A stretch of DNA of 64,000 nt from Bacteroidota bacterium (GCA_947449315.1 CANFRC010000010.1:1-64000), one strand, 5' to 3'. Numbered from the stretch's first letter, positions 1 to 64,000 are shown. A program made the numbers and translations. Notes: generated by a model from the sequence alone, not told the origin.

Positions 1-2
1 AA

Positions 3-146
3 AATGCAACAGGAACACCAAAAGAATTAGCAAAGAAAATAAATGTTTCTGAGCGAACCATTTACCGTTTAATCAAAAATATGAAAACAAAGAAAATCCC
101 GATTGAATTTTGCAGAAAAAGAAATTCCTATTTCTTAAACTATTAA
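3..146 (+). CDS. C-terminal part of a helix-turn-helix DNA-binding protein (5' end outside window)
   Basis: The frame entering at base 3 stays open for 47 codons to a TAA at 144-146. Its visible start (residues TGTPKELAKKINVSERTIYRL) reads as a classic helix-turn-helix: a first helix with KELAKKI, a turn at NVS and a recognition helix ERTIYRLIKNM. A basic tail follows, including PIEFCRKRNSYF. Small Bacteroidota HTH proteins of this DeoR/HTH_11 style often end this way. The N-terminus lies upstream of the window, so full length, other domains and target are unknown. Confidence 0.6.
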   Translation, partial: NATGTPKELAKKINVSERTIYRLIKNMKTKKIPIEFCRKRNSYFLNY

Positions 147-203
147 TTTATATCCTGCTTCCAAAAAAGGGCTCACCAGAGACAAAAAAACTACAAAAAT
201 GGA

Positions 204-240
204 AGAAAAAAACCTCGAAAGAATTTTCTTCCGAGGTCAA
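204..240 (-). terminator. Intrinsic terminator of the lolA-ftsK transcript
   Basis: Arms ACCTCG (212-217) and CGAGGT (232-237) continue inward as aaagaa/ttcttc with one mismatch. This gives a nearly perfect 12-bp hairpin with a two-base loop. On the reverse strand it is followed by a run of seven T. It lies about 65 bases beyond the lolA stop. The forward side also has a short T-run (240-245), so it may also end the HTH gene transcript. Confidence 0.8.
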
Positions 241-304
241 TTTTTAATGTGGTTTTATAATGAATCTAAGTCAATTTTTTTCAGGACCAGACAACCATTT
301 CTGA

Positions 305-946
305 TTAGCGGATATCTTCAACAGACACCCCTTTGTGCAGCTTTGCATCGAAAGAAAAATCAGTATCAGGGATTACAGTGCCGCCTGCAAATGATTTAAT
401 GGTGTATGTTTGAACTGTTCCATCTTTCATCATCATCTTGACACTTGAAATTTGTTTTTTTGTTTTATCGAGCACCAATTTAATGGTATGAAACTTTTTC
501 TTATCCGGATTGATCGGATACAACTCTATTATTTGTGATGTTGCATCTTCACTTACAAACTTATATTTATATCCCTTTTCGTAAATGGTAAATATGGTTG
601 AGGGATTAACGGCATCGTCACCGCCTACTTCCATGTCTTTTATCTGAACTTCGTTTGCATCTTTGATAAAATCCCAAACTGTTTTACCATCGCAATAAAT
701 ATCGTGTCCAGGGATCTCCAATTTGTATTTAGGGCCTTTTGTTTGAATTTTCCCTGACTGCGAATCTTTGGTTTTATCTTTTTTTTCAACTACCCAAGTA
801 AATTCTGCTTTGATAGTTGTATAAGCTTTTGTTTTTAAGCTTAATTCATCCAAAATTTTCTTTGCTTTCGGATCTTTTTCCTGCGCATTTAGTGCAAAAC
901 AACCGAAGGTTAATAAGAGAATAAAAGTATTTTTTTTAGTGAACAT
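305..946 (-). CDS. lolA: LolA-like outer-membrane lipoprotein carrier protein
   Basis: The 213-aa protein has a signal peptide of about 21 residues ending ALNA-Q. The mature part has the LolA layout: an N-terminal helix with KKILDELS, then strands around FTWVVEKK, a KGPKYKLEIPG segment and a YCDGKTVWDF segment. LolA is the periplasmic chaperone that takes lipoproteins from LolCDE to the outer membrane. It starts 13 bases after ftsK ends, so the two are probably co-transcribed, an order common in Bacteroidota. Sequence identity in this family is low, so the call rests on the fold-like pattern and the neighbour. Confidence 0.8.
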   Translation of the reverse strand: MFTKKNTFILLLTFGCFALNAQEKDPKAKKILDELSLKTKAYTTIKAEFTWVVEKKDKTKDSQSGKIQTKGPKYKLEIPGHDIYCDGKTVWDFIKDANEVQIKDMEVGGDDAVNPSTIFTIYEKGYKYKFVSEDATSQIIELYPINPDKKKFHTIKLVLDKTKKQISSVKMMMKDGTVQTYTIKSFAGGTVIPDTDFSFDAKLHKGVSVEDIR

Positions 947-959
947 AACGTAAGTTTTA

Positions 960-3485
960 TTAATTGTTATCCGACTTATTCAAAAACTGTTCCAAAGATA
1001 ACATATCTTTAATTAAGACCTCTCTGGCTTTAGATCCTTCGAACTGACCAATGATTCCAGCCGACTCCAACTGATCAACAATCCTACCTGCACGGTTATA
1101 GCCTAATTTAAGTCTTCGTTGCAATAAAGAAGCGGACCCTTGTTGTGTAGACACAACAATCTCTGCTGCCTGATTAAACAAAGCATCACGCTCAGAAGGA
1201 TCGTCCATTTTCCCACTTCCTTCTCCGTTTTCATCCACATATTCAGGTAACATAAAAGCGGTTGGATAACTTCTCTGACTTCCAATAAAATCACAAATCT
1301 TATCAACTTCTGGGGTATCTACAAAAGCACATTGTAAACGGATCAGGTCGTTCCCTGTAGAAAGCAACATATCACCGCGACCAATTAACTGATCGGCACC
1401 GCCTGAATCTAAAATTGTACGGGAATCGATCTTGGATGTAACCCTAAAAGCAATTCGTGCAGGGAAATTCGCTTTGATGGTTCCTGTAATAATGTTAACA
1501 GATGGGCGCTGTGTCGCAATAATCAAGTGGATACCGATAGCACGAGCTAATTGAGCCAAACGGGCTATAGGCGTTTCCACTTCTTTTCCTGCCGTCATGA
1601 TCAGATCGGCAAACTCATCTACCACCAATACTATGTATGGTAAAAACTTGTGACCATTATTCGGATTTAATTTCCTCGCAATGAATTTCGAATTATACTC
1701 TTTTATATTTCGTACTTGCGCCTCTTTCAAAAGGTCGTATCGTTGATCCATTTCAATGCATAACGAGTTAAGGGTATGGATCACTTTTTTTGTGTCGGTA
1801 ATAATTGCTTCAGCACTATCAGGAAGTTTCGCTAAAAAGTGACGTTCTATTTTATTGAATAAGGTCAGCTCCACTTTTTTGGGATCTACCAAAACAAATT
1901 TGATTTGAGAGGGGTGTTTTTTATATAACAATGATACCAATACAGCATTTAACCCAACCGATTTACCTTGCCCGGTTGCTCCTGCCATCAATAAATGCGG
2001 CATTTTTGCCAAGTCGGTAATAAATGTTTCATTGCTGATTGTTTTTCCTAATGCGATGGGCAAATCCATTGTTGTATTTTGAAATTTTTCGGATGCAATC
2101 AATGAGCGCATCGGAACCATTTCAGGGTTCAAATTAGGAACCTCAATACCCACAGTTCCTTTCCCCGGAATTGGAGCAATGATACGAATACCTAATGCGG
2201 ATAAACTCAACGCTATATCATCTTCTAAGTTTTTAATTTTTGAGATGCGCACGCCCGCTGCAGGAATTATTTCATATAAAGTAACTGTAGGACCAACTGT
2301 TGCTTTTATTTTATCTATCTCGATCCCATAATCACTAAGTGTTTTAAGGATACGGTCTTTGTTAGCATTCAACTCTTCGGTATTTATTACAATGTCTTTG
2401 GAGCCACCGTAATTTTCTAATAAATCGATCGTTGGAAATTGATACGTTCCAAGATCTAAAGTAGGATCATATTCTCCAACTTGCTCCACCAGGGCTTCTG
2501 ATATTTGTTCAGGAGTAAGCTCCTGATCTTTCTCGTCCATTTTTTCAACAATGAACTGAACCCCATTGTCTTCTGTCGATAAAACTATCGGCTCTTTCTC
2601 AACTGGTTTTTCAACTTCTTCAATAATATCATATTTTTCCTCATTTGTAATTTCCATTTCCTTTTTATGAGGAAAATCTACTTCATTAAGAAAAGGATCA
2701 TCTAAAATTTCAATATCCTCTTCTTCTTCCTCTTTAAATGTGTTCAGAGGTTTTTTTTTATCATCCTCAGGAGTAGGATCCAATTCCGGCTCATCAGTGA
2801 TTGGATCTTTTTTACTCAGGTCGAACGACACATTAAATGCAGCCACAAGAAAAACAACGAAAGAAAAAACAAGCAATACCCCTGTACCAACATGCCCTAG
2901 CACCGCATTTAATTTACTACTAAGCGTATATCCGAAAGAACCGCCTAAAAAAAAGAATGCATCAGAAAAGATATACCCTAAGGTGACAGAAAAGAAGACC
3001 AAAAAGAAAAAGGAATAGGCATATGCTTTACGCAAGTTTAACAATTCTAAGTTAAAAGTGATACGTAAGCCGGTTAACAAGGCTAAAAAAGAAAAGATAT
3101 AGGAAGCTACGCCAAACCACTTGTGAACAAATATGTGGGAAAGCAAAGCGCCAAATTTGCCTAGCCAGTTTGTAACAGTAACATCCGGAGAAAACAAATC
3201 ACCCAGCACTTTATCTTGATCAGCCTTCCAGGTGAAAGCAAAAGAAGTAAATGAGATAGCCAGGTAGGCTGCGAAAAGCAAAAGTGTTAATCCGAATATT
3301 TTTTGAAACTTTTCATTTTGCGTAAACGCAAAGAAATTGTTTATACGATTAAAAAACGAAACTTTTTCAGAAGAATCCGGAGTTGCTTTCTCCTTTTTTA
3401 ATTTTGGATCTTTTGCAGCAGTTTTATTTTCTGAAGTTTCTTCCTTCAAGGTATTTTTAATTGTATTTTTTTTAGGCTCAGCCAT
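960..3485 (-). CDS. ftsK: FtsK/SpoIIIE-family DNA translocase
   Basis: This 841-aa protein has four hydrophobic segments in the first 220 residues, then an acidic linker rich in E and D (about 225-330). The C-terminal motor carries Walker A GATGQGKSVG near residue 500 and Walker B VLVVDEFADL near 618. The last 65 or so residues form the winged-helix gamma domain (ASLLQRRLKLGYNRAGRIVDQLE) that reads KOPS-type polarity sequences. The protein pumps chromosome termini through the division septum and activates XerCD at dif. It is the first gene of the ftsK-lolA pair. The motifs are complete and the length is normal for the phylum. Confidence 0.97.
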   Translation of the reverse strand: MAEPKKNTIKNTLKEETSENKTAAKDPKLKKEKATPDSSEKVSFFNRINNFFAFTQNEKFQKIFGLTLLLFAAYLAISFTSFAFTWKADQDKVLGDLFSPDVTVTNWLGKFGALLSHIFVHKWFGVASYIFSFLALLTGLRITFNLELLNLRKAYAYSFFFLVFFSVTLGYIFSDAFFFLGGSFGYTLSSKLNAVLGHVGTGVLLVFSFVVFLVAAFNVSFDLSKKDPITDEPELDPTPEDDKKKPLNTFKEEEEEDIEILDDPFLNEVDFPHKKEMEITNEEKYDIIEEVEKPVEKEPIVLSTEDNGVQFIVEKMDEKDQELTPEQISEALVEQVGEYDPTLDLGTYQFPTIDLLENYGGSKDIVINTEELNANKDRILKTLSDYGIEIDKIKATVGPTVTLYEIIPAAGVRISKIKNLEDDIALSLSALGIRIIAPIPGKGTVGIEVPNLNPEMVPMRSLIASEKFQNTTMDLPIALGKTISNETFITDLAKMPHLLMAGATGQGKSVGLNAVLVSLLYKKHPSQIKFVLVDPKKVELTLFNKIERHFLAKLPDSAEAIITDTKKVIHTLNSLCIEMDQRYDLLKEAQVRNIKEYNSKFIARKLNPNNGHKFLPYIVLVVDEFADLIMTAGKEVETPIARLAQLARAIGIHLIIATQRPSVNIITGTIKANFPARIAFRVTSKIDSRTILDSGGADQLIGRGDMLLSTGNDLIRLQCAFVDTPEVDKICDFIGSQRSYPTAFMLPEYVDENGEGSGKMDDPSERDALFNQAAEIVVSTQQGSASLLQRRLKLGYNRAGRIVDQLESAGIIGQFEGSKAREVLIKDMLSLEQFLNKSDNN

Positions 3486-3828
3486 TCGTGATTTCAGATT
3501 AAAAATTGAAAATTAAAAAGCAGTAACTCACTTATAAACTAGTAAATTTGCTCTATAAAATTACTACTTGACGAGGCATTTCCTTTAAGGAAGTCAAAAT
3601 CTTATAAACGTGGTATTGTGGATAACAAAAGATCTAATGATAGCATTATGAAAACTTATAAAATCAGAAAGTAAAGAATGATTAATAGAAACAGAAAACA
3701 CATAGTTCTTATTAAAAATGTGTAACAACGAGCGCTAGCTATTCTTATTAATAATGTTAATCAATTGTTTTGACGATTTTTTATTAAAGAAAATCGTAAT
3801 AGCAACAAAAACGATTTTATACTAAAGG
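3486..3828. other. 343-base intergenic region between ftsK and speA
   Basis: I see no convincing gene here. It has a forward-facing TAAATTTG box (3543-3550) with no gene behind it, a small imperfect hairpin around 3567-3597 (TTGAC...GTCAA enclosing TTCCTTTAAGGAA), and a clean 8-bp hairpin ACGATTTT/AAAATCGT (3773-3797) about 30 bases past the speA stop. That hairpin may stabilise or end the speA transcript but lacks a good T-run on the reverse strand. The ftsK promoter is presumably here, but I cannot place it. Confidence 0.5.
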
Positions 3829-5226
3829 CTAATACCCTAAGGTTTTTAACATCGACTTATAGCTTTGTTCCTTTGCAAACAAACGAGTGCTTATTTCGCC
3901 ATCTTCATCCTTATCAATGATCACATGTTTCGGAGCCGGAATCAAACAATGTTGAATTCCTCCATACCCACCCAGTGATTCCTGATAAGCTCCAGTATGA
4001 AAGAAGCCTAAATACAAAGGATCCTTAGTAACGGAAGTTACAATTGGCATATATACTTGATTCAAATGCGATTCGGCATTGTAATAATCTTCGCTATCAC
4101 AGGTTAATCCGCCTAAATTTACGCGCTCATATTCCTTATCCCAATGATTGACAGCCAACAAAATAAACTTCTGTTTAATGCCCCAAGTATCAGGCAAAGT
4201 AGTGATAAAAGAACTATCAATCATATACCATAACTCATTATCATTCTGCTTTTTTACATCAACGATTGAATATAAGGCAGCCCCACTTTCTCCAACTGTA
4301 AAACTTCCGAATTCAGTAAAAATATGTGGTTCTGCAACTCCTCTTTCTTCACATATATTCTTTATTTTCTGAATGATCTCATCTGCCATGTAATCATAAT
4401 CATAACTAAAACCTAATGAAGTACGTATAGGAAATCCACCTCCAATATCCAACGAATCCAAAGTGGGACAAACCTTCTTCAAATCACAATAAACATTGAT
4501 ACATTTAGTTAATTCCGACCAGTAATAAGTCGTATCCTTAATACCAGTATTTATAAAAAAATGAAGCATTTTAAGCTCGCATTTATTGCTGCTTTTGATG
4601 CTTTTATGATAATAGTCGATAATATCGGCTTGGCGGATTCCTAAACGGGAGGTATAAAATTCGAATTTAGGTTCCTCATCGGTTGCAACACGAATTCCTA
4701 TTTTGAATTTATTCTTACATAATTTCTCCAACAAAGGCAACTCATTGATATTATCCAGGATAGGAATTGAGTTTACAAAACCATCATTCACCAATTCACT
4801 GATATATTTTAGATAATTGGGACGCTTATACCCGTTATTGATAATATAGGTATCCTTTGTAATTTTCCCGGAATCGTATAATGACCTTACCAAAGGCACG
4901 TCAAAAGCTGAAGAAGTTTCCAAATGAATATCATTTTTTAATACTTCTTCCAATACAAATTGAAAGTGAGAGCTCTTCGTACAATAACAATATGTATATT
5001 TGCCTTTATAATCGGCTCTGGCCATTGCTACATTGAATATTTTTTTAGCTTTTTGGATCTGAGCGCTGATCTTAGGCAAATAAGAGATTTTAAGTGGAGT
5101 ACCATATTGCTTGATGATATCCATCAAAGGTAGATCATGAAAGTTAAGTTCATTATCAACAACATTGAATCCATCTTGAGGGAAATCAAATGTTTGCTGA
5201 ATTAAATCGCGATAGGTATTTTCCAT
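3829..5226 (-). CDS. speA: Arginine decarboxylase (PLP fold type III)
   Basis: The 465-aa enzyme has the alanine-racemase/ornithine-decarboxylase fold. The PLP lysine is K84 in YCTKSSHF, and the phosphate-binding glycine loop is GGGF at 262-265. E305 precedes VGESGA, and the substrate-site cysteine is C376 in TCDSED. It would decarboxylate L-arginine to agmatine, the first step of polyamine synthesis. It is shorter than enterobacterial SpeA (about 650 aa) but looks like the compact Bacteroidota version. Another basic amino acid decarboxylase of this fold is the main alternative. It is divergent from an arginase-family gene, and its -7 box (5266-5273) abuts a perfect palindrome. Confidence 0.85.
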   Translation of the reverse strand: MENTYRDLIQQTFDFPQDGFNVVDNELNFHDLPLMDIIKQYGTPLKISYLPKISAQIQKAKKIFNVAMARADYKGKYTYCYCTKSSHFQFVLEEVLKNDIHLETSSAFDVPLVRSLYDSGKITKDTYIINNGYKRPNYLKYISELVNDGFVNSIPILDNINELPLLEKLCKNKFKIGIRVATDEEPKFEFYTSRLGIRQADIIDYYHKSIKSSNKCELKMLHFFINTGIKDTTYYWSELTKCINVYCDLKKVCPTLDSLDIGGGFPIRTSLGFSYDYDYMADEIIQKIKNICEERGVAEPHIFTEFGSFTVGESGAALYSIVDVKKQNDNELWYMIDSSFITTLPDTWGIKQKFILLAVNHWDKEYERVNLGGLTCDSEDYYNAESHLNQVYMPIVTSVTKDPLYLGFFHTGAYQESLGGYGGIQHCLIPAPKHVIIDKDEDGEISTRLFAKEQSYKSMLKTLGY

Positions 5227-5265
5227 TGTTTGAAGTTAAAAAGTTCTATTAAAAACATTAAAGTG

Positions 5266-5273
5266 CAAAAGTA
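5266..5273 (-). promoter_or_regulatory. speA promoter -7 box
   Basis: On the reverse strand these bases read TACTTTTG, a perfect TAnnTTTG match. This predicts a start near 5259 and a leader of about 33 bases before the speA ATG. No clear -33 TTTG is seen; that zone is occupied by the palindrome at 5278-5309. Confidence 0.6.
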
Positions 5274-5277
5274 AGTA

Positions 5278-5309
5278 ACTTACATTGATAAATTATTATC
5301 AATGTAAGT
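5278..5309. promoter_or_regulatory. Perfect 32-bp palindrome, probable operator between speA and arginase
   Basis: The arms ACTTACATTGATAA (5278-5291) and TTATCAATGTAAGT (5296-5309) are exact inverse complements around ATTA. The site begins 4 bases upstream of the speA -7 box and covers the position of its -33 element. That is where a repressor dimer would block RNA polymerase. It has no T-run or gene end beside it, so a terminator role is unlikely. Confidence 0.6.
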
Positions 5310-5385
5310 AATTTAAATACATAAAATATTAAATATCGGTTAAGCTAACTATAACAAACCGAGTGCAACTAAAAAGGAAATAGAA

Positions 5386-6330
5386 ATGAAAAATGTAAAG
5401 TTTATCGAAGTAAAATCGGAAATCGGAGCAGGAACCCGAGGTGCGAGTATGGGTGTAGATGCCATAAAAATAGCCGCACTTGATTATGGAAGTAACATGT
5501 TCAAACAAATTGAATCAGTGGAAGTTAAGACTGAAAACCAACTCTTGTTTGAGCCTACCAAAACAACTTATGCAAAACGCATAGCCGGGGTTTTGGCAAT
5601 CTATGAACGCTTGGCTAATTCCGTTTCCCAAACGCTTAAAAAGAGCAATTTCCCAATCATTCTTGCAGGTGATCATAGCACTGCTGGAGGAACAATTGCA
5701 GGAATAAAGATGGCTTTTCCTAAACAACGTTTAGGCGTTATATGGATCGATGCGCATGCGGATATTCATAGTCCGTATACGACTCCAACGGGCAATATTC
5801 ATGGAATGCCTATCGCAGCTTCTTTGGGAGAAGATAACATCACCAATAAAATGAATAAACCTGATAAAGAAACGGTAGATCTTTGGAACAGACTAAAAAA
5901 AGTTGGAGGTATTTCACCTAAAATAACCTATAAAGATATCGTTTACATTGGAGTACGTGATGTTGAACCGGAAGAAACATTCTTATTAAAGAAACATAAA
6001 GTAAAAGCATTCACAACTGCTGAAGTGAAACGTAACGGAGTTGAAAAGATCGCTCGTGATGCCCTGGCTCACTTAACGCATTGCAACCTGATTTATGTTT
6101 CATTTGATGTTGATAGTATGGATTCTTCGATCTCAAAAGGAACAGGTACACCGGTCAGAAATGGAATAACAGAGAAAGAAGCAGGTAGTTTATGTGTTCG
6201 ATTAGTTCAGAATGAGAAGGTTTGTTGCTTCGAAATTTGTGAAGTTAACCCTACATTGGATAAAGAAAATCTGATGGCTGAAAACACCTTCGAGATCTTA
6301 CAAAAGGTAGTAAGTCAATTAACCTACTAA
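5386..6330 (+). CDS. Arginase (ureohydrolase family)
   Basis: The 314-aa protein carries the metal-binding motifs of the arginase/agmatinase superfamily: GDHS (H97), DAHAD (D122, H124, D126) and SFDVDSMD near residue 230. The GNIHGMP stretch (H139) after DAHAD and GTGTPVRNG fit arginase better than agmatinase. Arginase hydrolyses arginine to ornithine and urea using two manganese ions. Agmatinase cannot be excluded, and the divergent arginine decarboxylase would supply agmatine. The ATG is preceded by AAGGAAATAGAA. A terminator hairpin follows 40 bases after the stop. Confidence 0.8.
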   Translation: MKNVKFIEVKSEIGAGTRGASMGVDAIKIAALDYGSNMFKQIESVEVKTENQLLFEPTKTTYAKRIAGVLAIYERLANSVSQTLKKSNFPIILAGDHSTAGGTIAGIKMAFPKQRLGVIWIDAHADIHSPYTTPTGNIHGMPIAASLGEDNITNKMNKPDKETVDLWNRLKKVGGISPKITYKDIVYIGVRDVEPEETFLLKKHKVKAFTTAEVKRNGVEKIARDALAHLTHCNLIYVSFDVDSMDSSISKGTGTPVRNGITEKEAGSLCVRLVQNEKVCCFEICEVNPTLDKENLMAENTFEILQKVVSQLTY

Positions 6331-6370
6331 TTCACAAATCTTCCGTCTGATGTAAATTAGGCTATAAAAC

Positions 6371-6399
6371 AAAGTGTAGTTTTTGGACTATACTTTTTT
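6371..6399 (+). terminator. Intrinsic terminator after the arginase gene
   Basis: AAAGTGTAGT (6371-6380) pairs with ACTATACTTT (6387-6396) over 10 positions, one of them G-U, with loop TTTTGG and a run of T to 6399. It separates the arginase gene from argS. Confidence 0.7.
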
Positions 6400-6484
6400 A
6401 TGATGTACACAGCTTAAGTATTATTATTTTTACAAACTATAATCTTTCTGTGAATTACTGAAGACTAAAGACCAATAACTAAAT

Positions 6485-8272
6485 ATGAATATCGAACAAA
6501 AACTGTCGCATAAAACCATTGAAGCTTTTCAGTCGCTTTACGGACATACGATAGATGCCATAGCTTTTGAAAAGACAAATCCCATCTTTGTTGGCGACCT
6601 CACGCTTGTTGTCTTCAATTTCCTTAAGATCTCCAAGAAGAAACCGGAAGAAACAGCCACAGAAATTGGAAATTACCTAAAAGCAAACGTTGCAGAAGTT
6701 TCTGATTTTAATGTTATAAAAGGGTTTTTAAACATTGTTATCGCTGATTCATTCTGGTTGAATTACTTTAAAGACATCTACGGTAAGCCTTTTATTAACC
6801 ATACATTACCAGAAAATGCTCCAACTGTCATGGTGGAGTACGCTTCTCCGAACACCAATAAACCATTACACTTAGGGCATGTACGAAATATTCTTTTAGG
6901 TTATTCGGTGTCAAAAATACTGAGTGCAGCTGGAAACAAAGTTGTAAAAACCAGTGTGGTAAACGACCGTGGCATCCATATATGTAAAAGCATGATCGCC
7001 TGGAAGAAATTCGGTAACGGGGAAACACCCGAATCATCAGGAATGAAAGGTGATCATTTGGTTGGTAAATATTATGTGGCGTTTGACAAACACTATAAAA
7101 GTGAAATTGAAAGCTTAAAAAATAAAGGTATTGGAGAAGAAGAAGCGAAAGCAAATGCACCTTTGATGAAAGAAGCACAAGATATGCTTCGTAAATGGGA
7201 AGCCAACGATAAGGATGTTCGCGAGCTCTGGACCATTATGAATGGATGGGTATACGAAGGATTTGCTGAATCGTATAAAACACTTGGGGTTGATTTTGAT
7301 AGTACGTATTATGAAAGCAATACCTATTTATTAGGTAAAGAAATTATAGATTCAGGATTAGCAAAAGGGATCTTAAAAACACGAGAAGATAAATCCATTT
7401 TTATAGATCTAACTTCAGATGGCTTAGATGAGAAAACCTTGCTCCGCTCTGACGGAACCTCCGTGTATATGACACAAGATCTTGGAACAGCCTTGCTTCG
7501 GAATCAGGAGGTTAATTTCGAAAAAATGATCTATACTGTTGGTAACGAGCAGGATTATCATTTCAAAGTTTTGTTTCTAATACTAAAAAAGATGGGATAC
7601 GCCTGGGCAGATGGATTATTTCATCTTTCTTACGGAATGGTAGAACTCCCTGAAGGTAAAATGAAATCGCGTGAAGGGACAGTTGTAGATGCTGATGATC
7701 TTATGAAAGTAATGATTGACACGGCTGCTGCCACCACAAAAGAATTAGGGAAAGTAGAAGGCTTGACTGAAGATGAAGCAGCGCATTTATTTCAAACGAT
7801 CGGCTTAGGTGCATTGAAATATTTTATGCTGAAAGTTGACCCTAAGAAGAAAATGCTTTTCAATCCGGCAGAATCAATCGATTTTAACGGAAATACGGCA
7901 CCGTTCATTCAATTCAATTATGTAAGGATACAGGCCTTGTTACGCAAATCAATAGAAGGTTGGAACTTTGAGGACCAAGCTATTTTCACTCCTAACATAC
8001 CCCTTTTACCTAAAGAAAAAGAATTGATCATCAAATTATACAATTTTAATGCAACGTTAAGTCAAGCTGCTGCCGAGTTCAGTCCGGCATTAATAGCTAA
8101 TTATGTGTATGATCTGGCTAAGGAATTTAGTCAGTATTATCATGAGACTCCCATTTTAAAAGAAGAACGAAAAGACTTGATTTTATTCCGTTTGCAATTG
8201 GCAAAGACGATTGGTATAGCTATCAAATCTTCTATTGGCTTATTAGGAATTGAAGTTCCTGAAAGAATGTAA
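6485..8272 (+). CDS. argS: Arginyl-tRNA synthetase
   Basis: The 595-aa class I synthetase shows an N-terminal Arg-specific domain, the HIGH motif as HLGH (129-132, in NKPLHLGHVRN) and the KMSKS region as KMKSREGT near residue 393. The C-terminal helical anticodon-binding domain (about 460-595) ends in PERM, the usual ArgRS ending. It charges tRNA-Arg with arginine. Length and motifs are normal. It is a separate unit between the arginase terminator and the bidirectional terminator at 8296-8334. Confidence 0.97.
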   Translation: MNIEQKLSHKTIEAFQSLYGHTIDAIAFEKTNPIFVGDLTLVVFNFLKISKKKPEETATEIGNYLKANVAEVSDFNVIKGFLNIVIADSFWLNYFKDIYGKPFINHTLPENAPTVMVEYASPNTNKPLHLGHVRNILLGYSVSKILSAAGNKVVKTSVVNDRGIHICKSMIAWKKFGNGETPESSGMKGDHLVGKYYVAFDKHYKSEIESLKNKGIGEEEAKANAPLMKEAQDMLRKWEANDKDVRELWTIMNGWVYEGFAESYKTLGVDFDSTYYESNTYLLGKEIIDSGLAKGILKTREDKSIFIDLTSDGLDEKTLLRSDGTSVYMTQDLGTALLRNQEVNFEKMIYTVGNEQDYHFKVLFLILKKMGYAWADGLFHLSYGMVELPEGKMKSREGTVVDADDLMKVMIDTAAATTKELGKVEGLTEDEAAHLFQTIGLGALKYFMLKVDPKKKMLFNPAESIDFNGNTAPFIQFNYVRIQALLRKSIEGWNFEDQAIFTPNIPLLPKEKELIIKLYNFNATLSQAAAEFSPALIANYVYDLAKEFSQYYHETPILKEERKDLILFRLQLAKTIGIAIKSSIGLLGIEVPERM

Positions 8273-8295
8273 ATACTATGAATACACGTCATTGT

Positions 8296-8334
8296 AAAAA
8301 AAATCCCAACCATTCTTTGGTTGGGATTTTTTTA
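8296..8334. terminator. Bidirectional terminator between argS and hemF
   Basis: AATCCCAACCA (8302-8312) pairs perfectly with TGGTTGGGATT (8318-8328) around loop TTCTT. It is flanked by an A-run on the left and a T-run on the right, so it works in both directions between the convergent genes argS and hemF. Confidence 0.9.
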
Positions 8335-8419
8335 TGAAACAATACAAGATCTTAATTTACGATTTTAACAATATTTGAATACGATGTAGAATTCTGTTAA
8401 TTTCAGAAAAGTGGCAAAC

Positions 8420-9325
8420 CTACGCCCATTCTATGCCTTTTTTCAGAAAAGAAAGGGTTTTTTCCTCAGGACTAGACCTTTCAGGGATGAAATTGTAATC
8501 CCAACCTGCATTTTTGGGCAAGCTCATTAAAATTGATTCTACTCGGCCATTGGTTTCTAATCCGAATTTTGTTCCTCTATCATAAACCAGATTAAATTCT
8601 ACATAACGTCCTCTTCTCAACAGTTGCCATTGCTTATTTTTTTCAGAATAAGGAAGGGTTTTATTTTTATTCATCAATTTAGTATACGTGGGAGCAAATG
8701 TATTTCCTATCTCTTGAACAAAAGCAAACAATTGATCTTTCGTAACATTTTCGGATTTAGTTACGCGATCAAAAAAGATTCCTCCTACTCCTCTGGTTTC
8801 TTTTCTATGTGTAATAAAAAAGTAATCATCGGCCCATTTTTTAAAATCAGAATAATAATTTGCATTGTGTTTTTGGCATGCATTTTTTAATGACTGATGA
8901 AAAAATGTTGCATCCTCTTCCACAACGTAGTGAGGTGTTAAGTCAATTCCTCCACCAAACCACCAAACGCCATTGCTCATTTCGAAATAACGGACATTCA
9001 TATGAATGATTGGCACCATTGGATTGGAAGGATGAATTACAATTGAAACTCCCGTCGCATAAAAAGTGTCTTTACTACCTGTTGTTTCAGCATTTTCCTT
9101 TGATAAAAAATCAGGTACTTCTCCATGAACAGCTGAAAATAAGACACCACCTTTTTCGATGACATCCCCATCCTGAATAATACGGGTTCTTCCTCCCCCT
9201 CCTTCTTCTCGTTCCCAGTTATCTTCTGCAAATTTTGATTTACCGTCTTCCTTTTCTAATGCACTACAAATATTATCCTGGAGCGATTTAAACCATTCGG
9301 TGATTTGTTCTTTGGTAGGCATCAT
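8420..9325 (-). CDS. hemF: Oxygen-dependent coproporphyrinogen III oxidase
   Basis: The 301-aa enzyme carries the HemF signatures: VRYFEMSNGVWWFGGGIDLTP in two parts around residues 112-131, with the aspartate of GGGIDLTPHY (D128), and RGRYVEFNLVYDRGTKFGL near 235-253. It converts coproporphyrinogen III to protoporphyrinogen IX with O2, so the host probably lives with oxygen. The start overlaps the stop of the upstream LysM gene by one base (TAATG-type), indicating coupled translation in a guaA-LysM-hemF operon. Two consecutive Met codons make 9325 or 9322 possible starts. Confidence 0.95.
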   Translation of the reverse strand: MMPTKEQITEWFKSLQDNICSALEKEDGKSKFAEDNWEREEGGGGRTRIIQDGDVIEKGGVLFSAVHGEVPDFLSKENAETTGSKDTFYATGVSIVIHPSNPMVPIIHMNVRYFEMSNGVWWFGGGIDLTPHYVVEEDATFFHQSLKNACQKHNANYYSDFKKWADDYFFITHRKETRGVGGIFFDRVTKSENVTKDQLFAFVQEIGNTFAPTYTKLMNKNKTLPYSEKNKQWQLLRRGRYVEFNLVYDRGTKFGLETNGRVESILMSLPKNAGWDYNFIPERSSPEEKTLSFLKKGIEWA

Positions 9326-11061
9326 TAATTGGCTTTCATCAGTTGATAATCCTGATATTTAAGAATATAAACGAATTTATTTTCAAATCCGCTTTCGGAA
9401 GGAAATTGAGAAAAAGTATAATTACTTCCAATTCCTTGGTATTTCAGATCTGGTAAATTCTTTAAAAAACCACTACCATTTTGAAATAAAGTCGACATGA
9501 AACAATAGGAAATATCGAAACCTTGAAAGACATAGGTATCAGGCTCTGTTTTATAATTTATGCGATATTTTTTTACGAAATCCTGAGTGGCAACTTTTGA
9601 ATAGTCAATATAAACATTGGCAGGAATATGAAGCGCTAATTTGTTCAAGTACTCAAAATCAAGGTTATCATAATTCATCCAACTTTGCAGACCAAACAAA
9701 ACGATCTTATACTTATCTGCTAGTGCATTTAATTTGCTTATCATATCTGTCACCAAAGATTGATTGTTAGAAGGCATTACAATAACATTTACTTTCGAGG
9801 AGCTCAACAAACCTTGAATTCCGGTTAACCCACGCCCTTCTTTTACTGAATCTGAAACTGAAAATCCTGCCTTAATCAGATCTTCATTGGCTTTCGACTT
9901 AAAGGTGTTAATGAAAGAAGATTCTTTTAGATTAGAACTATTCAATACTATAATATTCTGCGTTTGAAAAGAATCAACTACAAAATGAGCCATCTGTTCA
10001 ACTTGTAGATTAACAGAAGGTGATACTTTTGAGACATATGGATTATTAAAAAGTATTTTATTTATTTGTGTAAAAGGCGATACAATGGCAATGCTATGCT
10101 CCTTTGCAAAAGCGGCTACAGGCATAAAACTAGAACCATAAAGAGGACCAATCATTAGATCCATTTCTGCTAGTTCCGGCTTTTTTAAAATAGCTAAAAT
10201 ATTCATCGAATCTTTATCATCAATGTCATAAACAAACACTTTAACATGGAACTTTAATTTTTTTAAGGAGTCAATCGCCAACAATGCTCCTTCATAAAAC
10301 TGAAGAGCTACATTAGTTTTATTCTGCAATTGAAGATCTCCTTTAATAATTTTTTCAATATCAAGAGCATTTGCTTCGTCGGCATGAAAAGGCAAAAAGA
10401 AAGCTACATTATATTCATCTTTTTTAAAACCTTTGTATTTTGAATAACCTAAAGATGTTCTATCTGCAGCTTCAGTAATCTTTGATTTATCTTCAATGTG
10501 ATTGTTCCCTTTTTCAGAAGATGTATTTGGAATGAGGGGCTGAATCGGCTTTACCAAAGAAGTTGTTTTTTCAGTTTTAGCCTTTGCAGAAGGGATTTTC
10601 AGCATTTGATTTACTTTCAATCCTTCAATTAACTCGGGATTTAAAACCTTGAGTTTTTCTAAAGATACACCATACTGTTTTGTGATGGAATAGAGTGTTT
10701 GACCTTTTTCAACTTTATGAAAAATATATCCAGCGCTATCGTTGATCGCCAATTCTGTTGTTTTCTTTTTATCAATCAGGATCTTTAAAATTTGTCCGGG
10801 TTTAATGCCATCAATTGCCTCAGGATTATCCATGACAATATCATTCACATCTCGGCCATAATACTTTGCAATAGCAAAAAGTGTTTCACCTTTTTCTACG
10901 GTATGCAAATAGTATTTTAATCCGTTGATTGTCGCCGAAGCACTTGTTTTATGAATTTGAGAAGATTGCTTCTCTTGAGCGAACGAAGAAAAAGACGTCA
11001 AAAGACAAATGCCAATTGACAGAATAAAATGTGCGTTACTATTTACTTTCGATTTTTTCAA
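9325..11061 (-). CDS. Secreted protein with two LysM domains and a periplasmic-binding-protein-like receptor domain
   Basis: After a signal peptide ending SFSSFA-QE come two LysM repeats that recognise peptidoglycan glycan: HTVEKGETLFAIAKYYG... and HKVEKGQTLYSITKQYG.... A linker leads to a type 1 periplasmic-binding-like domain of about 340 residues beginning YNVAFFLPFHADEAN, resembling LivK/LpoA-like receptors. It probably sits in the periplasm bound to the wall; the ligand is unknown. I chose TTG at 11061, two bases after the guaA stop and behind GGGAG, because it gives a proper short N-terminus (LKKSKVNSN) before the signal peptide. In-frame ATGs at 11115 and 11106 lie inside guaA. Confidence 0.8.
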   Translation of the reverse strand: MKKSKVNSNAHFILSIGICLLTSFSSFAQEKQSSQIHKTSASATINGLKYYLHTVEKGETLFAIAKYYGRDVNDIVMDNPEAIDGIKPGQILKILIDKKKTTELAINDSAGYIFHKVEKGQTLYSITKQYGVSLEKLKVLNPELIEGLKVNQMLKIPSAKAKTEKTTSLVKPIQPLIPNTSSEKGNNHIEDKSKITEAADRTSLGYSKYKGFKKDEYNVAFFLPFHADEANALDIEKIIKGDLQLQNKTNVALQFYEGALLAIDSLKKLKFHVKVFVYDIDDKDSMNILAILKKPELAEMDLMIGPLYGSSFMPVAAFAKEHSIAIVSPFTQINKILFNNPYVSKVSPSVNLQVEQMAHFVVDSFQTQNIIVLNSSNLKESSFINTFKSKANEDLIKAGFSVSDSVKEGRGLTGIQGLLSSSKVNVIVMPSNNQSLVTDMISKLNALADKYKIVLFGLQSWMNYDNLDFEYLNKLALHIPANVYIDYSKVATQDFVKKYRINYKTEPDTYVFQGFDISYCFMSTLFQNGSGFLKNLPDLKYQGIGSNYTFSQFPSESGFENKFVYILKYQDYQLMKAN

Positions 11062-11062
11062 T

Positions 11063-12592
11063 TTACTCCCATTCAATTGTTGCAGGTGGTTTAGAACTAA
11101 TATCATATACCACACGATTTATTCCCTTCACCTTATTGATAATTTCATTAGATACTTTCCCTAAAAACTCATATGGCAAATGACACCAATCAGCCGTCAT
11201 ACCATCCGTGCTAGTTACAGCGCGCAAAGCAACTGCATTTTCATAAGTACGTTCATCGCCCATAACACCAACAGATTGAACAGGTAAAAAAATTGCACCT
11301 GCTTGCCATACATCTTTATATAATCCTGATGTTTTCAAATTATCAATAAAGATATGATCGACCTCTTGCAAAATCCGTACCTTTTCTAGGGTGATATCAC
11401 CAAGTATCCTGATTGCTAAGCCGGGACCAGGAAAAGGATGACGATTTAAAATGGCATCATCTATAGCTAAGGTCTTCCCCACTCTTCTTACTTCATCTTT
11501 GAACAATGTTTTCAAAGGTTCAACTACCTTAAGTTTCATATAATCAGGCAACCCTCCTACATTATGATGTGATTTTATGGTGGCAGAAGGCCCTTTTACT
11601 GAGATAGACTCAATTACGTCAGGATAAATTGTTCCTTGCGCTAACCACTTCACATTTTCAATGTGCTTTGATTCGATATCAAACACATCAATAAAAACAC
11701 GACCAATTGCTTTACGTTTTAATTCGGGATCTGTTACTCCTGCAAGAGCTGAATAAAATAGGTCTTTGGCATTTACTCCTTTAACATTCAAACCCATATG
11801 TTTATAGGACTCCAAAACATTCTCAAATTCATTTTTACGAAGTAACCCGTTATCAACAAAAATACAATACAAATTCTTTCCAATAGCTTTATGCAAAAGC
11901 ACAGCTGCAACACTTGAATCAACACCGCCACTTAAACCTAAAACAACTTTATCGTTTCCTATCTTCTCTTTCAATTCGTTTACTGTAGTTTCAACAAAGG
12001 AGTCCGGAGTCCAGCTTTGTGAACAATGACAGATTTCCACTACGAAATTTTTTAAAAGAACACTTCCTTCAGTTGAATGAAAGACCTCCGGATGAAATTG
12101 TATTCCGTATGTTTCTTCATCCTTAATCTGATATCCGGCAAACTTCACATCTTTAGTACTAGAGATAATTTCAAAATTATCTGGAATCTTTGTGATTGTA
12201 TCGGCATGACTCATCCATACCTGGGAGTTGCTACTAACCCCTTTGAATAGTTCATTGTCCGATTTAACAAAAGACAAATTAGCACGGCCGTATTCGCGGT
12301 GTTCAGAGGCTTGAACTTCACCACCAAATTTTTGAGCCATCAATTGAGCACCATAACAAACTCCTAACAATGGAAGTTTTGTTTTAAAACCATCCAAAGA
12401 AGGATTCGGGGCATCTTTAGCACGAACAGAAAATGGGCTTCCGGAAAGGATAACTCCTTTTATATCTTTAGAAATTTCAGGGATCTTGTTGTAGGGATGA
12501 ATCTCACAGTAAACATTTAATTCGCGCACTCTGCGAGCAATAAGCTGTGTGTATTGAGACCCAAAATCTAATATTAAAATTGTTTCTTGCAT
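11063..12592 (-). CDS. guaA: GMP synthase (glutamine-hydrolysing)
   Basis: This two-part enzyme of 509 aa converts XMP to GMP. The class I glutamine amidotransferase domain has nucleophile [12 protein letters not shown] and the His-Glu pair in [11 protein letters not shown]. The ATP pyrophosphatase domain has the PP-loop [12 protein letters not shown], and the C-terminal dimerisation domain ends KPPATIEWE, as is usual. ATG at 12592 ([11 protein letters not shown]) is preferred over a GTG at 12598, because the -7 box TATATTTG ends at 12598. It is the first gene of the operon with the LysM protein and hemF. Confidence 0.97.
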
Positions 12593-12597
12593 AGACA

Positions 12598-12605
12598 CAA
12601 ATATA
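12598..12605 (-). promoter_or_regulatory. guaA promoter -7 box, immediately before the start codon
   Basis: On the reverse strand this reads TATATTTG, a perfect TAnnTTTG box. Only 5 bases (TGTCT) separate it from the guaA ATG. Transcription would begin at or next to the A of the ATG, suggesting a leaderless message. Confidence 0.55.
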
Positions 12606-12710
12606 CAAAAGAGGATGAATGTAAAGGGTACAATAATGAAGAATTTATTGATAATTTAAAGCCATTGGAGGCTTACTTCATTGTCTAATAAAAAAACAGG
12701 GACATTTATT

Positions 12711-13742
12711 TTATTTTCCGCCACCCATCTGCTTCAGAGCAATCTGAGCTTGCTCATAACGAGAATCAATAGAGAGACAAGATTGAAAATCGATCATTGC
12801 ATTTTTAGGATCTTTTAATGTCTGATAGCAAACACCTCTTGCATAATACGCATCAATGAATGTAGGATCTATCTTAATAGCGGCAGAAAAATGAGCTAAT
12901 GCTTCTTTATAGTTTTTAAACCCTACAAGATCAATAACACCTAAATTATATTGCGCATTTTTATATTTGGGATCAATTTTCAACAATGTGATATACGCGT
13001 CAGATGCCTGCTTCCAATCTTGAACATCTTGGTAATACTTTCCGATATCATACCAGGTTTCCAAACTATTTGGTTGAATACGTAAAGCATTTTTATAATA
13101 CTGGATTGCCAAAGGATTTTTTTGAGCAGCCGTTAATAAACCCAATTGCATATACGCATTATAATACAATTGATCTTGCTCCACTGCTGTCTGCATACTA
13201 GAGATTGCCTTAGCAGTATCCTTGATCTCCTTATAATTCATGCCTTTCATAAAATAGGCTTTGGCATTGTATTTATTAACCTTCAAAGCCATATTAATAT
13301 ACTCAAAAGATTTATCATTTTTTTTAACGTAGAAATACAACTCCGCTAATTTGAGCATCGCATCTACATTTTTATCATCCAGTTTGATACACTTTTCAAG
13401 AGCTGCCTTCGAATTGGATGTTTTATTATTTACAAAATAAAGATCGGAGAGCGTCAAATAATATTTTGCTTTTGTACTGTCGATATTCATACAATGCAGT
13501 ATATCAATCATACCAGCATTAAAATCTTTCGCATCCATGTAATATTTAGCACGCTCATAGTAAAGTTCTGCGTTATTTTGGTCTGTTTGTAACTGCTCAT
13601 TTAGCCGGGCTAATGTTGCAGGTACTTTTGAAGTAGCAGAATCTGCTAAATTTGTTTCAGTTTTAGCAGTATCACCACTACAGGCAGCCACTAATAGTAG
13701 TGCAGTTAAACAAAGTAAAGGAAAAACTATTTTCATTTTCAT
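12711..13742 (-). CDS. TPR-repeat lipoprotein
   Basis: The 343-aa protein begins with a lipoprotein signal peptide whose lipobox is LVAAC (cysteine near residue 21). The remainder is a run of about seven to eight tetratricopeptide repeats, recognisable by patterns such as AELYYERAKYY, AKYYLTLSDLY, AYFMKGMNY, TWYDIGKYY and AYYARGVCY. TPRs form a helical scaffold for protein partners. The lipid anchor places it in the inner or outer membrane, facing the periplasm. No enzyme domain is seen and the partner is unknown. It stands alone behind the recA terminator. Confidence 0.85.
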   Translation of the reverse strand: MKMKIVFPLLCLTALLLVAACSGDTAKTETNLADSATSKVPATLARLNEQLQTDQNNAELYYERAKYYMDAKDFNAGMIDILHCMNIDSTKAKYYLTLSDLYFVNNKTSNSKAALEKCIKLDDKNVDAMLKLAELYFYVKKNDKSFEYINMALKVNKYNAKAYFMKGMNYKEIKDTAKAISSMQTAVEQDQLYYNAYMQLGLLTAAQKNPLAIQYYKNALRIQPNSLETWYDIGKYYQDVQDWKQASDAYITLLKIDPKYKNAQYNLGVIDLVGFKNYKEALAHFSAAIKIDPTFIDAYYARGVCYQTLKDPKNAMIDFQSCLSIDSRYEQAQIALKQMGGGK

Positions 13743-13747
13743 AGGAA

Positions 13748-13755
13748 CAAAAGTA
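13748..13755 (-). promoter_or_regulatory. TPR lipoprotein promoter -7 box, close to the start codon
   Basis: The reverse strand reads TACTTTTG (TAnnTTTG), then TTCCT and ATG: the same 5-base spacing as at guaA. It lies directly downstream of the recA terminator T-run (13756-13761), so the two units are packed without spare DNA. Confidence 0.55.
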
Positions 13756-13760
13756 AATAA

Positions 13761-13823
13761 AAAATGTCATCCACCTTTGCAAAGTATTTCCAATTGAAAT
13801 ACAAGGCCTGGGGATGACATTTT
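13761..13823 (-). terminator. Long-stem intrinsic terminator after recA
   Basis: Outer arms AAAATGTCATCC (13761-13772) and GGATGACATTTT (13812-13823) are exact inverse complements. An inner stem GTATTTC/GAAATAC with loop CAATT sits inside. On the reverse strand the structure ends in six T. It lies about 75 bases beyond the recA stop. Confidence 0.8.
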
Positions 13824-13896
13824 GAATGAAATAATAAATCGTATAACTAGTGAATTTTAAATTAAAATATCATAGCATATATTAATCCAACATTAA

Positions 13897-14976
13897 TTAT
13901 TTTGAAACTTCTAGTTCAGGAGCAACAGTTAAGCCTGCATTAGAACTTAAGGCTACTCTGATCTTCATTTCAATTTCTTCACATAATTCATGATTATCAC
14001 TGAATAAAGCTTTTACAGCATCACGTCCTTGTCCTAATTTTGTGTCACCATAACTAAACCAAGATCCTGCTTTTTTAATAATATTGTGCTCTACTCCCAA
14101 ATCTACAATTTCGCCAACTTTAGAAATTCCTTCTCCATACATGATATCAAATTCAGCTTGACGGAAGGGAGGTGCAACTTTATTTTTAACTATTTTCACT
14201 CTAGTACGATTTCCAACTACCGCATCACCATCTTTTATTTGTCCGATTCTACGAATATCAATACGTACAGAAGCATAAAATTTCAATGCATTACCTCCTG
14301 TTGTTGTTTCAGGATTACCGAACATCACACCTATTTTTTCACGCAGCTGATTGATAAAGATACAGCAACATCCCGTTTTGTTGATCGTGCCTGTTAATTT
14401 ACGCAATGCTTGTGACATCAATCGCGCATGCAATCCCATTTTTGAATCTCCCATTTCACCTTCGATTTCACTTTTTGGAACTAAAGCGGCTACAGAGTCA
14501 ATTACAATGATGTCGATTGCTCCAGAACGAATTAAATTTTCTGCAATTTCCAAGGCTTGCTCACCATTATCAGGCTGAGAGATCAAAAGATTCTCTGTAT
14601 CTATCCCTAATTTTTCAGCATAAGTACGGTCAAAAGCATGCTCCGCATCTATAAATGCAGCAATTCCACCTGCTCTTTGCACTTCTGCTATGGCATGTAA
14701 TGTTAATGTTGTCTTACCGGACGATTCTGGTCCGTATATTTCAATCACTCTTCCTTTCGGCAAACCACCTATTCCTAAAGCTATATCAACGCCTAAAGAA
14801 CCTGTTGGAATCACTTCCAAATTTTCTGCTGGCGCATCTCCCATTTTCATAATAGCACCTTTACCATAGGTTTTTTCCAACTTATCAATAGTAAGTTGTA
14901 AGGCTTTTAATTTTTCTTTGTTTACTGATTCTTTAGCTTCTTTAGCTCCTTTAGATTCTTTCGTTTCTTTGCTCAT
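13897..14976 (-). CDS. recA: RecA recombinase
   Basis: The 359-aa protein has Walker A GPESSGKT at 82-89, Walker [14 protein letters not shown], the [20 protein letters not shown] loop region and the C-terminal ssDNA/ATPase core typical of RecA. It forms filaments on single-stranded DNA for strand exchange and triggers the SOS response. The N-terminus has a low-complexity K/E-rich lead ([15 protein letters not shown]), common in this phylum. I see no LexA-type palindrome in the short upstream region. It is followed by a strong terminator and so is probably monocistronic. Confidence 0.99.
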
Positions 14977-15029
14977 GATATATTTATTTTTATAGTTACT
15001 TGTTTATGTGTTATTGATCAGATAACATT

Positions 15030-15494
15030 TTATTCTAAAATTTGTTCTGTATGATTTTTTGTATCAACAGATGTGATCACTCTTTCAATTTTACCTTTCG
15101 CATCAATAACAAATGTGGTTCTATTAATACCATCATATGTTTTGCCCATGAATTTTTTCTCTCCCCACACATCAAACGCTTTTATCACTTTTAGGTCTAC
15201 ATCTGCGATCAATGAAAATGGAAGATCAAATTTTTCAATAAATTTAAGATGCTTTGTTTCATCGTCGGCGCTAACTCCCAAAATCTCGTACCCTTTCTTT
15301 TTTAATCTGGAATAATTATCCCGCAAATTGCATGCTTCAACTGTACATCCAGGAGTATTATCCTTGGGATAAAAATAAATTACTAACTTTTTTCCTGTAA
15401 AATCTTTCAAAGAAACAACTTTTCCATTTTGATCTTTTCCTTTGAAATTAGGCGCTTTATCCCCTTCTTTTATACTAGTAGTATGATTTGCCAT
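15030..15494 (-). CDS. bcp: Thioredoxin-dependent peroxiredoxin (BCP/PrxQ type)
   Basis: The 154-aa thioredoxin-fold enzyme has the peroxidatic cysteine C50 in YPKDNTPGCTVEAC and the resolving cysteine C55, the atypical 2-Cys spacing of PrxQ. It reduces hydrogen and alkyl peroxides in the cytoplasm using thioredoxin. Length is typical for the family. It lies 53 bases upstream of recA on the same strand and could be co-transcribed with it, although the gap is long enough for a separate promoter. Confidence 0.95.
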   Translation of the reverse strand: MANHTTSIKEGDKAPNFKGKDQNGKVVSLKDFTGKKLVIYFYPKDNTPGCTVEACNLRDNYSRLKKKGYEILGVSADDETKHLKFIEKFDLPFSLIADVDLKVIKAFDVWGEKKFMGKTYDGINRTTFVIDAKGKIERVITSVDTKNHTEQILE

Positions 15495-15684
15495 AAATTT
15501 TCTTTGTCAATATTATTCGTAATTCCCCTTTTTGATGAAACAAATTACTGCTATTTAAAAACAAGAAAAAAGAAAAATTTAAGAATGCTAAAAAACTTAG
15601 CAAGATTTGATTTTAAAAAACCAACCAGAAAGCGCCTAAAATAGAGTGTAATATTAAAAATACTAATATATGTAGCAAAAATTA

Positions 15685-16335
15685 CTACTTGATTCGTTTT
15701 TTCAAATTTTCATAATATTTACAAAACAGTTTCAATTCGCACTCAGAACATTTTGGGGATCTTGCCAAACAAACATACCTTCCGTGTAAGATTAACCAAT
15801 GGTGGGCAATGGCGACTTTATTCTCAGGGATATGTTTTATCAATTGTTTTTCGGTCTCCAACGGAGTTGTTGAATTTGTCGTTAATCCCAACCGGTTAGA
15901 TACTCGAAACACGTGTGTATCAACAGCCATTGCCGGCTTATCATACACAACCGAAGCAATTACATTGGCTGTTTTACGACCTACACCTGGCATTTTAATG
16001 AGCTCGTTGATCTCGGATGGTACCTTACTTTTAAAATCGTGAACGAGCATTTTAGCCATTCCAACTAAATGCTTTGCCTTATTATTAGGATAGCTAATGC
16101 TTCTAATGTATTGAAATACTTCATCACTGTTGGCCTCCGCCATCACTTCAGGCTTCGGAAACGCTTTAAACAATGTGGGTGTCACCATATTTACCCTTTT
16201 ATCTGTGCATTGCGCAGAAAGAATAACAGCAACTAATAATTGATAAGGGTTTTTATAATTTAATTCAGTTTCTGCAACCGGATGATTTTTGCTGAAAAAT
16301 TCAATTACTTTTTCAAAACGCTCTTTCTTTATCAT
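15685..16335 (-). CDS. nth: Endonuclease III (DNA glycosylase/AP lyase)
   Basis: This 216-aa protein contains the helix-hairpin-helix LIKMPGVGRKTANVI with catalytic lysine K121 and catalytic aspartate D139 in AVDTHVFRVSNRLGL. The [4Fe-4S] cluster cysteines are C189, C196, C199 and C205 (spacing 6-2-5). It removes oxidised pyrimidines in base-excision repair. All key residues are present. It starts 24 bases after the E1 dehydrogenase gene and is probably in one transcript with it. Confidence 0.96.
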   Translation of the reverse strand: MIKKERFEKVIEFFSKNHPVAETELNYKNPYQLLVAVILSAQCTDKRVNMVTPTLFKAFPKPEVMAEANSDEVFQYIRSISYPNNKAKHLVGMAKMLVHDFKSKVPSEINELIKMPGVGRKTANVIASVVYDKPAMAVDTHVFRVSNRLGLTTNSTTPLETEKQLIKHIPENKVAIAHHWLILHGRYVCLARSPKCSECELKLFCKYYENLKKRIK

Positions 16336-16359
16336 CCTATATGTTGAGGTTTTAAAAAA

Positions 16360-18357
16360 TTAATAGTTGAAAAGTGAAATCAACGCCTCTTCAAATCTTG
16401 CCTTCGGTAAAAAATTCCATTCCAGATCAGCATTCATAGGAACAGGAGTATCTAAACTTCCACAACGAACAACTGGAGCGTCCAAACGCTCGAAACAGTT
16501 TTCATTTATGATAGCTGACAATTCGCCTCCTATTCCACCGGTAATGGTATCTTCATGAAGCACAATTGCTTTTCCTGTTTTAAGGACAGAATGAATGATC
16601 GCCTCTCTATCCAAAGGAACAAGCGTTCTAAGATCGATCAAATCCGCTTTTATGTTGGGATGCTTATCCAGCAATTCCATTGCCCAGTGAACTCCTAAAC
16701 CATACGTAACTATTGTCAGATCATTTCCTTCCCTCACCATTCGTGCTTTTCCGAAAGGAATGGTATAATAATCATCTGAAATATCTTCCGTAATACTTCT
16801 GTATAATCCTTTGTGTTCAAAAAACATGACTGGATTAGGGTCTTCGAAAGCGGTTAATAACAATCCTTTTGCATCACTTGCAAAAGCAGGATAAGCTATT
16901 TTTAATCCCGGAGTGTGAAAAAACCAGGCTTCATTACTTTGTGAATGAAAAGGGCCTGCAGCAACACCGGCACCGGTTGGCATCCGAACGACTACATCTG
17001 CATTTTGTCCCCAACGATAATGAGATTTTGCTAAATTATTTACAATCTGATTAAAACCTTCTGTTACAAAATCGGCAAATTGCATTTCCACCATTGCTTT
17101 CATTCCATTAATACTTAAGCCAAAACCACTTCCAACAATGGCTGCTTCACACAAAGGTGTATTCCGAACACGTTTTTTACCAAACTCCTCTACAAACCCT
17201 TCGGTAATTTTAAATACGCCACCATAATCTGCTATATCCTGCCCCATCAGTATTAAATTCGGATGCTGACGCATCGCCAAACGCAAACCATCAGAGATTG
17301 CATCAATAAATCGCTTATTTGTTTTGTTTCCTTGAGGTTTTATCTCATTCAATTCGAAAGGCATATACATATCCTTCAATTCTACTTCTGTATTGGGAGG
17401 AGGTAATGTTTCTGCGTAGGCCAATTCTAGTCCTTCTTCTATCTCCGTTTTTATTTCGGAGCGGAATGATGCTATCATCTTTTCATCCAAAACTCCTTCT
17501 TCCAATAAATAGCGTTCGAAATTATTTAAAGGATCTTTCTTGCCCCATATCTCTAATAATTCTTTCGGAACATATTTGGTTCCAGAGGCTTCTTCATGTC
17601 CACGCATTCGGAAGGTAACGAGCTCGAGAAGTACAGGGCGAGGCTTTTTACGTATCGATTCTGCTAATCGTTTTACCGTGTCATACACTTCGAGCACATT
17701 GTTTCCATCCACCTGAACTGCCTCCATTCCATAGCCGATTCCTTTATCAATAAATTGTTTGCAACGAAACTGTTCATTGCTTGGAGTCGATAAACCATAA
17801 CCATTGTTTTCGATGGCAAATATGACAGGTAAATCCCAGACTGCAGCTACATTTAATGATTCATGAAAATCTCCTTCACTTGCACCACCATCACCCGAAT
17901 AAACCAATGTAACTTTATTATTTTCTTTTAATAAATTTCCCAGTGCGATGCCATCCGCCAAGCCTAACTGGGGGCCCAGATGAGAGATCATACCAACAAT
18001 TTTATATTCTTGTGTACCAAAATGAAAAGAGCGATCACGACCTTTAGTGAAACCGCTTGGCTTTCCTTGAAACTGACAAAACAAACGATTTAAAGGGATT
18101 TCACGTGAAGTGAAAACACCTAGATTGCGATGCATTGGTAATATGTACTCTTCTTTATCCAATGCCATTGCGGCACCAACAGAACCCGCTTCCTGACCAA
18201 TTCCACTGAACCATTTTGAAATTTTACCTTGACGAAGAAGCAACAGCATCTTTTCTTCTATCATTCTTGGTTTAAGAATACCTTTATAAAGTTCTATGAG
18301 TGTATCGTCTTTGTATTTTTTTCTATCGTAACGAATTGGAGATGCAGCTGAAATCAT
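16360..18357 (-). CDS. Fused E1 alpha-beta subunit of a 2-oxoacid dehydrogenase complex (thiamine diphosphate)
   Basis: The 665-aa fusion has an E1-alpha half (about 1-330) with the ThDP motif GDGGASEGDFHESLN...ENNGYG and MHRNLGVFTSREIP near the front. The E1-beta half (about 350-665) has MGQDIADYGGVFKITEGF, PLCEAAIVGSGFG and the transketolase C-terminal domain (DLIDLRTLVPLD...). It decarboxylates a 2-oxoacid and passes the acyl group to lipoyl-E2. Such fusions in Bacteroidota resemble the branched-chain enzyme more than pyruvate dehydrogenase, but substrate cannot be fixed from sequence. E2 and E3 genes are not in the window. Confidence 0.9.
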   Translation of the reverse strand: MISAASPIRYDRKKYKDDTLIELYKGILKPRMIEEKMLLLLRQGKISKWFSGIGQEAGSVGAAMALDKEEYILPMHRNLGVFTSREIPLNRLFCQFQGKPSGFTKGRDRSFHFGTQEYKIVGMISHLGPQLGLADGIALGNLLKENNKVTLVYSGDGGASEGDFHESLNVAAVWDLPVIFAIENNGYGLSTPSNEQFRCKQFIDKGIGYGMEAVQVDGNNVLEVYDTVKRLAESIRKKPRPVLLELVTFRMRGHEEASGTKYVPKELLEIWGKKDPLNNFERYLLEEGVLDEKMIASFRSEIKTEIEEGLELAYAETLPPPNTEVELKDMYMPFELNEIKPQGNKTNKRFIDAISDGLRLAMRQHPNLILMGQDIADYGGVFKITEGFVEEFGKKRVRNTPLCEAAIVGSGFGLSINGMKAMVEMQFADFVTEGFNQIVNNLAKSHYRWGQNADVVVRMPTGAGVAAGPFHSQSNEAWFFHTPGLKIAYPAFASDAKGLLLTAFEDPNPVMFFEHKGLYRSITEDISDDYYTIPFGKARMVREGNDLTIVTYGLGVHWAMELLDKHPNIKADLIDLRTLVPLDREAIIHSVLKTGKAIVLHEDTITGGIGGELSAIINENCFERLDAPVVRCGSLDTPVPMNADLEWNFLPKARFEEALISLFNY

Positions 18358-18436
18358 AGTGCTTTTTTAAATTATAATTTTAAGATTAATTCACAAACAA
18401 TAGTCAATGAATGAAAAATCTAATGCCTAAAATTAT

Positions 18437-18444
18437 CAAAAATA
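18437..18444 (-). promoter_or_regulatory. Promoter -7 box of the E1 dehydrogenase-nth unit
   Basis: The reverse strand reads TATTTTTG (TAnnTTTG), predicting a leader of about 75 bases before the E1 start. It is back to back with the forward box at 18469-18476. Confidence 0.45.
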
Positions 18445-18468
18445 AGCACATCTTCGGATGATTTTTTG

Positions 18469-18476
18469 TAAATTTG
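18469..18476 (+). promoter_or_regulatory. Promoter -7 box of the small Cys-containing membrane protein gene
   Basis: TAAATTTG matches TAnnTTTG and lies 32 bases before the ATG at 18509, giving a leader of about 25 bases. It supports the short ORF being a real gene. Confidence 0.5.
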
Positions 18477-18508
18477 AATGAACGGAAATTGGGACAATAA
18501 ACAAAATT

Positions 18509-18658
18509 ATGATTCAAGAAGTAATAGTATATATTTTATTGATACTTGCCTGCTATTATATAGGAAAACGCATTTACAAAAGCATTAAAAAAAAAGAGGC
18601 TTGCGGAAAATGCATATTAATGGAAGCTGCAAAAAAATCCTCAACAACTACCAGCTAA
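18509..18658 (+). CDS. Small FeoB-associated-type Cys-containing membrane protein
   Basis: This 49-aa ORF has one N-terminal membrane helix (VIVYILLILACYYIG), then a basic stretch KRIYKSIKKK and a short CGKC motif. That arrangement matches the FeoB-associated Cys-rich membrane proteins that accompany ferrous iron transporters, although usual members carry more cysteines in the tail. No feo gene is near, so this is an orphan copy if the assignment is right. It has its own TAAATTTG box, and its 3' end overlaps the convergent GLPGLI gene by 11 bases. Confidence 0.6.
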   Translation: MIQEVIVYILLILACYYIGKRIYKSIKKKEACGKCILMEAAKKSSTTTS

Positions 18659-19373
18659 ACAATTCCTTGATCATCGTTTTCCCCCAGGAATACTTACCAA
18701 AATCTTTTTCTAATTTTGTTTTTAATTCTGTTGATGTATATATTTTATTTTTTTCTTTTTTAGCTATTAATATGGCTAATTCAGGCTTAATGACCTCAAT
18801 ACTTTTTGCAAAATAAATCACTCCCCCATCTTCAGTTGCCAAACCTAATATTGCTCCTGGCAACCCACAAAAACTTTCAGGACCAACACTCGAAATGATA
18901 TCATCGGTATACCAAGCATATATCCGCGTGCTGTCATTCATTTTCCATATGGCCTTTCTGCAATTGTATCCGCTTATTATACGTTTGCTATCAGTAATTT
19001 TCCATTCACGGATTTTTAAAGTATCTTCTAAATACAAAGCTTCCCCCCAAACACTTTTAATTGAAAGTGTGCTTTTATTTTCAAAATTCTGATAAATCGT
19101 ATTTTTACTTGTTGCCCAACTCATCTGCTCTTTTAAGTCACTTTCCTGTGGTTTAAAAACAGACAATGAGTCGTTGAAGTACAATTCAAAAAAATCAACT
19201 TTACTTTTGTCTTCGTCTTTTAACCATTCTCTGACATTATCATCTTTGAATTTTTTATATAAATTGGTTTTGCGTTCAAAAACAATTTTTCCAGAAGTGA
19301 TCTGCCCAAGCAATTCACCTCCACAAAAAAATACAGGTATTAAAAAAAGAATCGCTTTAGAAATAATCTTCAT
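18648..19373 (-). CDS. GLPGLI-family secreted protein
   Basis: The 241-aa protein has a signal peptide and the family's hallmark motif in the form FCGLPGAILGLATEDGGVIYFA, placed after a strand-rich region with YNCRKAIWKMNDSTRIYAWYTDDI. GLPGLI proteins are Bacteroidota-specific, exported and of unknown function, and are often encoded beside TonB-dependent-receptor-like proteins. Here the start overlaps the end of such a gene by 17 bases, so the two form an operon and probably act together in the envelope. Because of that coupling, the stop at the front of the upstream gene may also lower its expression. Confidence 0.85.
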   Translation of the reverse strand: MKIISKAILFLIPVFFCGGELLGQITSGKIVFERKTNLYKKFKDDNVREWLKDEDKSKVDFFELYFNDSLSVFKPQESDLKEQMSWATSKNTIYQNFENKSTLSIKSVWGEALYLEDTLKIREWKITDSKRIISGYNCRKAIWKMNDSTRIYAWYTDDIISSVGPESFCGLPGAILGLATEDGGVIYFAKSIEVIKPELAILIAKKEKNKIYTSTELKTKLEKDFGKYSWGKTMIKELFSW

Positions 19374-22029
19374 TGTCTTTTGTCTTAGTGCTGTTAAACT
19401 TGTATGTCAGTTTTAATAAGAAATATCTGGAAATAATATTCGTTTTATCATCCGTGATCACGTTATCCTCTATGGTTCTTGTATTACTGATATTCTGATT
19501 TAAAATATCGTTTCCAGTTATTGATAAAATAAGATTCTCGTTTTTCATAAATAGCTTACTGATACTGGCATTCCAAACAACATAATTAAGATTATAGCCT
19601 ACTGTTCTCTGGCTATTAATAACATATTTGGCATCTGTTTCAACTATTGTTTTAAATGGTAATTTCAATCTGAAAGATGCATCAAAAGATTGAGCTGAAT
19701 AAGGCTTGTTTGATGCGCTGCTTAATGAAGAAGAAGGATTTGTATAATCATAGCTATATCCAATTGAAAAAGCCACCGTATCGATATCTAAATCAAGCTT
19801 CAGTTCAAAATTATTATTCAATGTTTTGGTAACATTTTTCTGAAGATTGATATAACTTGAATAATTATAATAGTTACTTCTGATACTAGGAGAAATAGTA
19901 AGCAACTTAGAGAAAAGAGGTAACCCTGCATTGATGTTTCCACCTGCATTATAATTACCATTTACATTTATTGTCTGAGTATGAGTGCGACCCAAACTAT
20001 CGTAGGAAACCGAATTAGCAAATGCATTATTAACAGCTGAAAAATTAAGGCTCATCCACATATATTTTCCACTTACGGGTTTGTAAGAATTAAACGAAAC
20101 ATTAAAATTATTGCTGAACGTAGGGACTAGATTAGGATTCCCCAGTTTCACCTGATTTGGATTACTATTGTCCGGGATCGGTTGCAATTGATTGATGCTT
20201 GGCTGAGAAGAAGAAGTTGTGTACTTGAAATTAAACCTCGTCATCTGAGCAAATCTGTACATATAGCCCAGAAATGGCAAAACATTATTAACCGACTGCT
20301 TCACTAACTGATTGGTGATAAGATTTCTATTGTCAATATCAACATTTCTGATGCGGGCACCAAAATTAAAAGATTGTTTTTTTGTTTCGTGAATAAATTT
20401 TAATCCGAATAGGTTTATCATTTTAACATTTTCAAAATCATTCGTAAGCATTGTATCGATTGCATCATATTCGCCATTGATAATCTCCTTTGATTTTTTA
20501 CTTTGTTCTGAAATGGCATAATTGAAATTGTATTCGAATTCCAATTTTATTTTTTTTGTCAATGGCTCCGTATAAACAATTGAAGTGTTGTGTGATTGTG
20601 AATGACTTGCATTTGTTTTTTGCTGATCGATACTGTCATTTGTAATAATTGAATCGTACTGAGTATTGTATGACTTTAAATAACCAAGGGAATTATTGTC
20701 AGTCAGCGATAAATTGTAATTCATTCGAAACAAACGATCCTGTTTTTTAAATTTCCTTGTCAACTTCAGAGATGTATTAATATCATACCCTTCCGCATTA
20801 TTCGTATTCAGAATATTGGTTCTACGCATTAAGGTATCGTTGGTAGTTAAAAAATCAGTGACCTGGTTTGTACTTTGCTTTGAATTATTCAATTTAAATT
20901 TGGGTTCAATTTCGAGCTCTGTAAGAGAATCTATCGTTTGAATGATTTTAAAATTAATTGCGTGGCTTTGTGTTCTCTGAAGATTTTTGTTGCTATTTGC
21001 CGTAACATAATTTGTATCAATTAAAAAATATTGTGATTTTGTTGAACTGTTTGCTTTTAATTCATTGTTATTGAATGTATAGTTGACCCCCAATTTGGTT
21101 TTCTTTGAAATTTTATCTGTGTAATAGAAACCTGATTTTAAAGTTTGAGGTAGTCCTATATTCTGATAACCATTGTTCATCCTATACATTCCACCATCAT
21201 CATCCGTTTGCATATTGGATTCGTTATCCAATCCATATTTATACATATCGCCCGAGCCAAAACTAGATTGGGGCGTATTGCTGGCAAGAGCAAAAACAGA
21301 AATTTTCTGAGCATTTTTAAACTTGTTTACCAAAAGTTCACCTTCATAAAAATTCTGAAAATCACTTGCCCCTGATACCTTTCCAAAATAGCCTTTTTTA
21401 GTATCTTCTTTTAGTTTCAGATTCATCACCTGAGTAGTCTCTTGTTCACCATCACCCGCATTTTCATTCTTTTTTTCATATACCTGAACCGATTCAACAC
21501 CATTTGCCGCCAAGTTCTTAGTAGCAACGGTCGGATCGCTTCCAAAAAACTCATCACCATCAACCAATACCTGACTCACTTCTTTCCCCTGCGAAGTAAT
21601 TTTTCCGGAAGCATCAACCTTAATACCGGGTAGTTTTTTCAACAGGTCTTCAACTGTTGCGTTGGGTTTTACTTTAAATGAATCGGCAGTATATATTAAG
21701 GTATCACCCTTATAATAAACGGGATCTTTGTATGCATATATGATCACTTCGCTTAATTGCTGACTTTTTGGTGGAAGTACAATGCGTCCAAAATCAAATT
21801 GATAATTGGAAGTGCTTCCAAATACATAGAAGGATTGTTCAGAAAATCGGGAATCGGAAATAATTATTTGAACGGTATCAATCTGTAAGTTGGATAACGT
21901 AAAATAACCTTTTGAATCGGTTCTTGAATGTGCAAGTAAAACAGAATCCTTCATCCTTATTGCCATTGCTACAGCATTTTTCAATGGCATTTTGGAAACT
22001 GTATCTTGTACATTTCCTGAAATAGTCAT
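19357..22029 (-). CDS. Outer-membrane beta-barrel protein (TonB-receptor-like), signal peptide interrupted by an in-frame stop
   Basis: From ATG 22029 the 890-aa protein has a carboxypeptidase-regulatory-like domain (about 1-80, MTISGNVQDTVSKMPLKNA), a plug domain (about 90-190, with VEDLLKKLPGIKVDASGKI and VLVDGDEFFG) and a long barrel rich in N, S, T and Y. It belongs to the outer-membrane beta-barrel family paired with GLPGLI proteins. The reading frame continues upstream through a perfect signal peptide (IVLLIFLFISIHSFSQK) to ATG 22089, but codon 3 is TAA, where AAA would give MRKIVLL. As written, the product would lack a signal sequence unless a non-ATG start (ATT at 22080) is used. This may be a recent nonsense mutation or a sequence error. 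Confidence 0.8.
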   Translation of the reverse strand: MTISGNVQDTVSKMPLKNAVAMAIRMKDSVLLAHSRTDSKGYFTLSNLQIDTVQIIISDSRFSEQSFYVFGSTSNYQFDFGRIVLPPKSQQLSEVIIYAYKDPVYYKGDTLIYTADSFKVKPNATVEDLLKKLPGIKVDASGKITSQGKEVSQVLVDGDEFFGSDPTVATKNLAANGVESVQVYEKKNENAGDGEQETTQVMNLKLKEDTKKGYFGKVSGASDFQNFYEGELLVNKFKNAQKISVFALASNTPQSSFGSGDMYKYGLDNESNMQTDDDGGMYRMNNGYQNIGLPQTLKSGFYYTDKISKKTKLGVNYTFNNNELKANSSTKSQYFLIDTNYVTANSNKNLQRTQSHAINFKIIQTIDSLTELEIEPKFKLNNSKQSTNQVTDFLTTNDTLMRRTNILNTNNAEGYDINTSLKLTRKFKKQDRLFRMNYNLSLTDNNSLGYLKSYNTQYDSIITNDSIDQQKTNASHSQSHNTSIVYTEPLTKKIKLEFEYNFNYAISEQSKKSKEIINGEYDAIDTMLTNDFENVKMINLFGLKFIHETKKQSFNFGARIRNVDIDNRNLITNQLVKQSVNNVLPFLGYMYRFAQMTRFNFKYTTSSSQPSINQLQPIPDNSNPNQVKLGNPNLVPTFSNNFNVSFNSYKPVSGKYMWMSLNFSAVNNAFANSVSYDSLGRTHTQTINVNGNYNAGGNINAGLPLFSKLLTISPSIRSNYYNYSSYINLQKNVTKTLNNNFELKLDLDIDTVAFSIGYSYDYTNPSSSLSSASNKPYSAQSFDASFRLKLPFKTIVETDAKYVINSQRTVGYNLNYVVWNASISKLFMKNENLILSITGNDILNQNISNTRTIEDNVITDDKTNIISRYFLLKLTYKFNSTKTKDNEDYF

Positions 22030-22220
22030 TTTTTGTGAAAAAGAATGAATCGAAATAAATAAAAAAATAAGTAGGACAATTTAACGCATAGGGTTCAAAT
22101 ATTGCCTAAAAAGAAAGTAATTAGGAGTAGTATACTACCAACTATTTAGAGAGTGAGAAAAAAAATACGAAATTCTTAAAAAAATAGGAATAAAAATCTC
22201 GTTTAAAATAAAAAAAGCTA

Positions 22221-22249
22221 AAAAAAGAGTATCGTGAGATACTCTTTTT
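22221..22249 (-). terminator. Intrinsic terminator after the Ala-rich lipoprotein gene
   Basis: AAAAAGAGTATC (22222-22233) and GATACTCTTTTT (22238-22249) pair perfectly around GTGA. The A-rich left arm and T-rich right arm make it able to work in both directions. It lies 20 bases beyond the stop of the gene at 22269. Confidence 0.85.
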
Positions 22250-22268
22250 AGATCTGAGAAAAAGAAAA

Positions 22269-22538
22269 TTATTTCTTTCCTTTTTTAGCAGGTTTTGCAG
22301 CAGCAGCAGCGATAGAATCAGCTGTAGCTTTAGCAGCAGCAGCTTCAGCATCAGCTTTAGCAGTTGAATCTGCAGCAGCTTGCATTTTAGCAGCTTCAGC
22401 AGCAGCTTGTTGTTCTGCAACAGCAGCAATTGAATCAGCAGTAGCTTTAGCTTTAGCAGCTAACTCTTCTGCACTTGGTCCGCAAGCAACGAATGTAAAC
22501 ATACTTGCTACGGCAACTAATGTAAATAATTTTTTCAT
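22269..22538 (-). CDS. Small alanine-rich lipoprotein
   Basis: This 89-aa protein begins with a lipoprotein signal peptide with lipobox TFVAC (cysteine near residue 19, followed by GPS). The mature part is almost only A, K, E, D, S and T, with near-repeats of KATADSIAA and AEAAKMQAAADS, and a basic tail PAKKGKK. It is predicted to be a lipid-anchored alpha-helix with charged faces, somewhat like Lpp or a membrane-wall spacer. I recognise no named family. It has a textbook promoter and its own terminator, so it is a monocistronic and probably abundant product. Confidence 0.8.
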   Translation of the reverse strand: MKKLFTLVAVASMFTFVACGPSAEELAAKAKATADSIAAVAEQQAAAEAAKMQAAADSTAKADAEAAAAKATADSIAAAAAKPAKKGKK

Positions 22539-22572
22539 TTTGTTTTGTTTGTGATTTTAATTAAAATTTCGG

Positions 22573-22604
22573 CAAATATATATTAAATAATTAATACAAT
22601 GCAA
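22573..22604 (-). promoter_or_regulatory. Textbook Bacteroidota promoter of the Ala-rich lipoprotein gene
   Basis: The reverse strand has -33 TTTG, a 21-base spacer and -7 TATATTTG (22580-22573), giving a start near 22566 and a leader of about 27 bases. Of the boxes in the window, this one and the uvrA promoter have the clearest upstream element. Confidence 0.65.
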
Positions 22605-22700
22605 ATTTTTTATTTTTTTTTTTTACCTACCCCTCTTTTTTTTCTCTGACCCCTCATAATTGAACTTACCAATCCTATAAAACTTGGTTAATTTATTTAG

Positions 22701-22708
22701 TAGCTTTG
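22701..22708 (+). promoter_or_regulatory. Promoter -7 box of the LTA-synthase-like gene
   Basis: TAGCTTTG matches TAnnTTTG and ends 6 bases before ATG 22715. Either the message is leaderless from 22715, or translation begins at ATG 22739 with a leader of about 25 bases. Confidence 0.5.
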
Positions 22709-22714
22709 TGGCAT

Positions 22715-24610
22715 ATGCAAAAATGGGACACCAACTTTATGGCCTTATTAAAAAGAATAGGACTTCTTCTTGCTATTTATTCTGTTTGCAGGATCTTGTT
22801 CTATGCATTTAACTACAACTACTTTGCCGACTTGACGGTTTTCCAGCTTTTCTTGATCATGCTCGTCGGAATAAGATTCGACCTATCGGTCATCATCCTT
22901 TCCAATAGTTTTTACTTTATTCTCACACTTATTCCATTCCCTTTTCAAGCTAATAAGTTATACAAGAATCTATTAAAATGGCTTTTCATAAGTATTAACA
23001 GCTTAGCTATTTTGGCCAACTGTGTTGATCTAATCTATTTCCAATTTACTTTAAAACGGACAACTGCTGATGTTTTCAACTTTTTTGGAGGGGGCATTGG
23101 AAATGATCTTGGCCGACTTCTACCTCTATTTTTAAGAGAATATTGGTTCATTTTTGTTATTTGGATACTATTAACTTGTCTTTTAGCTATTTTCTACAAG
23201 AAAATAGAAGAAAAGAATGGTACGAACTTGAATTTCAAAAAAACGAACAGAAAATGGTTCATACTAGCACTATTCATATTTTTATCAATCATTGGGTACC
23301 GCGGAGGTTTTCAGCTTAAACCCATCAGTGCGGTCGATGCCGGCAAATATACGCCTGTAAAAAACATTGCATTAATTGTCAGCACGCCATTCTCCATTCT
23401 AAAAACACTGGATATTGCTTCGATCGAACCTAAAATCTATTATACGGATGAAAAAGAGTTGAGAAGTATATATAACCCCATGCACCTTGGCAAAAAAGCA
23501 GGTTTTAAAAAGCTGAATGTATTTGTTATTGCTCTTGAAAGTTTCTCAAAAGAATATATTGGGTCGCTGAATGGAAGAAAAACGGGGTTTACTCCCTTTT
23601 TAGATTCTTTAATAGGTCAAAGTTTGACTTTTACGAATGCGTATTCAAATGGAAAAACATCCATCACAGGGATTCCCTCCATAGTAGCCAGCATCCCTAC
23701 CTGGATGGACGAAGCCTATATCACATCACCATACGGAAGCAATCAATTGAATAGTTTGGCGAATCTTTTAAAACAACAGGGGTATTATACCGCTTTTTTT
23801 CATGGTGGTTCAAACGGAACTATGGGATTTGATGCATTTGCAAGTATGGCTGGATATACGAATTATTATGGCAGAACAGAATATAATAACGAAAAGGATT
23901 TTGATGGAAACTGGGGCATTTGGGACGAAGAGTTTTTCCAATATACTGCCAGAACAATCAATACAAAAAAGGAACCTTTCTTTGCAACGTTATTCACACT
24001 TACTTCTCACCATCCTTATCCGGTTCCTGAAAAACTAAAAGGTAAATTTAAGGAAGGTCCTCTTGAAATTGAACACAGTATTGGTTACACAGATTATTCC
24101 TTAAGAAAGTTTTTTGAAACAGCAAAAAAAATGCCTTGGTTCAAGAACACTCTTTTTGTTCTATCGGCCGACCACACAGGAGTTTCAGGAGATGAATTTT
24201 ACTCGAATAGAATTGGGAATAATGCAATACCTATTATTTACTATTTACCAAACAGTAATTTAAAAAAACTGGATTCTACTGTCACACAACAAATTGATAT
24301 TATGCCTTCCGTTCTCGATTACATAAACTACCCTTTCAACTATTTTGCTTTTGGTAACAGCGTATTTGATTCTACTGGCCAGCACCATGCATTAATGTAT
24401 TACAGTGGTTTGTATCAACTTATTGATAAAGATTACGTTTTAGAATTCGAAGGGGATCGGGCGGGTTATTTATACAACTATTCAAATGATAGCCTTTTAA
24501 AAAACAATGTAATCTTAAAAGAAGCAGCTAAAGGAAAAGAAATGGAACGCAAGATCAAGGCCATCATCCAAACCTATCAACATAGTTTGATCACTAATAA
24601 GATGCATTAA
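22715..24610 (+). CDS. LTA-synthase-like membrane phosphotransferase/sulfatase-fold protein
   Basis: The protein of about 631 aa has five hydrophobic segments in the first 200 residues, then an extracytoplasmic alkaline-phosphatase/sulfatase-fold domain. Motifs are FVIALESFSKEY (metal-binding Glu), the nucleophile threonine of NGKTSITGIPS (T315) and DHTGVSGD near residue 486. LtaS-type enzymes move glycerol phosphate from phosphatidylglycerol to a glycan and release diacylglycerol. In a Gram-negative the acceptor is not lipoteichoic acid and is unknown. A lipid kinase gene follows 44 bases downstream and may recycle the diacylglycerol. ATG 22739 (MALLKRIG) is an alternative start. Confidence 0.85.
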   Translation: MQKWDTNFMALLKRIGLLLAIYSVCRILFYAFNYNYFADLTVFQLFLIMLVGIRFDLSVIILSNSFYFILTLIPFPFQANKLYKNLLKWLFISINSLAILANCVDLIYFQFTLKRTTADVFNFFGGGIGNDLGRLLPLFLREYWFIFVIWILLTCLLAIFYKKIEEKNGTNLNFKKTNRKWFILALFIFLSIIGYRGGFQLKPISAVDAGKYTPVKNIALIVSTPFSILKTLDIASIEPKIYYTDEKELRSIYNPMHLGKKAGFKKLNVFVIALESFSKEYIGSLNGRKTGFTPFLDSLIGQSLTFTNAYSNGKTSITGIPSIVASIPTWMDEAYITSPYGSNQLNSLANLLKQQGYYTAFFHGGSNGTMGFDAFASMAGYTNYYGRTEYNNEKDFDGNWGIWDEEFFQYTARTINTKKEPFFATLFTLTSHHPYPVPEKLKGKFKEGPLEIEHSIGYTDYSLRKFFETAKKMPWFKNTLFVLSADHTGVSGDEFYSNRIGNNAIPIIYYLPNSNLKKLDSTVTQQIDIMPSVLDYINYPFNYFAFGNSVFDSTGQHHALMYYSGLYQLIDKDYVLEFEGDRAGYLYNYSNDSLLKNNVILKEAAKGKEMERKIKAIIQTYQHSLITNKMH

Positions 24611-24654
24611 TATTGCTATCAAAACATGATTTCCTGACAGATCAAAAAAGAGCC

Positions 24655-25533
24655 ATGAACAACACAAAAAAAGTTTGTTTTATTGTTAATCCCATTTCAG
24701 GGATAGGCCGCCAGAAGGTGATCGAAAAATTAATCGATGAACATCTCGACAGGACTATATTCGATTATGAGATTGCTTATACGAAGGCTGCCAAACATGC
24801 CATAGAACTTTCAAAAGAGGCGGCTTCCAGAAATATTGATGTTGTTGTTGCAGTGGGTGGTGATGGGTCCGTAAATGAAACAGCAAAAGGATTAGTCGGT
24901 TCAAATACAGCCATGGCAATCATCCCTACAGGCTCTGGAAATGGATTAGCGCGACATTTGAATATTCCATTGAATTTGAAGAAAGCAATGAAGCTGATCA
25001 ACAATGGAAAAGAAACACGAATTGATTCTATTCAATTAAATAATGAAACATTTGTTAATGTTGCAGGAATAGGCTTCGATGCTCATATCGGCTGGCAGTT
25101 TGCTAAATACGGGAAAAGAGGATTTTCATCGTACATAAAAGTAATCATGCGTGAATTTCCGAAATACAAAGCTCAGGATTTTGAAATAATTATTGAAGGT
25201 AAAAGCATCATAAAAAATGCCTATTTGATTAGTTTCGCAAATGGCTCTCAATGGGGAAACAATGCGCATATCGCTCCTAACGCTGACATTAGGGATGGCA
25301 TCCTAGATATTGCTATCCTGAAAGATTTTAAAATTTTCAGCGCACTTTCGATCGGATACAAATTATTTAAAAAAACATTACACGAATCAGCTCATTTAGA
25401 GATTCTGAAAGCAAAAGAAGTGATCGTAAAACAAAAAGGGAATATTGCTCATATAGATGGAGAACCATTAGAAGTTGGAAATGAACTAAAAATAAAAGTA
25501 AATCCTTTATCTTTGAAAGTGATTGTCCCTTAA
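24655..25533 (+). CDS. Diacylglycerol-kinase-family lipid kinase
   Basis: The 292-aa protein has the DAGK catalytic domain: VNPISGIGRQK at the front, the nucleotide-binding VVAVGGDGSVNETAKGL near residue 65 and IPTGSGNGLARHL near 88. A C-terminal beta domain ends in HIDGEPLEVGNELKIKV. It phosphorylates a lipid, most likely diacylglycerol, to phosphatidate. ATG 24655 (MNNTKKVCFIVNP) fits the family start; an in-frame TTG at 24613 would add 14 residues. Its position behind the LTA-synthase-like gene suggests recovery of the diacylglycerol that enzyme would release. Confidence 0.9.
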   Translation: MNNTKKVCFIVNPISGIGRQKVIEKLIDEHLDRTIFDYEIAYTKAAKHAIELSKEAASRNIDVVVAVGGDGSVNETAKGLVGSNTAMAIIPTGSGNGLARHLNIPLNLKKAMKLINNGKETRIDSIQLNNETFVNVAGIGFDAHIGWQFAKYGKRGFSSYIKVIMREFPKYKAQDFEIIIEGKSIIKNAYLISFANGSQWGNNAHIAPNADIRDGILDIAILKDFKIFSALSIGYKLFKKTLHESAHLEILKAKEVIVKQKGNIAHIDGEPLEVGNELKIKVNPLSLKVIVP

Positions 25534-25569
25534 CTATATAAACGAAGAATAGTATAGACTGCAATAATA

Positions 25570-25908
25570 ATGAGCAAAAAAAATAATCAGGATGGCTTTG
25601 TTTTTTCAACCAACAAAGATTTTCAATTTGGAAGTAATGACAATGAACCAATTGAATCATTGCCGCCACAACAACAAAACCTAAAAGTATTTCTAGACAG
25701 AATTGCTGGAGGAAAATTAATTACCAGGATTCATGGATTTATTGGAAACGATACAGATTTAGAAGCATTAGGTAAAATGCTCAAACAAAAATGTGGCGTT
25801 GGTGGAAGTACTAAAAACGAAGAGATATTAGTTCAAGGTGATCATCGTGAGAAAGTTATCAAATTACTGACCGATGCAAATTATAAGGCAAAAAAAGCAG
25901 GGGGATAA
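25570..25908 (+). CDS. SUI1/eIF1-like translation factor (YciH type)
   Basis: The 112-aa protein has the SUI1 domain: LKVFLDRIAGGKLITRIHGF, then DLEALGKMLKQKCGVGGSTKNEEILVQGDHREKVIKLL. This matches bacterial YciH and archaeal/eukaryal eIF1, which act on start-codon selection at the small ribosomal subunit. In bacteria the role is not settled; a stress-related effect on initiation is proposed. It is probably co-transcribed with the two genes upstream (36-base gap). It ends only 7 bases from the convergent bshA, with no terminator visible between them. Confidence 0.92.
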   Translation: MSKKNNQDGFVFSTNKDFQFGSNDNEPIESLPPQQQNLKVFLDRIAGGKLITRIHGFIGNDTDLEALGKMLKQKCGVGGSTKNEEILVQGDHREKVIKLLTDANYKAKKAGG

Positions 25909-25915
25909 ATAGATC

Positions 25916-27058
25916 CTAACTTACCACCTTAAATTTATCCAATACTTCTTGATAAAGATTTTCATACATCGGCAAAATTCTAGATATGTCGAATTTCTTA
26001 GCTTGCTCAAAAGCATTTGCTTTAAACTGATTTAATGTGGCATCATCTTTTAAAACATGAATCGCATTTTTTGCCATGTCTTCAATATCACCTACATTAC
26101 TCATAAATCCGCTGAATCCATTCACATTTACTTCTGGCAAACCACCTGAATTTGTTGAGATGACAGGAACCTTACTTGCCATGGCTTCCAGAGCAGCTAA
26201 ACCAAAACTTTCTGTTTCTGAAGGAAGTATAAACAAATCAGCTATTGATAATACCTGTTCAGGATTTACAATCTTTCCTAAAGATTTTATATCATCACAA
26301 GTATTCAATTCTCTACAAAGTTTTTCAATATTACCTCTCTCCGGACCATCACCTACTAAAATTAATTTTGCAGGCATTGCTTTTCTGACTTTATCAAATA
26401 CACGCAACACATCTTCCACACGCTTTACTTTTCTGAAGTTGGAAACATGAATTAATAAACGCTCTCCATTAGGAGCATACAGTTTTCTTTCACAATGCTT
26501 GTTCTCTATTTTATAATCCTCCAAACAAATAAAATTAGGGATCACTTTTATTTCTCTTTTTACATCCGGAAAATTAGAATACGTATCTTCCTTAAGACTC
26601 TCTGAAACAGCTGTCACAGCATCACTCTGATTGATAGCGAAAGTGATCACAGGTTCAAAAGAAGGATCTTTTCCTACCAATGTAATATCCGTTCCATGCA
26701 AAGTTGTAATAAATGGGATGTAAATGCCTTGTGATGCCAAAATCTGCTTTGCCATATAAGCTGCAGAAGCATGCGGGATAGCGTAATGTACATGAAGTAG
26801 ATCTAACTTTTCATATTTAACAACATCTACTAACTTGCTTGACAATACTAATTCATAGGGCTGATAATCGAACAATGGGTAATCTGAAACAGATACTTCG
26901 TGGTAAAATAAATTTCCTGAAAAAAAATCCAAACGAACCGGTTGACTATACGTTATAAAATGAACCTGATGTCCTTTATCGGCCAACGCTTTACCAAGTT
27001 CTGTTGCCACAACTCCACTACCACCAAATGTGGGATAACAAACAATTCCTATTTTCAT
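25916..27058 (-). CDS. bshA: N-acetyl-alpha-D-glucosaminyl L-malate synthase (bacillithiol pathway)
   Basis: The 380-aa GT4-type retaining glycosyltransferase starts with the BshA-typical MKIGIVCYPTFGGSGVVATELG. It also has FITTLHGTDITLVG in the acceptor domain, and the C-terminal nucleotide-sugar site ILPSETESFGLAALEAMA with the E-x7-E pair. It joins GlcNAc from UDP-GlcNAc to L-malate, the first step to bacillithiol, the thiol that replaces glutathione in many Bacteroidota and Firmicutes. bshB and bshC are not in the window. It lies 93 bases downstream of the GH3/serine hydrolase gene on the same strand. Confidence 0.92.
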   Translation of the reverse strand: MKIGIVCYPTFGGSGVVATELGKALADKGHQVHFITYSQPVRLDFFSGNLFYHEVSVSDYPLFDYQPYELVLSSKLVDVVKYEKLDLLHVHYAIPHASAAYMAKQILASQGIYIPFITTLHGTDITLVGKDPSFEPVITFAINQSDAVTAVSESLKEDTYSNFPDVKREIKVIPNFICLEDYKIENKHCERKLYAPNGERLLIHVSNFRKVKRVEDVLRVFDKVRKAMPAKLILVGDGPERGNIEKLCRELNTCDDIKSLGKIVNPEQVLSIADLFILPSETESFGLAALEAMASKVPVISTNSGGLPEVNVNGFSGFMSNVGDIEDMAKNAIHVLKDDATLNQFKANAFEQAKKFDISRILPMYENLYQEVLDKFKVVS

Positions 27059-27151
27059 CTTGTACTTTTTTAAAGCGCTATATTAATCAAATAACACTTC
27101 GTTTTTGCTTTTGTTTTTACGAATTAGAAAATCTAACGATGTAAAGTTACC

Positions 27152-30082
27152 TTATTTAACTACATCATAAATTACTTGTTGAATCTTTGTTCTGATTCCT
27201 GACTTAGCTAATTTATTATCATCGGCATCTGGAAAAACTCTATTGGAAAGAAAAATATATACTAATTGATTTTGAGGATCGGCCCAAGCCAATGTACCTG
27301 TAAATCCAGCATGTCCAAAACTTAAATAGGAAACACAATCACAAACCGGACTTTCTTTTTCCTTGCTGATTTCGGGCTTATCAAATCCAATCGCTCTTCT
27401 GTTATTTATGCAATATTGACATTTGGTGAATTCTTTAACCGTTGAAGAATCAATATAGCGAACACCACCGTATTCGCCCTTGTTCAAATACATTTGCATC
27501 AAAACACCCAGATCATTTGCATCAGAAAAAACACCTGCATGCCCGCCAACACCACCTAACATTGCAGCTCCTTGATCGTGTACATCTCCATGTACAAGTT
27601 GTTTTCGGAATTTAGCATCTAATTCTGTCGGAGGTATTCTATCTAGCTCAAATCTGGCCATTGGTTTATACCCCATTGTGGTTAATCCCATTGGTGAATA
27701 AAATGTTTTTTGAACATACACATTCAATGTATTTTGTGTTTGATCTTCAATGATCTTCTTCAGGAAATAATAGCCCAAATCACTGTAAACATATTTACCA
27801 ACATCCTTTACAGGAGATGCTATAATTTGTTTATAAATTGTATCCTCATAATTTTTGTTGATGTATAAATCATTTGCAACCCGTTTTGTATAAAAATCAT
27901 TCGGCGTTTTATTGTAAATACCCGTTTTATACGTTCCATCTTTATTGACTGTTTTTGTCCAGAATGGGATCCAATCTTTTAACCCTGCCTGATGGGTCAT
28001 CATTTCCCGAATGACCATGTTTTGCTTGTTGCTTCCTTCTAATTGAGGTAAATAAGAGCATAAATTTTCATCCAGATTTATTTTTCCTTCATCTACCAAT
28101 CTCATCACACTCAATGTAGATGCGGCTATTTTTGTGACTGATGCAATATCGTAAATGTCATCATTCTTTACTTTAATTTTATTTTCATAGGTGTGGTATC
28201 CAAAAGATTTTTGGTAGATCACTTTTCCGTTTTTTGCTACAAAGATTTGACAACCCGGATAAACCTTGTCTTTAATCCCTTTTAAAGCAATACTATCAAT
28301 TCGTGAGAATGCCTTTGAATTAGCACCCAACTCTTCAGGAATCGTATATTTAAAACGAATCGCTTTCGTTTCTATTCCCATCCCTTGTTTGAAATAAGCC
28401 GTTGGACTAACAGATAATTTTCCTTGAGATGCAATTCCTCCAAAAATCAATTGAGCTGAATAACTCTCGCTGTAATCATTGTCTTCATAGCTCATAATCA
28501 CTCCATCCGCAAATTGAAGACTGTCTAATTTGGCAAGGATGTATGGATTTGCAGCCACGTTCACAATTACCTTCGATTGTTTCATGACTGCTTTTAACAT
28601 CGACACTATCTGAGGTGTTAATCCAAAATCTTTGTCAGGTTTATTGTTGGTGTTGTTAACATGAACAATCACCAAATTAAAATCCTTTAACTTCTTCAGC
28701 ACACTATCAAAGGCTAGCTGCTTGGCATCTTTATCAATTCCAAAATGTGTTACAGGAGCATAATTTGATAATGTTTTTTGAAAAATATTCAATTCTTTAT
28801 ACCCTAAAGACAATGATGCGATCCTTAATGAGTCTAGTTTTTGTAATGGAACAATATTGTTTTTATTTTGGAGTAATGTCAAAGAAGCTTCAGTTAGTTT
28901 CCGGTTGATCAACTCTGCTTGTGGAGTGTTCAGATCCTTCGTCAGATTTTTCAATTGTACTTTCGAATAATGATTTAATCCTGCCCATTGTTTCACCAAT
29001 AATATTTTCATGCAACGGTCATCTATTTCCTTTTGTGAAATTTCACCTCGCTCAATTGCTGCTTTTATTTCTTTGATGCCAGTTGGCACATCCTCTGGAA
29101 ACAATAAAACATCATTCCCTGCAATCAAGGCTTTTACTTCCACTTCACCTGGCTTGTAAAATTTACTAACTCCTTTCATATTCAATGCATCGGTAAAGAT
29201 CAAACCTTTAAATCCCAATGTATCTTTCAATAACCCTGAAACAATACTTTTTGTCAATGTAGACGCTTGATTAGGAGTGGTATCCAAAGCAGGAATCGAT
29301 AAGTGCGCTACCATCATGCTTCCCAATCCTTGCGCAATCAATTCTTTGAAAGGATATAATTCCAGGGTATCCAACCGAGCTCTTGATGATTTTATGGTTG
29401 GTAATGTTTTATGTGAATCGCTGTCTGTATCGCCATGTCCTGGAAAATGCTTACCGCAAGCAAGCACATGATTATCCTGCATCCCCTTCATATACATCAA
29501 GGCTTTTTTTGTGACATTCAATTTATTTTCTCCAAAGGAACGATTTCCGATTACTGGATTCAAAGGATTGTTATTGATATCGATGTCAGGTGCAAAATTC
29601 ACTTGCATCCCCAAACGTTTTGTTTGACGGGCTATTTCAACGCCCATCTGATAAATAAGTGAATCGTTTTGTATGGCTCCCAATGTCATCTGACGTGGAA
29701 ATTTTGTAGTGCTATCTAATCGCATTGCAAGTCCCCATTCGGCATCCATAGAAATCAACAAGGGTACTTTACTACAGGATTGGTAACAATTACTCAGCAT
29801 TGCTTGACGAACAGGCCCTCCCTGAAAAAATATCAATCCACCAATCTTATATTCATCCACTAGCTTTTTTATCTCTTTCACATGCGTTTTATCCTTATTA
29901 GAATAGGCTGCAACCATAAATAATTGAGCAATACGTTCATCGGGGGATAACGTTTTGAAAACAGAATCCGCCCATCGGTTATCGTTACCTAAAAACGGAG
30001 GATCTTGCTTTTGAAATTTAGGTATAAAGCTGAAAGAAACAATGGAAAGAATAAAGAGTATGGAAAAAATGATTTTTTTCAT
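27152..30082 (-). CDS. GH3 beta-N-acetylglucosaminidase-like protein fused to a beta-lactamase-type serine hydrolase
   Basis: The 976-aa secreted fusion has a signal peptide. A GH3 domain (about 35-560) follows with KHFPGHGDTDSDSH and nucleophile aspartate in GLIFTDALNMKG, the NagZ pattern. Next comes a serine hydrolase of the class C beta-lactamase/DD-peptidase fold (about 600-976) with catalytic SVTK near residue 650, a YSDLGYYFL motif and a late HAGFTG. It probably trims peptidoglycan fragments, cutting GlcNAc-anhydroMurNAc and acting on a peptide or ester. This fusion is widespread in Bacteroidota. The upstream 181 bases, divergent from 30264, hold no recognisable promoter box. Confidence 0.88.
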   Translation of the reverse strand: MKKIIFSILFILSIVSFSFIPKFQKQDPPFLGNDNRWADSVFKTLSPDERIAQLFMVAAYSNKDKTHVKEIKKLVDEYKIGGLIFFQGGPVRQAMLSNCYQSCSKVPLLISMDAEWGLAMRLDSTTKFPRQMTLGAIQNDSLIYQMGVEIARQTKRLGMQVNFAPDIDINNNPLNPVIGNRSFGENKLNVTKKALMYMKGMQDNHVLACGKHFPGHGDTDSDSHKTLPTIKSSRARLDTLELYPFKELIAQGLGSMMVAHLSIPALDTTPNQASTLTKSIVSGLLKDTLGFKGLIFTDALNMKGVSKFYKPGEVEVKALIAGNDVLLFPEDVPTGIKEIKAAIERGEISQKEIDDRCMKILLVKQWAGLNHYSKVQLKNLTKDLNTPQAELINRKLTEASLTLLQNKNNIVPLQKLDSLRIASLSLGYKELNIFQKTLSNYAPVTHFGIDKDAKQLAFDSVLKKLKDFNLVIVHVNNTNNKPDKDFGLTPQIVSMLKAVMKQSKVIVNVAANPYILAKLDSLQFADGVIMSYEDNDYSESYSAQLIFGGIASQGKLSVSPTAYFKQGMGIETKAIRFKYTIPEELGANSKAFSRIDSIALKGIKDKVYPGCQIFVAKNGKVIYQKSFGYHTYENKIKVKNDDIYDIASVTKIAASTLSVMRLVDEGKINLDENLCSYLPQLEGSNKQNMVIREMMTHQAGLKDWIPFWTKTVNKDGTYKTGIYNKTPNDFYTKRVANDLYINKNYEDTIYKQIIASPVKDVGKYVYSDLGYYFLKKIIEDQTQNTLNVYVQKTFYSPMGLTTMGYKPMARFELDRIPPTELDAKFRKQLVHGDVHDQGAAMLGGVGGHAGVFSDANDLGVLMQMYLNKGEYGGVRYIDSSTVKEFTKCQYCINNRRAIGFDKPEISKEKESPVCDCVSYLSFGHAGFTGTLAWADPQNQLVYIFLSNRVFPDADDNKLAKSGIRTKIQQVIYDVVK

Positions 30083-30263
30083 TAATAGAAGTTGATTTTA
30101 AATTATTGCGACACACAATATTCACGCTAAAATTAGTCTTAATAAAAGGGTCACTTAATAATTATGAATTTAACTTTTCAACTTTTGAATGTTAATTGAA
30201 AAAGGGGCGTAACGATCAGACAGACTAAACATTTACGGAATTTTGCAGAGAAACAAATTTGAT

Positions 30264-30620
30264 ATGTACAAAAAACTCTTTAAAATAATGGTATTGATGA
30301 TTAGTGTTCTCACACTGAATCTCCTGACAGGGTTTATAACCAATTATATTGTTCATTACAAAATAGAATTAAGCCCCTATAAATTCACCGCTATAGCAAT
30401 GCTGACGCTGGTGTTTATCCTTGTTCCTGCCTATAGTTACATGAGTGGTAAAATTGAAGTTCTTGTTGCCCGTGTGCTTGTATCTGGTAGCAACTCGTTT
30501 GGAAAAATCATTGGTTTACTTTTATCATTTTCAATCATTTTCATCTTCCTGTTTGCCATTTATCTTAACAATTGGTTCAACATCAATTTACTGGTAATCT
30601 TAAAAAATAAATTTCTCTAA
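30264..30620 (+). CDS. Small membrane protein of unknown function
   Basis: The 118-aa protein has three hydrophobic segments: IMVLMISVLTLNLLTGFI, FTAIAMLTLVFILVPAYSYM and IIGLLLSFSIIFIFLFAIYL. Between them lie short basic loops. I recognise no family. ATG 30264 (MYKKLFKI) is preferred over an in-frame TTG at 30243 because it gives a normal positively charged front. It precedes mutL by 101 bases, but mutL has its own promoter box, so a shared role is not implied. Confidence 0.6.
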   Translation: MYKKLFKIMVLMISVLTLNLLTGFITNYIVHYKIELSPYKFTAIAMLTLVFILVPAYSYMSGKIEVLVARVLVSGSNSFGKIIGLLLSFSIIFIFLFAIYLNNWFNINLLVILKNKFL

Positions 30621-30697
30621 AAGGCTCATCTTTAGAAGGGAAGCTTGCCAGTCTTCAGCTTCTTTCTGACAATTCGTCTGCATTCAATTAATAGTAT

Positions 30698-30705
30698 TAT
30701 TTTTG
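30698..30705 (+). promoter_or_regulatory. mutL promoter -7 box
   Basis: TATTTTTG matches TAnnTTTG and lies 16 bases before the mutL ATG at 30722, giving a leader of only about 10 bases. Confidence 0.45.
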
Positions 30706-30721
30706 TATTTAATATACCGAT

Positions 30722-32569
30722 ATGTCAGACATTATTCATCTTTTACCCGATTCAGTAGCCAATCAAATTGCGGCAGGAGAAGTCGTTCAACGACCGGCTT
30801 CTGCAGTGAAGGAATTGATGGAAAATGCGCTGGATGCAGGAAGCAGTAAAATAAAGTTGATACTAAAAGATGCCGGAAAGACACTTATTCAGGTAATAGA
30901 TACAGGTTGCGGAATGAGTGAAACAGATGCAAGAATGAGTTTTGAGCGTCATGCAACATCCAAGATCAGAAAAGCTGATGACCTATTTGCCATTCGAACA
31001 ATGGGCTTTCGAGGGGAGGCTTTGGCTTCGATAGCTGCCATCGCTCAAGTTGAGATGAAAACAAGAAGGATTGGCGACGAAACAGGAATTCTGATCGAAA
31101 TTGAGGGAAGTGAAATAAAAAATCAGGAAACAATCAGTAGCCCTGAAGGAACAAGCATATCCATAAAAAACCTGTTTTACAATGTTCCTGCCCGAAGAAA
31201 TTTTTTGAAAACAGATTCGGTAGAATTACGACATATTATTGATGAGTTTCAACGCGTTGCTATACCCAATCCATCTGTTGCTTTCAGCCTTCATCACAAT
31301 AACACGGAAGTATTTCATTTAGAACCTGGAACCATGAAACAACGGCTGATGAGCATCTTCGGGAGCTCATACAATACTCGCCTGGTGCCTGTTGAAGAAG
31401 ATACGGCCATTGTGAAAATTAAAGGCTTTGTGATTAAACCTGATTTCGCAAAAAAAACACGAGGCGAACAGTTTTTCTTTTTAAATAAACGATTTATTAA
31501 AAGTCCATATCTGCATCATGCTGTTCAGTCTGCTTTCGAGCAATTATTACCAAGCGACAGTTTTGCTTCCTACTTTCTGATGTTGGATGTAGATCCGAAG
31601 ACTATCGATATTAATATCCATCCCACAAAAACGGAAGTAAAGTTTGAAGATGAAAAAGCGATTTATGCTTTTTTGCGCTCAGCAATAAAAAAATCCTTAG
31701 GGCAATTCAACATCTCGCCAAGCCTAGATTTTGATCAGGAAGCACATTTGTATAACATGCCTTTGAAACCTATTGATGGTATTTATAAACAACCCACTAT
31801 TAAAGTTGACCAAAACTATAATCCATTCAAAACCGATCCTTCATCTGCTTCAAAAGATTCGGAACGCGAACTGTCTAACAGAGGAAATTGGGAAAAAATG
31901 TATTCTCGGCATGCTGACAACCAATTAGAATTTGAAATAAAAAAAGAAGAGGACAGCCAACAAACAATCAATACCAATTGGGATAATGAATTGCATGAGT
32001 CAAATAAAAAATCAACCTATCAGCTCCATAACAAATATATTCTTTCTCATATAAAAACCGGCTTTATGGTGATCGACCAGCAAGGAGCGCATGAGCGAAT
32101 TTTGTATGAGCAGATCCTAGAAAATTTTGAGAAACATAAATCAGTAACGCAACAGGAATTATTTCCGAAAACCATTGAATTGAACGCTTCCGACTTTGAA
32201 CTGGTGAAAGAACTTCATTCTGAAATTCAAGCATTGGGATTCGACATCAGCGAATTTGGCAAGAATACATTTATTATCCATGGCGTTCCTGCTGATACCG
32301 CAGAATATGATTCTTCGACTTTATTAGAAGGATTGATTGAAAATTACAAACAAAATTTGTTGGAATTAAAATCAGAAAAACGAGAAAATCTTGCCCGTTC
32401 CATGGCAAGAAACATGGCAATTAAATCAGGAAAGTCATTAACACAGGAAGAAATGAACAAACTCATTGATGAATTGTTTGCTTGTAAAATGCCCTACAGT
32501 ACTCCATCTGGAAAACCAACAATAACAACATTTTCCAGTGATGATTTGGATAAAAGATTTAAAAAATAA
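30722..32569 (+). CDS. mutL: DNA mismatch repair protein MutL
   Basis: The 615-aa protein has the GHKL ATPase N-terminus: IAAGEVVQRPASAVKELMENALDAG in two parts near 17-41, DTGCGM and GFRGEALASI. The transducer domain has the KRFIKSP and HPTKTEVKF motifs. The C-terminal dimerisation domain lies beyond a variable linker (about 340-430). The canonical endonuclease motif DQHAxxERxxxE appears as DQQGAHERILYE, and the CPHGRP element as MPYSTPSGKP, so nicking activity is uncertain. It couples MutS mismatch recognition to repair. The two rhomboid genes follow directly. Confidence 0.96.
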   Translation: MSDIIHLLPDSVANQIAAGEVVQRPASAVKELMENALDAGSSKIKLILKDAGKTLIQVIDTGCGMSETDARMSFERHATSKIRKADDLFAIRTMGFRGEALASIAAIAQVEMKTRRIGDETGILIEIEGSEIKNQETISSPEGTSISIKNLFYNVPARRNFLKTDSVELRHIIDEFQRVAIPNPSVAFSLHHNNTEVFHLEPGTMKQRLMSIFGSSYNTRLVPVEEDTAIVKIKGFVIKPDFAKKTRGEQFFFLNKRFIKSPYLHHAVQSAFEQLLPSDSFASYFLMLDVDPKTIDINIHPTKTEVKFEDEKAIYAFLRSAIKKSLGQFNISPSLDFDQEAHLYNMPLKPIDGIYKQPTIKVDQNYNPFKTDPSSASKDSERELSNRGNWEKMYSRHADNQLEFEIKKEEDSQQTINTNWDNELHESNKKSTYQLHNKYILSHIKTGFMVIDQQGAHERILYEQILENFEKHKSVTQQELFPKTIELNASDFELVKELHSEIQALGFDISEFGKNTFIIHGVPADTAEYDSSTLLEGLIENYKQNLLELKSEKRENLARSMARNMAIKSGKSLTQEEMNKLIDELFACKMPYSTPSGKPTITTFSSDDLDKRFKK

Positions 32570-32607
32570 AAAACATCAAGTAGTTAGTTAAAAAATAAAA
32601 ACAAAAA

Positions 32608-33360
32608 ATGTCCTATCAGCAATATCGTCCTAATCGTTTTAGTGTGCTGCCACCAGTCGTTAAAAATCTATTAATAATAAATGGATTATTTTTTCTAGCA
32701 TCAATGGTATTCAGCAGTAATCTGGGTATCGACCTTGACACCACGCTAGGATTGCACTACCCATTATCACAAGCCTTCCGACCATGGCAACTGGTTTCCT
32801 ACATGTTCATGCATGGAAGTTTTATGCATTTGTTTTTTAATATGTTCGCCTTATGGATGTTTGGAAATACACTTGAAAATTTATGGGGAAGTAAGCGTTT
32901 TTTAATTTATTATATGGTAACAGGCATTGGTGCGGCACTGATTCAAATGGCTGTTACCTATATCCGATTAATGCCTTTATATGAACAAGTAAGTCCGGAC
33001 ACTTTGAATATGATCATGACACAAGGTGCAGACATCATACAAAGTGGAAAAAATTTCATTGACCCTGTTGCAGGGGAAATAAATGGGCTCATAAATACTG
33101 CAACCATTGGAGCTTCGGGTGCAGTTTTTGGAATATTATTAGCTTTTGGAATGTTATTCCCGAACACAATGCTTTACATTTATTTCGCTATCCCAATAAA
33201 AGCAAAATGGTTCGTTATACTCTATGGTGCTATGGAATTATTTTCAGGTATTGCTAATAATCCAACTGATAACGTGGCCCATTTTGCTCACCTAGGTGGA
33301 ATGCTTTTCGGATTTATATTGATAAAGATCTGGCAAAAAAGGAGTAACAGTTTTTATTGA
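32608..33360 (+). CDS. Rhomboid-family intramembrane serine protease (first of two)
   Basis: The 250-aa multi-pass membrane protein has the rhomboid catalytic pair: serine S170 in GASGAVFG and histidine H228 in HFAHLGGMLFG. The upstream HLFFNMFALWMFG supplies the conserved HxxxN element. Rhomboids cut transmembrane substrates within the membrane. The insertion between helix 2 and the serine helix (about 115-160) is longer than in GlpG. It lies 38 bases after mutL and 3 bases before a second rhomboid gene. The substrate is unknown. Confidence 0.92.
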   Translation: MSYQQYRPNRFSVLPPVVKNLLIINGLFFLASMVFSSNLGIDLDTTLGLHYPLSQAFRPWQLVSYMFMHGSFMHLFFNMFALWMFGNTLENLWGSKRFLIYYMVTGIGAALIQMAVTYIRLMPLYEQVSPDTLNMIMTQGADIIQSGKNFIDPVAGEINGLINTATIGASGAVFGILLAFGMLFPNTMLYIYFAIPIKAKWFVILYGAMELFSGIANNPTDNVAHFAHLGGMLFGFILIKIWQKRSNSFY

Positions 33361-33363
33361 TCC

Positions 33364-34272
33364 ATGGCAAATACAATCATAGACGATTTTAACACCAAGA
33401 TTCGCAATGGTAATCCCATTACGCGACTAATAATTATTAATACCGCACTCTTTCTGCTGGTAAGCATTTTCAGGATACTCTCTTTCTTTAGCGGTGAATC
33501 AGGTATTTTTATTGTAATAGAAGATTTCATAAAAAATAACCTTGCACTTTCTTTGAGCTTTCATGGATTGACACTAAAACCATGGACTATCATAACCTAT
33601 ATGTTCACCCATTTTGCTCTGATGCATATTTTTTGGAACATGGTTACCTTGTATTGGTTCGGAGAAATACTATCGCAATACACAAATAAGAATAAAATAA
33701 TTCCACTTTATTTGTTCGGTGGAATTTGCGGAGCTTTGACAACCATTTTGATCTTTACAATTATTCCTCAGCTGCATAGTTTTATTGGAGTTCCGATCAT
33801 AGGAGCTTCTGCAGGTGTTACAGCAATTGTTATTGCTACAGCCACTTTAGTCCCGAATGTCAATATGAATTTAATGTTTATTGGGCCTGTAAAATTAGTT
33901 TACGTTGCTTTATTTGTTATTTTTATTGATGTCTTAAATATTGCCTCTTACGATAATATAGGAGGAAATATTTCACATCTGGGCGGAGCAGTGATAGGAT
34001 ACCTATTTATTGTTCAATATAAAAAGGGAAAAGACATGGCCAAAGGGCTGAATCGTTTTTTTGAATGGATAAAAAGCGTTTTAAAATCCGGTCCCAAAAG
34101 TAAAATGAAAGTGGCCTATAAAAGAGGCGTTTCGGATGAAGAATACAACTATAACAAAAAGAAAGAACAAGAACAAATTGACAAGATACTAGATAAGATT
34201 TCAAAATCCGGATACGAGAGTTTAACAAAAAGCGAGAAAGAGATTTTGTTTAAAGCCAGTAAAAATAAATAA
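33364..34272 (+). CDS. Rhomboid-family intramembrane serine protease (second of two)
   Basis: The 302-aa membrane protein is a diverged partner of the preceding gene. It has serine S149 in GASAGVTAI, histidine H205 in ISHLGGAVIGY and HIFWNMVTLYWFG. The motif is GASA instead of the usual GASG, a variant seen in other Bacteroidota. A soluble C-terminal tail of about 75 charged residues (with a K/E-rich region and SGYESLTKSEKEILFKAS) is extra; that ending resembles the tail common in Bacteroidota rhomboids. It is translationally close to its neighbour (3-base gap). Confidence 0.88.
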   Translation: MANTIIDDFNTKIRNGNPITRLIIINTALFLLVSIFRILSFFSGESGIFIVIEDFIKNNLALSLSFHGLTLKPWTIITYMFTHFALMHIFWNMVTLYWFGEILSQYTNKNKIIPLYLFGGICGALTTILIFTIIPQLHSFIGVPIIGASAGVTAIVIATATLVPNVNMNLMFIGPVKLVYVALFVIFIDVLNIASYDNIGGNISHLGGAVIGYLFIVQYKKGKDMAKGLNRFFEWIKSVLKSGPKSKMKVAYKRGVSDEEYNYNKKKEQEQIDKILDKISKSGYESLTKSEKEILFKASKNK

Positions 34273-34327
34273 AATAGTTGCGCTAATTTTTAATACATTA
34301 GTTAAAAGCCCAATACAATAAACAAAA

Positions 34328-35479
34328 TTGCAGAAAGAAGAAGACAACATACCACAACCTGAGATCAAAAAAAAGAAACGTAAAGGCAAACGATTCCTGT
34401 TTAATCAGATGGTAATGTTTTGCAACCATTTAGCCGCTGTTGCCTTACTAACATCCTATTTAGCTTCTCATGTAAGCCCTGAAAATTTCTGGTTCCTCGC
34501 TTTCTTTGGTCTAGCCTATCCTATTTTAGTAGTCATCAATTTATTATTTGTTTTATATTGGGCAATACAACTAAAAAAACGAAGCATTTATTCCTTTATC
34601 ATTATCATTGCTGGCTTCAGTAATCTTCATCATTACATTCAACTCTCTACAAATAAATCGCCCGATCATTCGAAAAAAATAATCAAAGTGATGTCCTACA
34701 ATGTGAAAGTATTTGACCTATATAATTGGAGTCATAATATTGAAACTAGGAAAAAGATGTTTCAGTTGATAAAGCATGAATCACCTGAAATTGCCTGTTT
34801 TCAAGAGTATTTTCATCGCGACAGTAGTAAATATGCTAATACTGACTCCTTGTTAAAGTTTTCTAACTTCAACTATTGCCATATTGAATATACTTCAACA
34901 GGCAGATTAAATCAACATTTTGGAATAGCAACATTCAGTTATTATCCAATAATCAATAAAGGAAAAATCAACTTTGGATATAATGGTAATAATGTTTGTA
35001 TTTATTCTGATATTGTTTTAGGGAAAGATACCGTTCGCGTTTACAACATGCATTTGCAATCAATTGCCTTTTCCCACGACGATTACAAATACATTGATGA
35101 TCTTCAAAAAGATGTTCAAGCGGAAGATGTAGAACATTCAAAAAATATCGTAAAACGATTAAAAAGAGCCTTCATAAAAAGAGCAAAACAAGCTGAATTA
35201 ATCGAATATAGTATTTCTTTATCCCCTTATCCTGTAATAGTTTGCGGCGATTTCAACGACACACCTAGCTCATACACTTACAATACAGTTTCCAAAAAAC
35301 TAACTGATTCATTTGTAGAAAGCGGCAATGGTTTTGGAAGAAGCTATGTTGGTGCATTCCCTTCCTTCAGGATAGATTACATATTACACAGCGACCAATT
35401 TATTGCCTACAATTTTAAAACAATACGTGAAGAGTTGTCTGACCACTACCCTATTATCACATCTCTAGAGAAACAATAA
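34328..35479 (+). CDS. Membrane-anchored endonuclease/exonuclease/phosphatase family protein
   Basis: The 383-aa protein has a basic cytoplasmic start (KKKKRKGKR), two hydrophobic segments (MVMFCNHLAAVALLTSYLA and FLAFFGLAYPILVVINLLF) with a short third one, then an EEP domain. The domain's motifs are VMSYNVKVFDLYNW, CFQEYF (metal-binding Glu), YNMHLQSI, VCGDFNDTP and the ending LSDHYPI. The fold cuts phosphodiesters or phosphomonoesters; the substrate may be nucleic acid, phospholipid or inositol phosphate. The start is TTG 34328, directly behind an in-frame stop; the next ATG (34409) would remove the basic lead. Confidence 0.85.
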   Translation: MQKEEDNIPQPEIKKKKRKGKRFLFNQMVMFCNHLAAVALLTSYLASHVSPENFWFLAFFGLAYPILVVINLLFVLYWAIQLKKRSIYSFIIIIAGFSNLHHYIQLSTNKSPDHSKKIIKVMSYNVKVFDLYNWSHNIETRKKMFQLIKHESPEIACFQEYFHRDSSKYANTDSLLKFSNFNYCHIEYTSTGRLNQHFGIATFSYYPIINKGKINFGYNGNNVCIYSDIVLGKDTVRVYNMHLQSIAFSHDDYKYIDDLQKDVQAEDVEHSKNIVKRLKRAFIKRAKQAELIEYSISLSPYPVIVCGDFNDTPSSYTYNTVSKKLTDSFVESGNGFGRSYVGAFPSFRIDYILHSDQFIAYNFKTIREELSDHYPIITSLEKQ

Positions 35480-35493
35480 ATAAAGCTTTTCAA

Positions 35494-37137
35494 TTATTTA
35501 TCCAATAATTTCTTTTTCGTTTTCTTAAGCGAAAGTAAATTCATTGAATTGGAACTTAAGCCGGAAATATTATTTTGAACTAACCTAACCACTTCATCAT
35601 AATACAAAGGAACAACCGGTGCGTTGTCCATTAACAATTGATCCATTTGTTGGTAGTAATCGTTTCGAATGGTATCGTTCAATTCACTTTGTGACTTTTC
35701 ATACAACAGATCAAATAGCGGATTATTATAGTGCGTGTAATTAAATCCTTTCGGACTCCAATTCTTACTGTAAAAAAGAGATAAGAAATTTTCTTTATCC
35801 GGATAATCACAAACCCAAGACTTTCGGAAAAAATTTATTTTTGAATTGGCGATTGCATCGGTTAATACTGTTGCTTTCTGAACATCAATTTTTATTGTAA
35901 TACCGAACTCTGCTAATTGAGATTGAATGTATTCCGCTAATTCTAAATATTGTTCTGTTGTAGCTAATGAAATATCGGGCAATCCTTTTCCATCAGGATA
36001 ACCAGCTTGTAATAATAATTCCTTCACTTTTTCAGGATTATAATCGTATCCTTTCACTATTGTCTCATTAAAAGAGGGCAAACCAGGAGGAATGAAACCT
36101 GCTGTAGCAGGCAAGCCCAAATTTTTACGCAAATACTTTACCATTTTTTTTCGATCGAAACCATAATTAATGGCTTGCCGAATCGCTTTTATTTTTAAGG
36201 GGGAATTTTTAGAAATTGGTAACTTTTCATCTATCAAAAAACCTAAATAATCCGTTTTTAAAAAAGGCTGGATCTGTAACTTGAATTTGCTTTTATAAGA
36301 ATCTTTCAATTCGCCATCTATGGTCAGCACTTTATCTGTATTAATTTCATCAATACCGGAAACCATATCAATATCTCCTTGCAAGAAACTAAGAAAAGAC
36401 GTCTCTTTGTCCTTAATAAAAGAAATAGAAACAGCATCCAAATATGGCAAGCGATTCCCATCTTCAAATTCAAAATATTTATCATTTCTAACAAAAACCA
36501 ATTTTGAACCTTCACTCCAAATTTTAAATTTAAATGGTCCTGTACCCACAGGATTTCTTCTAAAATCAGCACCATAATGCTCAACAACTTCTTTCGGGAT
36601 AACAGAAAAATATTTCATTGTTAAGATGCCAAGGAAAGGGGTAAACGGTTTCACTAAATGAATGATAAACGTACTGTCATCAGGAGCTTCAAAACCTTTT
36701 TGATTTTGCATGTCCACATTAGACAGTAATGAAGAAGCACTTGACACGATAGGGTCTAACAATCGATTGAAACTATATACAAAATCATTGGCAACCACTT
36801 TTCGACCTATCCCATTTTCAAAAAACTCATTGTCATGAAAATAAATATCTGTATGTAAATTAAAAGTATATGTTAACCCGTCTTCCGAGATTTTCCAAGT
36901 CTTTGCAATGGAAGGCTGAACAGAAAGCCTGTCACTCATCTCAAGCAAGCCGTTGTATAATTGATTGATTGCCCATACATTTTCAGTACTGCGTGCAGCT
37001 GCCGGATCAAGTGAACTTATTCCGGAGGACATATCGTTGTATTTAAAAACAGTTCTTGAATCCTTTTGCTTTTCATAATTAGATGAACAAGAAAAGAAGG
37101 AAAGAGCCAAAAAAAAATGTAGAAATTTCTTTATCAT
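35494..37137 (-). CDS. Oligopeptide ABC transporter substrate-binding lipoprotein
   Basis: The protein of about 547 aa has a lipoprotein signal with lipobox SFFSC, then the family 5 extracellular solute-binding domain. Typical features are ISSLDPAAARSTENVWAINQLYNGL, FHDNEFFENG, NPVGTGPFKF and a C-terminal YPDKENFLSLFYS. It binds peptides or other small solutes for an Opp/Dpp-type importer, whose permease and ATPase genes are not present here. ATG 37137 (MIKKFLHFF) gives the lipoprotein signal; an in-frame start at 37179 would add 14 unlikely residues. It is convergent with the preceding gene (14-base gap). Confidence 0.9.
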   Translation of the reverse strand: MIKKFLHFFLALSFFSCSSNYEKQKDSRTVFKYNDMSSGISSLDPAAARSTENVWAINQLYNGLLEMSDRLSVQPSIAKTWKISEDGLTYTFNLHTDIYFHDNEFFENGIGRKVVANDFVYSFNRLLDPIVSSASSLLSNVDMQNQKGFEAPDDSTFIIHLVKPFTPFLGILTMKYFSVIPKEVVEHYGADFRRNPVGTGPFKFKIWSEGSKLVFVRNDKYFEFEDGNRLPYLDAVSISFIKDKETSFLSFLQGDIDMVSGIDEINTDKVLTIDGELKDSYKSKFKLQIQPFLKTDYLGFLIDEKLPISKNSPLKIKAIRQAINYGFDRKKMVKYLRKNLGLPATAGFIPPGLPSFNETIVKGYDYNPEKVKELLLQAGYPDGKGLPDISLATTEQYLELAEYIQSQLAEFGITIKIDVQKATVLTDAIANSKINFFRKSWVCDYPDKENFLSLFYSKNWSPKGFNYTHYNNPLFDLLYEKSQSELNDTIRNDYYQQMDQLLMDNAPVVPLYYDEVVRLVQNNISGLSSNSMNLLSLKKTKKKLLDK

Positions 37138-37304
37138 AGAATTTATTTTAGGAATTGTTTTATTGCCTTCCCTAAGCAATAATCAGCTCCAGCTTAATAT
37201 GTTCAAGTTTAAGGAATCCTTTTACTGAAAGAATGCGGTTAAAAATTCAATTATCAACAGTTTTTAAACAATGAAGTAAAGCGCCCATTTAAAGAAGAAA
37301 TTCG

Positions 37305-37312
37305 TAAATTTG
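37305..37312 (+). promoter_or_regulatory. mtaB promoter -7 box, just before the start codon
   Basis: TAAATTTG (TAnnTTTG) ends 7 bases before the mtaB ATG. The predicted start falls at or one to two bases before the A of the ATG. Confidence 0.55.
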
Positions 37313-37319
37313 CGTTTGA

Positions 37320-38654
37320 ATGAAAAAAGTAGCATTTCATACCTTGGGCTGTAAGCTCAATTTTTCGGAAACAAGTACGATTGCTCGACTGTTTGAAGAA
37401 CAAAGATATCAGAAAGTTGATTTTAAAGAACCAAGCGATATTTATGTGATCAATACATGCTCTGTAACAGCAAATGCCGACAAAGAATGCAAGCAAATCG
37501 TACGATCAGCTTTAACAATATCTCCTAATGCATACATCGTAATTGTTGGATGTTATGCGCAGTTAAAACCGGAAGAGATTGCAAATATAGAAGGTGTAGA
37601 TCTTGTTTTGGGAGCCTCGGAAAAGTTCAAATTATTGAATTATCTCAATGATGTGACTAAGAAATCGAAAGCTGAGATTTACAGCTGTGAAATAGAAGAA
37701 GCAAACTTTTTTGTCGACTCCTATTCATTTGGCGATCGAACCCGAGTATTTTTAAAAGTTCAGGACGGTTGTGATTACAATTGCGCCTTTTGTACTATTC
37801 CTCTAGCTAGAGGGAATAGCCGAAGCGATACCATTACAAATGCTGTAAAAAATGCAACAGACATTGCCAAACAAGATGTAAAAGAGATTGTATTAACTGG
37901 TGTCAACCTGGGCGATTTTGGCAACAATTCGAGTAAAGAAGGTAATCGCAAACAAGAAACATTTTACGACCTTATCCAGGAACTTGACAAAGTTGAAGGA
38001 ATTGAGCGTTTTCGTATCTCGTCTATTGAGCCCAATTTATTAAAAGATGAAACAATAGAATTTGTATCCAGATCCAATCGTTTTGTTCCTCACTTTCATA
38101 TTCCATTGCAATCTGGAAACAACAAAACTTTAAAAGCAATGCGCAGAAGGTATTTGCGTGAGCTTTATAGCGAAAGAGTTACCAAAATTAAATCCTTAAT
38201 GCCTCATTGCTGCATTGGTGTGGATGTTATTGTAGGTTTTCCAGGAGAAACAGATGAAGATTTTTTAGAAACATATACGTTCTTAAATAATTTAGATATC
38301 TCCTACTTGCATGTATTTACCTACTCAGAACGCGACAACACGGATGCTATCACATTCGAAAATGCTGTACCTATAGCCATTCGCAAAAAAAGGAACAAAA
38401 TGTTACGCATCCTATCTGCAAAAAAATTGCGTCATTTCTACGAACAACACTTAGGCGAAACACGAACCGTATTATTTGAATCAGACAACAAAGATGGCTT
38501 TATGCACGGCTTTACTGACAATTACATTAAAGTAAAAACTCCTTACAATGCTTCTTTCACGAATCAATTAAAAGAAGTGACTCTATTTGAATTAGATCAA
38601 GATGGAAGCATTTCCCTTTCAAACATGAATGATCCAATTTCTGTGTTGGCTTAA
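37320..38654 (+). CDS. mtaB: tRNA (N6-threonylcarbamoyladenosine-37-C2) methylthiotransferase
   Basis: The 444-aa radical-SAM enzyme has the N-terminal UPF0004 domain with its three cysteines (GCKLN, TCSVT, GCYAQ). The radical SAM cluster motif is CDYNCAFCTIP near residue 150, and a C-terminal TRAM-like domain follows. The opening VAFHTLGCKLNFSET is typical of MtaB rather than MiaB or RimO. It adds a methylthio group to t6A37 in ANN-decoding tRNAs using two iron-sulfur clusters and SAM. It is monocistronic with a very close promoter box. Confidence 0.94.
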   Translation: MKKVAFHTLGCKLNFSETSTIARLFEEQRYQKVDFKEPSDIYVINTCSVTANADKECKQIVRSALTISPNAYIVIVGCYAQLKPEEIANIEGVDLVLGASEKFKLLNYLNDVTKKSKAEIYSCEIEEANFFVDSYSFGDRTRVFLKVQDGCDYNCAFCTIPLARGNSRSDTITNAVKNATDIAKQDVKEIVLTGVNLGDFGNNSSKEGNRKQETFYDLIQELDKVEGIERFRISSIEPNLLKDETIEFVSRSNRFVPHFHIPLQSGNNKTLKAMRRRYLRELYSERVTKIKSLMPHCCIGVDVIVGFPGETDEDFLETYTFLNNLDISYLHVFTYSERDNTDAITFENAVPIAIRKKRNKMLRILSAKKLRHFYEQHLGETRTVLFESDNKDGFMHGFTDNYIKVKTPYNASFTNQLKEVTLFELDQDGSISLSNMNDPISVLA

Positions 38655-38860
38655 CTAATCAATTATTTTTTAGTTTATTTTATTACTTCGGAAAGCTAAA
38701 CTTGTTTATTAGTTATACAAAAAATTAAGCAAGGAATCAACAGTGTTTTACAACTTTTAAAAACTTTAATTTTTTTAACAAAAACACGCGCATCTCCCCT
38801 ATTTTCAAGGCATTGTTATTAACAGGCCAAACAAGCTACAAATTCACCAAAGCATTAAGG

Positions 38861-38868
38861 TATATTTG
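38861..38868 (+). promoter_or_regulatory. Promoter -7 box of the SMC-like operon
   Basis: TATATTTG (TAnnTTTG) lies 28 bases before the ATG of the SMC-like gene, predicting a leader of about 20 bases. No clear -33 element is visible. The remaining 200 bases back to mtaB show nothing else recognisable. Confidence 0.5.
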
Positions 38869-38896
38869 AGCATCAAACTATTTAATCTAAAATAAG

Positions 38897-41590
38897 ATGC
38901 TTACTAGAATCTCTTTAATCAATTCGAAAGGTTACGGCAAGGCCGAAATGAAACTTGACAATTGTGATTCCATTCAATTAGTTGGTCCTAATAATATTGG
39001 AAAATCAACATTGATCTATGCCTTGAATTTCCTATTTGTAGTAGACGGGCAAAAAATGTCGTTCAGTGGTCAGCGAAAGGGTGATAAAGAAACAATCCAT
39101 CACTACTTCCCTACACACAACAAGAGCTTTCTAATATTCGAGATAAACAAAATGGGATACTATTGTATTCTTGTTAAACGCAATACCGACGGGGAACTCG
39201 AATATTATAAAATTGATAGCGAATACAATGAGGAGTATTTCTTTGAAAATGAAGGGGCGCATCAACGATTAAGAAATTTTGATGAAGTGCTTGCATTACT
39301 ATTAGCTAAAGGAGTTGTCCATTCTAAATTTACTACTAAGTCAGATGTTTTTAACCATGTATATCACCGTGGAACTAAAAACAATGCAGTTGTTTGGTTG
39401 GAAGATACAGTAAAAGCTGATGGGTTAAGCAACAACTTCTCAAAAGTATACCGTTACTTAATCAACTCGAAATTGATTACGAACAAAACATTAAAAGAAT
39501 CATTGATTATTGCTGATAACCGTGAAAATGAAAGTTTGAACTTTTCTCAGAAAAACAAAAAAGACATTATTGATCTTTTGCGTATCAATGAAGAAATAAA
39601 AAGTATTAAATCTGTTCGTCCTGATTTCCTTGAATTCCGTGAATTAGTAAAAGTTTACAATTCTAAGACACAAATTGTAAGCGAGTTAATTTGTGCGTTC
39701 AACAATTCATACACTGCCGCTATTCCAGAGCTAGAAATCTCCTCTATTGAAAGAGGTCGTCACATTGCCGCTATTCATAACGAGATCAATGAAATATTAA
39801 AACCAAAAGAATTAAACTACGCATCTTACATTGGAGAAAAAAATGCAGAGATAAAAAACAAAACAAATCTTCATGCTGAAAAGCAAGGGGAATTAGATGA
39901 AGTGAATAAATTTGAAACTGTTGATTTCCTTAAAGAATCTTTACGCAATCTTGACAAGGACCGAAAAGACATCGAAACGCGATTCACCACCATAGAAAGT
40001 CAGAAACTTTCCTCTAAGCAATTAGAGATTCGTATTGATAAAGTAAACGGTCAAATTGCTTCACTAGAAAATCAAATTGACAACTACAATAATCTTTTAA
40101 TTCATAAGATCTCTGATGACGAAGGTGTTAAACAACTTCTGAATTCAGTACTTTCAGAACAAGTAACAAGCCTTTCCAGCAAACAGATCAAAAAACCGAT
40201 CAAAAAAATCTCCAACAAATTATTGGCAATTTTTGACGGCGAAATCGATATTACAAAAGGCATTGAATTAAAAGAATTCAGATCTATAAAAGAATTGAAA
40301 GACGAATTAAAAGTTCTTCAGTTAGAGAAAAAACAAACAGAAGACCTTTTAAAAACAGTTGTTGATAAAGAGAAAATAGATTCAAAATTAAAAGCCATTT
40401 TAAGTGAGATAGAGATCATTAAAGACAAAGTAAAACGTATTGAAAACAAACCCACACTTGAAAAACAAATTCGTTTTATTACTGATGATATCAAGAAAAT
40501 GACAGCTGACAAGAAGGAGCTGGAAGAATTATTAAATGACTTAGTAAAAGAAATTTCTTCAAAACAGATCATGTATGACAAGCTGCAGGAAGAAAAAAGA
40601 GGCCTGGAAGTACGTGTTAAAGAATTGAAAGAACGAAAACTGGAAGTAGAAGCTATCAATGTTCAACCTACAGAATACGAAACAAATGACAATCTGGATT
40701 ATATCTATTCGAAAATTCAGATACATCAAAAAGACAGAATTGAACTAAAAGCGAAAAAGGATGCGACGTTTGATAATTTAAAATATCGTTTACGAAACAG
40801 CAGTGCGGATGAAATCCAATTCATTCAATTTGTAGAAGAAGAAATTGCTTGCCTTTCTGATAAAGAACGTAGTATCGATGGCTTATTATCAAGTATCTCT
40901 ACTCAATTTGCTTATCCAGCATATACTTTATTGAAACGTTACGAAGAGTTCAAACAATTTGTATACAATAAGTTCAATGAGAAACTTTCTCAAACACGTA
41001 TCTCAAATATTGAATCAATGAAAATTGATCTGATTGATAATGAAAGAATCATTGGTGAATTAAAAAAGATTGCTTCCATTCAGGAATTCAACGGTCAAAT
41101 GAGTTTTGAATTCGACCAATCAGAAAACTTAAAAGTATTGAACACGTATCTGGATAGTGGTAAAAAAGTTGGTTTTGATGAATTATTCAATATCGAATTA
41201 TTACTTCACATTAAAGGAACAGACAAGCGAGTAGATCTTGCCAACCAAGTTGAATCAGATGGAACAGATCGTATGATCCGACTGGTGATGATCATGGCTA
41301 TTATTAACCGTTTGGCGATCACTGATGAACATAATAAGATTGCACTATTCATTGATGAGGTAGCCACAATCGATAAACAAAATCGACCGGAGTTAGTAAA
41401 ATTCTGTAAGGATCACAATTTCATTCCAATTTTTGCGGCACCTGATGCAGTGGAAGGATTCAACAAATACTATTTCATTTACCCGTCAAAAGGAAAGATC
41501 AATATAAGTGAAAAACAAAATGCTGTTATTGTTGAACGCAATGGTATTGTAGAAAAGATAACAAAGAAGAATTTAAAAAATTTGAACTAA
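38897..41590 (+). CDS. Short SMC-like ATPase (MksB/JetC-type condensin subunit)
   Basis: The 897-aa protein has Walker A GPNNIGKST at 30-38, two long coiled-coil stretches (about 270-405 and 465-650) and a non-coil insert between them that could be a hinge (about 405-460). The ABC signature region is VESDGTDRMIRLV near 785, with Walker B IALFIDEVATID near 818. The degenerate signature and adjacent kleisin- and MksE-like genes place it with MukB/MksB/JetC rather than canonical Smc or RecN. Such ATPases extrude DNA loops. The arms are much shorter than in MukB (about 1,490 aa). RecF/Rad50-like ATPase is a less likely alternative. Confidence 0.78.
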   Translation: MLTRISLINSKGYGKAEMKLDNCDSIQLVGPNNIGKSTLIYALNFLFVVDGQKMSFSGQRKGDKETIHHYFPTHNKSFLIFEINKMGYYCILVKRNTDGELEYYKIDSEYNEEYFFENEGAHQRLRNFDEVLALLLAKGVVHSKFTTKSDVFNHVYHRGTKNNAVVWLEDTVKADGLSNNFSKVYRYLINSKLITNKTLKESLIIADNRENESLNFSQKNKKDIIDLLRINEEIKSIKSVRPDFLEFRELVKVYNSKTQIVSELICAFNNSYTAAIPELEISSIERGRHIAAIHNEINEILKPKELNYASYIGEKNAEIKNKTNLHAEKQGELDEVNKFETVDFLKESLRNLDKDRKDIETRFTTIESQKLSSKQLEIRIDKVNGQIASLENQIDNYNNLLIHKISDDEGVKQLLNSVLSEQVTSLSSKQIKKPIKKISNKLLAIFDGEIDITKGIELKEFRSIKELKDELKVLQLEKKQTEDLLKTVVDKEKIDSKLKAILSEIEIIKDKVKRIENKPTLEKQIRFITDDIKKMTADKKELEELLNDLVKEISSKQIMYDKLQEEKRGLEVRVKELKERKLEVEAINVQPTEYETNDNLDYIYSKIQIHQKDRIELKAKKDATFDNLKYRLRNSSADEIQFIQFVEEEIACLSDKERSIDGLLSSISTQFAYPAYTLLKRYEEFKQFVYNKFNEKLSQTRISNIESMKIDLIDNERIIGELKKIASIQEFNGQMSFEFDQSENLKVLNTYLDSGKKVGFDELFNIELLLHIKGTDKRVDLANQVESDGTDRMIRLVMIMAIINRLAITDEHNKIALFIDEVATIDKQNRPELVKFCKDHNFIPIFAAPDAVEGFNKYYFIYPSKGKINISEKQNAVIVERNGIVEKITKKNLKNLN

Positions 41591-41603
41591 GCTACACATC
41601 GAA

Positions 41604-42797
41604 ATGAAGGCAGAACCAAAAACAATACTCCGCTTTTTATTGGAACACTATGATGTAATCGCTGAGTTATTCGAAACACAGTCAAAAGATGGCATTATAG
41701 CATTTGAGGTATTGAATTTAATTGTATCGAAACACGAAAGTGATATTCGTTCTCAATTAATTGAATACAAAATACTGAGTCCTGTAAACGATAATTACGA
41801 AATACGTACCGTCTATTACAATTTGATCGAATTCATTTTAAGTGAATTCAAACCGATGCTTCCTGAAACTATTGAAAAATACCATACTTCAATAGCCGAA
41901 TTGTTTCGCAAAATCAGGGAGAATATCAATGGCGACAAAGTTACATTAAGTCAACGTCTTAACGATTTAGCAATTGAAGTCCGCTCCTTTTATGAAATGG
42001 TGGAACGCAACACACAAAGTTTATTGCAGGAAACACGTGAATTAAAAGCCAATGTAAAAAAGATCGATTACCGCGAGAAAATTATAAAAGCCTCTCGTTG
42101 GATCGATGAGTATATTATCCCTTTGAATAAAATCTTGGATATTAATCATTCTACTTCCGTTGCAAATAAGTTATATGAGATCTCTGAATTCTCAAACAAA
42201 TACCGATTGAATTTTGATGATGAAAGCGCCCGCGTTCAGTTTGAAAAGCTTTATTTTCAATTAATCCAGGTAAATGACAATTTATTACGTCAATCAAAAA
42301 TATTGACCAATGAATTATTACCATTAATTGAACGTATCCGAACCGAATCAATTATTTTAACCGGATGGATCACATTCTTAAAAAACCCTTACAAGCGTAA
42401 AGTTCCTAAATTACTTAAACGCAAAGAAGTTTCAGTATACTCAGCAAGCACCTTCTTTAATGCTGCAGAAATATTTGAACAGTTTAAAAATGATACGGAC
42501 GTTTATTTTGAGGATGAAGAACATAATGACGAAAAATGGATCTTCGATAAAGAACATTACACTGCAAAATTAAAAGAGAATCTTCCAGTAGAAAATTTCT
42601 TTAAATGGTGTAACAAAACATTAAAAGAAGACTATAAAACAGTAGAAATAGAAAAATTCTTTGCTCTTACCACACTTGCTTTCGACGAAGACATTGAGCG
42701 CGACTTTGGTTTAAAAGCTGAATTTGATAAAATAAAAATTAACGACCTAACAATCACAGTTCCTAAAATAACAATCAACCAACATGGAATTTCCTAA
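41604..42797 (+). CDS. Kleisin-like subunit of the SMC operon (MksF/JetA-like)
   Basis: The 397-aa protein has an N-terminal region resembling a winged helix (about 1-75, ILRFLLEHYDVIAELFETQ). A long helical middle with coiled coil follows (ETIEKYHTSIAELFRKIREN... to RELKANVKKI), then a C-terminal helical part. This is the layout of MukF/MksF kleisins, which bridge the two SMC heads. I base the call on layout and on its place between an SMC ATPase and an MksE-like gene, because direct motifs are weak. It follows the ATPase by 13 bases and overlaps the next gene by 14 bases, so the subunits are probably made in fixed ratio. Confidence 0.65.
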   Translation: MKAEPKTILRFLLEHYDVIAELFETQSKDGIIAFEVLNLIVSKHESDIRSQLIEYKILSPVNDNYEIRTVYYNLIEFILSEFKPMLPETIEKYHTSIAELFRKIRENINGDKVTLSQRLNDLAIEVRSFYEMVERNTQSLLQETRELKANVKKIDYREKIIKASRWIDEYIIPLNKILDINHSTSVANKLYEISEFSNKYRLNFDDESARVQFEKLYFQLIQVNDNLLRQSKILTNELLPLIERIRTESIILTGWITFLKNPYKRKVPKLLKRKEVSVYSASTFFNAAEIFEQFKNDTDVYFEDEEHNDEKWIFDKEHYTAKLKENLPVENFFKWCNKTLKEDYKTVEIEKFFALTTLAFDEDIERDFGLKAEFDKIKINDLTITVPKITINQHGIS

Positions 42798-43311
42798 TCA
42801 CCACAGACACATTGTAGAAGATTTAATGAGTGGAAAATTTATTTTACCACAAGAAAGAACCTATCAGGTTCTAAAAGAAAACGAGCAATCCTATCTTTAT
42901 TTCTTCAAAGCTTCTTTTAATTACGACCTGAAGCTAACACAGGATTATGCATATATTGTTTCCGATGAATCCAATGAAATGCTTTCACGCGACATATGTA
43001 TTTTCATCTCTTTATTAAGCTATGAACTTGATAGAGATGGAAAAAATTTCTTGGAGCGTATTCAATTCAGTGAATTTGAAATGGAGGAAATTGAAAACTA
43101 CTTTACAAATTCTTCTTATATCGACCTAATCCTCTCCAACAAACAATTAAAGGATGCCGACTCTAGAAAAAATTTCATCAATACTTTAAATAGACGAAAC
43201 ATTATCGAAAAAACGTCAGACAATCGTTTTGTATTTACTTCAGCGCATAAGTTCTTTATGGATTTTGCAAGTGATATTGTAAAATTTGAAAACACTGAAA
43301 AAGAAGATTAA
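42784..43311 (+). CDS. MksE/JetB-like condensin accessory subunit
   Basis: The 175-aa protein looks like two winged-helix parts: HRHIVEDLMSGKFILPQERTYQVL at the front, YLYFFKASFNYDLKLTQDYAYIVSDE as the strand-bearing section, and a second unit ending NRRNIIEKTSDNRFVFTSAHKFFMDF. The beginning (LMSGKFI followed by a strand-rich region) is typical of MksE/MukE kite proteins that bind the kleisin and DNA. Its start overlaps the kleisin gene by 14 bases. A perfect terminator follows, so no fourth gene (JetD/MksG nuclease) belongs to the operon. Confidence 0.72.
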   Translation: MEFPNHHRHIVEDLMSGKFILPQERTYQVLKENEQSYLYFFKASFNYDLKLTQDYAYIVSDESNEMLSRDICIFISLLSYELDRDGKNFLERIQFSEFEMEEIENYFTNSSYIDLILSNKQLKDADSRKNFINTLNRRNIIEKTSDNRFVFTSAHKFFMDFASDIVKFENTEKED

Positions 43312-43365
43312 AACGCATGTAATGCTAGGCTTACAATTATTATTCAAATAATTAAAAAATAATTT

Positions 43366-43390
43366 AAAGGGGCTAAACGCCCCTTTTTTT
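43366..43390 (+). terminator. Intrinsic terminator of the SMC-like operon
   Basis: AAAGGGGC (43366-43373) pairs with GCCCCTTT (43379-43386) around TAAAC, followed by T to 43390. It lies 55 bases after the MksE-like gene and is the most GC-rich hairpin in the window. Confidence 0.92.
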
Positions 43391-43489
43391 CTAAACAAAA
43401 GGCTAAGAAAAAAAGGGAACAAAACATTCAAATAAATCCTAGATCTGGAAAATATATTGATATTCTATGCCCTATTGCAGATAGATTCG

Positions 43490-43497
43490 TAAATTTG
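43490..43497 (+). promoter_or_regulatory. lgt promoter -7 box
   Basis: TAAATTTG (TAnnTTTG) lies 60 bases before the lgt ATG, giving a leader of about 55 bases. It sits downstream of the SMC operon terminator, so lgt is a separate unit. Confidence 0.5.
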
Positions 43498-43557
43498 CTA
43501 CCACCTAGAATACTGCCTAAAGGTGACTATTTTTTTAATAAATGTAATTCGTAAATT

Positions 43558-44727
43558 ATGTATCCTTCCCTATATTATGCTTTTAAAGACCTCTTTGGAA
43601 TTGATTGGCAATTTCTTAAAATGATTCAAACCTTTGGATTTTTTGTAGCCGTTGCTTTTTTAATATCGGCATACTTTTGGACAAAAGAATTAAAAAGAAA
43701 AGAAAAGGAAGGACTACTAAGTTCAACTATCATAAAGGTCTTAAAAGGTCAAAGAGCAACTAAGGCAGAACTAATTTCTTCCGGAATGATTGGTTTTTTT
43801 ATTGGCTATAAGGTATTATTTATCATTTTAAATTTTTCTGCTTTTACAGAAGATACTCAGGGTTTTCTTCTTTCTACCAAAGGAAATATTTTTGGAGGAT
43901 TACTATTTGCTGCAATATCTGCCTATTTAAAATTCAGAGAGAAAGAGAAAACAAAATTGGAAAAGCCAATTATTGTGGAAGAGATGATGCACCCATATCA
44001 ACATGTGGGAAACATGACTTTGATAGCTGCTTTTGCAGGCTTATTAGGAGCCAAACTATTTCACAATCTTGAGAATTGGGACACATTTATTGAAAATCCA
44101 ATGGAAGCTTTACTTTCTTTTAGTGGACTTACAATGTATGGAGGATTAATACTTGCTTCAATTGTTCTGATCTATTATGGTCGTAAAAACAAGATACCTA
44201 CAGCTCATTTAATTGATTCTTCAGCGCCATCTTTAATGATCGGATACGCAATTGGTCGTATCGGTTGTCACATGTCAGGTGATGGAGATTGGGGTATTAA
44301 TAACCTGAATCCTAAACCACACTGGTTAAATTGGGCACCTGACTGGGTTTGGAGTTTCGATTACCACAACAATGTATTAAGTGAAGGGCAACCACTTGCA
44401 AATTGTATCGAAGAAAGATATTGTAATCATTTAGTGCCTGCAGTCTTTCCTACACCATTTTATGAAACACTTATGTGCGCTTTTTTATTCATAGTAATAT
44501 GGAATCTACGAAAACGCATCAAAACACCAGGAATCTTATTTTCCATCTATTTAATTTTTAACGGCCTGGAACGCTTTTTTATTGAAAAAATTAGAGTTAA
44601 TACATTGTATCATGTCAAAGGCTTCGCTTTTACCCAAGCCGAATTGATCTCAACACTTCTTTTCTTTATTGGAATAGCGGGAATAGTTTATTTTAAAAAA
44701 CAGGAACAAAAAAAGGTATTGATGTAA
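43558..44727 (+). CDS. lgt: Prolipoprotein diacylglyceryl transferase
   Basis: The 389-aa inner-membrane enzyme has about seven hydrophobic segments. The Lgt signature is present as IGRIGCHMSGDGDWG near residues 232-246, in the form common in Bacteroidota. A late GLERFFIEKIRVN carries the conserved arginine region. Lgt adds a diacylglyceryl group from phosphatidylglycerol to the cysteine of lipoprotein precursors, several of which are encoded in this window. It is longer than E. coli Lgt (291 aa) because of extra loops, including an insert with the periplasmic-type stretch near residues 255-290. Confidence 0.93.
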   Translation: MYPSLYYAFKDLFGIDWQFLKMIQTFGFFVAVAFLISAYFWTKELKRKEKEGLLSSTIIKVLKGQRATKAELISSGMIGFFIGYKVLFIILNFSAFTEDTQGFLLSTKGNIFGGLLFAAISAYLKFREKEKTKLEKPIIVEEMMHPYQHVGNMTLIAAFAGLLGAKLFHNLENWDTFIENPMEALLSFSGLTMYGGLILASIVLIYYGRKNKIPTAHLIDSSAPSLMIGYAIGRIGCHMSGDGDWGINNLNPKPHWLNWAPDWVWSFDYHNNVLSEGQPLANCIEERYCNHLVPAVFPTPFYETLMCAFLFIVIWNLRKRIKTPGILFSIYLIFNGLERFFIEKIRVNTLYHVKGFAFTQAELISTLLFFIGIAGIVYFKKQEQKKVLM

Positions 44728-44729
44728 AA

Positions 44730-44899
44730 TTATTCTGTCTCCTTACCATAGGTATGTGCTGATTTGTTCTTGCCATCTCTGTAAAAACAGCCAGCACCTA
44801 TCATACCTCTTTTTTTTTATAAATTATAACTATTTCATTCATTGTAACTGTTACAATTGTAGTCTTGTTTTTATTCACCTGACTAAGACGTTCCGCCAT
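44730..44899 (-). other. Two overlapping tiny reverse-strand ORFs (possible frameshifted or recoded small gene)
   Basis: The region 44728-45091 (364 bases) has no clear gene besides the IMPase promoter. On the reverse strand, ATG 44899 opens 32 codons (MAERLSQVNKNKTTIVTVTM..., stop TGA 44803-44801). A second ORF of 24 codons (MIGAGCFYRDGKNKSAHTYG..., 44804-44730) begins inside that stop with an ATGA overlap. Just before the overlap is a run of nine A; adding one A there would fuse both parts into one 56-residue protein. This could be translational coupling, slippage, a broken gene or chance. I recognise no family. Confidence 0.3.
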
Positions 44900-45066
44900 T
44901 AATCCGTTTTCAGCTTACATAAAAAAGCAAGAAAAAGCAATCAAGTAAAGGTGTAGTGATGGTTATAAGGCATTAGAAATAGTTTAACGGTAGACAATCC
45001 CAGTACATTAACAAAATTACGCACCTAAATGCTTTAACAGATCTTTAAACTTTTGCGATTAAAACG

Positions 45067-45074
45067 TAACTTTG
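45067..45074 (+). promoter_or_regulatory. Promoter -7 box of the inositol-monophosphatase-like gene
   Basis: TAACTTTG (TAnnTTTG) lies 17 bases before ATG 45092, giving a leader of about 10 bases. It also argues against the in-frame TTG at 45053 being the translation start. Confidence 0.5.
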
Positions 45075-45091
45075 TGTATAAACTAAAAATT

Positions 45092-45889
45092 ATGAATGTC
45101 GACTTGCAAGCACTTTGCCAAGAAGTACGCTCTTTAACAATAGAAGTTGGTATATTTATAAAAAACGAACGTAAAAAATTCACTTTTGATAATATAATTG
45201 TAAAAGGCAAAAACGATTTTGTTTCATATGTTGACAAAACATCAGAGAAGTTAATTATAGAACGACTCAGTCAACTGCTACCCGAGTCTGGCTTCATTGC
45301 GGAAGAAGGTACCTCATCAAAAAAAGGGGAAACATACAATTGGATCATCGACCCGCTCGACGGCACAACAAATTTTATACACGGCATTCCCTGTTTTGCA
45401 ATTAGCATTGCATTGATGAGGGATCAGGAATTGATTCTAGGTGTTGTTTATGAAATTAATCTTGAAGAATGTTTTTATGCATGGGAAGGCAGCAAAGCAT
45501 ATTTAAATGAAACAGAAATACATGTATCTAATGCATCTAAACTATCAGACGCGTTAATTGCAACTGGATTCCCCTATTACGACTATTCCAAAATGGATGA
45601 ATATTTAAATGTATTTCGCTATTTTATGAAACACACACACGGTTTAAGACGATTAGGATCTGCCGCAACAGATCTTGCATACGTTGCTTGTGGAAGGTTT
45701 GAAGGATTTTATGAATATAGTCTTCAACCATGGGACGTTGCAGCCGGCGCATTTATTGTAAAACAAGCAGGTGGTATTATTACTGACTTTAAAGGTGATA
45801 CCAATTTTATTTTCGGAAAGGAAATCGTAGCAGCAAACAATTTGGTTTTTCCTGAATTTTTAGATGCAATTAAATTACATTTCAATTAA
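45092..45889 (+). CDS. Inositol monophosphatase family protein
   Basis: The 265-aa protein has the family's metal-binding motifs: FIAEEGTSS (Glu-Glu pair), WIIDPLDGTTNFIHG near residues 85-99 and the C-terminal LQPWDVAAGAFIVKQAGG. These phosphatases act on inositol phosphates, 3'-phosphoadenosine nucleotides or sugar phosphates using magnesium; SuhB-type activity is most likely but not certain. Translation probably begins at ATG 45092, behind a TAACTTTG box. A 39-codon membrane peptide gene follows with a one-base gap, so both are probably on one message. Confidence 0.93.
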   Translation: MNVDLQALCQEVRSLTIEVGIFIKNERKKFTFDNIIVKGKNDFVSYVDKTSEKLIIERLSQLLPESGFIAEEGTSSKKGETYNWIIDPLDGTTNFIHGIPCFAISIALMRDQELILGVVYEINLEECFYAWEGSKAYLNETEIHVSNASKLSDALIATGFPYYDYSKMDEYLNVFRYFMKHTHGLRRLGSAATDLAYVACGRFEGFYEYSLQPWDVAAGAFIVKQAGGIITDFKGDTNFIFGKEIVAANNLVFPEFLDAIKLHFN

Positions 45890-45890
45890 T

Positions 45891-46010
45891 ATGGATGAAA
45901 AAGAAAAACCCAAAAATGCTTGGGAGTTTGTGAAAGTTTATTTTCCAGATGTATGGCAATATTTAATAATTATTATTGTCATGATCATAGCTGCAATTTT
46001 TATTTTATAA
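45891..46010 (+). CDS. 39-aa single-span membrane peptide
   Basis: This ORF opens one base after the inositol-monophosphatase-like gene. Residues 1-23 are polar (MDEKEKPKNAWEFVKVYF...) and residues 24-39 form a hydrophobic helix (LIIIIVMIIAAIFIL). A charged front and a C-terminal membrane anchor are typical of small accessory proteins. The tight spacing supports co-translation. I recognise no family, and whether it partners with the phosphatase is a guess. Confidence 0.55.
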   Translation: MDEKEKPKNAWEFVKVYFPDVWQYLIIIIVMIIAAIFIL

Positions 46011-46013
46011 ATA

Positions 46014-46124
46014 ATGTTCAGGCATACCGGAAGAAAACGAACATTCAAACACAACCTTAAACTTGCGGTATTGCTATCAGCTACTGCGGGTATTGTTAAT
46101 GTTGAGGGATTTTATTCTTTTTAA
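46014..46124 (+). pseudogene. Truncated N-terminal relic of a YoaK/DUF1275-type membrane protein
   Basis: The ORF encodes 36 residues beginning MFRHTGRKRTFKHNLKLAVL, then LLSATAGIVNVEGF and stop. From memory, Bacteroidota DUF1275 (YoaK-like) proteins start in nearly this way, with NVxGF leading into further membrane spans; full length is over 200 residues. Here the reading frame ends at once, and the following DNA is the 3' end of the convergent symporter gene, with which the fragment overlaps by 29 bases. It therefore looks like the 5' stub left by a deletion or rearrangement whose junction is near 46105-46120. A real 36-aa protein is possible but less likely. Confidence 0.55.
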
Positions 46125-47580
46125 ACGATACAAACCAAAGACCTATAAAGGTAATTAGTCCGTTAAGGATGATCATTTCAAAACCAAATTTATAGCCACC
46201 AAAAAATTCGACTGAATATTCATTCAACCAGATACAAATTAGTGGAGATAAAATACATACCAGCGGAACTAGATGATCCCGCACTTGTTTTTTGGTGAAT
46301 AAACCAAATGAATACAAGCCCAATAAAGGTCCATAAGTGTATCCAGCCCAAGTGAATAAATTATTAATCACAGAATCATTGTTGATCAATTTAAAAATAA
46401 CAATTACAAGAAATAAGATCCCAGCAAAAGTGAAATGAACAATATGTCGGATCTTCTTCTTTTGCTCTTCCGTTTTATGCTGATCATCTTTTAATCCCAA
46501 AAAATCAATACAAAAAACACTAGTCAGAGCGGTTAAAGCACCATCAGCACTTGGATAAGCTGCCGAAATAAGACCGATAATAAAAAAAACACCCGACAAT
46601 GTTCCAAAATGCTGCAAAGCAATAGTGGGAAAAACGTGATCAGAAATAATTTTCCCTTTTTCATTTATCATCAGAGGGATGCTTGATTCATTTGCATAGA
46701 TATAAAGCAATGCGCCCAATATCAAAAACAAAATATTTACGATCAACATAACTGCACTAAAAGTGAGTACATTTTTTTGTGCTTCACCAACAGTTTTACA
46801 ACTTATATTTTTTTGCATCATTTCTTGATCTAACCCTGTCATTGCAATAGCAATGAACATACCTCCAAAAAACTGTTTCAGATAAAATGATTTCGGTTGC
46901 CAATCCGTGAACATGATCTGACCATAATGACTTTGAGATATTCTAGAATAGAGATCACCAAAATTAAGATTCAACTCTTTCATCACAAATAGGATCGACA
47001 AAACAACGGAAAGAAGCATAAAAGTAGTTTGCAATGTATCGGTATAAATAATTGTTTTTACGCCTCCTTGATAGGTATACAAAAGAATCAATGCAACAAA
47101 GACAGCAACTGTTACATAAAATGGAACACCCAAATTGTCAAAAACAAAAGTTTGCAACACATTTACCACAACATACAACCGAAAAGCCGCTCCAACGGTT
47201 CTCGACAAAATAAAATATAAAGCTCCCGTTTTGTAGGAATAATTCCCAAAACGTTGCTGCAAATAGGAATATATGGAAGTAAGATTTAATCTATAATACA
47301 AAGGTAATAATACGAATGCTATTACAACGTAACCAATCAAATAACCTAAAACAACCTGCAAATAGCCAAATTGAGCAGTACCTACAGCGCCAGGAACAGA
47401 AATAAAAGTAACGCCAGAAAGTGATGCCCCTATCATACCGTAAGCTACCAAATACCATTTGGAAGAACGGTTTCCGACAAAAAAACTTTCATTATCAGCG
47501 CCACGGGAAGTATACCACGTCACTCCGAAAAGAACAACAGAATAGGCAATTACGCATGTGAGAATTAGTGTTGACGACAT
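46096..47580 (-). CDS. Sodium:solute symporter (SSS family)
   Basis: The 494-aa protein has about 13 hydrophobic segments. SSS features are GMIGASLSGVTFISVPGAVG near residue 50, RTVGAAFRLYVVVNVLQTF, TYQGGVKTIIYTDTLQ and GLDQEMMQKNISCKTVGEAQKN. It uses the sodium gradient to import a solute; the substrate could be a sugar, amino acid, carboxylate or vitamin. Its 3' end overlaps the relic of a different membrane protein gene, which suggests this side of the gene is a recombination junction. Confidence 0.92.
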   Translation of the reverse strand: MSSTLILTCVIAYSVVLFGVTWYTSRGADNESFFVGNRSSKWYLVAYGMIGASLSGVTFISVPGAVGTAQFGYLQVVLGYLIGYVVIAFVLLPLYYRLNLTSIYSYLQQRFGNYSYKTGALYFILSRTVGAAFRLYVVVNVLQTFVFDNLGVPFYVTVAVFVALILLYTYQGGVKTIIYTDTLQTTFMLLSVVLSILFVMKELNLNFGDLYSRISQSHYGQIMFTDWQPKSFYLKQFFGGMFIAIAMTGLDQEMMQKNISCKTVGEAQKNVLTFSAVMLIVNILFLILGALLYIYANESSIPLMINEKGKIISDHVFPTIALQHFGTLSGVFFIIGLISAAYPSADGALTALTSVFCIDFLGLKDDQHKTEEQKKKIRHIVHFTFAGILFLVIVIFKLINNDSVINNLFTWAGYTYGPLLGLYSFGLFTKKQVRDHLVPLVCILSPLICIWLNEYSVEFFGGYKFGFEMIILNGLITFIGLWFVSFKKNKIPQH

Positions 47581-47811
47581 ATACTAACAAAATAAATGAA
47601 TAAAACACCAGCAATTACGTCATACAATTTTTGTATATTAACAAAGTTTTTCACAAAAAAGATGGAGGAGTAACGGATTCGAAATATACTTTTAAGCGGA
47701 CTTAGCATAAAGGCTGTTTAAAACAAGCGATAGAAAATTAAATACAATTGGAAGAATTAAAACACAGGCTGATAAACAAAGCAATCGGGTGGTGTTAAAA
47801 AGCAACTAATT

Positions 47812-49710
47812 ATGTGTGGATTAACAGGAATTATAGCATTTACTGAGGAAGGAAAAAAACACTTAACCAACATAGGTGCTGCCACCAATACGTTGAAAAA
47901 ACGCGGTCCTGACGCTGAAGGATTTTATAGAAATGGAAATATTGCGCTAGGGCACCGACGCTTATCAATAATAGATACTAGCGATTCAGCCGCTCAACCT
48001 TTTACTGACGTATCTGGTAGATTTACCATCGTTTTTAATGGAGAGATCTTTAATTACAAAGAACTACGAAAAAACCTTGAAAGCAAAGGAATACAATTCA
48101 AATCGAAAAGTGATACAGAGGTTCTTCTTTATCTTTTTATTTCGGAGAAAGAGAAATGCCTTTCACTATTGGATGGAGAATTTGCTTTTGCTATTTATGA
48201 TACCCATTCGAATGAACTTTTTATTGCTCGAGACAGGTTGGGAATAAAACCTCTTTATTATTATTTAGATAAAGACGCTTTAATCTTCGGATCAGAAATG
48301 AAAGCACTAATTACTGCTGGCATTCCTAAAAAAATTGATACCGCTTCTTTAGAAATGTATTTACATTTGAATTACATTCCGGCTCCCTACTCTATCTTTG
48401 AAGATGTTTTCAAGCTTGATGCCGGCACATTTTTGTTTGTTAGCAAAAATGGAGAACTCAAAAAAACAGCCTATTATTCATTGCCAGAATTAAAGGAAAA
48501 AAAATACATCACTGATTACGAAAAAGCTCAAAAAAAATTAGCTGAATTACTAGAACACGCTGTTCAACAGAGAATGATTGCAGATGTTCCTTTAGGCACG
48601 TTTTTAAGTGGCGGTATTGACTCTTCCATAATTACTGCAATTGCTTCTAAGCACACGAAAAACCTCAATACTTTTTCTATAGGGTATGCAGATGAACCAT
48701 TATTTGATGAATCAGAATTTGCCGAATTAGTCGCAAAAAAACACAAAACAAATCATACAACTTTTAAGTTGACGAATGAAGACTTATATGCAAACCTTCA
48801 TCAGGTCCTTGATTATATTGACGAACCTTTTGCAGACTCCTCTGCATTAGCAGTTAACATTTTAAGTATGCATACCAAAAAGCATGTCACGGTTTCTCTT
48901 TCTGGTGATGGTGCAGACGAACTATTTGCAGGTTACAACAAACATGCTGCTGAGTTAAAAGCACGTAATGGTGGATTTAAAGCTAATTTAGTGGCAGCTG
49001 CCCTCCCATTATTAAAGCGATTGCCGAAATCCCGAAATAATGCTACAGGAAATAAAATTCGTCAACTTGAGAAATTTGCTGAAGGAATGAAGCTGAGTCC
49101 AAAAGAGCGCTATTGGCAATGGGCGAGATGGTCAGGTTTTAAAAAGGAAGACATTTTTACTGAGAATTTCTTATCTAAAAATCACAAAAATTCAGATTTT
49201 CAAGACAGAAAAAAAAGTCTTTTAAAAAATATTGATACTGATTTCAATTCCGTTTTGCTTACCGATATGCAATTAGTGCTAGAAAATGACATGCTTGTAA
49301 AAGTAGATAGAATGAGTATGAGTCAAAGCTTAGAAGTAAGAGTGCCTTTTTTAGATCATAAAATTGTTGATTTTGCTTTTTCACTACCGGCCAATTTTAA
49401 AATTGATGGTGCTAATCGTAAAAAAATAGTAAAGGATACATTTAAAGATTTACTTCCAGAGGAGCTTTACAACAGAAGAAAGCAAGGGTTTGAAGTACCG
49501 CTATTAAAATGGTTTCAAACAGACTTAAAATCAATGATTACAAACGATCTATTAAGTGACAAGTTCATTGCAGATCAAAATATTTTTAATTCGCAGGAAA
49601 TAAAAAAATTAAAAACACAATTATTTTCTAGTAACCCGAATGATGCAGTTGAAAAAGTATGGGCAATAATTATTTTTCAATATTGGTGGAAAAAGTATTT
49701 GTCGGAATAA
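47812..49710 (+). CDS. asnB: Asparagine synthase (glutamine-hydrolysing)-type amidotransferase
   Basis: The 632-aa protein starts with catalytic Cys2 (MCGLTGI) of a class II glutaminase domain (RGPDAEGFY, GHRRLSIID, VFNGEIFNYKELR). An ATP-pyrophosphatase domain follows with PP-loop FLSGGIDSSIIT near residue 264 and SLSGDGADELFAGY. The family makes asparagine, but members in polysaccharide clusters often amidate sugar acids. Its place at the head of an exopolysaccharide block favours the latter. No promoter box is recognisable in the 231 bases upstream, which otherwise hold nothing clear. The next gene follows by 25 bases. Confidence 0.88.
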   Translation: MCGLTGIIAFTEEGKKHLTNIGAATNTLKKRGPDAEGFYRNGNIALGHRRLSIIDTSDSAAQPFTDVSGRFTIVFNGEIFNYKELRKNLESKGIQFKSKSDTEVLLYLFISEKEKCLSLLDGEFAFAIYDTHSNELFIARDRLGIKPLYYYLDKDALIFGSEMKALITAGIPKKIDTASLEMYLHLNYIPAPYSIFEDVFKLDAGTFLFVSKNGELKKTAYYSLPELKEKKYITDYEKAQKKLAELLEHAVQQRMIADVPLGTFLSGGIDSSIITAIASKHTKNLNTFSIGYADEPLFDESEFAELVAKKHKTNHTTFKLTNEDLYANLHQVLDYIDEPFADSSALAVNILSMHTKKHVTVSLSGDGADELFAGYNKHAAELKARNGGFKANLVAAALPLLKRLPKSRNNATGNKIRQLEKFAEGMKLSPKERYWQWARWSGFKKEDIFTENFLSKNHKNSDFQDRKKSLLKNIDTDFNSVLLTDMQLVLENDMLVKVDRMSMSQSLEVRVPFLDHKIVDFAFSLPANFKIDGANRKKIVKDTFKDLLPEELYNRRKQGFEVPLLKWFQTDLKSMITNDLLSDKFIADQNIFNSQEIKKLKTQLFSSNPNDAVEKVWAIIIFQYWWKKYLSE

Positions 49711-49735
49711 AAAACTACAAACCATATTAAAAAAT

Positions 49736-50929
49736 ATGACAAAAGTATTACGTATTATTAATCGATTTAATTTAGGCGGACCTACTTACAATGTTGCCTA
49801 TCTTACTAAATACATGTCATCAGATTATGAAACGCTTTTGGTTGGAGGAGCAAAAGATGATTCGGAGGAAAGCTCTGATTTTATCCTTAAAAACCTAGCA
49901 CTAAAACCCTTAATTATTGAGGAGATGTTGCGAGAAATTAATATCATAAATGATTACATCGCCTATAAAAAATTAAAAAAAATAATTCAAGAATTCAAAC
50001 CTGACATTGTTCATACACATGCATCTAAAGCAGGGGTGCTAGGCAGACTGGCAGCAGCATCTTGTGGCGTACCAGTTATTATTCATACTTTTCATGGCCA
50101 TGTTTTCCACTCTTATTTTGGAAAACTAAAAACAGAATTCTATAAAAAAATTGAACGTTTCTTAGCACGCAAATCGACAGCAATTATTGCGCTCAGCGAG
50201 AGACAGAAAGATGAATTGGTTAATTTGCATCGTATATGCAATGTCAAAAAAGTGCATGTCATCCCTCTCGGTTTCGACCTTTCAAAATTCCAAGAAAACA
50301 TCGAAACGAAACGTGACACATTCCGAAAAAAATACAACATTGATGATGATGAAATTGTAATTTCAATAATTGGACGATTAGTTCCTGTTAAAAACCATGC
50401 ATTATTTTTAGAAGCATTAAAAAAGGTTTCTGAACAGACAACGAAAAAAATCAGAGGATTCATTATTGGTGATGGTGAATTCAGACAAGAGATAGAAATG
50501 CGAGCAAAAGAGCTCGAAATACCATTTATTGACGGAACAAAAACCAATGAAAAAGCACTTTTAACATTTACTTCATGGATAAAAGAGATAGACATCGCCC
50601 TGGCTGGTTCTGATATTATTGCCCTCACCTCTTTTAACGAAGGAACCCCTGTAAGTTTAATTGAGGCTCAGGCTGCCAACAAACCAATTATTTCAACGAA
50701 AGTAGGAGGTATTGAAAATGTTGTGCTTGTTCACCAGACAGCGCTTTTATCTGAAAACAATCAGGTGGAAAAATTTGCAGAAAATCTATTGAAACTTATT
50801 GAAGATGATGCACTAAGGCTGTCTATGAGCCAAAAAGGATGGCATCACGTTAAAGAAAAATTCCATTACACCCGTTTGGTTTCCGATATGGAGAAATTAT
50901 ACTCAAAACTTCTTCAAAAGCATTATTAA
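49736..50929 (+). CDS. GT4-family glycosyltransferase
   Basis: The 397-aa GT-B enzyme has an N-terminal domain with FNLGGPTYNVAYLTKYM, KPDIVHTHASKAGVLGRLAA and the IHTFHGHVFHSYFG loop. The C-terminal nucleotide-sugar domain has VIPLGFDLSKF, IIGRLVPVKNHALFLEAL and ALTSFNEGTPVSLIEAQAANKPII with the E-x7-E pair. It resembles the WbnK/EpsD-type transferases of capsule and O-antigen clusters. Sugar donor and acceptor cannot be read from sequence. It is the only glycosyltransferase in this block. Confidence 0.92.
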   Translation: MTKVLRIINRFNLGGPTYNVAYLTKYMSSDYETLLVGGAKDDSEESSDFILKNLALKPLIIEEMLREINIINDYIAYKKLKKIIQEFKPDIVHTHASKAGVLGRLAAASCGVPVIIHTFHGHVFHSYFGKLKTEFYKKIERFLARKSTAIIALSERQKDELVNLHRICNVKKVHVIPLGFDLSKFQENIETKRDTFRKKYNIDDDEIVISIIGRLVPVKNHALFLEALKKVSEQTTKKIRGFIIGDGEFRQEIEMRAKELEIPFIDGTKTNEKALLTFTSWIKEIDIALAGSDIIALTSFNEGTPVSLIEAQAANKPIISTKVGGIENVVLVHQTALLSENNQVEKFAENLLKLIEDDALRLSMSQKGWHHVKEKFHYTRLVSDMEKLYSKLLQKHY

Positions 50930-50960
50930 ATGAATTATAAGGGCATTTGAGATATTTTTT

Positions 50961-50968
50961 TAACTTTG
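50961..50968 (+). promoter_or_regulatory. Promoter -7 box of the polysaccharide export genes
   Basis: TAACTTTG (TAnnTTTG) lies 24 bases before ATG 50993. It suggests the export genes can be transcribed apart from asnB and the glycosyltransferase gene. Confidence 0.45.
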
Positions 50969-50992
50969 TGTGTTAAAAATCTTTTAAACAAT

Positions 50993-51757
50993 ATGCGCAA
51001 ACTGCTCTATTTATTCGGATTACTCCTTTTTTTCTCTAGCTGTGCATGGCTAAACCCAAGCATTATGCTAAAAACCGAAAAGGGATTTCAGTATTCTAAA
51101 AACCCTGATACGTCAAAAGTCACAGATTACAGATTGTCTCCAAATGATATCATTTCTTTTAATATTTATTCAAATAATGGATTTAAGCTGGTTGATTTAA
51201 CTTCTTTAAATTCTACAAACAATGGATATCGTATTGATGTGGGTGTTGTTTGCCTTATTGAATCAGATGGATTTACTAAACTTCCAATTATAGGTCGAGT
51301 AAAAATAAGCGGTATGACAATTAGAGAGGCCGAAAATTTTCTGGAGTCAAAATATGCTAGTTTTTATATTGAACCCTATGTAATCATATCTGTTTCTAAT
51401 AAAAGAGTTATCGTTTTCCCTGGAAGAGCCGGAGATGCAAAAGTGATCAATCTTGTAAACAACAATACAACAGTTATTGAAGCTCTAGCCTTATCAGGTG
51501 GTATATCCGATGATGGAAAAGCAAAAGTGGTAAAACTTATCAGACAAAATGGGGACAAAAACGATGTTTTTTTAATTGACCTATCTACTATTCAAGGTAT
51601 AAAAGATGCAAACATGGTTCTACAAGCGAATGATATTATATATGTTGAGCCAAGAAAAAAATATGCCAACAGATTTTTAGCCGAGATTGCTCCAATTGTT
51701 AGCTTAATAACAAGCGCCTTTATTTTACTTACTTATTCAAAAACGCTGACAAAATAA
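50993..51757 (+). CDS. Wza-like polysaccharide export lipoprotein
   Basis: The 254-aa protein has a lipoprotein signal with lipobox FFSSC (C17). A polysaccharide export (PES) domain follows (DYRLSPNDIISFNIYSNNG..., GVVCLIESDGFTKLPIIGRVKISGMTIREAE), then an SLBB segment (RVIVFPGRAGDAKVINLVNNNTTVIEALALSGG). A hydrophobic C-terminal segment (EIAPIVSLITSAFILLTYS) is typical of Bacteroidota members. It forms the outer-membrane channel for capsule or exopolysaccharide with the Wzc-like kinase encoded next. ATG 50993 gives the lipoprotein signal; the in-frame TTG at 50966 overlaps the promoter box. Confidence 0.9.
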   Translation: MRKLLYLFGLLLFFSSCAWLNPSIMLKTEKGFQYSKNPDTSKVTDYRLSPNDIISFNIYSNNGFKLVDLTSLNSTNNGYRIDVGVVCLIESDGFTKLPIIGRVKISGMTIREAENFLESKYASFYIEPYVIISVSNKRVIVFPGRAGDAKVINLVNNNTTVIEALALSGGISDDGKAKVVKLIRQNGDKNDVFLIDLSTIQGIKDANMVLQANDIIYVEPRKKYANRFLAEIAPIVSLITSAFILLTYSKTLTK

Positions 51758-51774
51758 TTATATTAAGTAATTAA

Positions 51775-54210
51775 ATGATACAGGAAGATCTATCAAAGAA
51801 GCATGACAGTTTAGAGCGCTACAAGGACCGTATAACTAATTTTAGCGGAGAATTTGATCTTGGACTTTTTTTATTTATTGCTAGAAAAAGTTTGATTTGG
51901 ATCATTTGTTTTTTTGCTATTACTTTCTCTGCAGCAAAAATTTATCTCCGCTATACCACTCCTGTTTACGAATCATCTAGTACAATTCAAGTTCAAACCA
52001 GCAATCAAGCCAATAAATTACTAAACGTTGAAAATGTATATGGATCAGAAAACGTTCTAGCGGAGGCCGTTGAGCTTTTGCGCTCCAAAGTATTTTTAAA
52101 ACGGGTATTGTCTAAACTTCCTTTAGGGATAAGTTATTTTGAAGAAGGAACTTTCAAAAACAATGAGCTATATAGGAACAATCCCTTTTCTGTTGAAATA
52201 AAAGAAAACGATAATACTATTTATGGAACGAAAATACATTTAGATTTCATCAACAACAACGAAGGCACCGTTAATTTTACCCTGAATGAAAAAAAATATT
52301 CTAAAAGTTACATTGTTGGTTCATGGATTAAATTCCCTCAATTTGATCTAAAGATTAACAAAACAAAAAATGACGAAATTGAAAAACAACAAAGCACAAT
52401 AAAAGAAAGCGCATATTATTTTATTGTAAATGATACAGCAACCTTAGTAAACACATACTTTTCAAATGTTGATGTGAAATTACTAAAAGAAGATGCGAAA
52501 ACAATTTCAATATCATTTAAAGATTTTAATGGTCAAAAAGCGTCTGACATTGTTTCAAAGATGACAGAAGAATACACCAGTTTTGATATTGAACGAAAAG
52601 GCGAAAGCTCTAAAAGTGTTATTGGATTTATTAATCAACAATTAGATACCGTTTACCGGCAGTTGAAATTTTCAGAAAATTCAATTCAGGATTTCAAAAA
52701 AACTAACAATGTAGAAGATAACAAGGACGCCACTACTGCAAATATCAACAGATTGAACGGGTTGGACGATCAAGTAATTGCATTGGAACTTGAAGAAAAT
52801 GTATTAAAAAAGATTGAAGAAAATATTTCTTCTTCAAGAAGCATAGACACTTACAGTCTGCTTGCTATGCTTGCCGGAACTGAATCAGAAAATACCATCA
52901 CAACAGTTGTTGATGCTCTTCACAAATTACTTGTTCAAAAAGAAGAAATGCTTTATCAGGTTACACCCAGCAGTGAAGCAATAAAAGCAATCGATTATCA
53001 GATAAATATCCAGAAGAATCTTCTTAAAGAAAGTATTACTTCCACAAAAAATAATATCAAAAGCAGAAAAGAAAATTTACGAATTAAAGCAAATGAGTTC
53101 GAAGGATCGTTCACTAAATTGCCCGAAAACGAATTGGAATATGGCCGATTACAACGTTTATTCAATATCAATGAAAAATATTATACGCTATTACTAGAAA
53201 AGAAAACTGAATATGCCATTTCAAAAGCGGGTTTCGTTTCCCAAAATGTTATTTTGGAAAAAGCTGAAACTCCTTCAAGTCCTGTTTCACCAAATAAAAG
53301 AACTACCTATATAATTTATTTTTTGGGAGCTTTCTTATTTAGCCTTTCACTTGTTTTTATTAGATATCTTTCACACAATGAAATAAATTCATTGAATGAG
53401 ATAAGTAAATATACAAACGCCTCCATAAGTATTTTAGGCATCATTCCAAAATTCCAGCAAGACATCCCTGTTTCTCAATTACTTGTTGATAAAAGTCCGA
53501 AATCACTTATAGCAGAAGCTTTTAGGTCTGTAAGAACGAATTTGCAATTTATTTCAAATGAACCAGGAAGTAAAATAATTGCTTTGACTTCAACAATTTC
53601 TGGCGAAGGAAAAACATTTGTTGCTATTAATCTTGCCGGAATCATCGCTTTTTCAGGAAAAAAAGTGGTCATTATAGATTTGGATATGCGAAAACCAAAA
53701 ATCCATGTTGGATTTAATGCTACAAATATAATAGGAATGAGTACTTTATTGATAGGGAAAGATACGATTGAAAATGCAATCCAACATAGCGTCCTAGAAA
53801 ATCTGGATTTTATTACAGCGGGTCCTATTCCACCAAATCCATCTGAATTAATTATCAGTAAAAAAATGGATGAGATCATTGCGGAGTTAAAAACTACCTA
53901 TGATACTATTATTATTGATAATCCTCCAGTTGGACTTGTTAGTGATGGTATTGCAATGATTCAAAAAGCGGATTATCCGATTTACATCTTCAGAGCCGAT
54001 TACTCAAAAAGAAACTTTATTCAAAATGTTGACCGATTATTTAATGAAGCTAATATCAAAAGATTGTCTGTAATCCTTAATGGAGTTGACATTGAAAGAA
54101 AAAATTACGGATATAATTATGGTTACGGATATGGCTATGGATATGGACAAGGCTACGGTTATTACGAAGAAGGACCGAAAGGAGCTAAGAAAAAATCTTT
54201 CTTTAAATAA
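51775..54210 (+). CDS. Wzc-like polysaccharide copolymerase and tyrosine autokinase
   Basis: The 811-aa inner-membrane protein has a first membrane span near 38-58, a large periplasmic Wzz/coiled-coil region, a second span near 512-535, and a cytoplasmic BY-kinase. The kinase has Walker A' TISGEGKTFVAINLAG near 607, IIDLDMRKPKIH near 637 and IIIDNPPVGLVSD. Its C-terminal tail (codons 54106-54165) has 10 tyrosines in 20 residues, the autophosphorylation cluster. The phosphorylation cycle controls polymer length and export through the Wza-like partner upstream. The kinase and copolymerase parts are one polypeptide, as in Gram-negatives. Confidence 0.93.
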   Translation: MIQEDLSKKHDSLERYKDRITNFSGEFDLGLFLFIARKSLIWIICFFAITFSAAKIYLRYTTPVYESSSTIQVQTSNQANKLLNVENVYGSENVLAEAVELLRSKVFLKRVLSKLPLGISYFEEGTFKNNELYRNNPFSVEIKENDNTIYGTKIHLDFINNNEGTVNFTLNEKKYSKSYIVGSWIKFPQFDLKINKTKNDEIEKQQSTIKESAYYFIVNDTATLVNTYFSNVDVKLLKEDAKTISISFKDFNGQKASDIVSKMTEEYTSFDIERKGESSKSVIGFINQQLDTVYRQLKFSENSIQDFKKTNNVEDNKDATTANINRLNGLDDQVIALELEENVLKKIEENISSSRSIDTYSLLAMLAGTESENTITTVVDALHKLLVQKEEMLYQVTPSSEAIKAIDYQINIQKNLLKESITSTKNNIKSRKENLRIKANEFEGSFTKLPENELEYGRLQRLFNINEKYYTLLLEKKTEYAISKAGFVSQNVILEKAETPSSPVSPNKRTTYIIYFLGAFLFSLSLVFIRYLSHNEINSLNEISKYTNASISILGIIPKFQQDIPVSQLLVDKSPKSLIAEAFRSVRTNLQFISNEPGSKIIALTSTISGEGKTFVAINLAGIIAFSGKKVVIIDLDMRKPKIHVGFNATNIIGMSTLLIGKDTIENAIQHSVLENLDFITAGPIPPNPSELIISKKMDEIIAELKTTYDTIIIDNPPVGLVSDGIAMIQKADYPIYIFRADYSKRNFIQNVDRLFNEANIKRLSVILNGVDIERKNYGYNYGYGYGYGYGQGYGYYEEGPKGAKKKSFFK
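54106..54165 (+). repeat. Tyrosine-glycine codon repeat at the end of the Wzc-like gene
   Basis: Twenty codons alternate mainly Tyr and Gly (TAT/TAC and GGx) with one Asn and one Gln, giving 10 Tyr. Codon choice varies between repeats, so it is an amino acid pattern kept by selection, not recent slippage. Confidence 0.85.
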
Positions 54211-54230
54211 ACATTAATCTTCAAAAAAAC

Positions 54231-54773
54231 ATGGAAATCATAGGAACTCCTATCAACGACTTGTTTGTTATTCAGCCTAAACTATTTGAAGATGAAAGAG
54301 GGTACTTCTATGAATCGTATAGCAAAGCTCTATTTGAAAAAAACGGAATCATTGCAGATTTTGTTCAAGACAACCAATCTCTTTCACAGAAAGGCGTTTT
54401 AAGAGGGTTGCATTTCCAAAACCCTCCATTTGCTCAAGGAAAGCTGGTTAGAGCCATTAAAGGCGCCATTCTTGATGTCGCTTTGGATCTCAGAAAGAAT
54501 TCTGACACCTATGGGCAACATTTTGATATCGAATTGAATGAAACGAACAAAACCATGTTGTGGATTCCGCCAGGTTTTGCACACGGTTTTTTGACCCTTG
54601 AAAATAATACCATTTTCTCTTATAAATGTACAAACGTATACAATAAAGCCTCAGAAGATTGTATCCTATGGAATGATTCAACCTTATCCATAAACTGGAA
54701 AATCAATGATCCTATTTTATCTGAAAAGGATAAAATTGGTAAATTATTTAATTCTTTTAACAGTCAATTTTAA
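54231..54773 (+). CDS. rfbC: dTDP-4-dehydrorhamnose 3,5-epimerase
   Basis: The 180-aa cupin has the RfbC pattern: catalytic histidine in GVLRGLHFQNPPFAQGKLVR, DVALDLRKNSDTYGQH with the catalytic aspartate, and WIPPGFAHGFLTL. The tail has CTNVYNKASEDCILWNDSTL, also typical. It epimerises dTDP-4-keto-6-deoxyglucose at C3 and C5 on the way to dTDP-L-rhamnose. rfbA, rfbB and rfbD are not in the window, so the remaining steps must be encoded elsewhere. It follows the Wzc-like gene by 20 bases. Confidence 0.94.
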   Translation: MEIIGTPINDLFVIQPKLFEDERGYFYESYSKALFEKNGIIADFVQDNQSLSQKGVLRGLHFQNPPFAQGKLVRAIKGAILDVALDLRKNSDTYGQHFDIELNETNKTMLWIPPGFAHGFLTLENNTIFSYKCTNVYNKASEDCILWNDSTLSINWKINDPILSEKDKIGKLFNSFNSQF

Positions 54774-54876
54774 TTCTTAAAAAGCAGAAGCAAGTGATAT
54801 TACTATAATTTGCCAAAATATTGGAAACAAAATGAAGCGAATCCTAGTATAAGGATAGAATTTAGCCAACTTATTT

Positions 54877-55947
54877 ATGAAAGAAAGCACTTATTTGCTG
54901 ATTATTTTTATTGGATACTTTATTGGAACAGTCATCTTATCCTTTTTGATAAATGTATTTTTACTAAAATTCGCATCCAATCTTGGAATACGAAACACTT
55001 CAGAGACCTTTATCAGATGGAGTAAAACAACAAAACCTGCATTAGGCGGAATCTCCTTCTTTTTAATTTTCCTTATCTCAATTGCTTGTTACTCCATATT
55101 TTTTGGAAAAACAGATATCGCAATAAACAAAAGACTATTGGGGTTGCTTGGCGCTTGCACAGTATCATTTTTATTGGGATTATCTGACGATGCTTACAAC
55201 ACAAAACCCCTAATAAAATTCAGCATTCAAATCTGCTGTGCATTTATACTTATTTCAACGGGCAACTACATTTCAATTTTCTCAAATATATATTTCAATT
55301 ATGCTATTTCATTTTTTTGGGTAGTGGCCATGATGAATTCTATCAATATGCTCGACAATATGGATGGTATCACCACAATTGTTTCCATCACAATCATTAT
55401 GAGTGCTTTGTTTATTTTATTCCTTAATCACAACGGGAAAAGCATACATACAATCATATTAATTGGTGTATTATCATCCTTAATTGGTTTTTTGTTTTTT
55501 AATTGGCCCCCGGCTAAAATGTTTATGGGAGATACAGGTAGTCAGTTTTTAGGTTTGTTTTTAGCCGCTATGGGAATCGAATATTTTTGGAACACCCCTG
55601 ATGTTCACAATCAATTAATTCAATCAAAACAATTTTTTGTAACTATCCTTTCTTTCGCAATCCCTATCATTGATACAACAACCGTTGTTATTAACAGAAT
55701 AAAGAAAGGAAAGTCACCTTTTATTGGAGGAAAGGATCATACCACACATGGTTTCTTTTTTTTAGGATTGTCAGAAAAAAGGATTGCATTGTTGTACGCA
55801 GGAATATCCTTTGTGTCAATGTTTTTTAATTATTTAATCATCACCTTTATAAAAGATTGGAGCTACCTGCATATCATTCTTTTTTCAATTTATTTTTTAT
55901 TTCTTTTCCGATTTTTGTATACTCCTACTATCAAATACGGACAATAA
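54877..55947 (+). CDS. WecA/MraY-family undecaprenyl-phosphate sugar-1-phosphate transferase
   Basis: The 356-aa protein has about ten membrane spans and the family's cytoplasmic motifs: ALGGISFFLIF near the front, LLGLSDDAYNTKP (Asp-Asp pair), NMLDNMDGITT and FNWPPAKMFMGDTGSQFLG. The histidine motif reads KDHTTHGFFFLGLS. It transfers a sugar-1-phosphate, usually GlcNAc-1-P, from a UDP-sugar to undecaprenyl phosphate, starting glycan assembly. In a capsule cluster, WecA-type initiation is more likely than peptidoglycan MraY. The following gene starts immediately after the stop with no gap. Confidence 0.92.
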   Translation: MKESTYLLIIFIGYFIGTVILSFLINVFLLKFASNLGIRNTSETFIRWSKTTKPALGGISFFLIFLISIACYSIFFGKTDIAINKRLLGLLGACTVSFLLGLSDDAYNTKPLIKFSIQICCAFILISTGNYISIFSNIYFNYAISFFWVVAMMNSINMLDNMDGITTIVSITIIMSALFILFLNHNGKSIHTIILIGVLSSLIGFLFFNWPPAKMFMGDTGSQFLGLFLAAMGIEYFWNTPDVHNQLIQSKQFFVTILSFAIPIIDTTTVVINRIKKGKSPFIGGKDHTTHGFFFLGLSEKRIALLYAGISFVSMFFNYLIITFIKDWSYLHIILFSIYFLFLFRFLYTPTIKYGQ

Positions 55948-57033
55948 ATGCAACCTTTTTTTAATAAAGTTTTGCCTTTCATAAAATCCACAAAAAAGTA
56001 TTTCATTGCTGTAGGATGTGTCATTCTGTTGATCAGCCTTTTCAAAGTATTCACTTATTCTTTTTCCGACAACCTCTCAGATGCAGCGTATGACGATTAT
56101 TTTAGAGCAAGCTATAAAGTATTTAGTGTTCGGATTCCGAAAAACTTAAATTTTTCTGGTGAGGTAGTCCCTACAATGGATTTCAGCGTGCGCGAAGCAA
56201 TGGAAAGAGAATTGATCATTAATACTTACTGGCAATCACAATCTCTGTTGCTTCAAAAAAGAGCTAACAGATGGTTTCCTATCATTGAACCAATATTAAA
56301 AAGAAACAATATTCCTGACGACTTCAAATATATAGCTCTGGTAGAAAGTCAGCTTTCAAATGTTGTTTCTCCCCAAGGAGCAACAGGATTTTGGCAAATT
56401 ATTGAATCAACTGGAATTAATTATGGATTAGAAATCACCTCGGAAGTTGATGAAAGGTACAATGTTGTAAAAGCGACTGAGGCTGCCTGTAAATATTTTA
56501 ATGAAGCTTTTAAAAATTTTAATAATTGGACCTTAGTAGCAGCATCCTACAACTTAGGGATGGGAGGAGTTCAAGCACAGATGGATAAACAAAAAGTTAA
56601 GAGCTATTATGACCTTGCACTTACAGATGAAACAGCTAGATATGTATACAGAATAATAGCAATGAAAGAAATTATTTCTAGACCTAACGTTTATGGGTTT
56701 ACGCTTCGAAAAAAAGATCTTTATCCACCTCTTGTCACGAAAAAAATAACCGTTGATAGTACGATTAACGACATAGCAAACTTTGCACTTCAGCAAAAGG
56801 TAAATTATAAAATCCTTAAACTTTTTAATCCTTGGCTTCGCACCAACACGCTAAAAAATGATCAAAAGAAAAAATACACCCTTGAAATTCCGAAAGGAAG
56901 CATGAATATATATGAAATGGATGGGAACTATGACGGGAGCGATATCTTAACTGCTAAAGACTCTATTAATTTACTAACTCCTGCTCCACTCACTAACGAC
57001 TCAGGTAAAAAAGAACTGAAATTAAAAGAATAA
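55948..57033 (+). CDS. Membrane-anchored lytic transglycosylase (MltD-like)
   Basis: The 361-aa protein has an N-terminal membrane span (YFIAVGCVILLISLFKVF) and a goose-lysozyme-type SLT domain. Motifs are DDFKYIALVESQLSNVVSPQGATGFWQI (catalytic Glu in VES), YNVVKATEAACKYF and LVAASYNLGMGGV. A degenerate LysM-like segment follows (about 275-320). It cleaves peptidoglycan to 1,6-anhydroMurNAc ends. It starts directly on the stop of the WecA-like gene, so it belongs to the polysaccharide operon and may open the wall for the export channel. Confidence 0.9.
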   Translation: MQPFFNKVLPFIKSTKKYFIAVGCVILLISLFKVFTYSFSDNLSDAAYDDYFRASYKVFSVRIPKNLNFSGEVVPTMDFSVREAMERELIINTYWQSQSLLLQKRANRWFPIIEPILKRNNIPDDFKYIALVESQLSNVVSPQGATGFWQIIESTGINYGLEITSEVDERYNVVKATEAACKYFNEAFKNFNNWTLVAASYNLGMGGVQAQMDKQKVKSYYDLALTDETARYVYRIIAMKEIISRPNVYGFTLRKKDLYPPLVTKKITVDSTINDIANFALQQKVNYKILKLFNPWLRTNTLKNDQKKKYTLEIPKGSMNIYEMDGNYDGSDILTAKDSINLLTPAPLTNDSGKKELKLKE

Positions 57034-57229
57034 ACAATTCTTTAATTTTCATATTAAAACATTTGAATCAAATCATTTTTAGTATTCCCAATTCTTTTTT
57101 GTTCAATTACGAAAAAATACTCATTCCAATATAGACAATAAGCCTGAAAGTTATTTCCAAAACAGCGCCTACTTCGATGGTATTTTTTAATGTGATTACT
57201 CCTAATCTAAGGTAAATCAAAAAACAACC

Positions 57230-57260
57230 TTGCGCTTCAGCTGTTAGTTCATTACCTTTG
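57230..57260 (+). promoter_or_regulatory. uvrA promoter
   Basis: TTG (57230-57232), a 20-base spacer and TACCTTTG (57253-57260) fit the -33/-7 consensus. The predicted leader is about 40 bases. Confidence 0.6.
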
Positions 57261-57308
57261 TAAAATACCCATAATTGATTTGGGCTATACAGAAAATTAA
57301 ATAAAATA

Positions 57309-60179
57309 ATGTCTAAAAACAACATCAGTGAAATTGATTTCCTAGAAGTAGTAGGAGCCCGAGTTCATAATCTGAAAAATATTGATGTTACTATCCCCCG
57401 TAACAAACTTGTAGTTATTACAGGATTAAGCGGTAGTGGAAAATCTTCACTCGCATTTGATACAATTTATGCTGAAGGACAAAGGCGATACATTGAAAGT
57501 TTTTCAGCCTATGCACGACAGTTTCTTGGAAATATGGAGCGTCCGGATGTAGATAAAATTACGGGATTAAGCCCCGTTATTTCCATTGAACAAAAAACAG
57601 TCAACAAGAATCCTCGGTCAACTGTAGGAACCATTACTGAAATATACGATTTTTTACGCCTATTGTTTGCTCGTTCTTCTGATGCATACTCCTATGTAAC
57701 AGGAGAGAAAATGATTCGCTACTCCGATAATCAGATTATTGAATTGATACTTGAAAAATTTCAGAACAAAAAAATAGTGATTCTTTCTCCAGTGGTAAAA
57801 GGACGAAAAGGTCATTATCGTGAGCTGTTTGAACAAATCAAAAAGTGGGGATACTTGCGGGTACGCGTTGATGGAGAAATTATAGAACTAACTCAAAAAT
57901 TCCAATTAGATAGATATAAAGTTCATGATATTGAAATAGTAATTGACCGGTTAGAGGTAAATGCAGATGCTCGTTTACGCATCTCCGAATCAATGCAGCT
58001 TGCAATGAAACAAGGCAAAGGAATTATTATGGTTCAACCATTTGTTTCAGGAAAATTGGAAGATGAATACGGAAAAGTAGAATTTTTTAGCCGTCATTTG
58101 ATGTGTCCCACCTCAGGAATTTCATATGATGAGCCGCAACCGAATTTATTTTCTTTCAATTCACCATATGGTGCTTGTCCAAAATGCAATGGATTAGGGT
58201 TGGTATCAGAAGTAGATATAAATAAGATCATACCAAATAAAAAATTATCAATCAGAAAAGGTGGTATTGCACCATTAGGTGCTTACAAATCATCATGGAT
58301 ATTTAAACAACTGGAAGCAATCGGAGATAAATACGGATTTAACTTGGATACCGCACTAGAAGACATTTCGGATGAAGCAATCAATACCATTCTATTTGGC
58401 TCTGATGAAGTATTCAAAATAAAAGAATTTACCAACAGTTCATCTTCAAGCTATAGTATTGCCTTTGAAGGAATTGCTAACTTCATCGTTAAACAAAACG
58501 ATGAACAAAGTTCACCCACAATAGAAAAATGGATACTCGGGTTCATGAACAAAGTAACTTGTACAAAATGTAACGGTACAAAACTTAAAATGGAATCGCT
58601 TCAATTTAAAATAGACAACAAAAACATTGCAGAATTATCTGAAATGGGAATCATTGAACTGAGTTCTTGGTTTAAGGATATTGAGAAACGATTAAGTGAT
58701 AAACAAAATACAATAGCAAAAGAAGTATTAAAAGAAATTAGGACCCGTATTCAGTTTTTATTGGATGTTGGACTGGATTATTTATCATTGAACAGAAGCT
58801 CTAGAACACTATCTGGAGGAGAAGCACAACGAATCCGACTAGCAACACAAATTGGTTCACAGCTGGTAGGAGTACTTTACATTTTAGATGAACCAAGTAT
58901 TGGGCTTCATCAACGTGATAACTTCAGACTGATAAATGCTTTAAAAAATCTCAGAGACATTGGCAATTCTATAATTGTTGTTGAACATGATAAGGAAATG
59001 ATCCTAGCGGCAGATCACGTGATTGATATTGGCCCAGCTGCTGGAATACATGGTGGAAAAATAATTGCACAAGGAACGCCTAAGGAAATATTAAAATACC
59101 ATACACTTACTTCTGATTACATCAATGGCGTAAAAGAAATTAAAATACCAAAAGAACAGAGAAAAGGAAATGGAAAATCCTTATTCTTAAAAGGCGCAAC
59201 AGGGAATAATTTAAAAAATGTTTCCGTAGAATTCCCTCTCGGTAAATTAATTTGCGTAACTGGAGTTTCAGGAAGCGGTAAATCTACCTTGATCAATGAA
59301 ACCCTCTACCCTATTTTAAACAAGCATTTTTACAGAGCAGAAAAAAAACCAATGCCTCATAAATCAATAACAGGACTTGAGTTCATTGATAAAGTAATAG
59401 ATATTGACCAGTCACCAATTGGACGAACCCCACGTAGTAACCCTGCTACGTATACAAATGTTTTTTCTGATATAAGAACCTTATTTTCAGAAATCCCAGA
59501 ATCAAAGATTAGAGGTTATAAACCAGGTAGATTTTCATTTAATGTGAAAGGTGGAAGATGCGAAACATGTCAAGGAGCAGGCTTAAGAACCATTGAGATG
59601 AATTTTCTTCCAGATGTTTATGTCAATTGTGAAACATGTAACGGAAAGCGATACAACAAAGAAACACTAGAAGTGCGCTTTAAAGGAAAATCGATCAGCG
59701 ATGTTTTAAATATGACCATTGATATTGCTGTTGATTTTTTTACAAGCATCCCTTCTATTATTCAAAAAATAAAAACATTGCAAGATGTTGGGTTAGGCTA
59801 TATTACACTCGGGCAACAGAGCACAACCCTTTCAGGAGGTGAAGCGCAACGAGTGAAACTGGCAACAGAATTATCAAAGCGTGATACGGGAAATACTTTT
59901 TATATCTTAGATGAACCAACAACAGGTTTGCATTTTGAAGACATCCGAATACTATTGGAAGTTCTCGACAAATTGGTCAATAGCGGGAATACTGTTTTAG
60001 TGATAGAACACAACTTAGATATTATCAAAGTAGCGGATCATATAATTGATCTTGGTTTAGAAGGTGGAAATGCAGGTGGGGAAATACTATGTCAGGGACC
60101 ACCCAAAGAAATCATTAAAAACAAATTAAGTTACACGGCAAAGTTTTTGAGAGAAGAGCTCAAAACATCAAAAAAATAA
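57309..60179 (+). CDS. uvrA: Excinuclease ABC subunit A
   Basis: The 956-aa protein has two ABC ATPase modules: Walker [13 protein letters not shown] near residue 39 and [13 protein letters not shown] near 650. Each has an LSGGEAQR signature and a LDEPS/LDEPT Walker B. Zinc-finger elements are [20 protein letters not shown] and [15 protein letters not shown]...[10 protein letters not shown]. The first half of zinc finger 1 reads CPTS in place of CxxC, a variant I associate with Bacteroidota. It finds bulky DNA damage and loads UvrB for nucleotide excision repair. It starts the uvrA-LOG-gene run. Confidence 0.98.
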
Positions 60180-60208
60180 AATATAGCAAATTCACAACTC
60201 ATAGTTAT

Positions 60209-60922
60209 ATGACAAATCAAGAAGAAGATAAAATCCGAAAAGCCTTTGCATCAAAAGATTGGAATGATATTAAAGCATCCGATTCATGGCAAATTTTTAA
60301 GATCATGAGTGAATTTGTGGAAGGATTTGAGAAAATGAGCCGGATCGGACCCTGTGTTTCAATATTCGGATCTGCAAGAACAAAACCAAGTAATATTTAC
60401 TATCAACTAGCTGAAGAAATTGCTTACAAATTAACAAAAGAAGGTTATGGAGTTATTAGCGGCGGAGGTCCTGGAATTATGGAAGCAGCAAATAAAGGTG
60501 CCAAAGCCGGTGGAGGAAAATCTGTTGGTTTAAATATCGTTTTACCTTTTGAACAAACACATAACCCATACATAGATAATGATAAAATTATTCATTTCGA
60601 TTATTTCTTTGTGCGTAAAACAATATTCTTAAAATATTCTCAAGGATTTATTGCAATGCCAGGAGGCTTTGGAACCCTCGATGAACTTTTTGAGGCTATA
60701 ACACTCATTCAAACAAATAAAGTGGCTCACTTCCCTATTGTATTGGTTGGTAAAAAATATTGGGAAGGAATGATGAACTGGGTAAAAGACACTATGCTAG
60801 AAGAAGAACACAACATTAGCGAGAAAGATCTTAATCTTTTTAATATCGTGGATACTGCGGATGAAGCAGTTGCTATTATCGTTGAATTCTATTCAAAATA
60901 TTTATTAAAACCGAACTTCTAG
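60209..60922 (+). CDS. LOG-family (lysine decarboxylase-like fold) nucleotide phosphoribohydrolase
   Basis: The 237-aa protein has the LOG signatures: VSIFGSARTKPSNIYY, VISGGGPGIMEAANKGAKAGGG and the catalytic AMPGGFGTLDELFEAITLIQTNK. The family was once labelled lysine decarboxylase but hydrolyses nucleoside 5'-monophosphates, including cytokinin forms, to base and ribose-5-phosphate. The bacterial substrate is uncertain. It follows uvrA by 29 bases and precedes the next gene by 5 bases. Confidence 0.93.
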   Translation: MTNQEEDKIRKAFASKDWNDIKASDSWQIFKIMSEFVEGFEKMSRIGPCVSIFGSARTKPSNIYYQLAEEIAYKLTKEGYGVISGGGPGIMEAANKGAKAGGGKSVGLNIVLPFEQTHNPYIDNDKIIHFDYFFVRKTIFLKYSQGFIAMPGGFGTLDELFEAITLIQTNKVAHFPIVLVGKKYWEGMMNWVKDTMLEEEHNISEKDLNLFNIVDTADEAVAIIVEFYSKYLLKPNF

Positions 60923-60927
60923 GTCAA

Positions 60928-62040
60928 TTGAAAAACCTATCCATAACCATTTTCATTTTTTATTTTACTTCTTTTGCTTTTGCTCAAGACGGACTTGGTT
61001 ATTATCATGATGCAACAAATTATTTTTATGTTTTTGACAAAGGTGTCAACAGACAATTAGAAACTTACCATATCGACAGCGTTAATGTTGGGAATAATTA
61101 CATTGCCTATATGGATGAGAAAAACAGCTTTATTGTTTATTATAATGGCGATAAACAAACAATCGAAGAAAGTAAGCCTAACAGCATTATAGCTACTGGA
61201 AATGCTCTAGTTTATAAGATGCAACAAAGATTAATGGTCTTTGAAAATGGACAAACAAAACAATTAGCCAAACATGTAGATTCCTATTTTGCTGGCGATT
61301 CAATAGTTGTATGGCAGGACATTCCCAGCCTCAACATTATGGCATATGAAAACGGAGAAATAAAAACGATTGAGCCAGCAATTTCAGTGTCTAACAATGT
61401 AATAAGTAATGGAAAGGTAGGAAAAAATATTTTCGCTTTTAATGACCTTGCTTATAACTTTAATATATATTTTAACGGAAAAATCTACCATTCAGGAAGT
61501 ACACACATCACCGATTATTTATGCGGGAATAACATTGTAGCTTTTGTTGATAATTATAAAAACACGCTAAATGTTTTTTATAATGGTGAAACGAAGGTGA
61601 TCAGTGATCAGATTATCAGCAGCTACCAAGTTTGTGATGACATGGTAGCATACGTGGATGCCAACAGCAACTTTTTCATTTATTATCAAGGAGCAATTAC
61701 ACCTATTGATACATATGCGCCCGATTATTATTTTGCAAAAAATAATATCATTTACTACAGCTATCATTCTGAATTAAAAATAATTTATGATGGGGTTATT
61801 CATAAAGATAGACTGATTGAACAAGCAAATATTGTAACTGGAATAAATGCCCTACTTTATTTAGATAACACAAATCGTCCAAAATATTTTTATAAAGGGA
61901 AAACAATCGACCGTTTCTTATACAAAAAACCCGATGCCATGTATCTATACCGAGATTTACCTGTTTTTTTATACAATGGCAACACGATCGCTTTTTTATT
62001 TGACGGTCAAATCTATGAGTATGGTTGCAGGCCCAACTAA
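60928..62040 (+). CDS. Secreted protein with about nine beta-type repeats, function unknown
   Basis: The 370-aa protein starts with TTG at 60928 and a signal peptide ending FAFAQ. The mature part has about nine repeats of roughly 43 residues with the core form (I/V)(A/V)(Y/F)xDxxxxFxVYYNGxxxxI. Examples are YIAYMDEKNSFIVYYNG, IVAFVDNYKNTLNVFYNG and MVAYVDANSNFFIYYQG. Strand-turn-strand units of this kind suggest a beta-propeller or a stacked-sheet fold. I recognise no family and see no active-site motif. The 5-base gap after the LOG gene suggests co-transcription. Confidence 0.65.
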   Translation: MKNLSITIFIFYFTSFAFAQDGLGYYHDATNYFYVFDKGVNRQLETYHIDSVNVGNNYIAYMDEKNSFIVYYNGDKQTIEESKPNSIIATGNALVYKMQQRLMVFENGQTKQLAKHVDSYFAGDSIVVWQDIPSLNIMAYENGEIKTIEPAISVSNNVISNGKVGKNIFAFNDLAYNFNIYFNGKIYHSGSTHITDYLCGNNIVAFVDNYKNTLNVFYNGETKVISDQIISSYQVCDDMVAYVDANSNFFIYYQGAITPIDTYAPDYYFAKNNIIYYSYHSELKIIYDGVIHKDRLIEQANIVTGINALLYLDNTNRPKYFYKGKTIDRFLYKKPDAMYLYRDLPVFLYNGNTIAFLFDGQIYEYGCRPN

Positions 62041-62238
62041 ATAAAAATACAACAAGCCTTCTCAAGGACAATCTGACTTCTTAGCACAACGAAATCTTAA
62101 GACTGCTCTGCTCACCTATTATCTTACTGCTAATCTCACAAGGTTATTAACAAAGTCTTGTTTGCAATTACAATTAACAAACCTTTAAAATCATTCCAAC
62201 TTCGAATAGTTTTGTTTATCAACTATATTAAAAGGTAA

Positions 62239-62452
62239 GAAAAAAATAATGACAAGGTTTTGGTTCACTTTCGAAACAAACCAAATAAAGTAATTACAAT
62301 TCCTTATGAATTGAAATCGGCGAATAAAAACAAGAATGGTGCTATTACTACGAATGAAATCACAACAGCCATAGATGAGTTTTTTTGAAGGAGATTCAGA
62401 TTTTACGATAGAAAAATTAAATGACCTGAATGACTTTTTCTTCGAACTATAA
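62239..62452 (+). pseudogene. Frameshifted remnant of a secreted protein's C-terminus (EF-hand/dockerin-like ending)
   Basis: The gap 62041-62491 (451 bases) has no intact gene. From 62239, one frame reads EKNNDKVLVHFRNKPNKVIT, then KSANKNKNGAITTNEITTAIDEFF and stop (62386-62388). Removing one base from the T7 run at 62380-62386 continues it as EGDSDFTIEKLNDLNDFFFE and stop (62450-62452). That ending (calcium-binding-like NKNGAITTNEI, then DFFFE) resembles the C-termini of secreted Bacteroidota proteins. There is no start codon or signal peptide, so it is a decayed 3' fragment. The bases before 62239 show nothing I can assign. Confidence 0.55.
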
Positions 62453-62491
62453 AAACTTAAAGAGTAGTAAGTATAACCCAATACTAACAAA

Positions 62492-63886
62492 ATGTTAAAA
62501 TACGCAGCTCTTCTCTTCAATACTATCGCATTGTTGATGTATCAGTTTTTCTTCGCTGATGGCATTACTGTCTCACAAAACATTCCTTCTTCAGCAAAAG
62601 CCGATAGTGAATTCACTGTGGAATTAACAATTAATAAAGGAACAATTGGAGGCTTTGCTAAATTGCAACAAGAACTTCCGGAAGGGTTCACTGCTGTCCA
62701 GGATGAAAATAACGGGGCTTCATTTACCTTTACAGATCAATCGGTAAAGTTTGTTTGGTTATCGCTTCCCACCGAGAACGAATTTAAAGTAAAATACAAA
62801 GTAAAAGTAGCGGCGGGTCAAAGTGGAGATAAAATTATTGGTGGTATAATATCGTATGTTTCAGATAATGTAAAGCAATCTTTTGAAATTCCCCCATCTA
62901 CCATTACCGTTGGTGAAGTCAAATCACAACCTATAGCAACTACAACTAAGCTAGCCAATACAGGAACAAATAACACAGAACCTGCAAATACAAACAATAC
63001 ATCAACAAACCAATCTGTTACTTCGGCAGAGACCACTCCTATAAACGAACCTACTTCTATTGCATGTATCAGATCAATCCCTAGTAATGTTTCTGACACC
63101 TTCACAGTTGAAATATCTATAAATAAAGGAAATTCAACAGGTGTTGCAAGATTATTGGAAACGTTACCTCTTGGATTTACTGCTTCTGCCGGAGAATCAC
63201 AAGGCGGCTATTTCAGCTTTGAAAACCAAAAAGTAAAAATTATTTGGATTTCAATGCCTTCAAAAAGTGAATTTAAAATATCTTATAAAGTGACCGTTGC
63301 ACCAACAGAAAGCGGCAGTCAAAATATTGAGGGGGTATTTTCATACATAGAAAATGATAAAATCAAAAAAATTGTTATCCCAACAAGCAGGGCTTCTATT
63401 GGCGAATCTCCAATTGTATCAACCACTACAAATACAGACAATACGGTAACCAAGACCAATGCCTCTGCAACAAATAATACTTCTACCAATAATACAACTG
63501 GAAACAACAGTGTTGTAAACAACACGAGCACAAGCAATTCGGACAATGCAAATTCAAACACTACAAAATCATTCGCTGCAACAACCATCCCTTCACCACA
63601 AGGTAATGTATATTACCGAACTCAAATTGCAGCCTTACGCAATCCTTTAACTACATCTACTTTAGCAAATAAATACAATATCCGTTCGGAAATAATTACT
63701 GAAATGGCTGATGGGTTTACAAAATATACGACAGGATCTTTTAATGATTATAAATCTGCTAGAGACGGAAGAGAAGAACTTAAAAATAAAGGAATTGTTA
63801 GTCCTTTCGTAACAGCCTATAATGGTGGGAAACGAATTACAGTTCAAGAAGCATTAATGATTACCACTCAAAAATGGTTTAGATAG
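62492..63886 (+). CDS. Secreted two-repeat protein with Asn/Thr-rich linkers and a SPOR-like C-terminus
   Basis: The 464-aa protein has a signal peptide ending near FFFA. Two related beta domains of about 110 residues follow (about 24-135 and 188-298): each has a TVEL/TVEI..INKG opening, an LPxGFTA segment, FxW(L/I)S(L/M)P and a KYKV core. They are joined and followed by low-complexity linkers rich in N and T. The last 90 residues (VYYRTQIAALRNPLTT...FTKYTTGSFNDYKSARDGREELKNKGI) resemble SPOR-type repeats that bind denuded glycan. It is probably a cell-surface or periplasmic structural protein. The exact family is unknown. Confidence 0.7.
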   Translation: MLKYAALLFNTIALLMYQFFFADGITVSQNIPSSAKADSEFTVELTINKGTIGGFAKLQQELPEGFTAVQDENNGASFTFTDQSVKFVWLSLPTENEFKVKYKVKVAAGQSGDKIIGGIISYVSDNVKQSFEIPPSTITVGEVKSQPIATTTKLANTGTNNTEPANTNNTSTNQSVTSAETTPINEPTSIACIRSIPSNVSDTFTVEISINKGNSTGVARLLETLPLGFTASAGESQGGYFSFENQKVKIIWISMPSKSEFKISYKVTVAPTESGSQNIEGVFSYIENDKIKKIVIPTSRASIGESPIVSTTTNTDNTVTKTNASATNNTSTNNTTGNNSVVNNTSTSNSDNANSNTTKSFAATTIPSPQGNVYYRTQIAALRNPLTTSTLANKYNIRSEIITEMADGFTKYTTGSFNDYKSARDGREELKNKGIVSPFVTAYNGGKRITVQEALMITTQKWFR

Positions 63887-63952
63887 GTCAAAAAAATCAA
63901 ATTTAGAGTCTCAAATTAATACCAAAACCTACGATAAATTAAGTTTTTGTAT

Positions 63953-63960
63953 TATATTTG
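63953..63960 (+). promoter_or_regulatory. Promoter -7 box of the last, partial gene
   Basis: TATATTTG (TAnnTTTG) is followed by 5 bases (TAATT) and ATG, exactly the spacing seen at guaA and the TPR lipoprotein gene. Confidence 0.5.
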
Positions 63961-63965
63961 TAATT

Positions 63966-64000
63966 ATGAATAAAGGGATAAAAGTTATTTTGTTATTCTT
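63966..64000 (+). CDS. Start of a gene running off the window
   Basis: ATG at 63966 opens MNKGIKVILLF, consistent with the beginning of a signal peptide. Only 11 codons are visible, so no function can be given. A TATATTTG box lies 5 bases upstream of the start codon. Confidence 0.5.
   Translation, partial: MNKGIKVILLF

What the first reader, a model, noticed from the sequence alone, without database searches (positions are those of the whole stretch)
38897..43311. Self-contained three-gene SMC condensin operon without a nuclease gene
Seen: a short SMC-type ATPase (897 aa; Walker A, degenerate signature, Walker B), a coiled-coil kleisin-like protein and an MksE-like kite protein in the order B-F-E, tightly coupled (13-base gap, 14-base overlap). 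A -7 box precedes them and a perfect terminator follows. Known: MukBEF, MksBEF and Wadjet (JetABCD) share these parts; Wadjet needs JetD/MksG to cut plasmids, and its usual order puts the SMC gene third. Inferred: with no JetD, this is either a Bacteroidota chromosome-organising Mks complex or a Wadjet-like system that blocks plasmids without its own nuclease. The short arms and this gene order deserve description.
Basis: partly seen in the sequence, partly recalled or inferred. Interest (0 to 1): 0.7.

Follow-up and report, generated by a model that had tools for sequence, protein, structure and literature searches.

The report
Nuclease-free MksBFE condensin of Bacteroidia
A bacterium of the phylum Bacteroidota that lacks the usual chromosome-folding machine (Smc-ScpAB) carries instead a relative of E. 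coli MukBEF whose cousins still hold a plasmid-cutting nuclease gene in the same operon, which suggests that a plasmid-defence machine was turned into the cell's chromosome organiser.

Summary
Three tightly coupled genes (897, 397, 175 aa) stand at the stated places: MksB (MukB-like head, VIA Z 24.9), MksF (MukF/JetA-like kleisin) and MksE (Pfam MksE, 5.7e-21). No nuclease gene is in the operon or elsewhere in this 99.8%-complete genome. Smc, ScpA and ScpB are missing too, so this is the only condensin recognised. In its genus it is near-universal (25 of 26 good genomes; ScpB in 0 of 36), chromosomal, among housekeeping genes, and conserved like them or better. Some more distant relatives carry a 263-279 aa TOPRIM 'mini-MksG/JetD' gene, always between mksB and mksF (B-G-F-E), scattered over the tree in a pattern best read as repeated loss. 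In 296 Bacteroidia genomes, none of 57 with a nuclease-free MksBEF has ScpB, against 75 of the other 239 (p = 1e-8); by family, against nuclease-bearing systems, p = 0.04. Best reading: a MukBEF-like loop extruder that organises the chromosome in place of Smc-ScpAB, derived from a Wadjet-like defence complex by losing its nuclease. Nuclease-free Mks complexes are known; the gene order, the internal nuclease slot and the exclusion of ScpB are new. Function is inferred, not tested.

The parts
38897..41590 (+). mksB: SMC/MukB-type ATPase, 897 aa, with short coiled-coil arms
   Evidence: ORF; AF2 model pLDDT 76.7; Foldseek best hits MukB 9gm9_A 1.1e-20 and 7nyw_B 2.1e-19, JetC 9qxx_A 4e-13; VIA Z 24.9 to the MukB head 3euj_A, 374 residues, 3.3 A, the first seven rows all MukB
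38984..39010 (+). Walker A of MksB, GPNNIGKST (residues 30-38)
   Evidence: sequence; N32, N33, G35, K36, S37 invariant in 31 homologues
39548..40081 (+). N-terminal coiled-coil arm of MksB (about residues 218-395)
   Evidence: long helices in the AF2 model
40082..40288 (+). probable small hinge of MksB (about residues 396-464); low-confidence region, hinge fold not shown
   Evidence: break between the two arms, pLDDT 37-57
40289..40990 (+). C-terminal coiled-coil arm of MksB (about residues 465-698)
   Evidence: long helices in the AF2 model
41255..41266 (+). degenerate ABC signature of MksB, S-D-G-T (residues 787-790)
   Evidence: S787, G789, T790 invariant
41354..41359 (+). Walker B Asp820-Glu821 of MksB
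   Evidence: both invariant in 31 homologues
41591..41603 (+). mksB-mksF junction (13 bases): the slot that holds a 263-279 aa TOPRIM nuclease gene in relatives L042, L043, L045, L051, L052, L053, L084, L098
   Evidence: comparison of operons
41604..42797 (+). mksF: kleisin, 397 aa, with N-terminal winged helix (residues 1-67), helical bundle and C-terminal winged helix (about 316-397)
   Evidence: AF2 model pLDDT 80; Foldseek best hits MukF 9gm7_C 8.2e-5, JetA 9qxt_E 1.4e-3, then 8dk2_A and MukF 3rpu_B; NCBIfam NF040857 7.1e-5 over residues 4-179, far below its cut-off
42784..43311 (+). mksE: KITE subunit, 175 aa, overlapping mksF by 14 bases
   Evidence: Pfam PF21980 MksE 5.7e-21, 76 bits, cut-off 27, matching nearly the whole profile
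43366..43386 (+). intrinsic terminator, 8-bp perfect stem followed by a T run
38861..38868 (+). TATATTTG, a possible Bacteroidota -7 box 28 bases before the mksB start; unproven
   Evidence: motif present but not enriched over chance in the window

Best explanation
The operon encodes a three-part SMC complex of the MukBEF/MksBEF (Wadjet) group that has no nuclease. Shown here: MksB has a MukB/JetC-type ATPase head and coiled-coil arms; MksF has the MukF/JetA kleisin layout; MksE is a KITE of the MksE family; the genome has no recognisable Smc, ScpA, ScpB or JetD. Inferred: two MksB joined at the hinge and bridged at the heads by MksF with MksE form an ATP-driven ring that loads on chromosomal DNA, extrudes loops, and organises and segregates the chromosome, the work Smc-ScpAB does in other Bacteroidia. 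Also inferred, from its nuclease-bearing B-G-F-E relatives: it descends from a Wadjet-like defence complex and became safe for chromosomal work by losing its small MksG/JetD nuclease, as has been proposed for P. aeruginosa MksBEF and for MukBEF.
For: Family and fold. No other condensin marker in the genome: ScpB, JetD_C, Smc TIGR02168, ScpA, with controls ringing in known genomes. Core gene in the genus: MksE in 31 of 36 genomes and 25 of 26 good ones, ScpB in 0 of 36. Fixed chromosomal place MtaB - mksBFE - Lgt - SuhB in the nearer relatives, housekeeping neighbours including MutL, no GC anomaly, no close relative on 72,556 plasmids or 50,697 phages. Protein identity to nine close relatives: MksB 84, MksF 89, MksE 90% against MtaB 85, Lgt 72, SuhB 75, AsnB 70%, the opposite of an arms-race gene. 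Class-wide: 57 genomes with a nuclease-free, P-loop-bearing MksBEF, 0 with ScpB; all others 75 of 239 (p = 1e-8); genomes whose only Mks systems bear a nuclease, 8 of 21 with ScpB (p = 9e-6); by family 0 of 14 against 5 of 15 (p = 0.04).
Against: No experiment. Genomes of one family are not independent, and the family-level test is only p = 0.04. About 140 of 296 Bacteroidia have neither ScpB nor MksE by these models, so some bacteria of this class appear to manage without either, or have forms too diverged to see. Two ScpB-free genomes (G249, G265) have a nuclease-bearing B-G-F-E as their only recognised MksE system, so a nuclease does not by itself rule out the sole-condensin role. The hinge is not modelled with confidence.
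Confidence: 0.73

Rival explanations
1. It is still a defence complex: MksBFE recognises small circular DNA by loop extrusion as Wadjet does, and blocks plasmids by compaction or sequestration, or with a nuclease recruited from elsewhere in the cell.
For: Shared ancestry with nuclease-bearing B-G-F-E operons. Defence complexes of this group use the same three subunits (PMC10586767).
Against: No JetD_C or mini-MksG match in the genome; near-universal and syntenic in the genus, whereas Wadjet is described as sporadic (PMC10586767); conserved at or above the level of its housekeeping neighbours; no defence genes among the ten nearest neighbours scanned; PADLOC Jet models do not match it, while they match all four proteins of a true Wadjet in the same class very strongly.
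Confidence: 0.13
2. The nuclease-free form is ancestral, and mini-MksG was gained several times in the mksB-mksF gap, so the operon is a primary condensin from which defence systems were made.
For: Nuclease-free tips are the majority (51 of 59) and equal-cost parsimony needs only 6 changes, some of them gains.
Against: The nuclease gene is always in the same slot and diverges in step with MksB (r = 0.92 over 21 pairs, which fall into two groups); equal-cost parsimony puts the nuclease at the root; sister lineages L042/L044 and L084/L035 differ in its presence.
Confidence: 0.2
3. It is an accessory condensin used only under some conditions, with bulk chromosome organisation done by nucleoid proteins or by an unknown machine.
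For: About 140 of 296 Bacteroidia show neither marker; Hi-C of Bacteroides caecimuris showed arm alignment although no known condensin homologue was found (PMC10197239).
Against: Near-universal presence and strong conservation in the genus.
Confidence: 0.2

Closest known systems
MukBEF of Escherichia coli (mukFEB)
   Same: MukB-type head (best structural match), MukF-type kleisin, MksE/MukE family KITE, no nuclease, host without Smc-ScpAB
   Different: 897-aa MksB against MukB chains of 1467 residues in the PDB, so much shorter arms; SMC gene first (B-F-E) and not last; about 10-14% identity in the structural alignments
MksBEF of Pseudomonas aeruginosa
   Same: Nuclease-free Mks complex; [quoted passage not shown]
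   Different: There it works beside SMC (PMC7485682 abstract); here Smc-ScpAB is absent from the genome
MksBEFG / Wadjet (JetABCD)
   Same: SMC, kleisin and KITE parts; relatives of the window operon carry a TOPRIM-type gene matching JetD_C
   Different: No nuclease in the window lineage; in relatives the nuclease is 263-279 aa (JetD 380-397 aa in the same class), lies between mksB and mksF, and only its C-terminal TOPRIM part matches JetD
Smc-ScpAB
   Same: Presumed job: chromosome organisation
   Different: Different family of ATPase, kleisin and KITE; absent from this genome, and ScpB absent from all 36 genomes of the genus

Membership tests
MukBEF/MksBEF group (nuclease-free Mks condensin) | SMC ATPase of MukB/MksB type with Walker A, signature and Walker B | tested here: met
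   Motifs invariant; VIA Z 24.9 to the MukB head; profile match to long MksB of F-E-B operons, E 6e-27 over 837 columns
MukBEF/MksBEF group (nuclease-free Mks condensin) | MukF/JetA-type kleisin with terminal winged-helix domains | tested here: met
   AF2 model and Foldseek: MukF 9gm7_C 8.2e-5, JetA 9qxt_E 1.4e-3; sequence profiles alone did not show it
MukBEF/MksBEF group (nuclease-free Mks condensin) | KITE subunit of MukE/MksE family | tested here: met
   PF21980 5.7e-21
MukBEF/MksBEF group (nuclease-free Mks condensin) | No MksG/JetD in the operon | tested here: met
MukBEF/MksBEF group (nuclease-free Mks condensin) | Organises or segregates the chromosome | not testable with these tools
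   Only genomic inference
Wadjet (JetABCD / MksBEFG) | JetD/MksG nuclease encoded with the SMC complex | tested here: not met
   No JetD_C at E <= 10 in the genome; no mini-MksG match at E <= 0.01
Wadjet (JetABCD / MksBEFG) | Proteins recognised by the Wadjet models of PADLOC | tested here: not met
   No Jet model hit for the three window proteins, while L088 hits all four
Wadjet (JetABCD / MksBEFG) | Restricts plasmids | not testable with these tools
   No experiment possible
Smc-ScpAB | Smc, ScpA and ScpB family members | tested here: not met
   TIGR02168, PF02616, PF04079: no match in the genome

The most novel reading that the evidence does not exclude
In much of the class Bacteroidia the main chromosome-folding machine is not Smc-ScpAB but a nuclease-free Mks complex, and in the B-(G)-F-E family this arose repeatedly by loss of a small TOPRIM nuclease gene from a plasmid-defence operon, an evolutionary turn from immunity to housekeeping that can be watched in sister lineages.
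Probability: 0.5. Interest if true: 0.75.

Novelty: new variant of a known kind. Interest (0 to 1): 0.55.

Why it matters
A published Hi-C study reported arm alignment in Bacteroides caecimuris with no known condensin homologue and concluded that Bacteroides rely on unidentified SMC complexes (PMC10197239). This operon is a concrete candidate for part of the same phylum, and the class-wide exclusion of ScpB makes the replacement idea testable. The nuclease slot between mksB and mksF, filled in some species and empty in their sisters, gives natural pairs in which to ask whether losing one nuclease is enough to turn a plasmid-defence loop extruder into a chromosome organiser. The large 2025 survey of the group first kept only operons with consecutive MksB, MksF and MksE hits, MksB above 890 aa, MksF of 400 aa or more, and MksG as a flanking gene (PMC7617805). 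By those first filters a 397-aa MksF, an 878-887 aa MksB or an internal nuclease would be missed.

Tried and rejected
Sequence searches of single proteins against the PDB gave nothing useful, nor did profile searches (coiled-coil noise for MksB), so structure was needed. Weak PADLOC hits to AriA and HEC-01A are shared P-loop or coiled-coil similarity and were set aside. Profile-profile comparison of MksF with JetA of the same class, or with MksF of F-E-B operons, was not significant by sequence; the kleisin claim rests on the predicted fold. Recombination between mksB and mksF in the window was suspected, because MksB is nearest to L014/L015 and MksF to the L002 group, but separate gene trees place the window beside the L002 group for B (support 0.71) and do not show it clearly; unequal rates suffice. 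IQ-TREE did not finish; FastTree was used. The insert in L019 (318 and 1149 aa secreted proteins) is unrelated to nucleases. The 2011 paper that named MksBEF is not in the library, so what it says of gene order in Bacteroidota was not checked.

Full report
WHAT IS THERE. They are followed by a perfect 8-bp hairpin with a T run. The -7-like TATATTTG is real but the motif is no commoner than chance in this window.

WHAT THE PROTEINS ARE. The 175-aa protein is a KITE of Pfam family MksE (5.7e-21, well over the cut-off). The 397-aa protein has almost no sequence match (NF040857 at 7e-5, below its cut-off), but an AlphaFold2 model from 33 relatives (pLDDT 80) has an N-terminal winged helix, a long helical bundle and a C-terminal winged helix. 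Foldseek ranks MukF first (8.2e-5), then two JetA chains and more MukF. Because helical bundles match widely, the weight lies in the specific ranking of MukF/JetA and in the operon context. The 897-aa protein (pLDDT 76.7) matches MukB first in Foldseek, with JetC also high. In VIA-align the first seven rows are all MukB, with Z 24.9 over 374 residues at 3.3 A, against 19.8 for the next family. ATPase residues are invariant in 31 homologues. The arms are about 178 and 234 residues; the region between them, presumably the hinge, is of low confidence.

THE GENOME. The assembly is 2.61 Mb and 99.8% complete. It has no ScpB, no ScpA, no Smc (TIGR02168), no JetD_C even at E 10 and no mini-MksG. The SMC_N hits over cut-off are a 390-aa and a 564-aa protein of RecF and RecN size and one frame of ABC-transporter size (my reading of size). 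MksBFE is therefore the only condensin recognised.

THE GENUS AND THE NEIGHBOURHOOD. MksE is found in 31 of 36 genomes of the genus and in 25 of the 26 good ones; ScpB in none of 36. In the nearer relatives the operon keeps its place between mtaB and lgt-suhB (families). GC content is ordinary, and no close relatives occur on plasmids or phages. Against nine close relatives, MksF and MksE (89 and 90%) are better conserved than every flanking protein tested (70-85%), and MksB (84%) equals the best of them. This is how a housekeeping machine looks, not a defence island.

A NUCLEASE SLOT IN RELATIVES. One scan fetched 54 relatives. Those down to about 51% identity mostly have the same three genes. 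But L042, L084 and L098 (50-53%) and L043, L045, L051, L052 and L053 (29-32%) carry a fourth gene of 263-279 aa between mksB and mksF. Its C-terminal half matches JetD_C (4e-6 in L084, over the cut-off) and DUF7281 (8e-5 in L045), and PADLOC JetD at 1.4e-6. A profile comparison with full-length JetD of the same class lines up the TOPRIM glutamate, the DxD...G motif and the terminal LEQE motif (E 2.4e-4). All are invariant or nearly so in the family. It lacks about 120 residues compared with JetD of the same class, so I call it mini-MksG. That it cuts DNA is inferred from these residues.

LOSS OR GAIN. On a tree of concatenated B, F and E, the nuclease-bearing tips are scattered: sister lineages L042/L044 and L084/L035 differ in having it. 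Equal-cost parsimony puts the nuclease at the root with 6 changes; a single gain needs 11 losses. Divergence of mini-MksG tracks that of MksB (r = 0.92). Always the same slot, in step with MksB: repeated loss is the simpler reading, but some regain by recombination is not excluded.

CLASS-WIDE TEST. In 296 Bacteroidia genomes, MksE is in 93, ScpB in 75 and JetD_C in 16. I read the operon around nearly every MksE hit and searched it for nucleases with four profiles. Genomes with a nuclease-free MksBEF that keeps its P-loop: 57, none with ScpB. Other genomes: 75 of 239 have ScpB (p = 1e-8). Genomes whose Mks systems all bear a nuclease: 8 of 21 have ScpB (p = 9e-6). By family the figures are 0 of 14 and 5 of 15 (p = 0.04), which is the fairer number as genomes of a family are not independent. 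The pattern covers both the short B-F-E type and the long F-E-B type.

WHAT IT MOST LIKELY DOES. The parts, the absence of a nuclease, the absence of Smc-ScpAB and the housekeeping signature point to a MukBEF-like loop extruder that organises the chromosome. Review literature already proposes that P. [quoted passage not shown] The present case adds a family in which presence and absence of the nuclease can be seen side by side, in hosts without Smc-ScpAB.

NOVELTY. A nuclease-free Mks complex is a known kind. The order B-F-E, the internal nuclease slot with a short nuclease, the short arms and the strict absence of ScpB were not found described in the papers I could search; the founding 2011 paper was not available. 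[quoted passage not shown]

LIMITS. No function was tested. Nearly all close relatives are metagenome-assembled. About 140 Bacteroidia genomes showed neither marker. In two ScpB-free genomes the only recognised MksE system bears the nuclease. The multimer could not be folded.

Noticed in passing
L096, L153, L175 (genomes G081, G186, G279; MksE at L153 6287-6823): ScpB-bearing genomes of one family, 7-9.5 Mb, carry an MksE next to a 990-1020 aa SMC-like protein without a Walker A lysine and a small 115-120 aa gene: a seemingly ATPase-dead Mks of unknown role.
   Followed up: partly
Class sample of 296 Bacteroidia: About 140 genomes have neither ScpB nor MksE by Pfam models; which condensin they use, if any, is not visible.
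   Followed up: no
L099:11911-12765 (+), L092:2336-3208 (-), L169-L174: F-E-B operons with a 284-302 aa gene after mksB that matches DUF7281 (5.6e-13 in L099); it carries E-N, DxD..G and QE motifs like JetD, so DUF7281 is probably a TOPRIM MksG-type nuclease domain.
   Followed up: partly
L085:4634-5578 (-), L086:10945-11907 (+), L093, L097, L132, L135: A further nuclease-like type of 305-321 aa after mksB in F-E-B operons, with only a weak JetD_C match (1.8e-4 in L086).
   Followed up: partly
L089-L092 (genome G195, MEPB01): One genome of the same genus carries four Mks systems: the nuclease-free B-F-E, a B-G-F-E, and two F-E-B-G types.
   Followed up: partly
L019:4495-8910 (+): Genes for a 318-aa and a 1149-aa secreted protein (both with a C-terminal sorting-like domain) have been inserted between mksB and mksF, splitting the operon.
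   Followed up: no
L052:11302-14604 (+): In a distant genome the B-G-F-E operon is followed by MtaB, Lgt and SuhB, the same genes that flank the window operon.
   Followed up: no
window 38897-42797: Window MksB is nearest to L014/L015 (89-90%) but MksF to the L002 group (89-90%); gene trees do not clearly show recombination.
   Followed up: yes
L009:190-2804 (+): mksB appears split into two frames (520 and 351 aa), by frameshift or assembly error.
   Followed up: no
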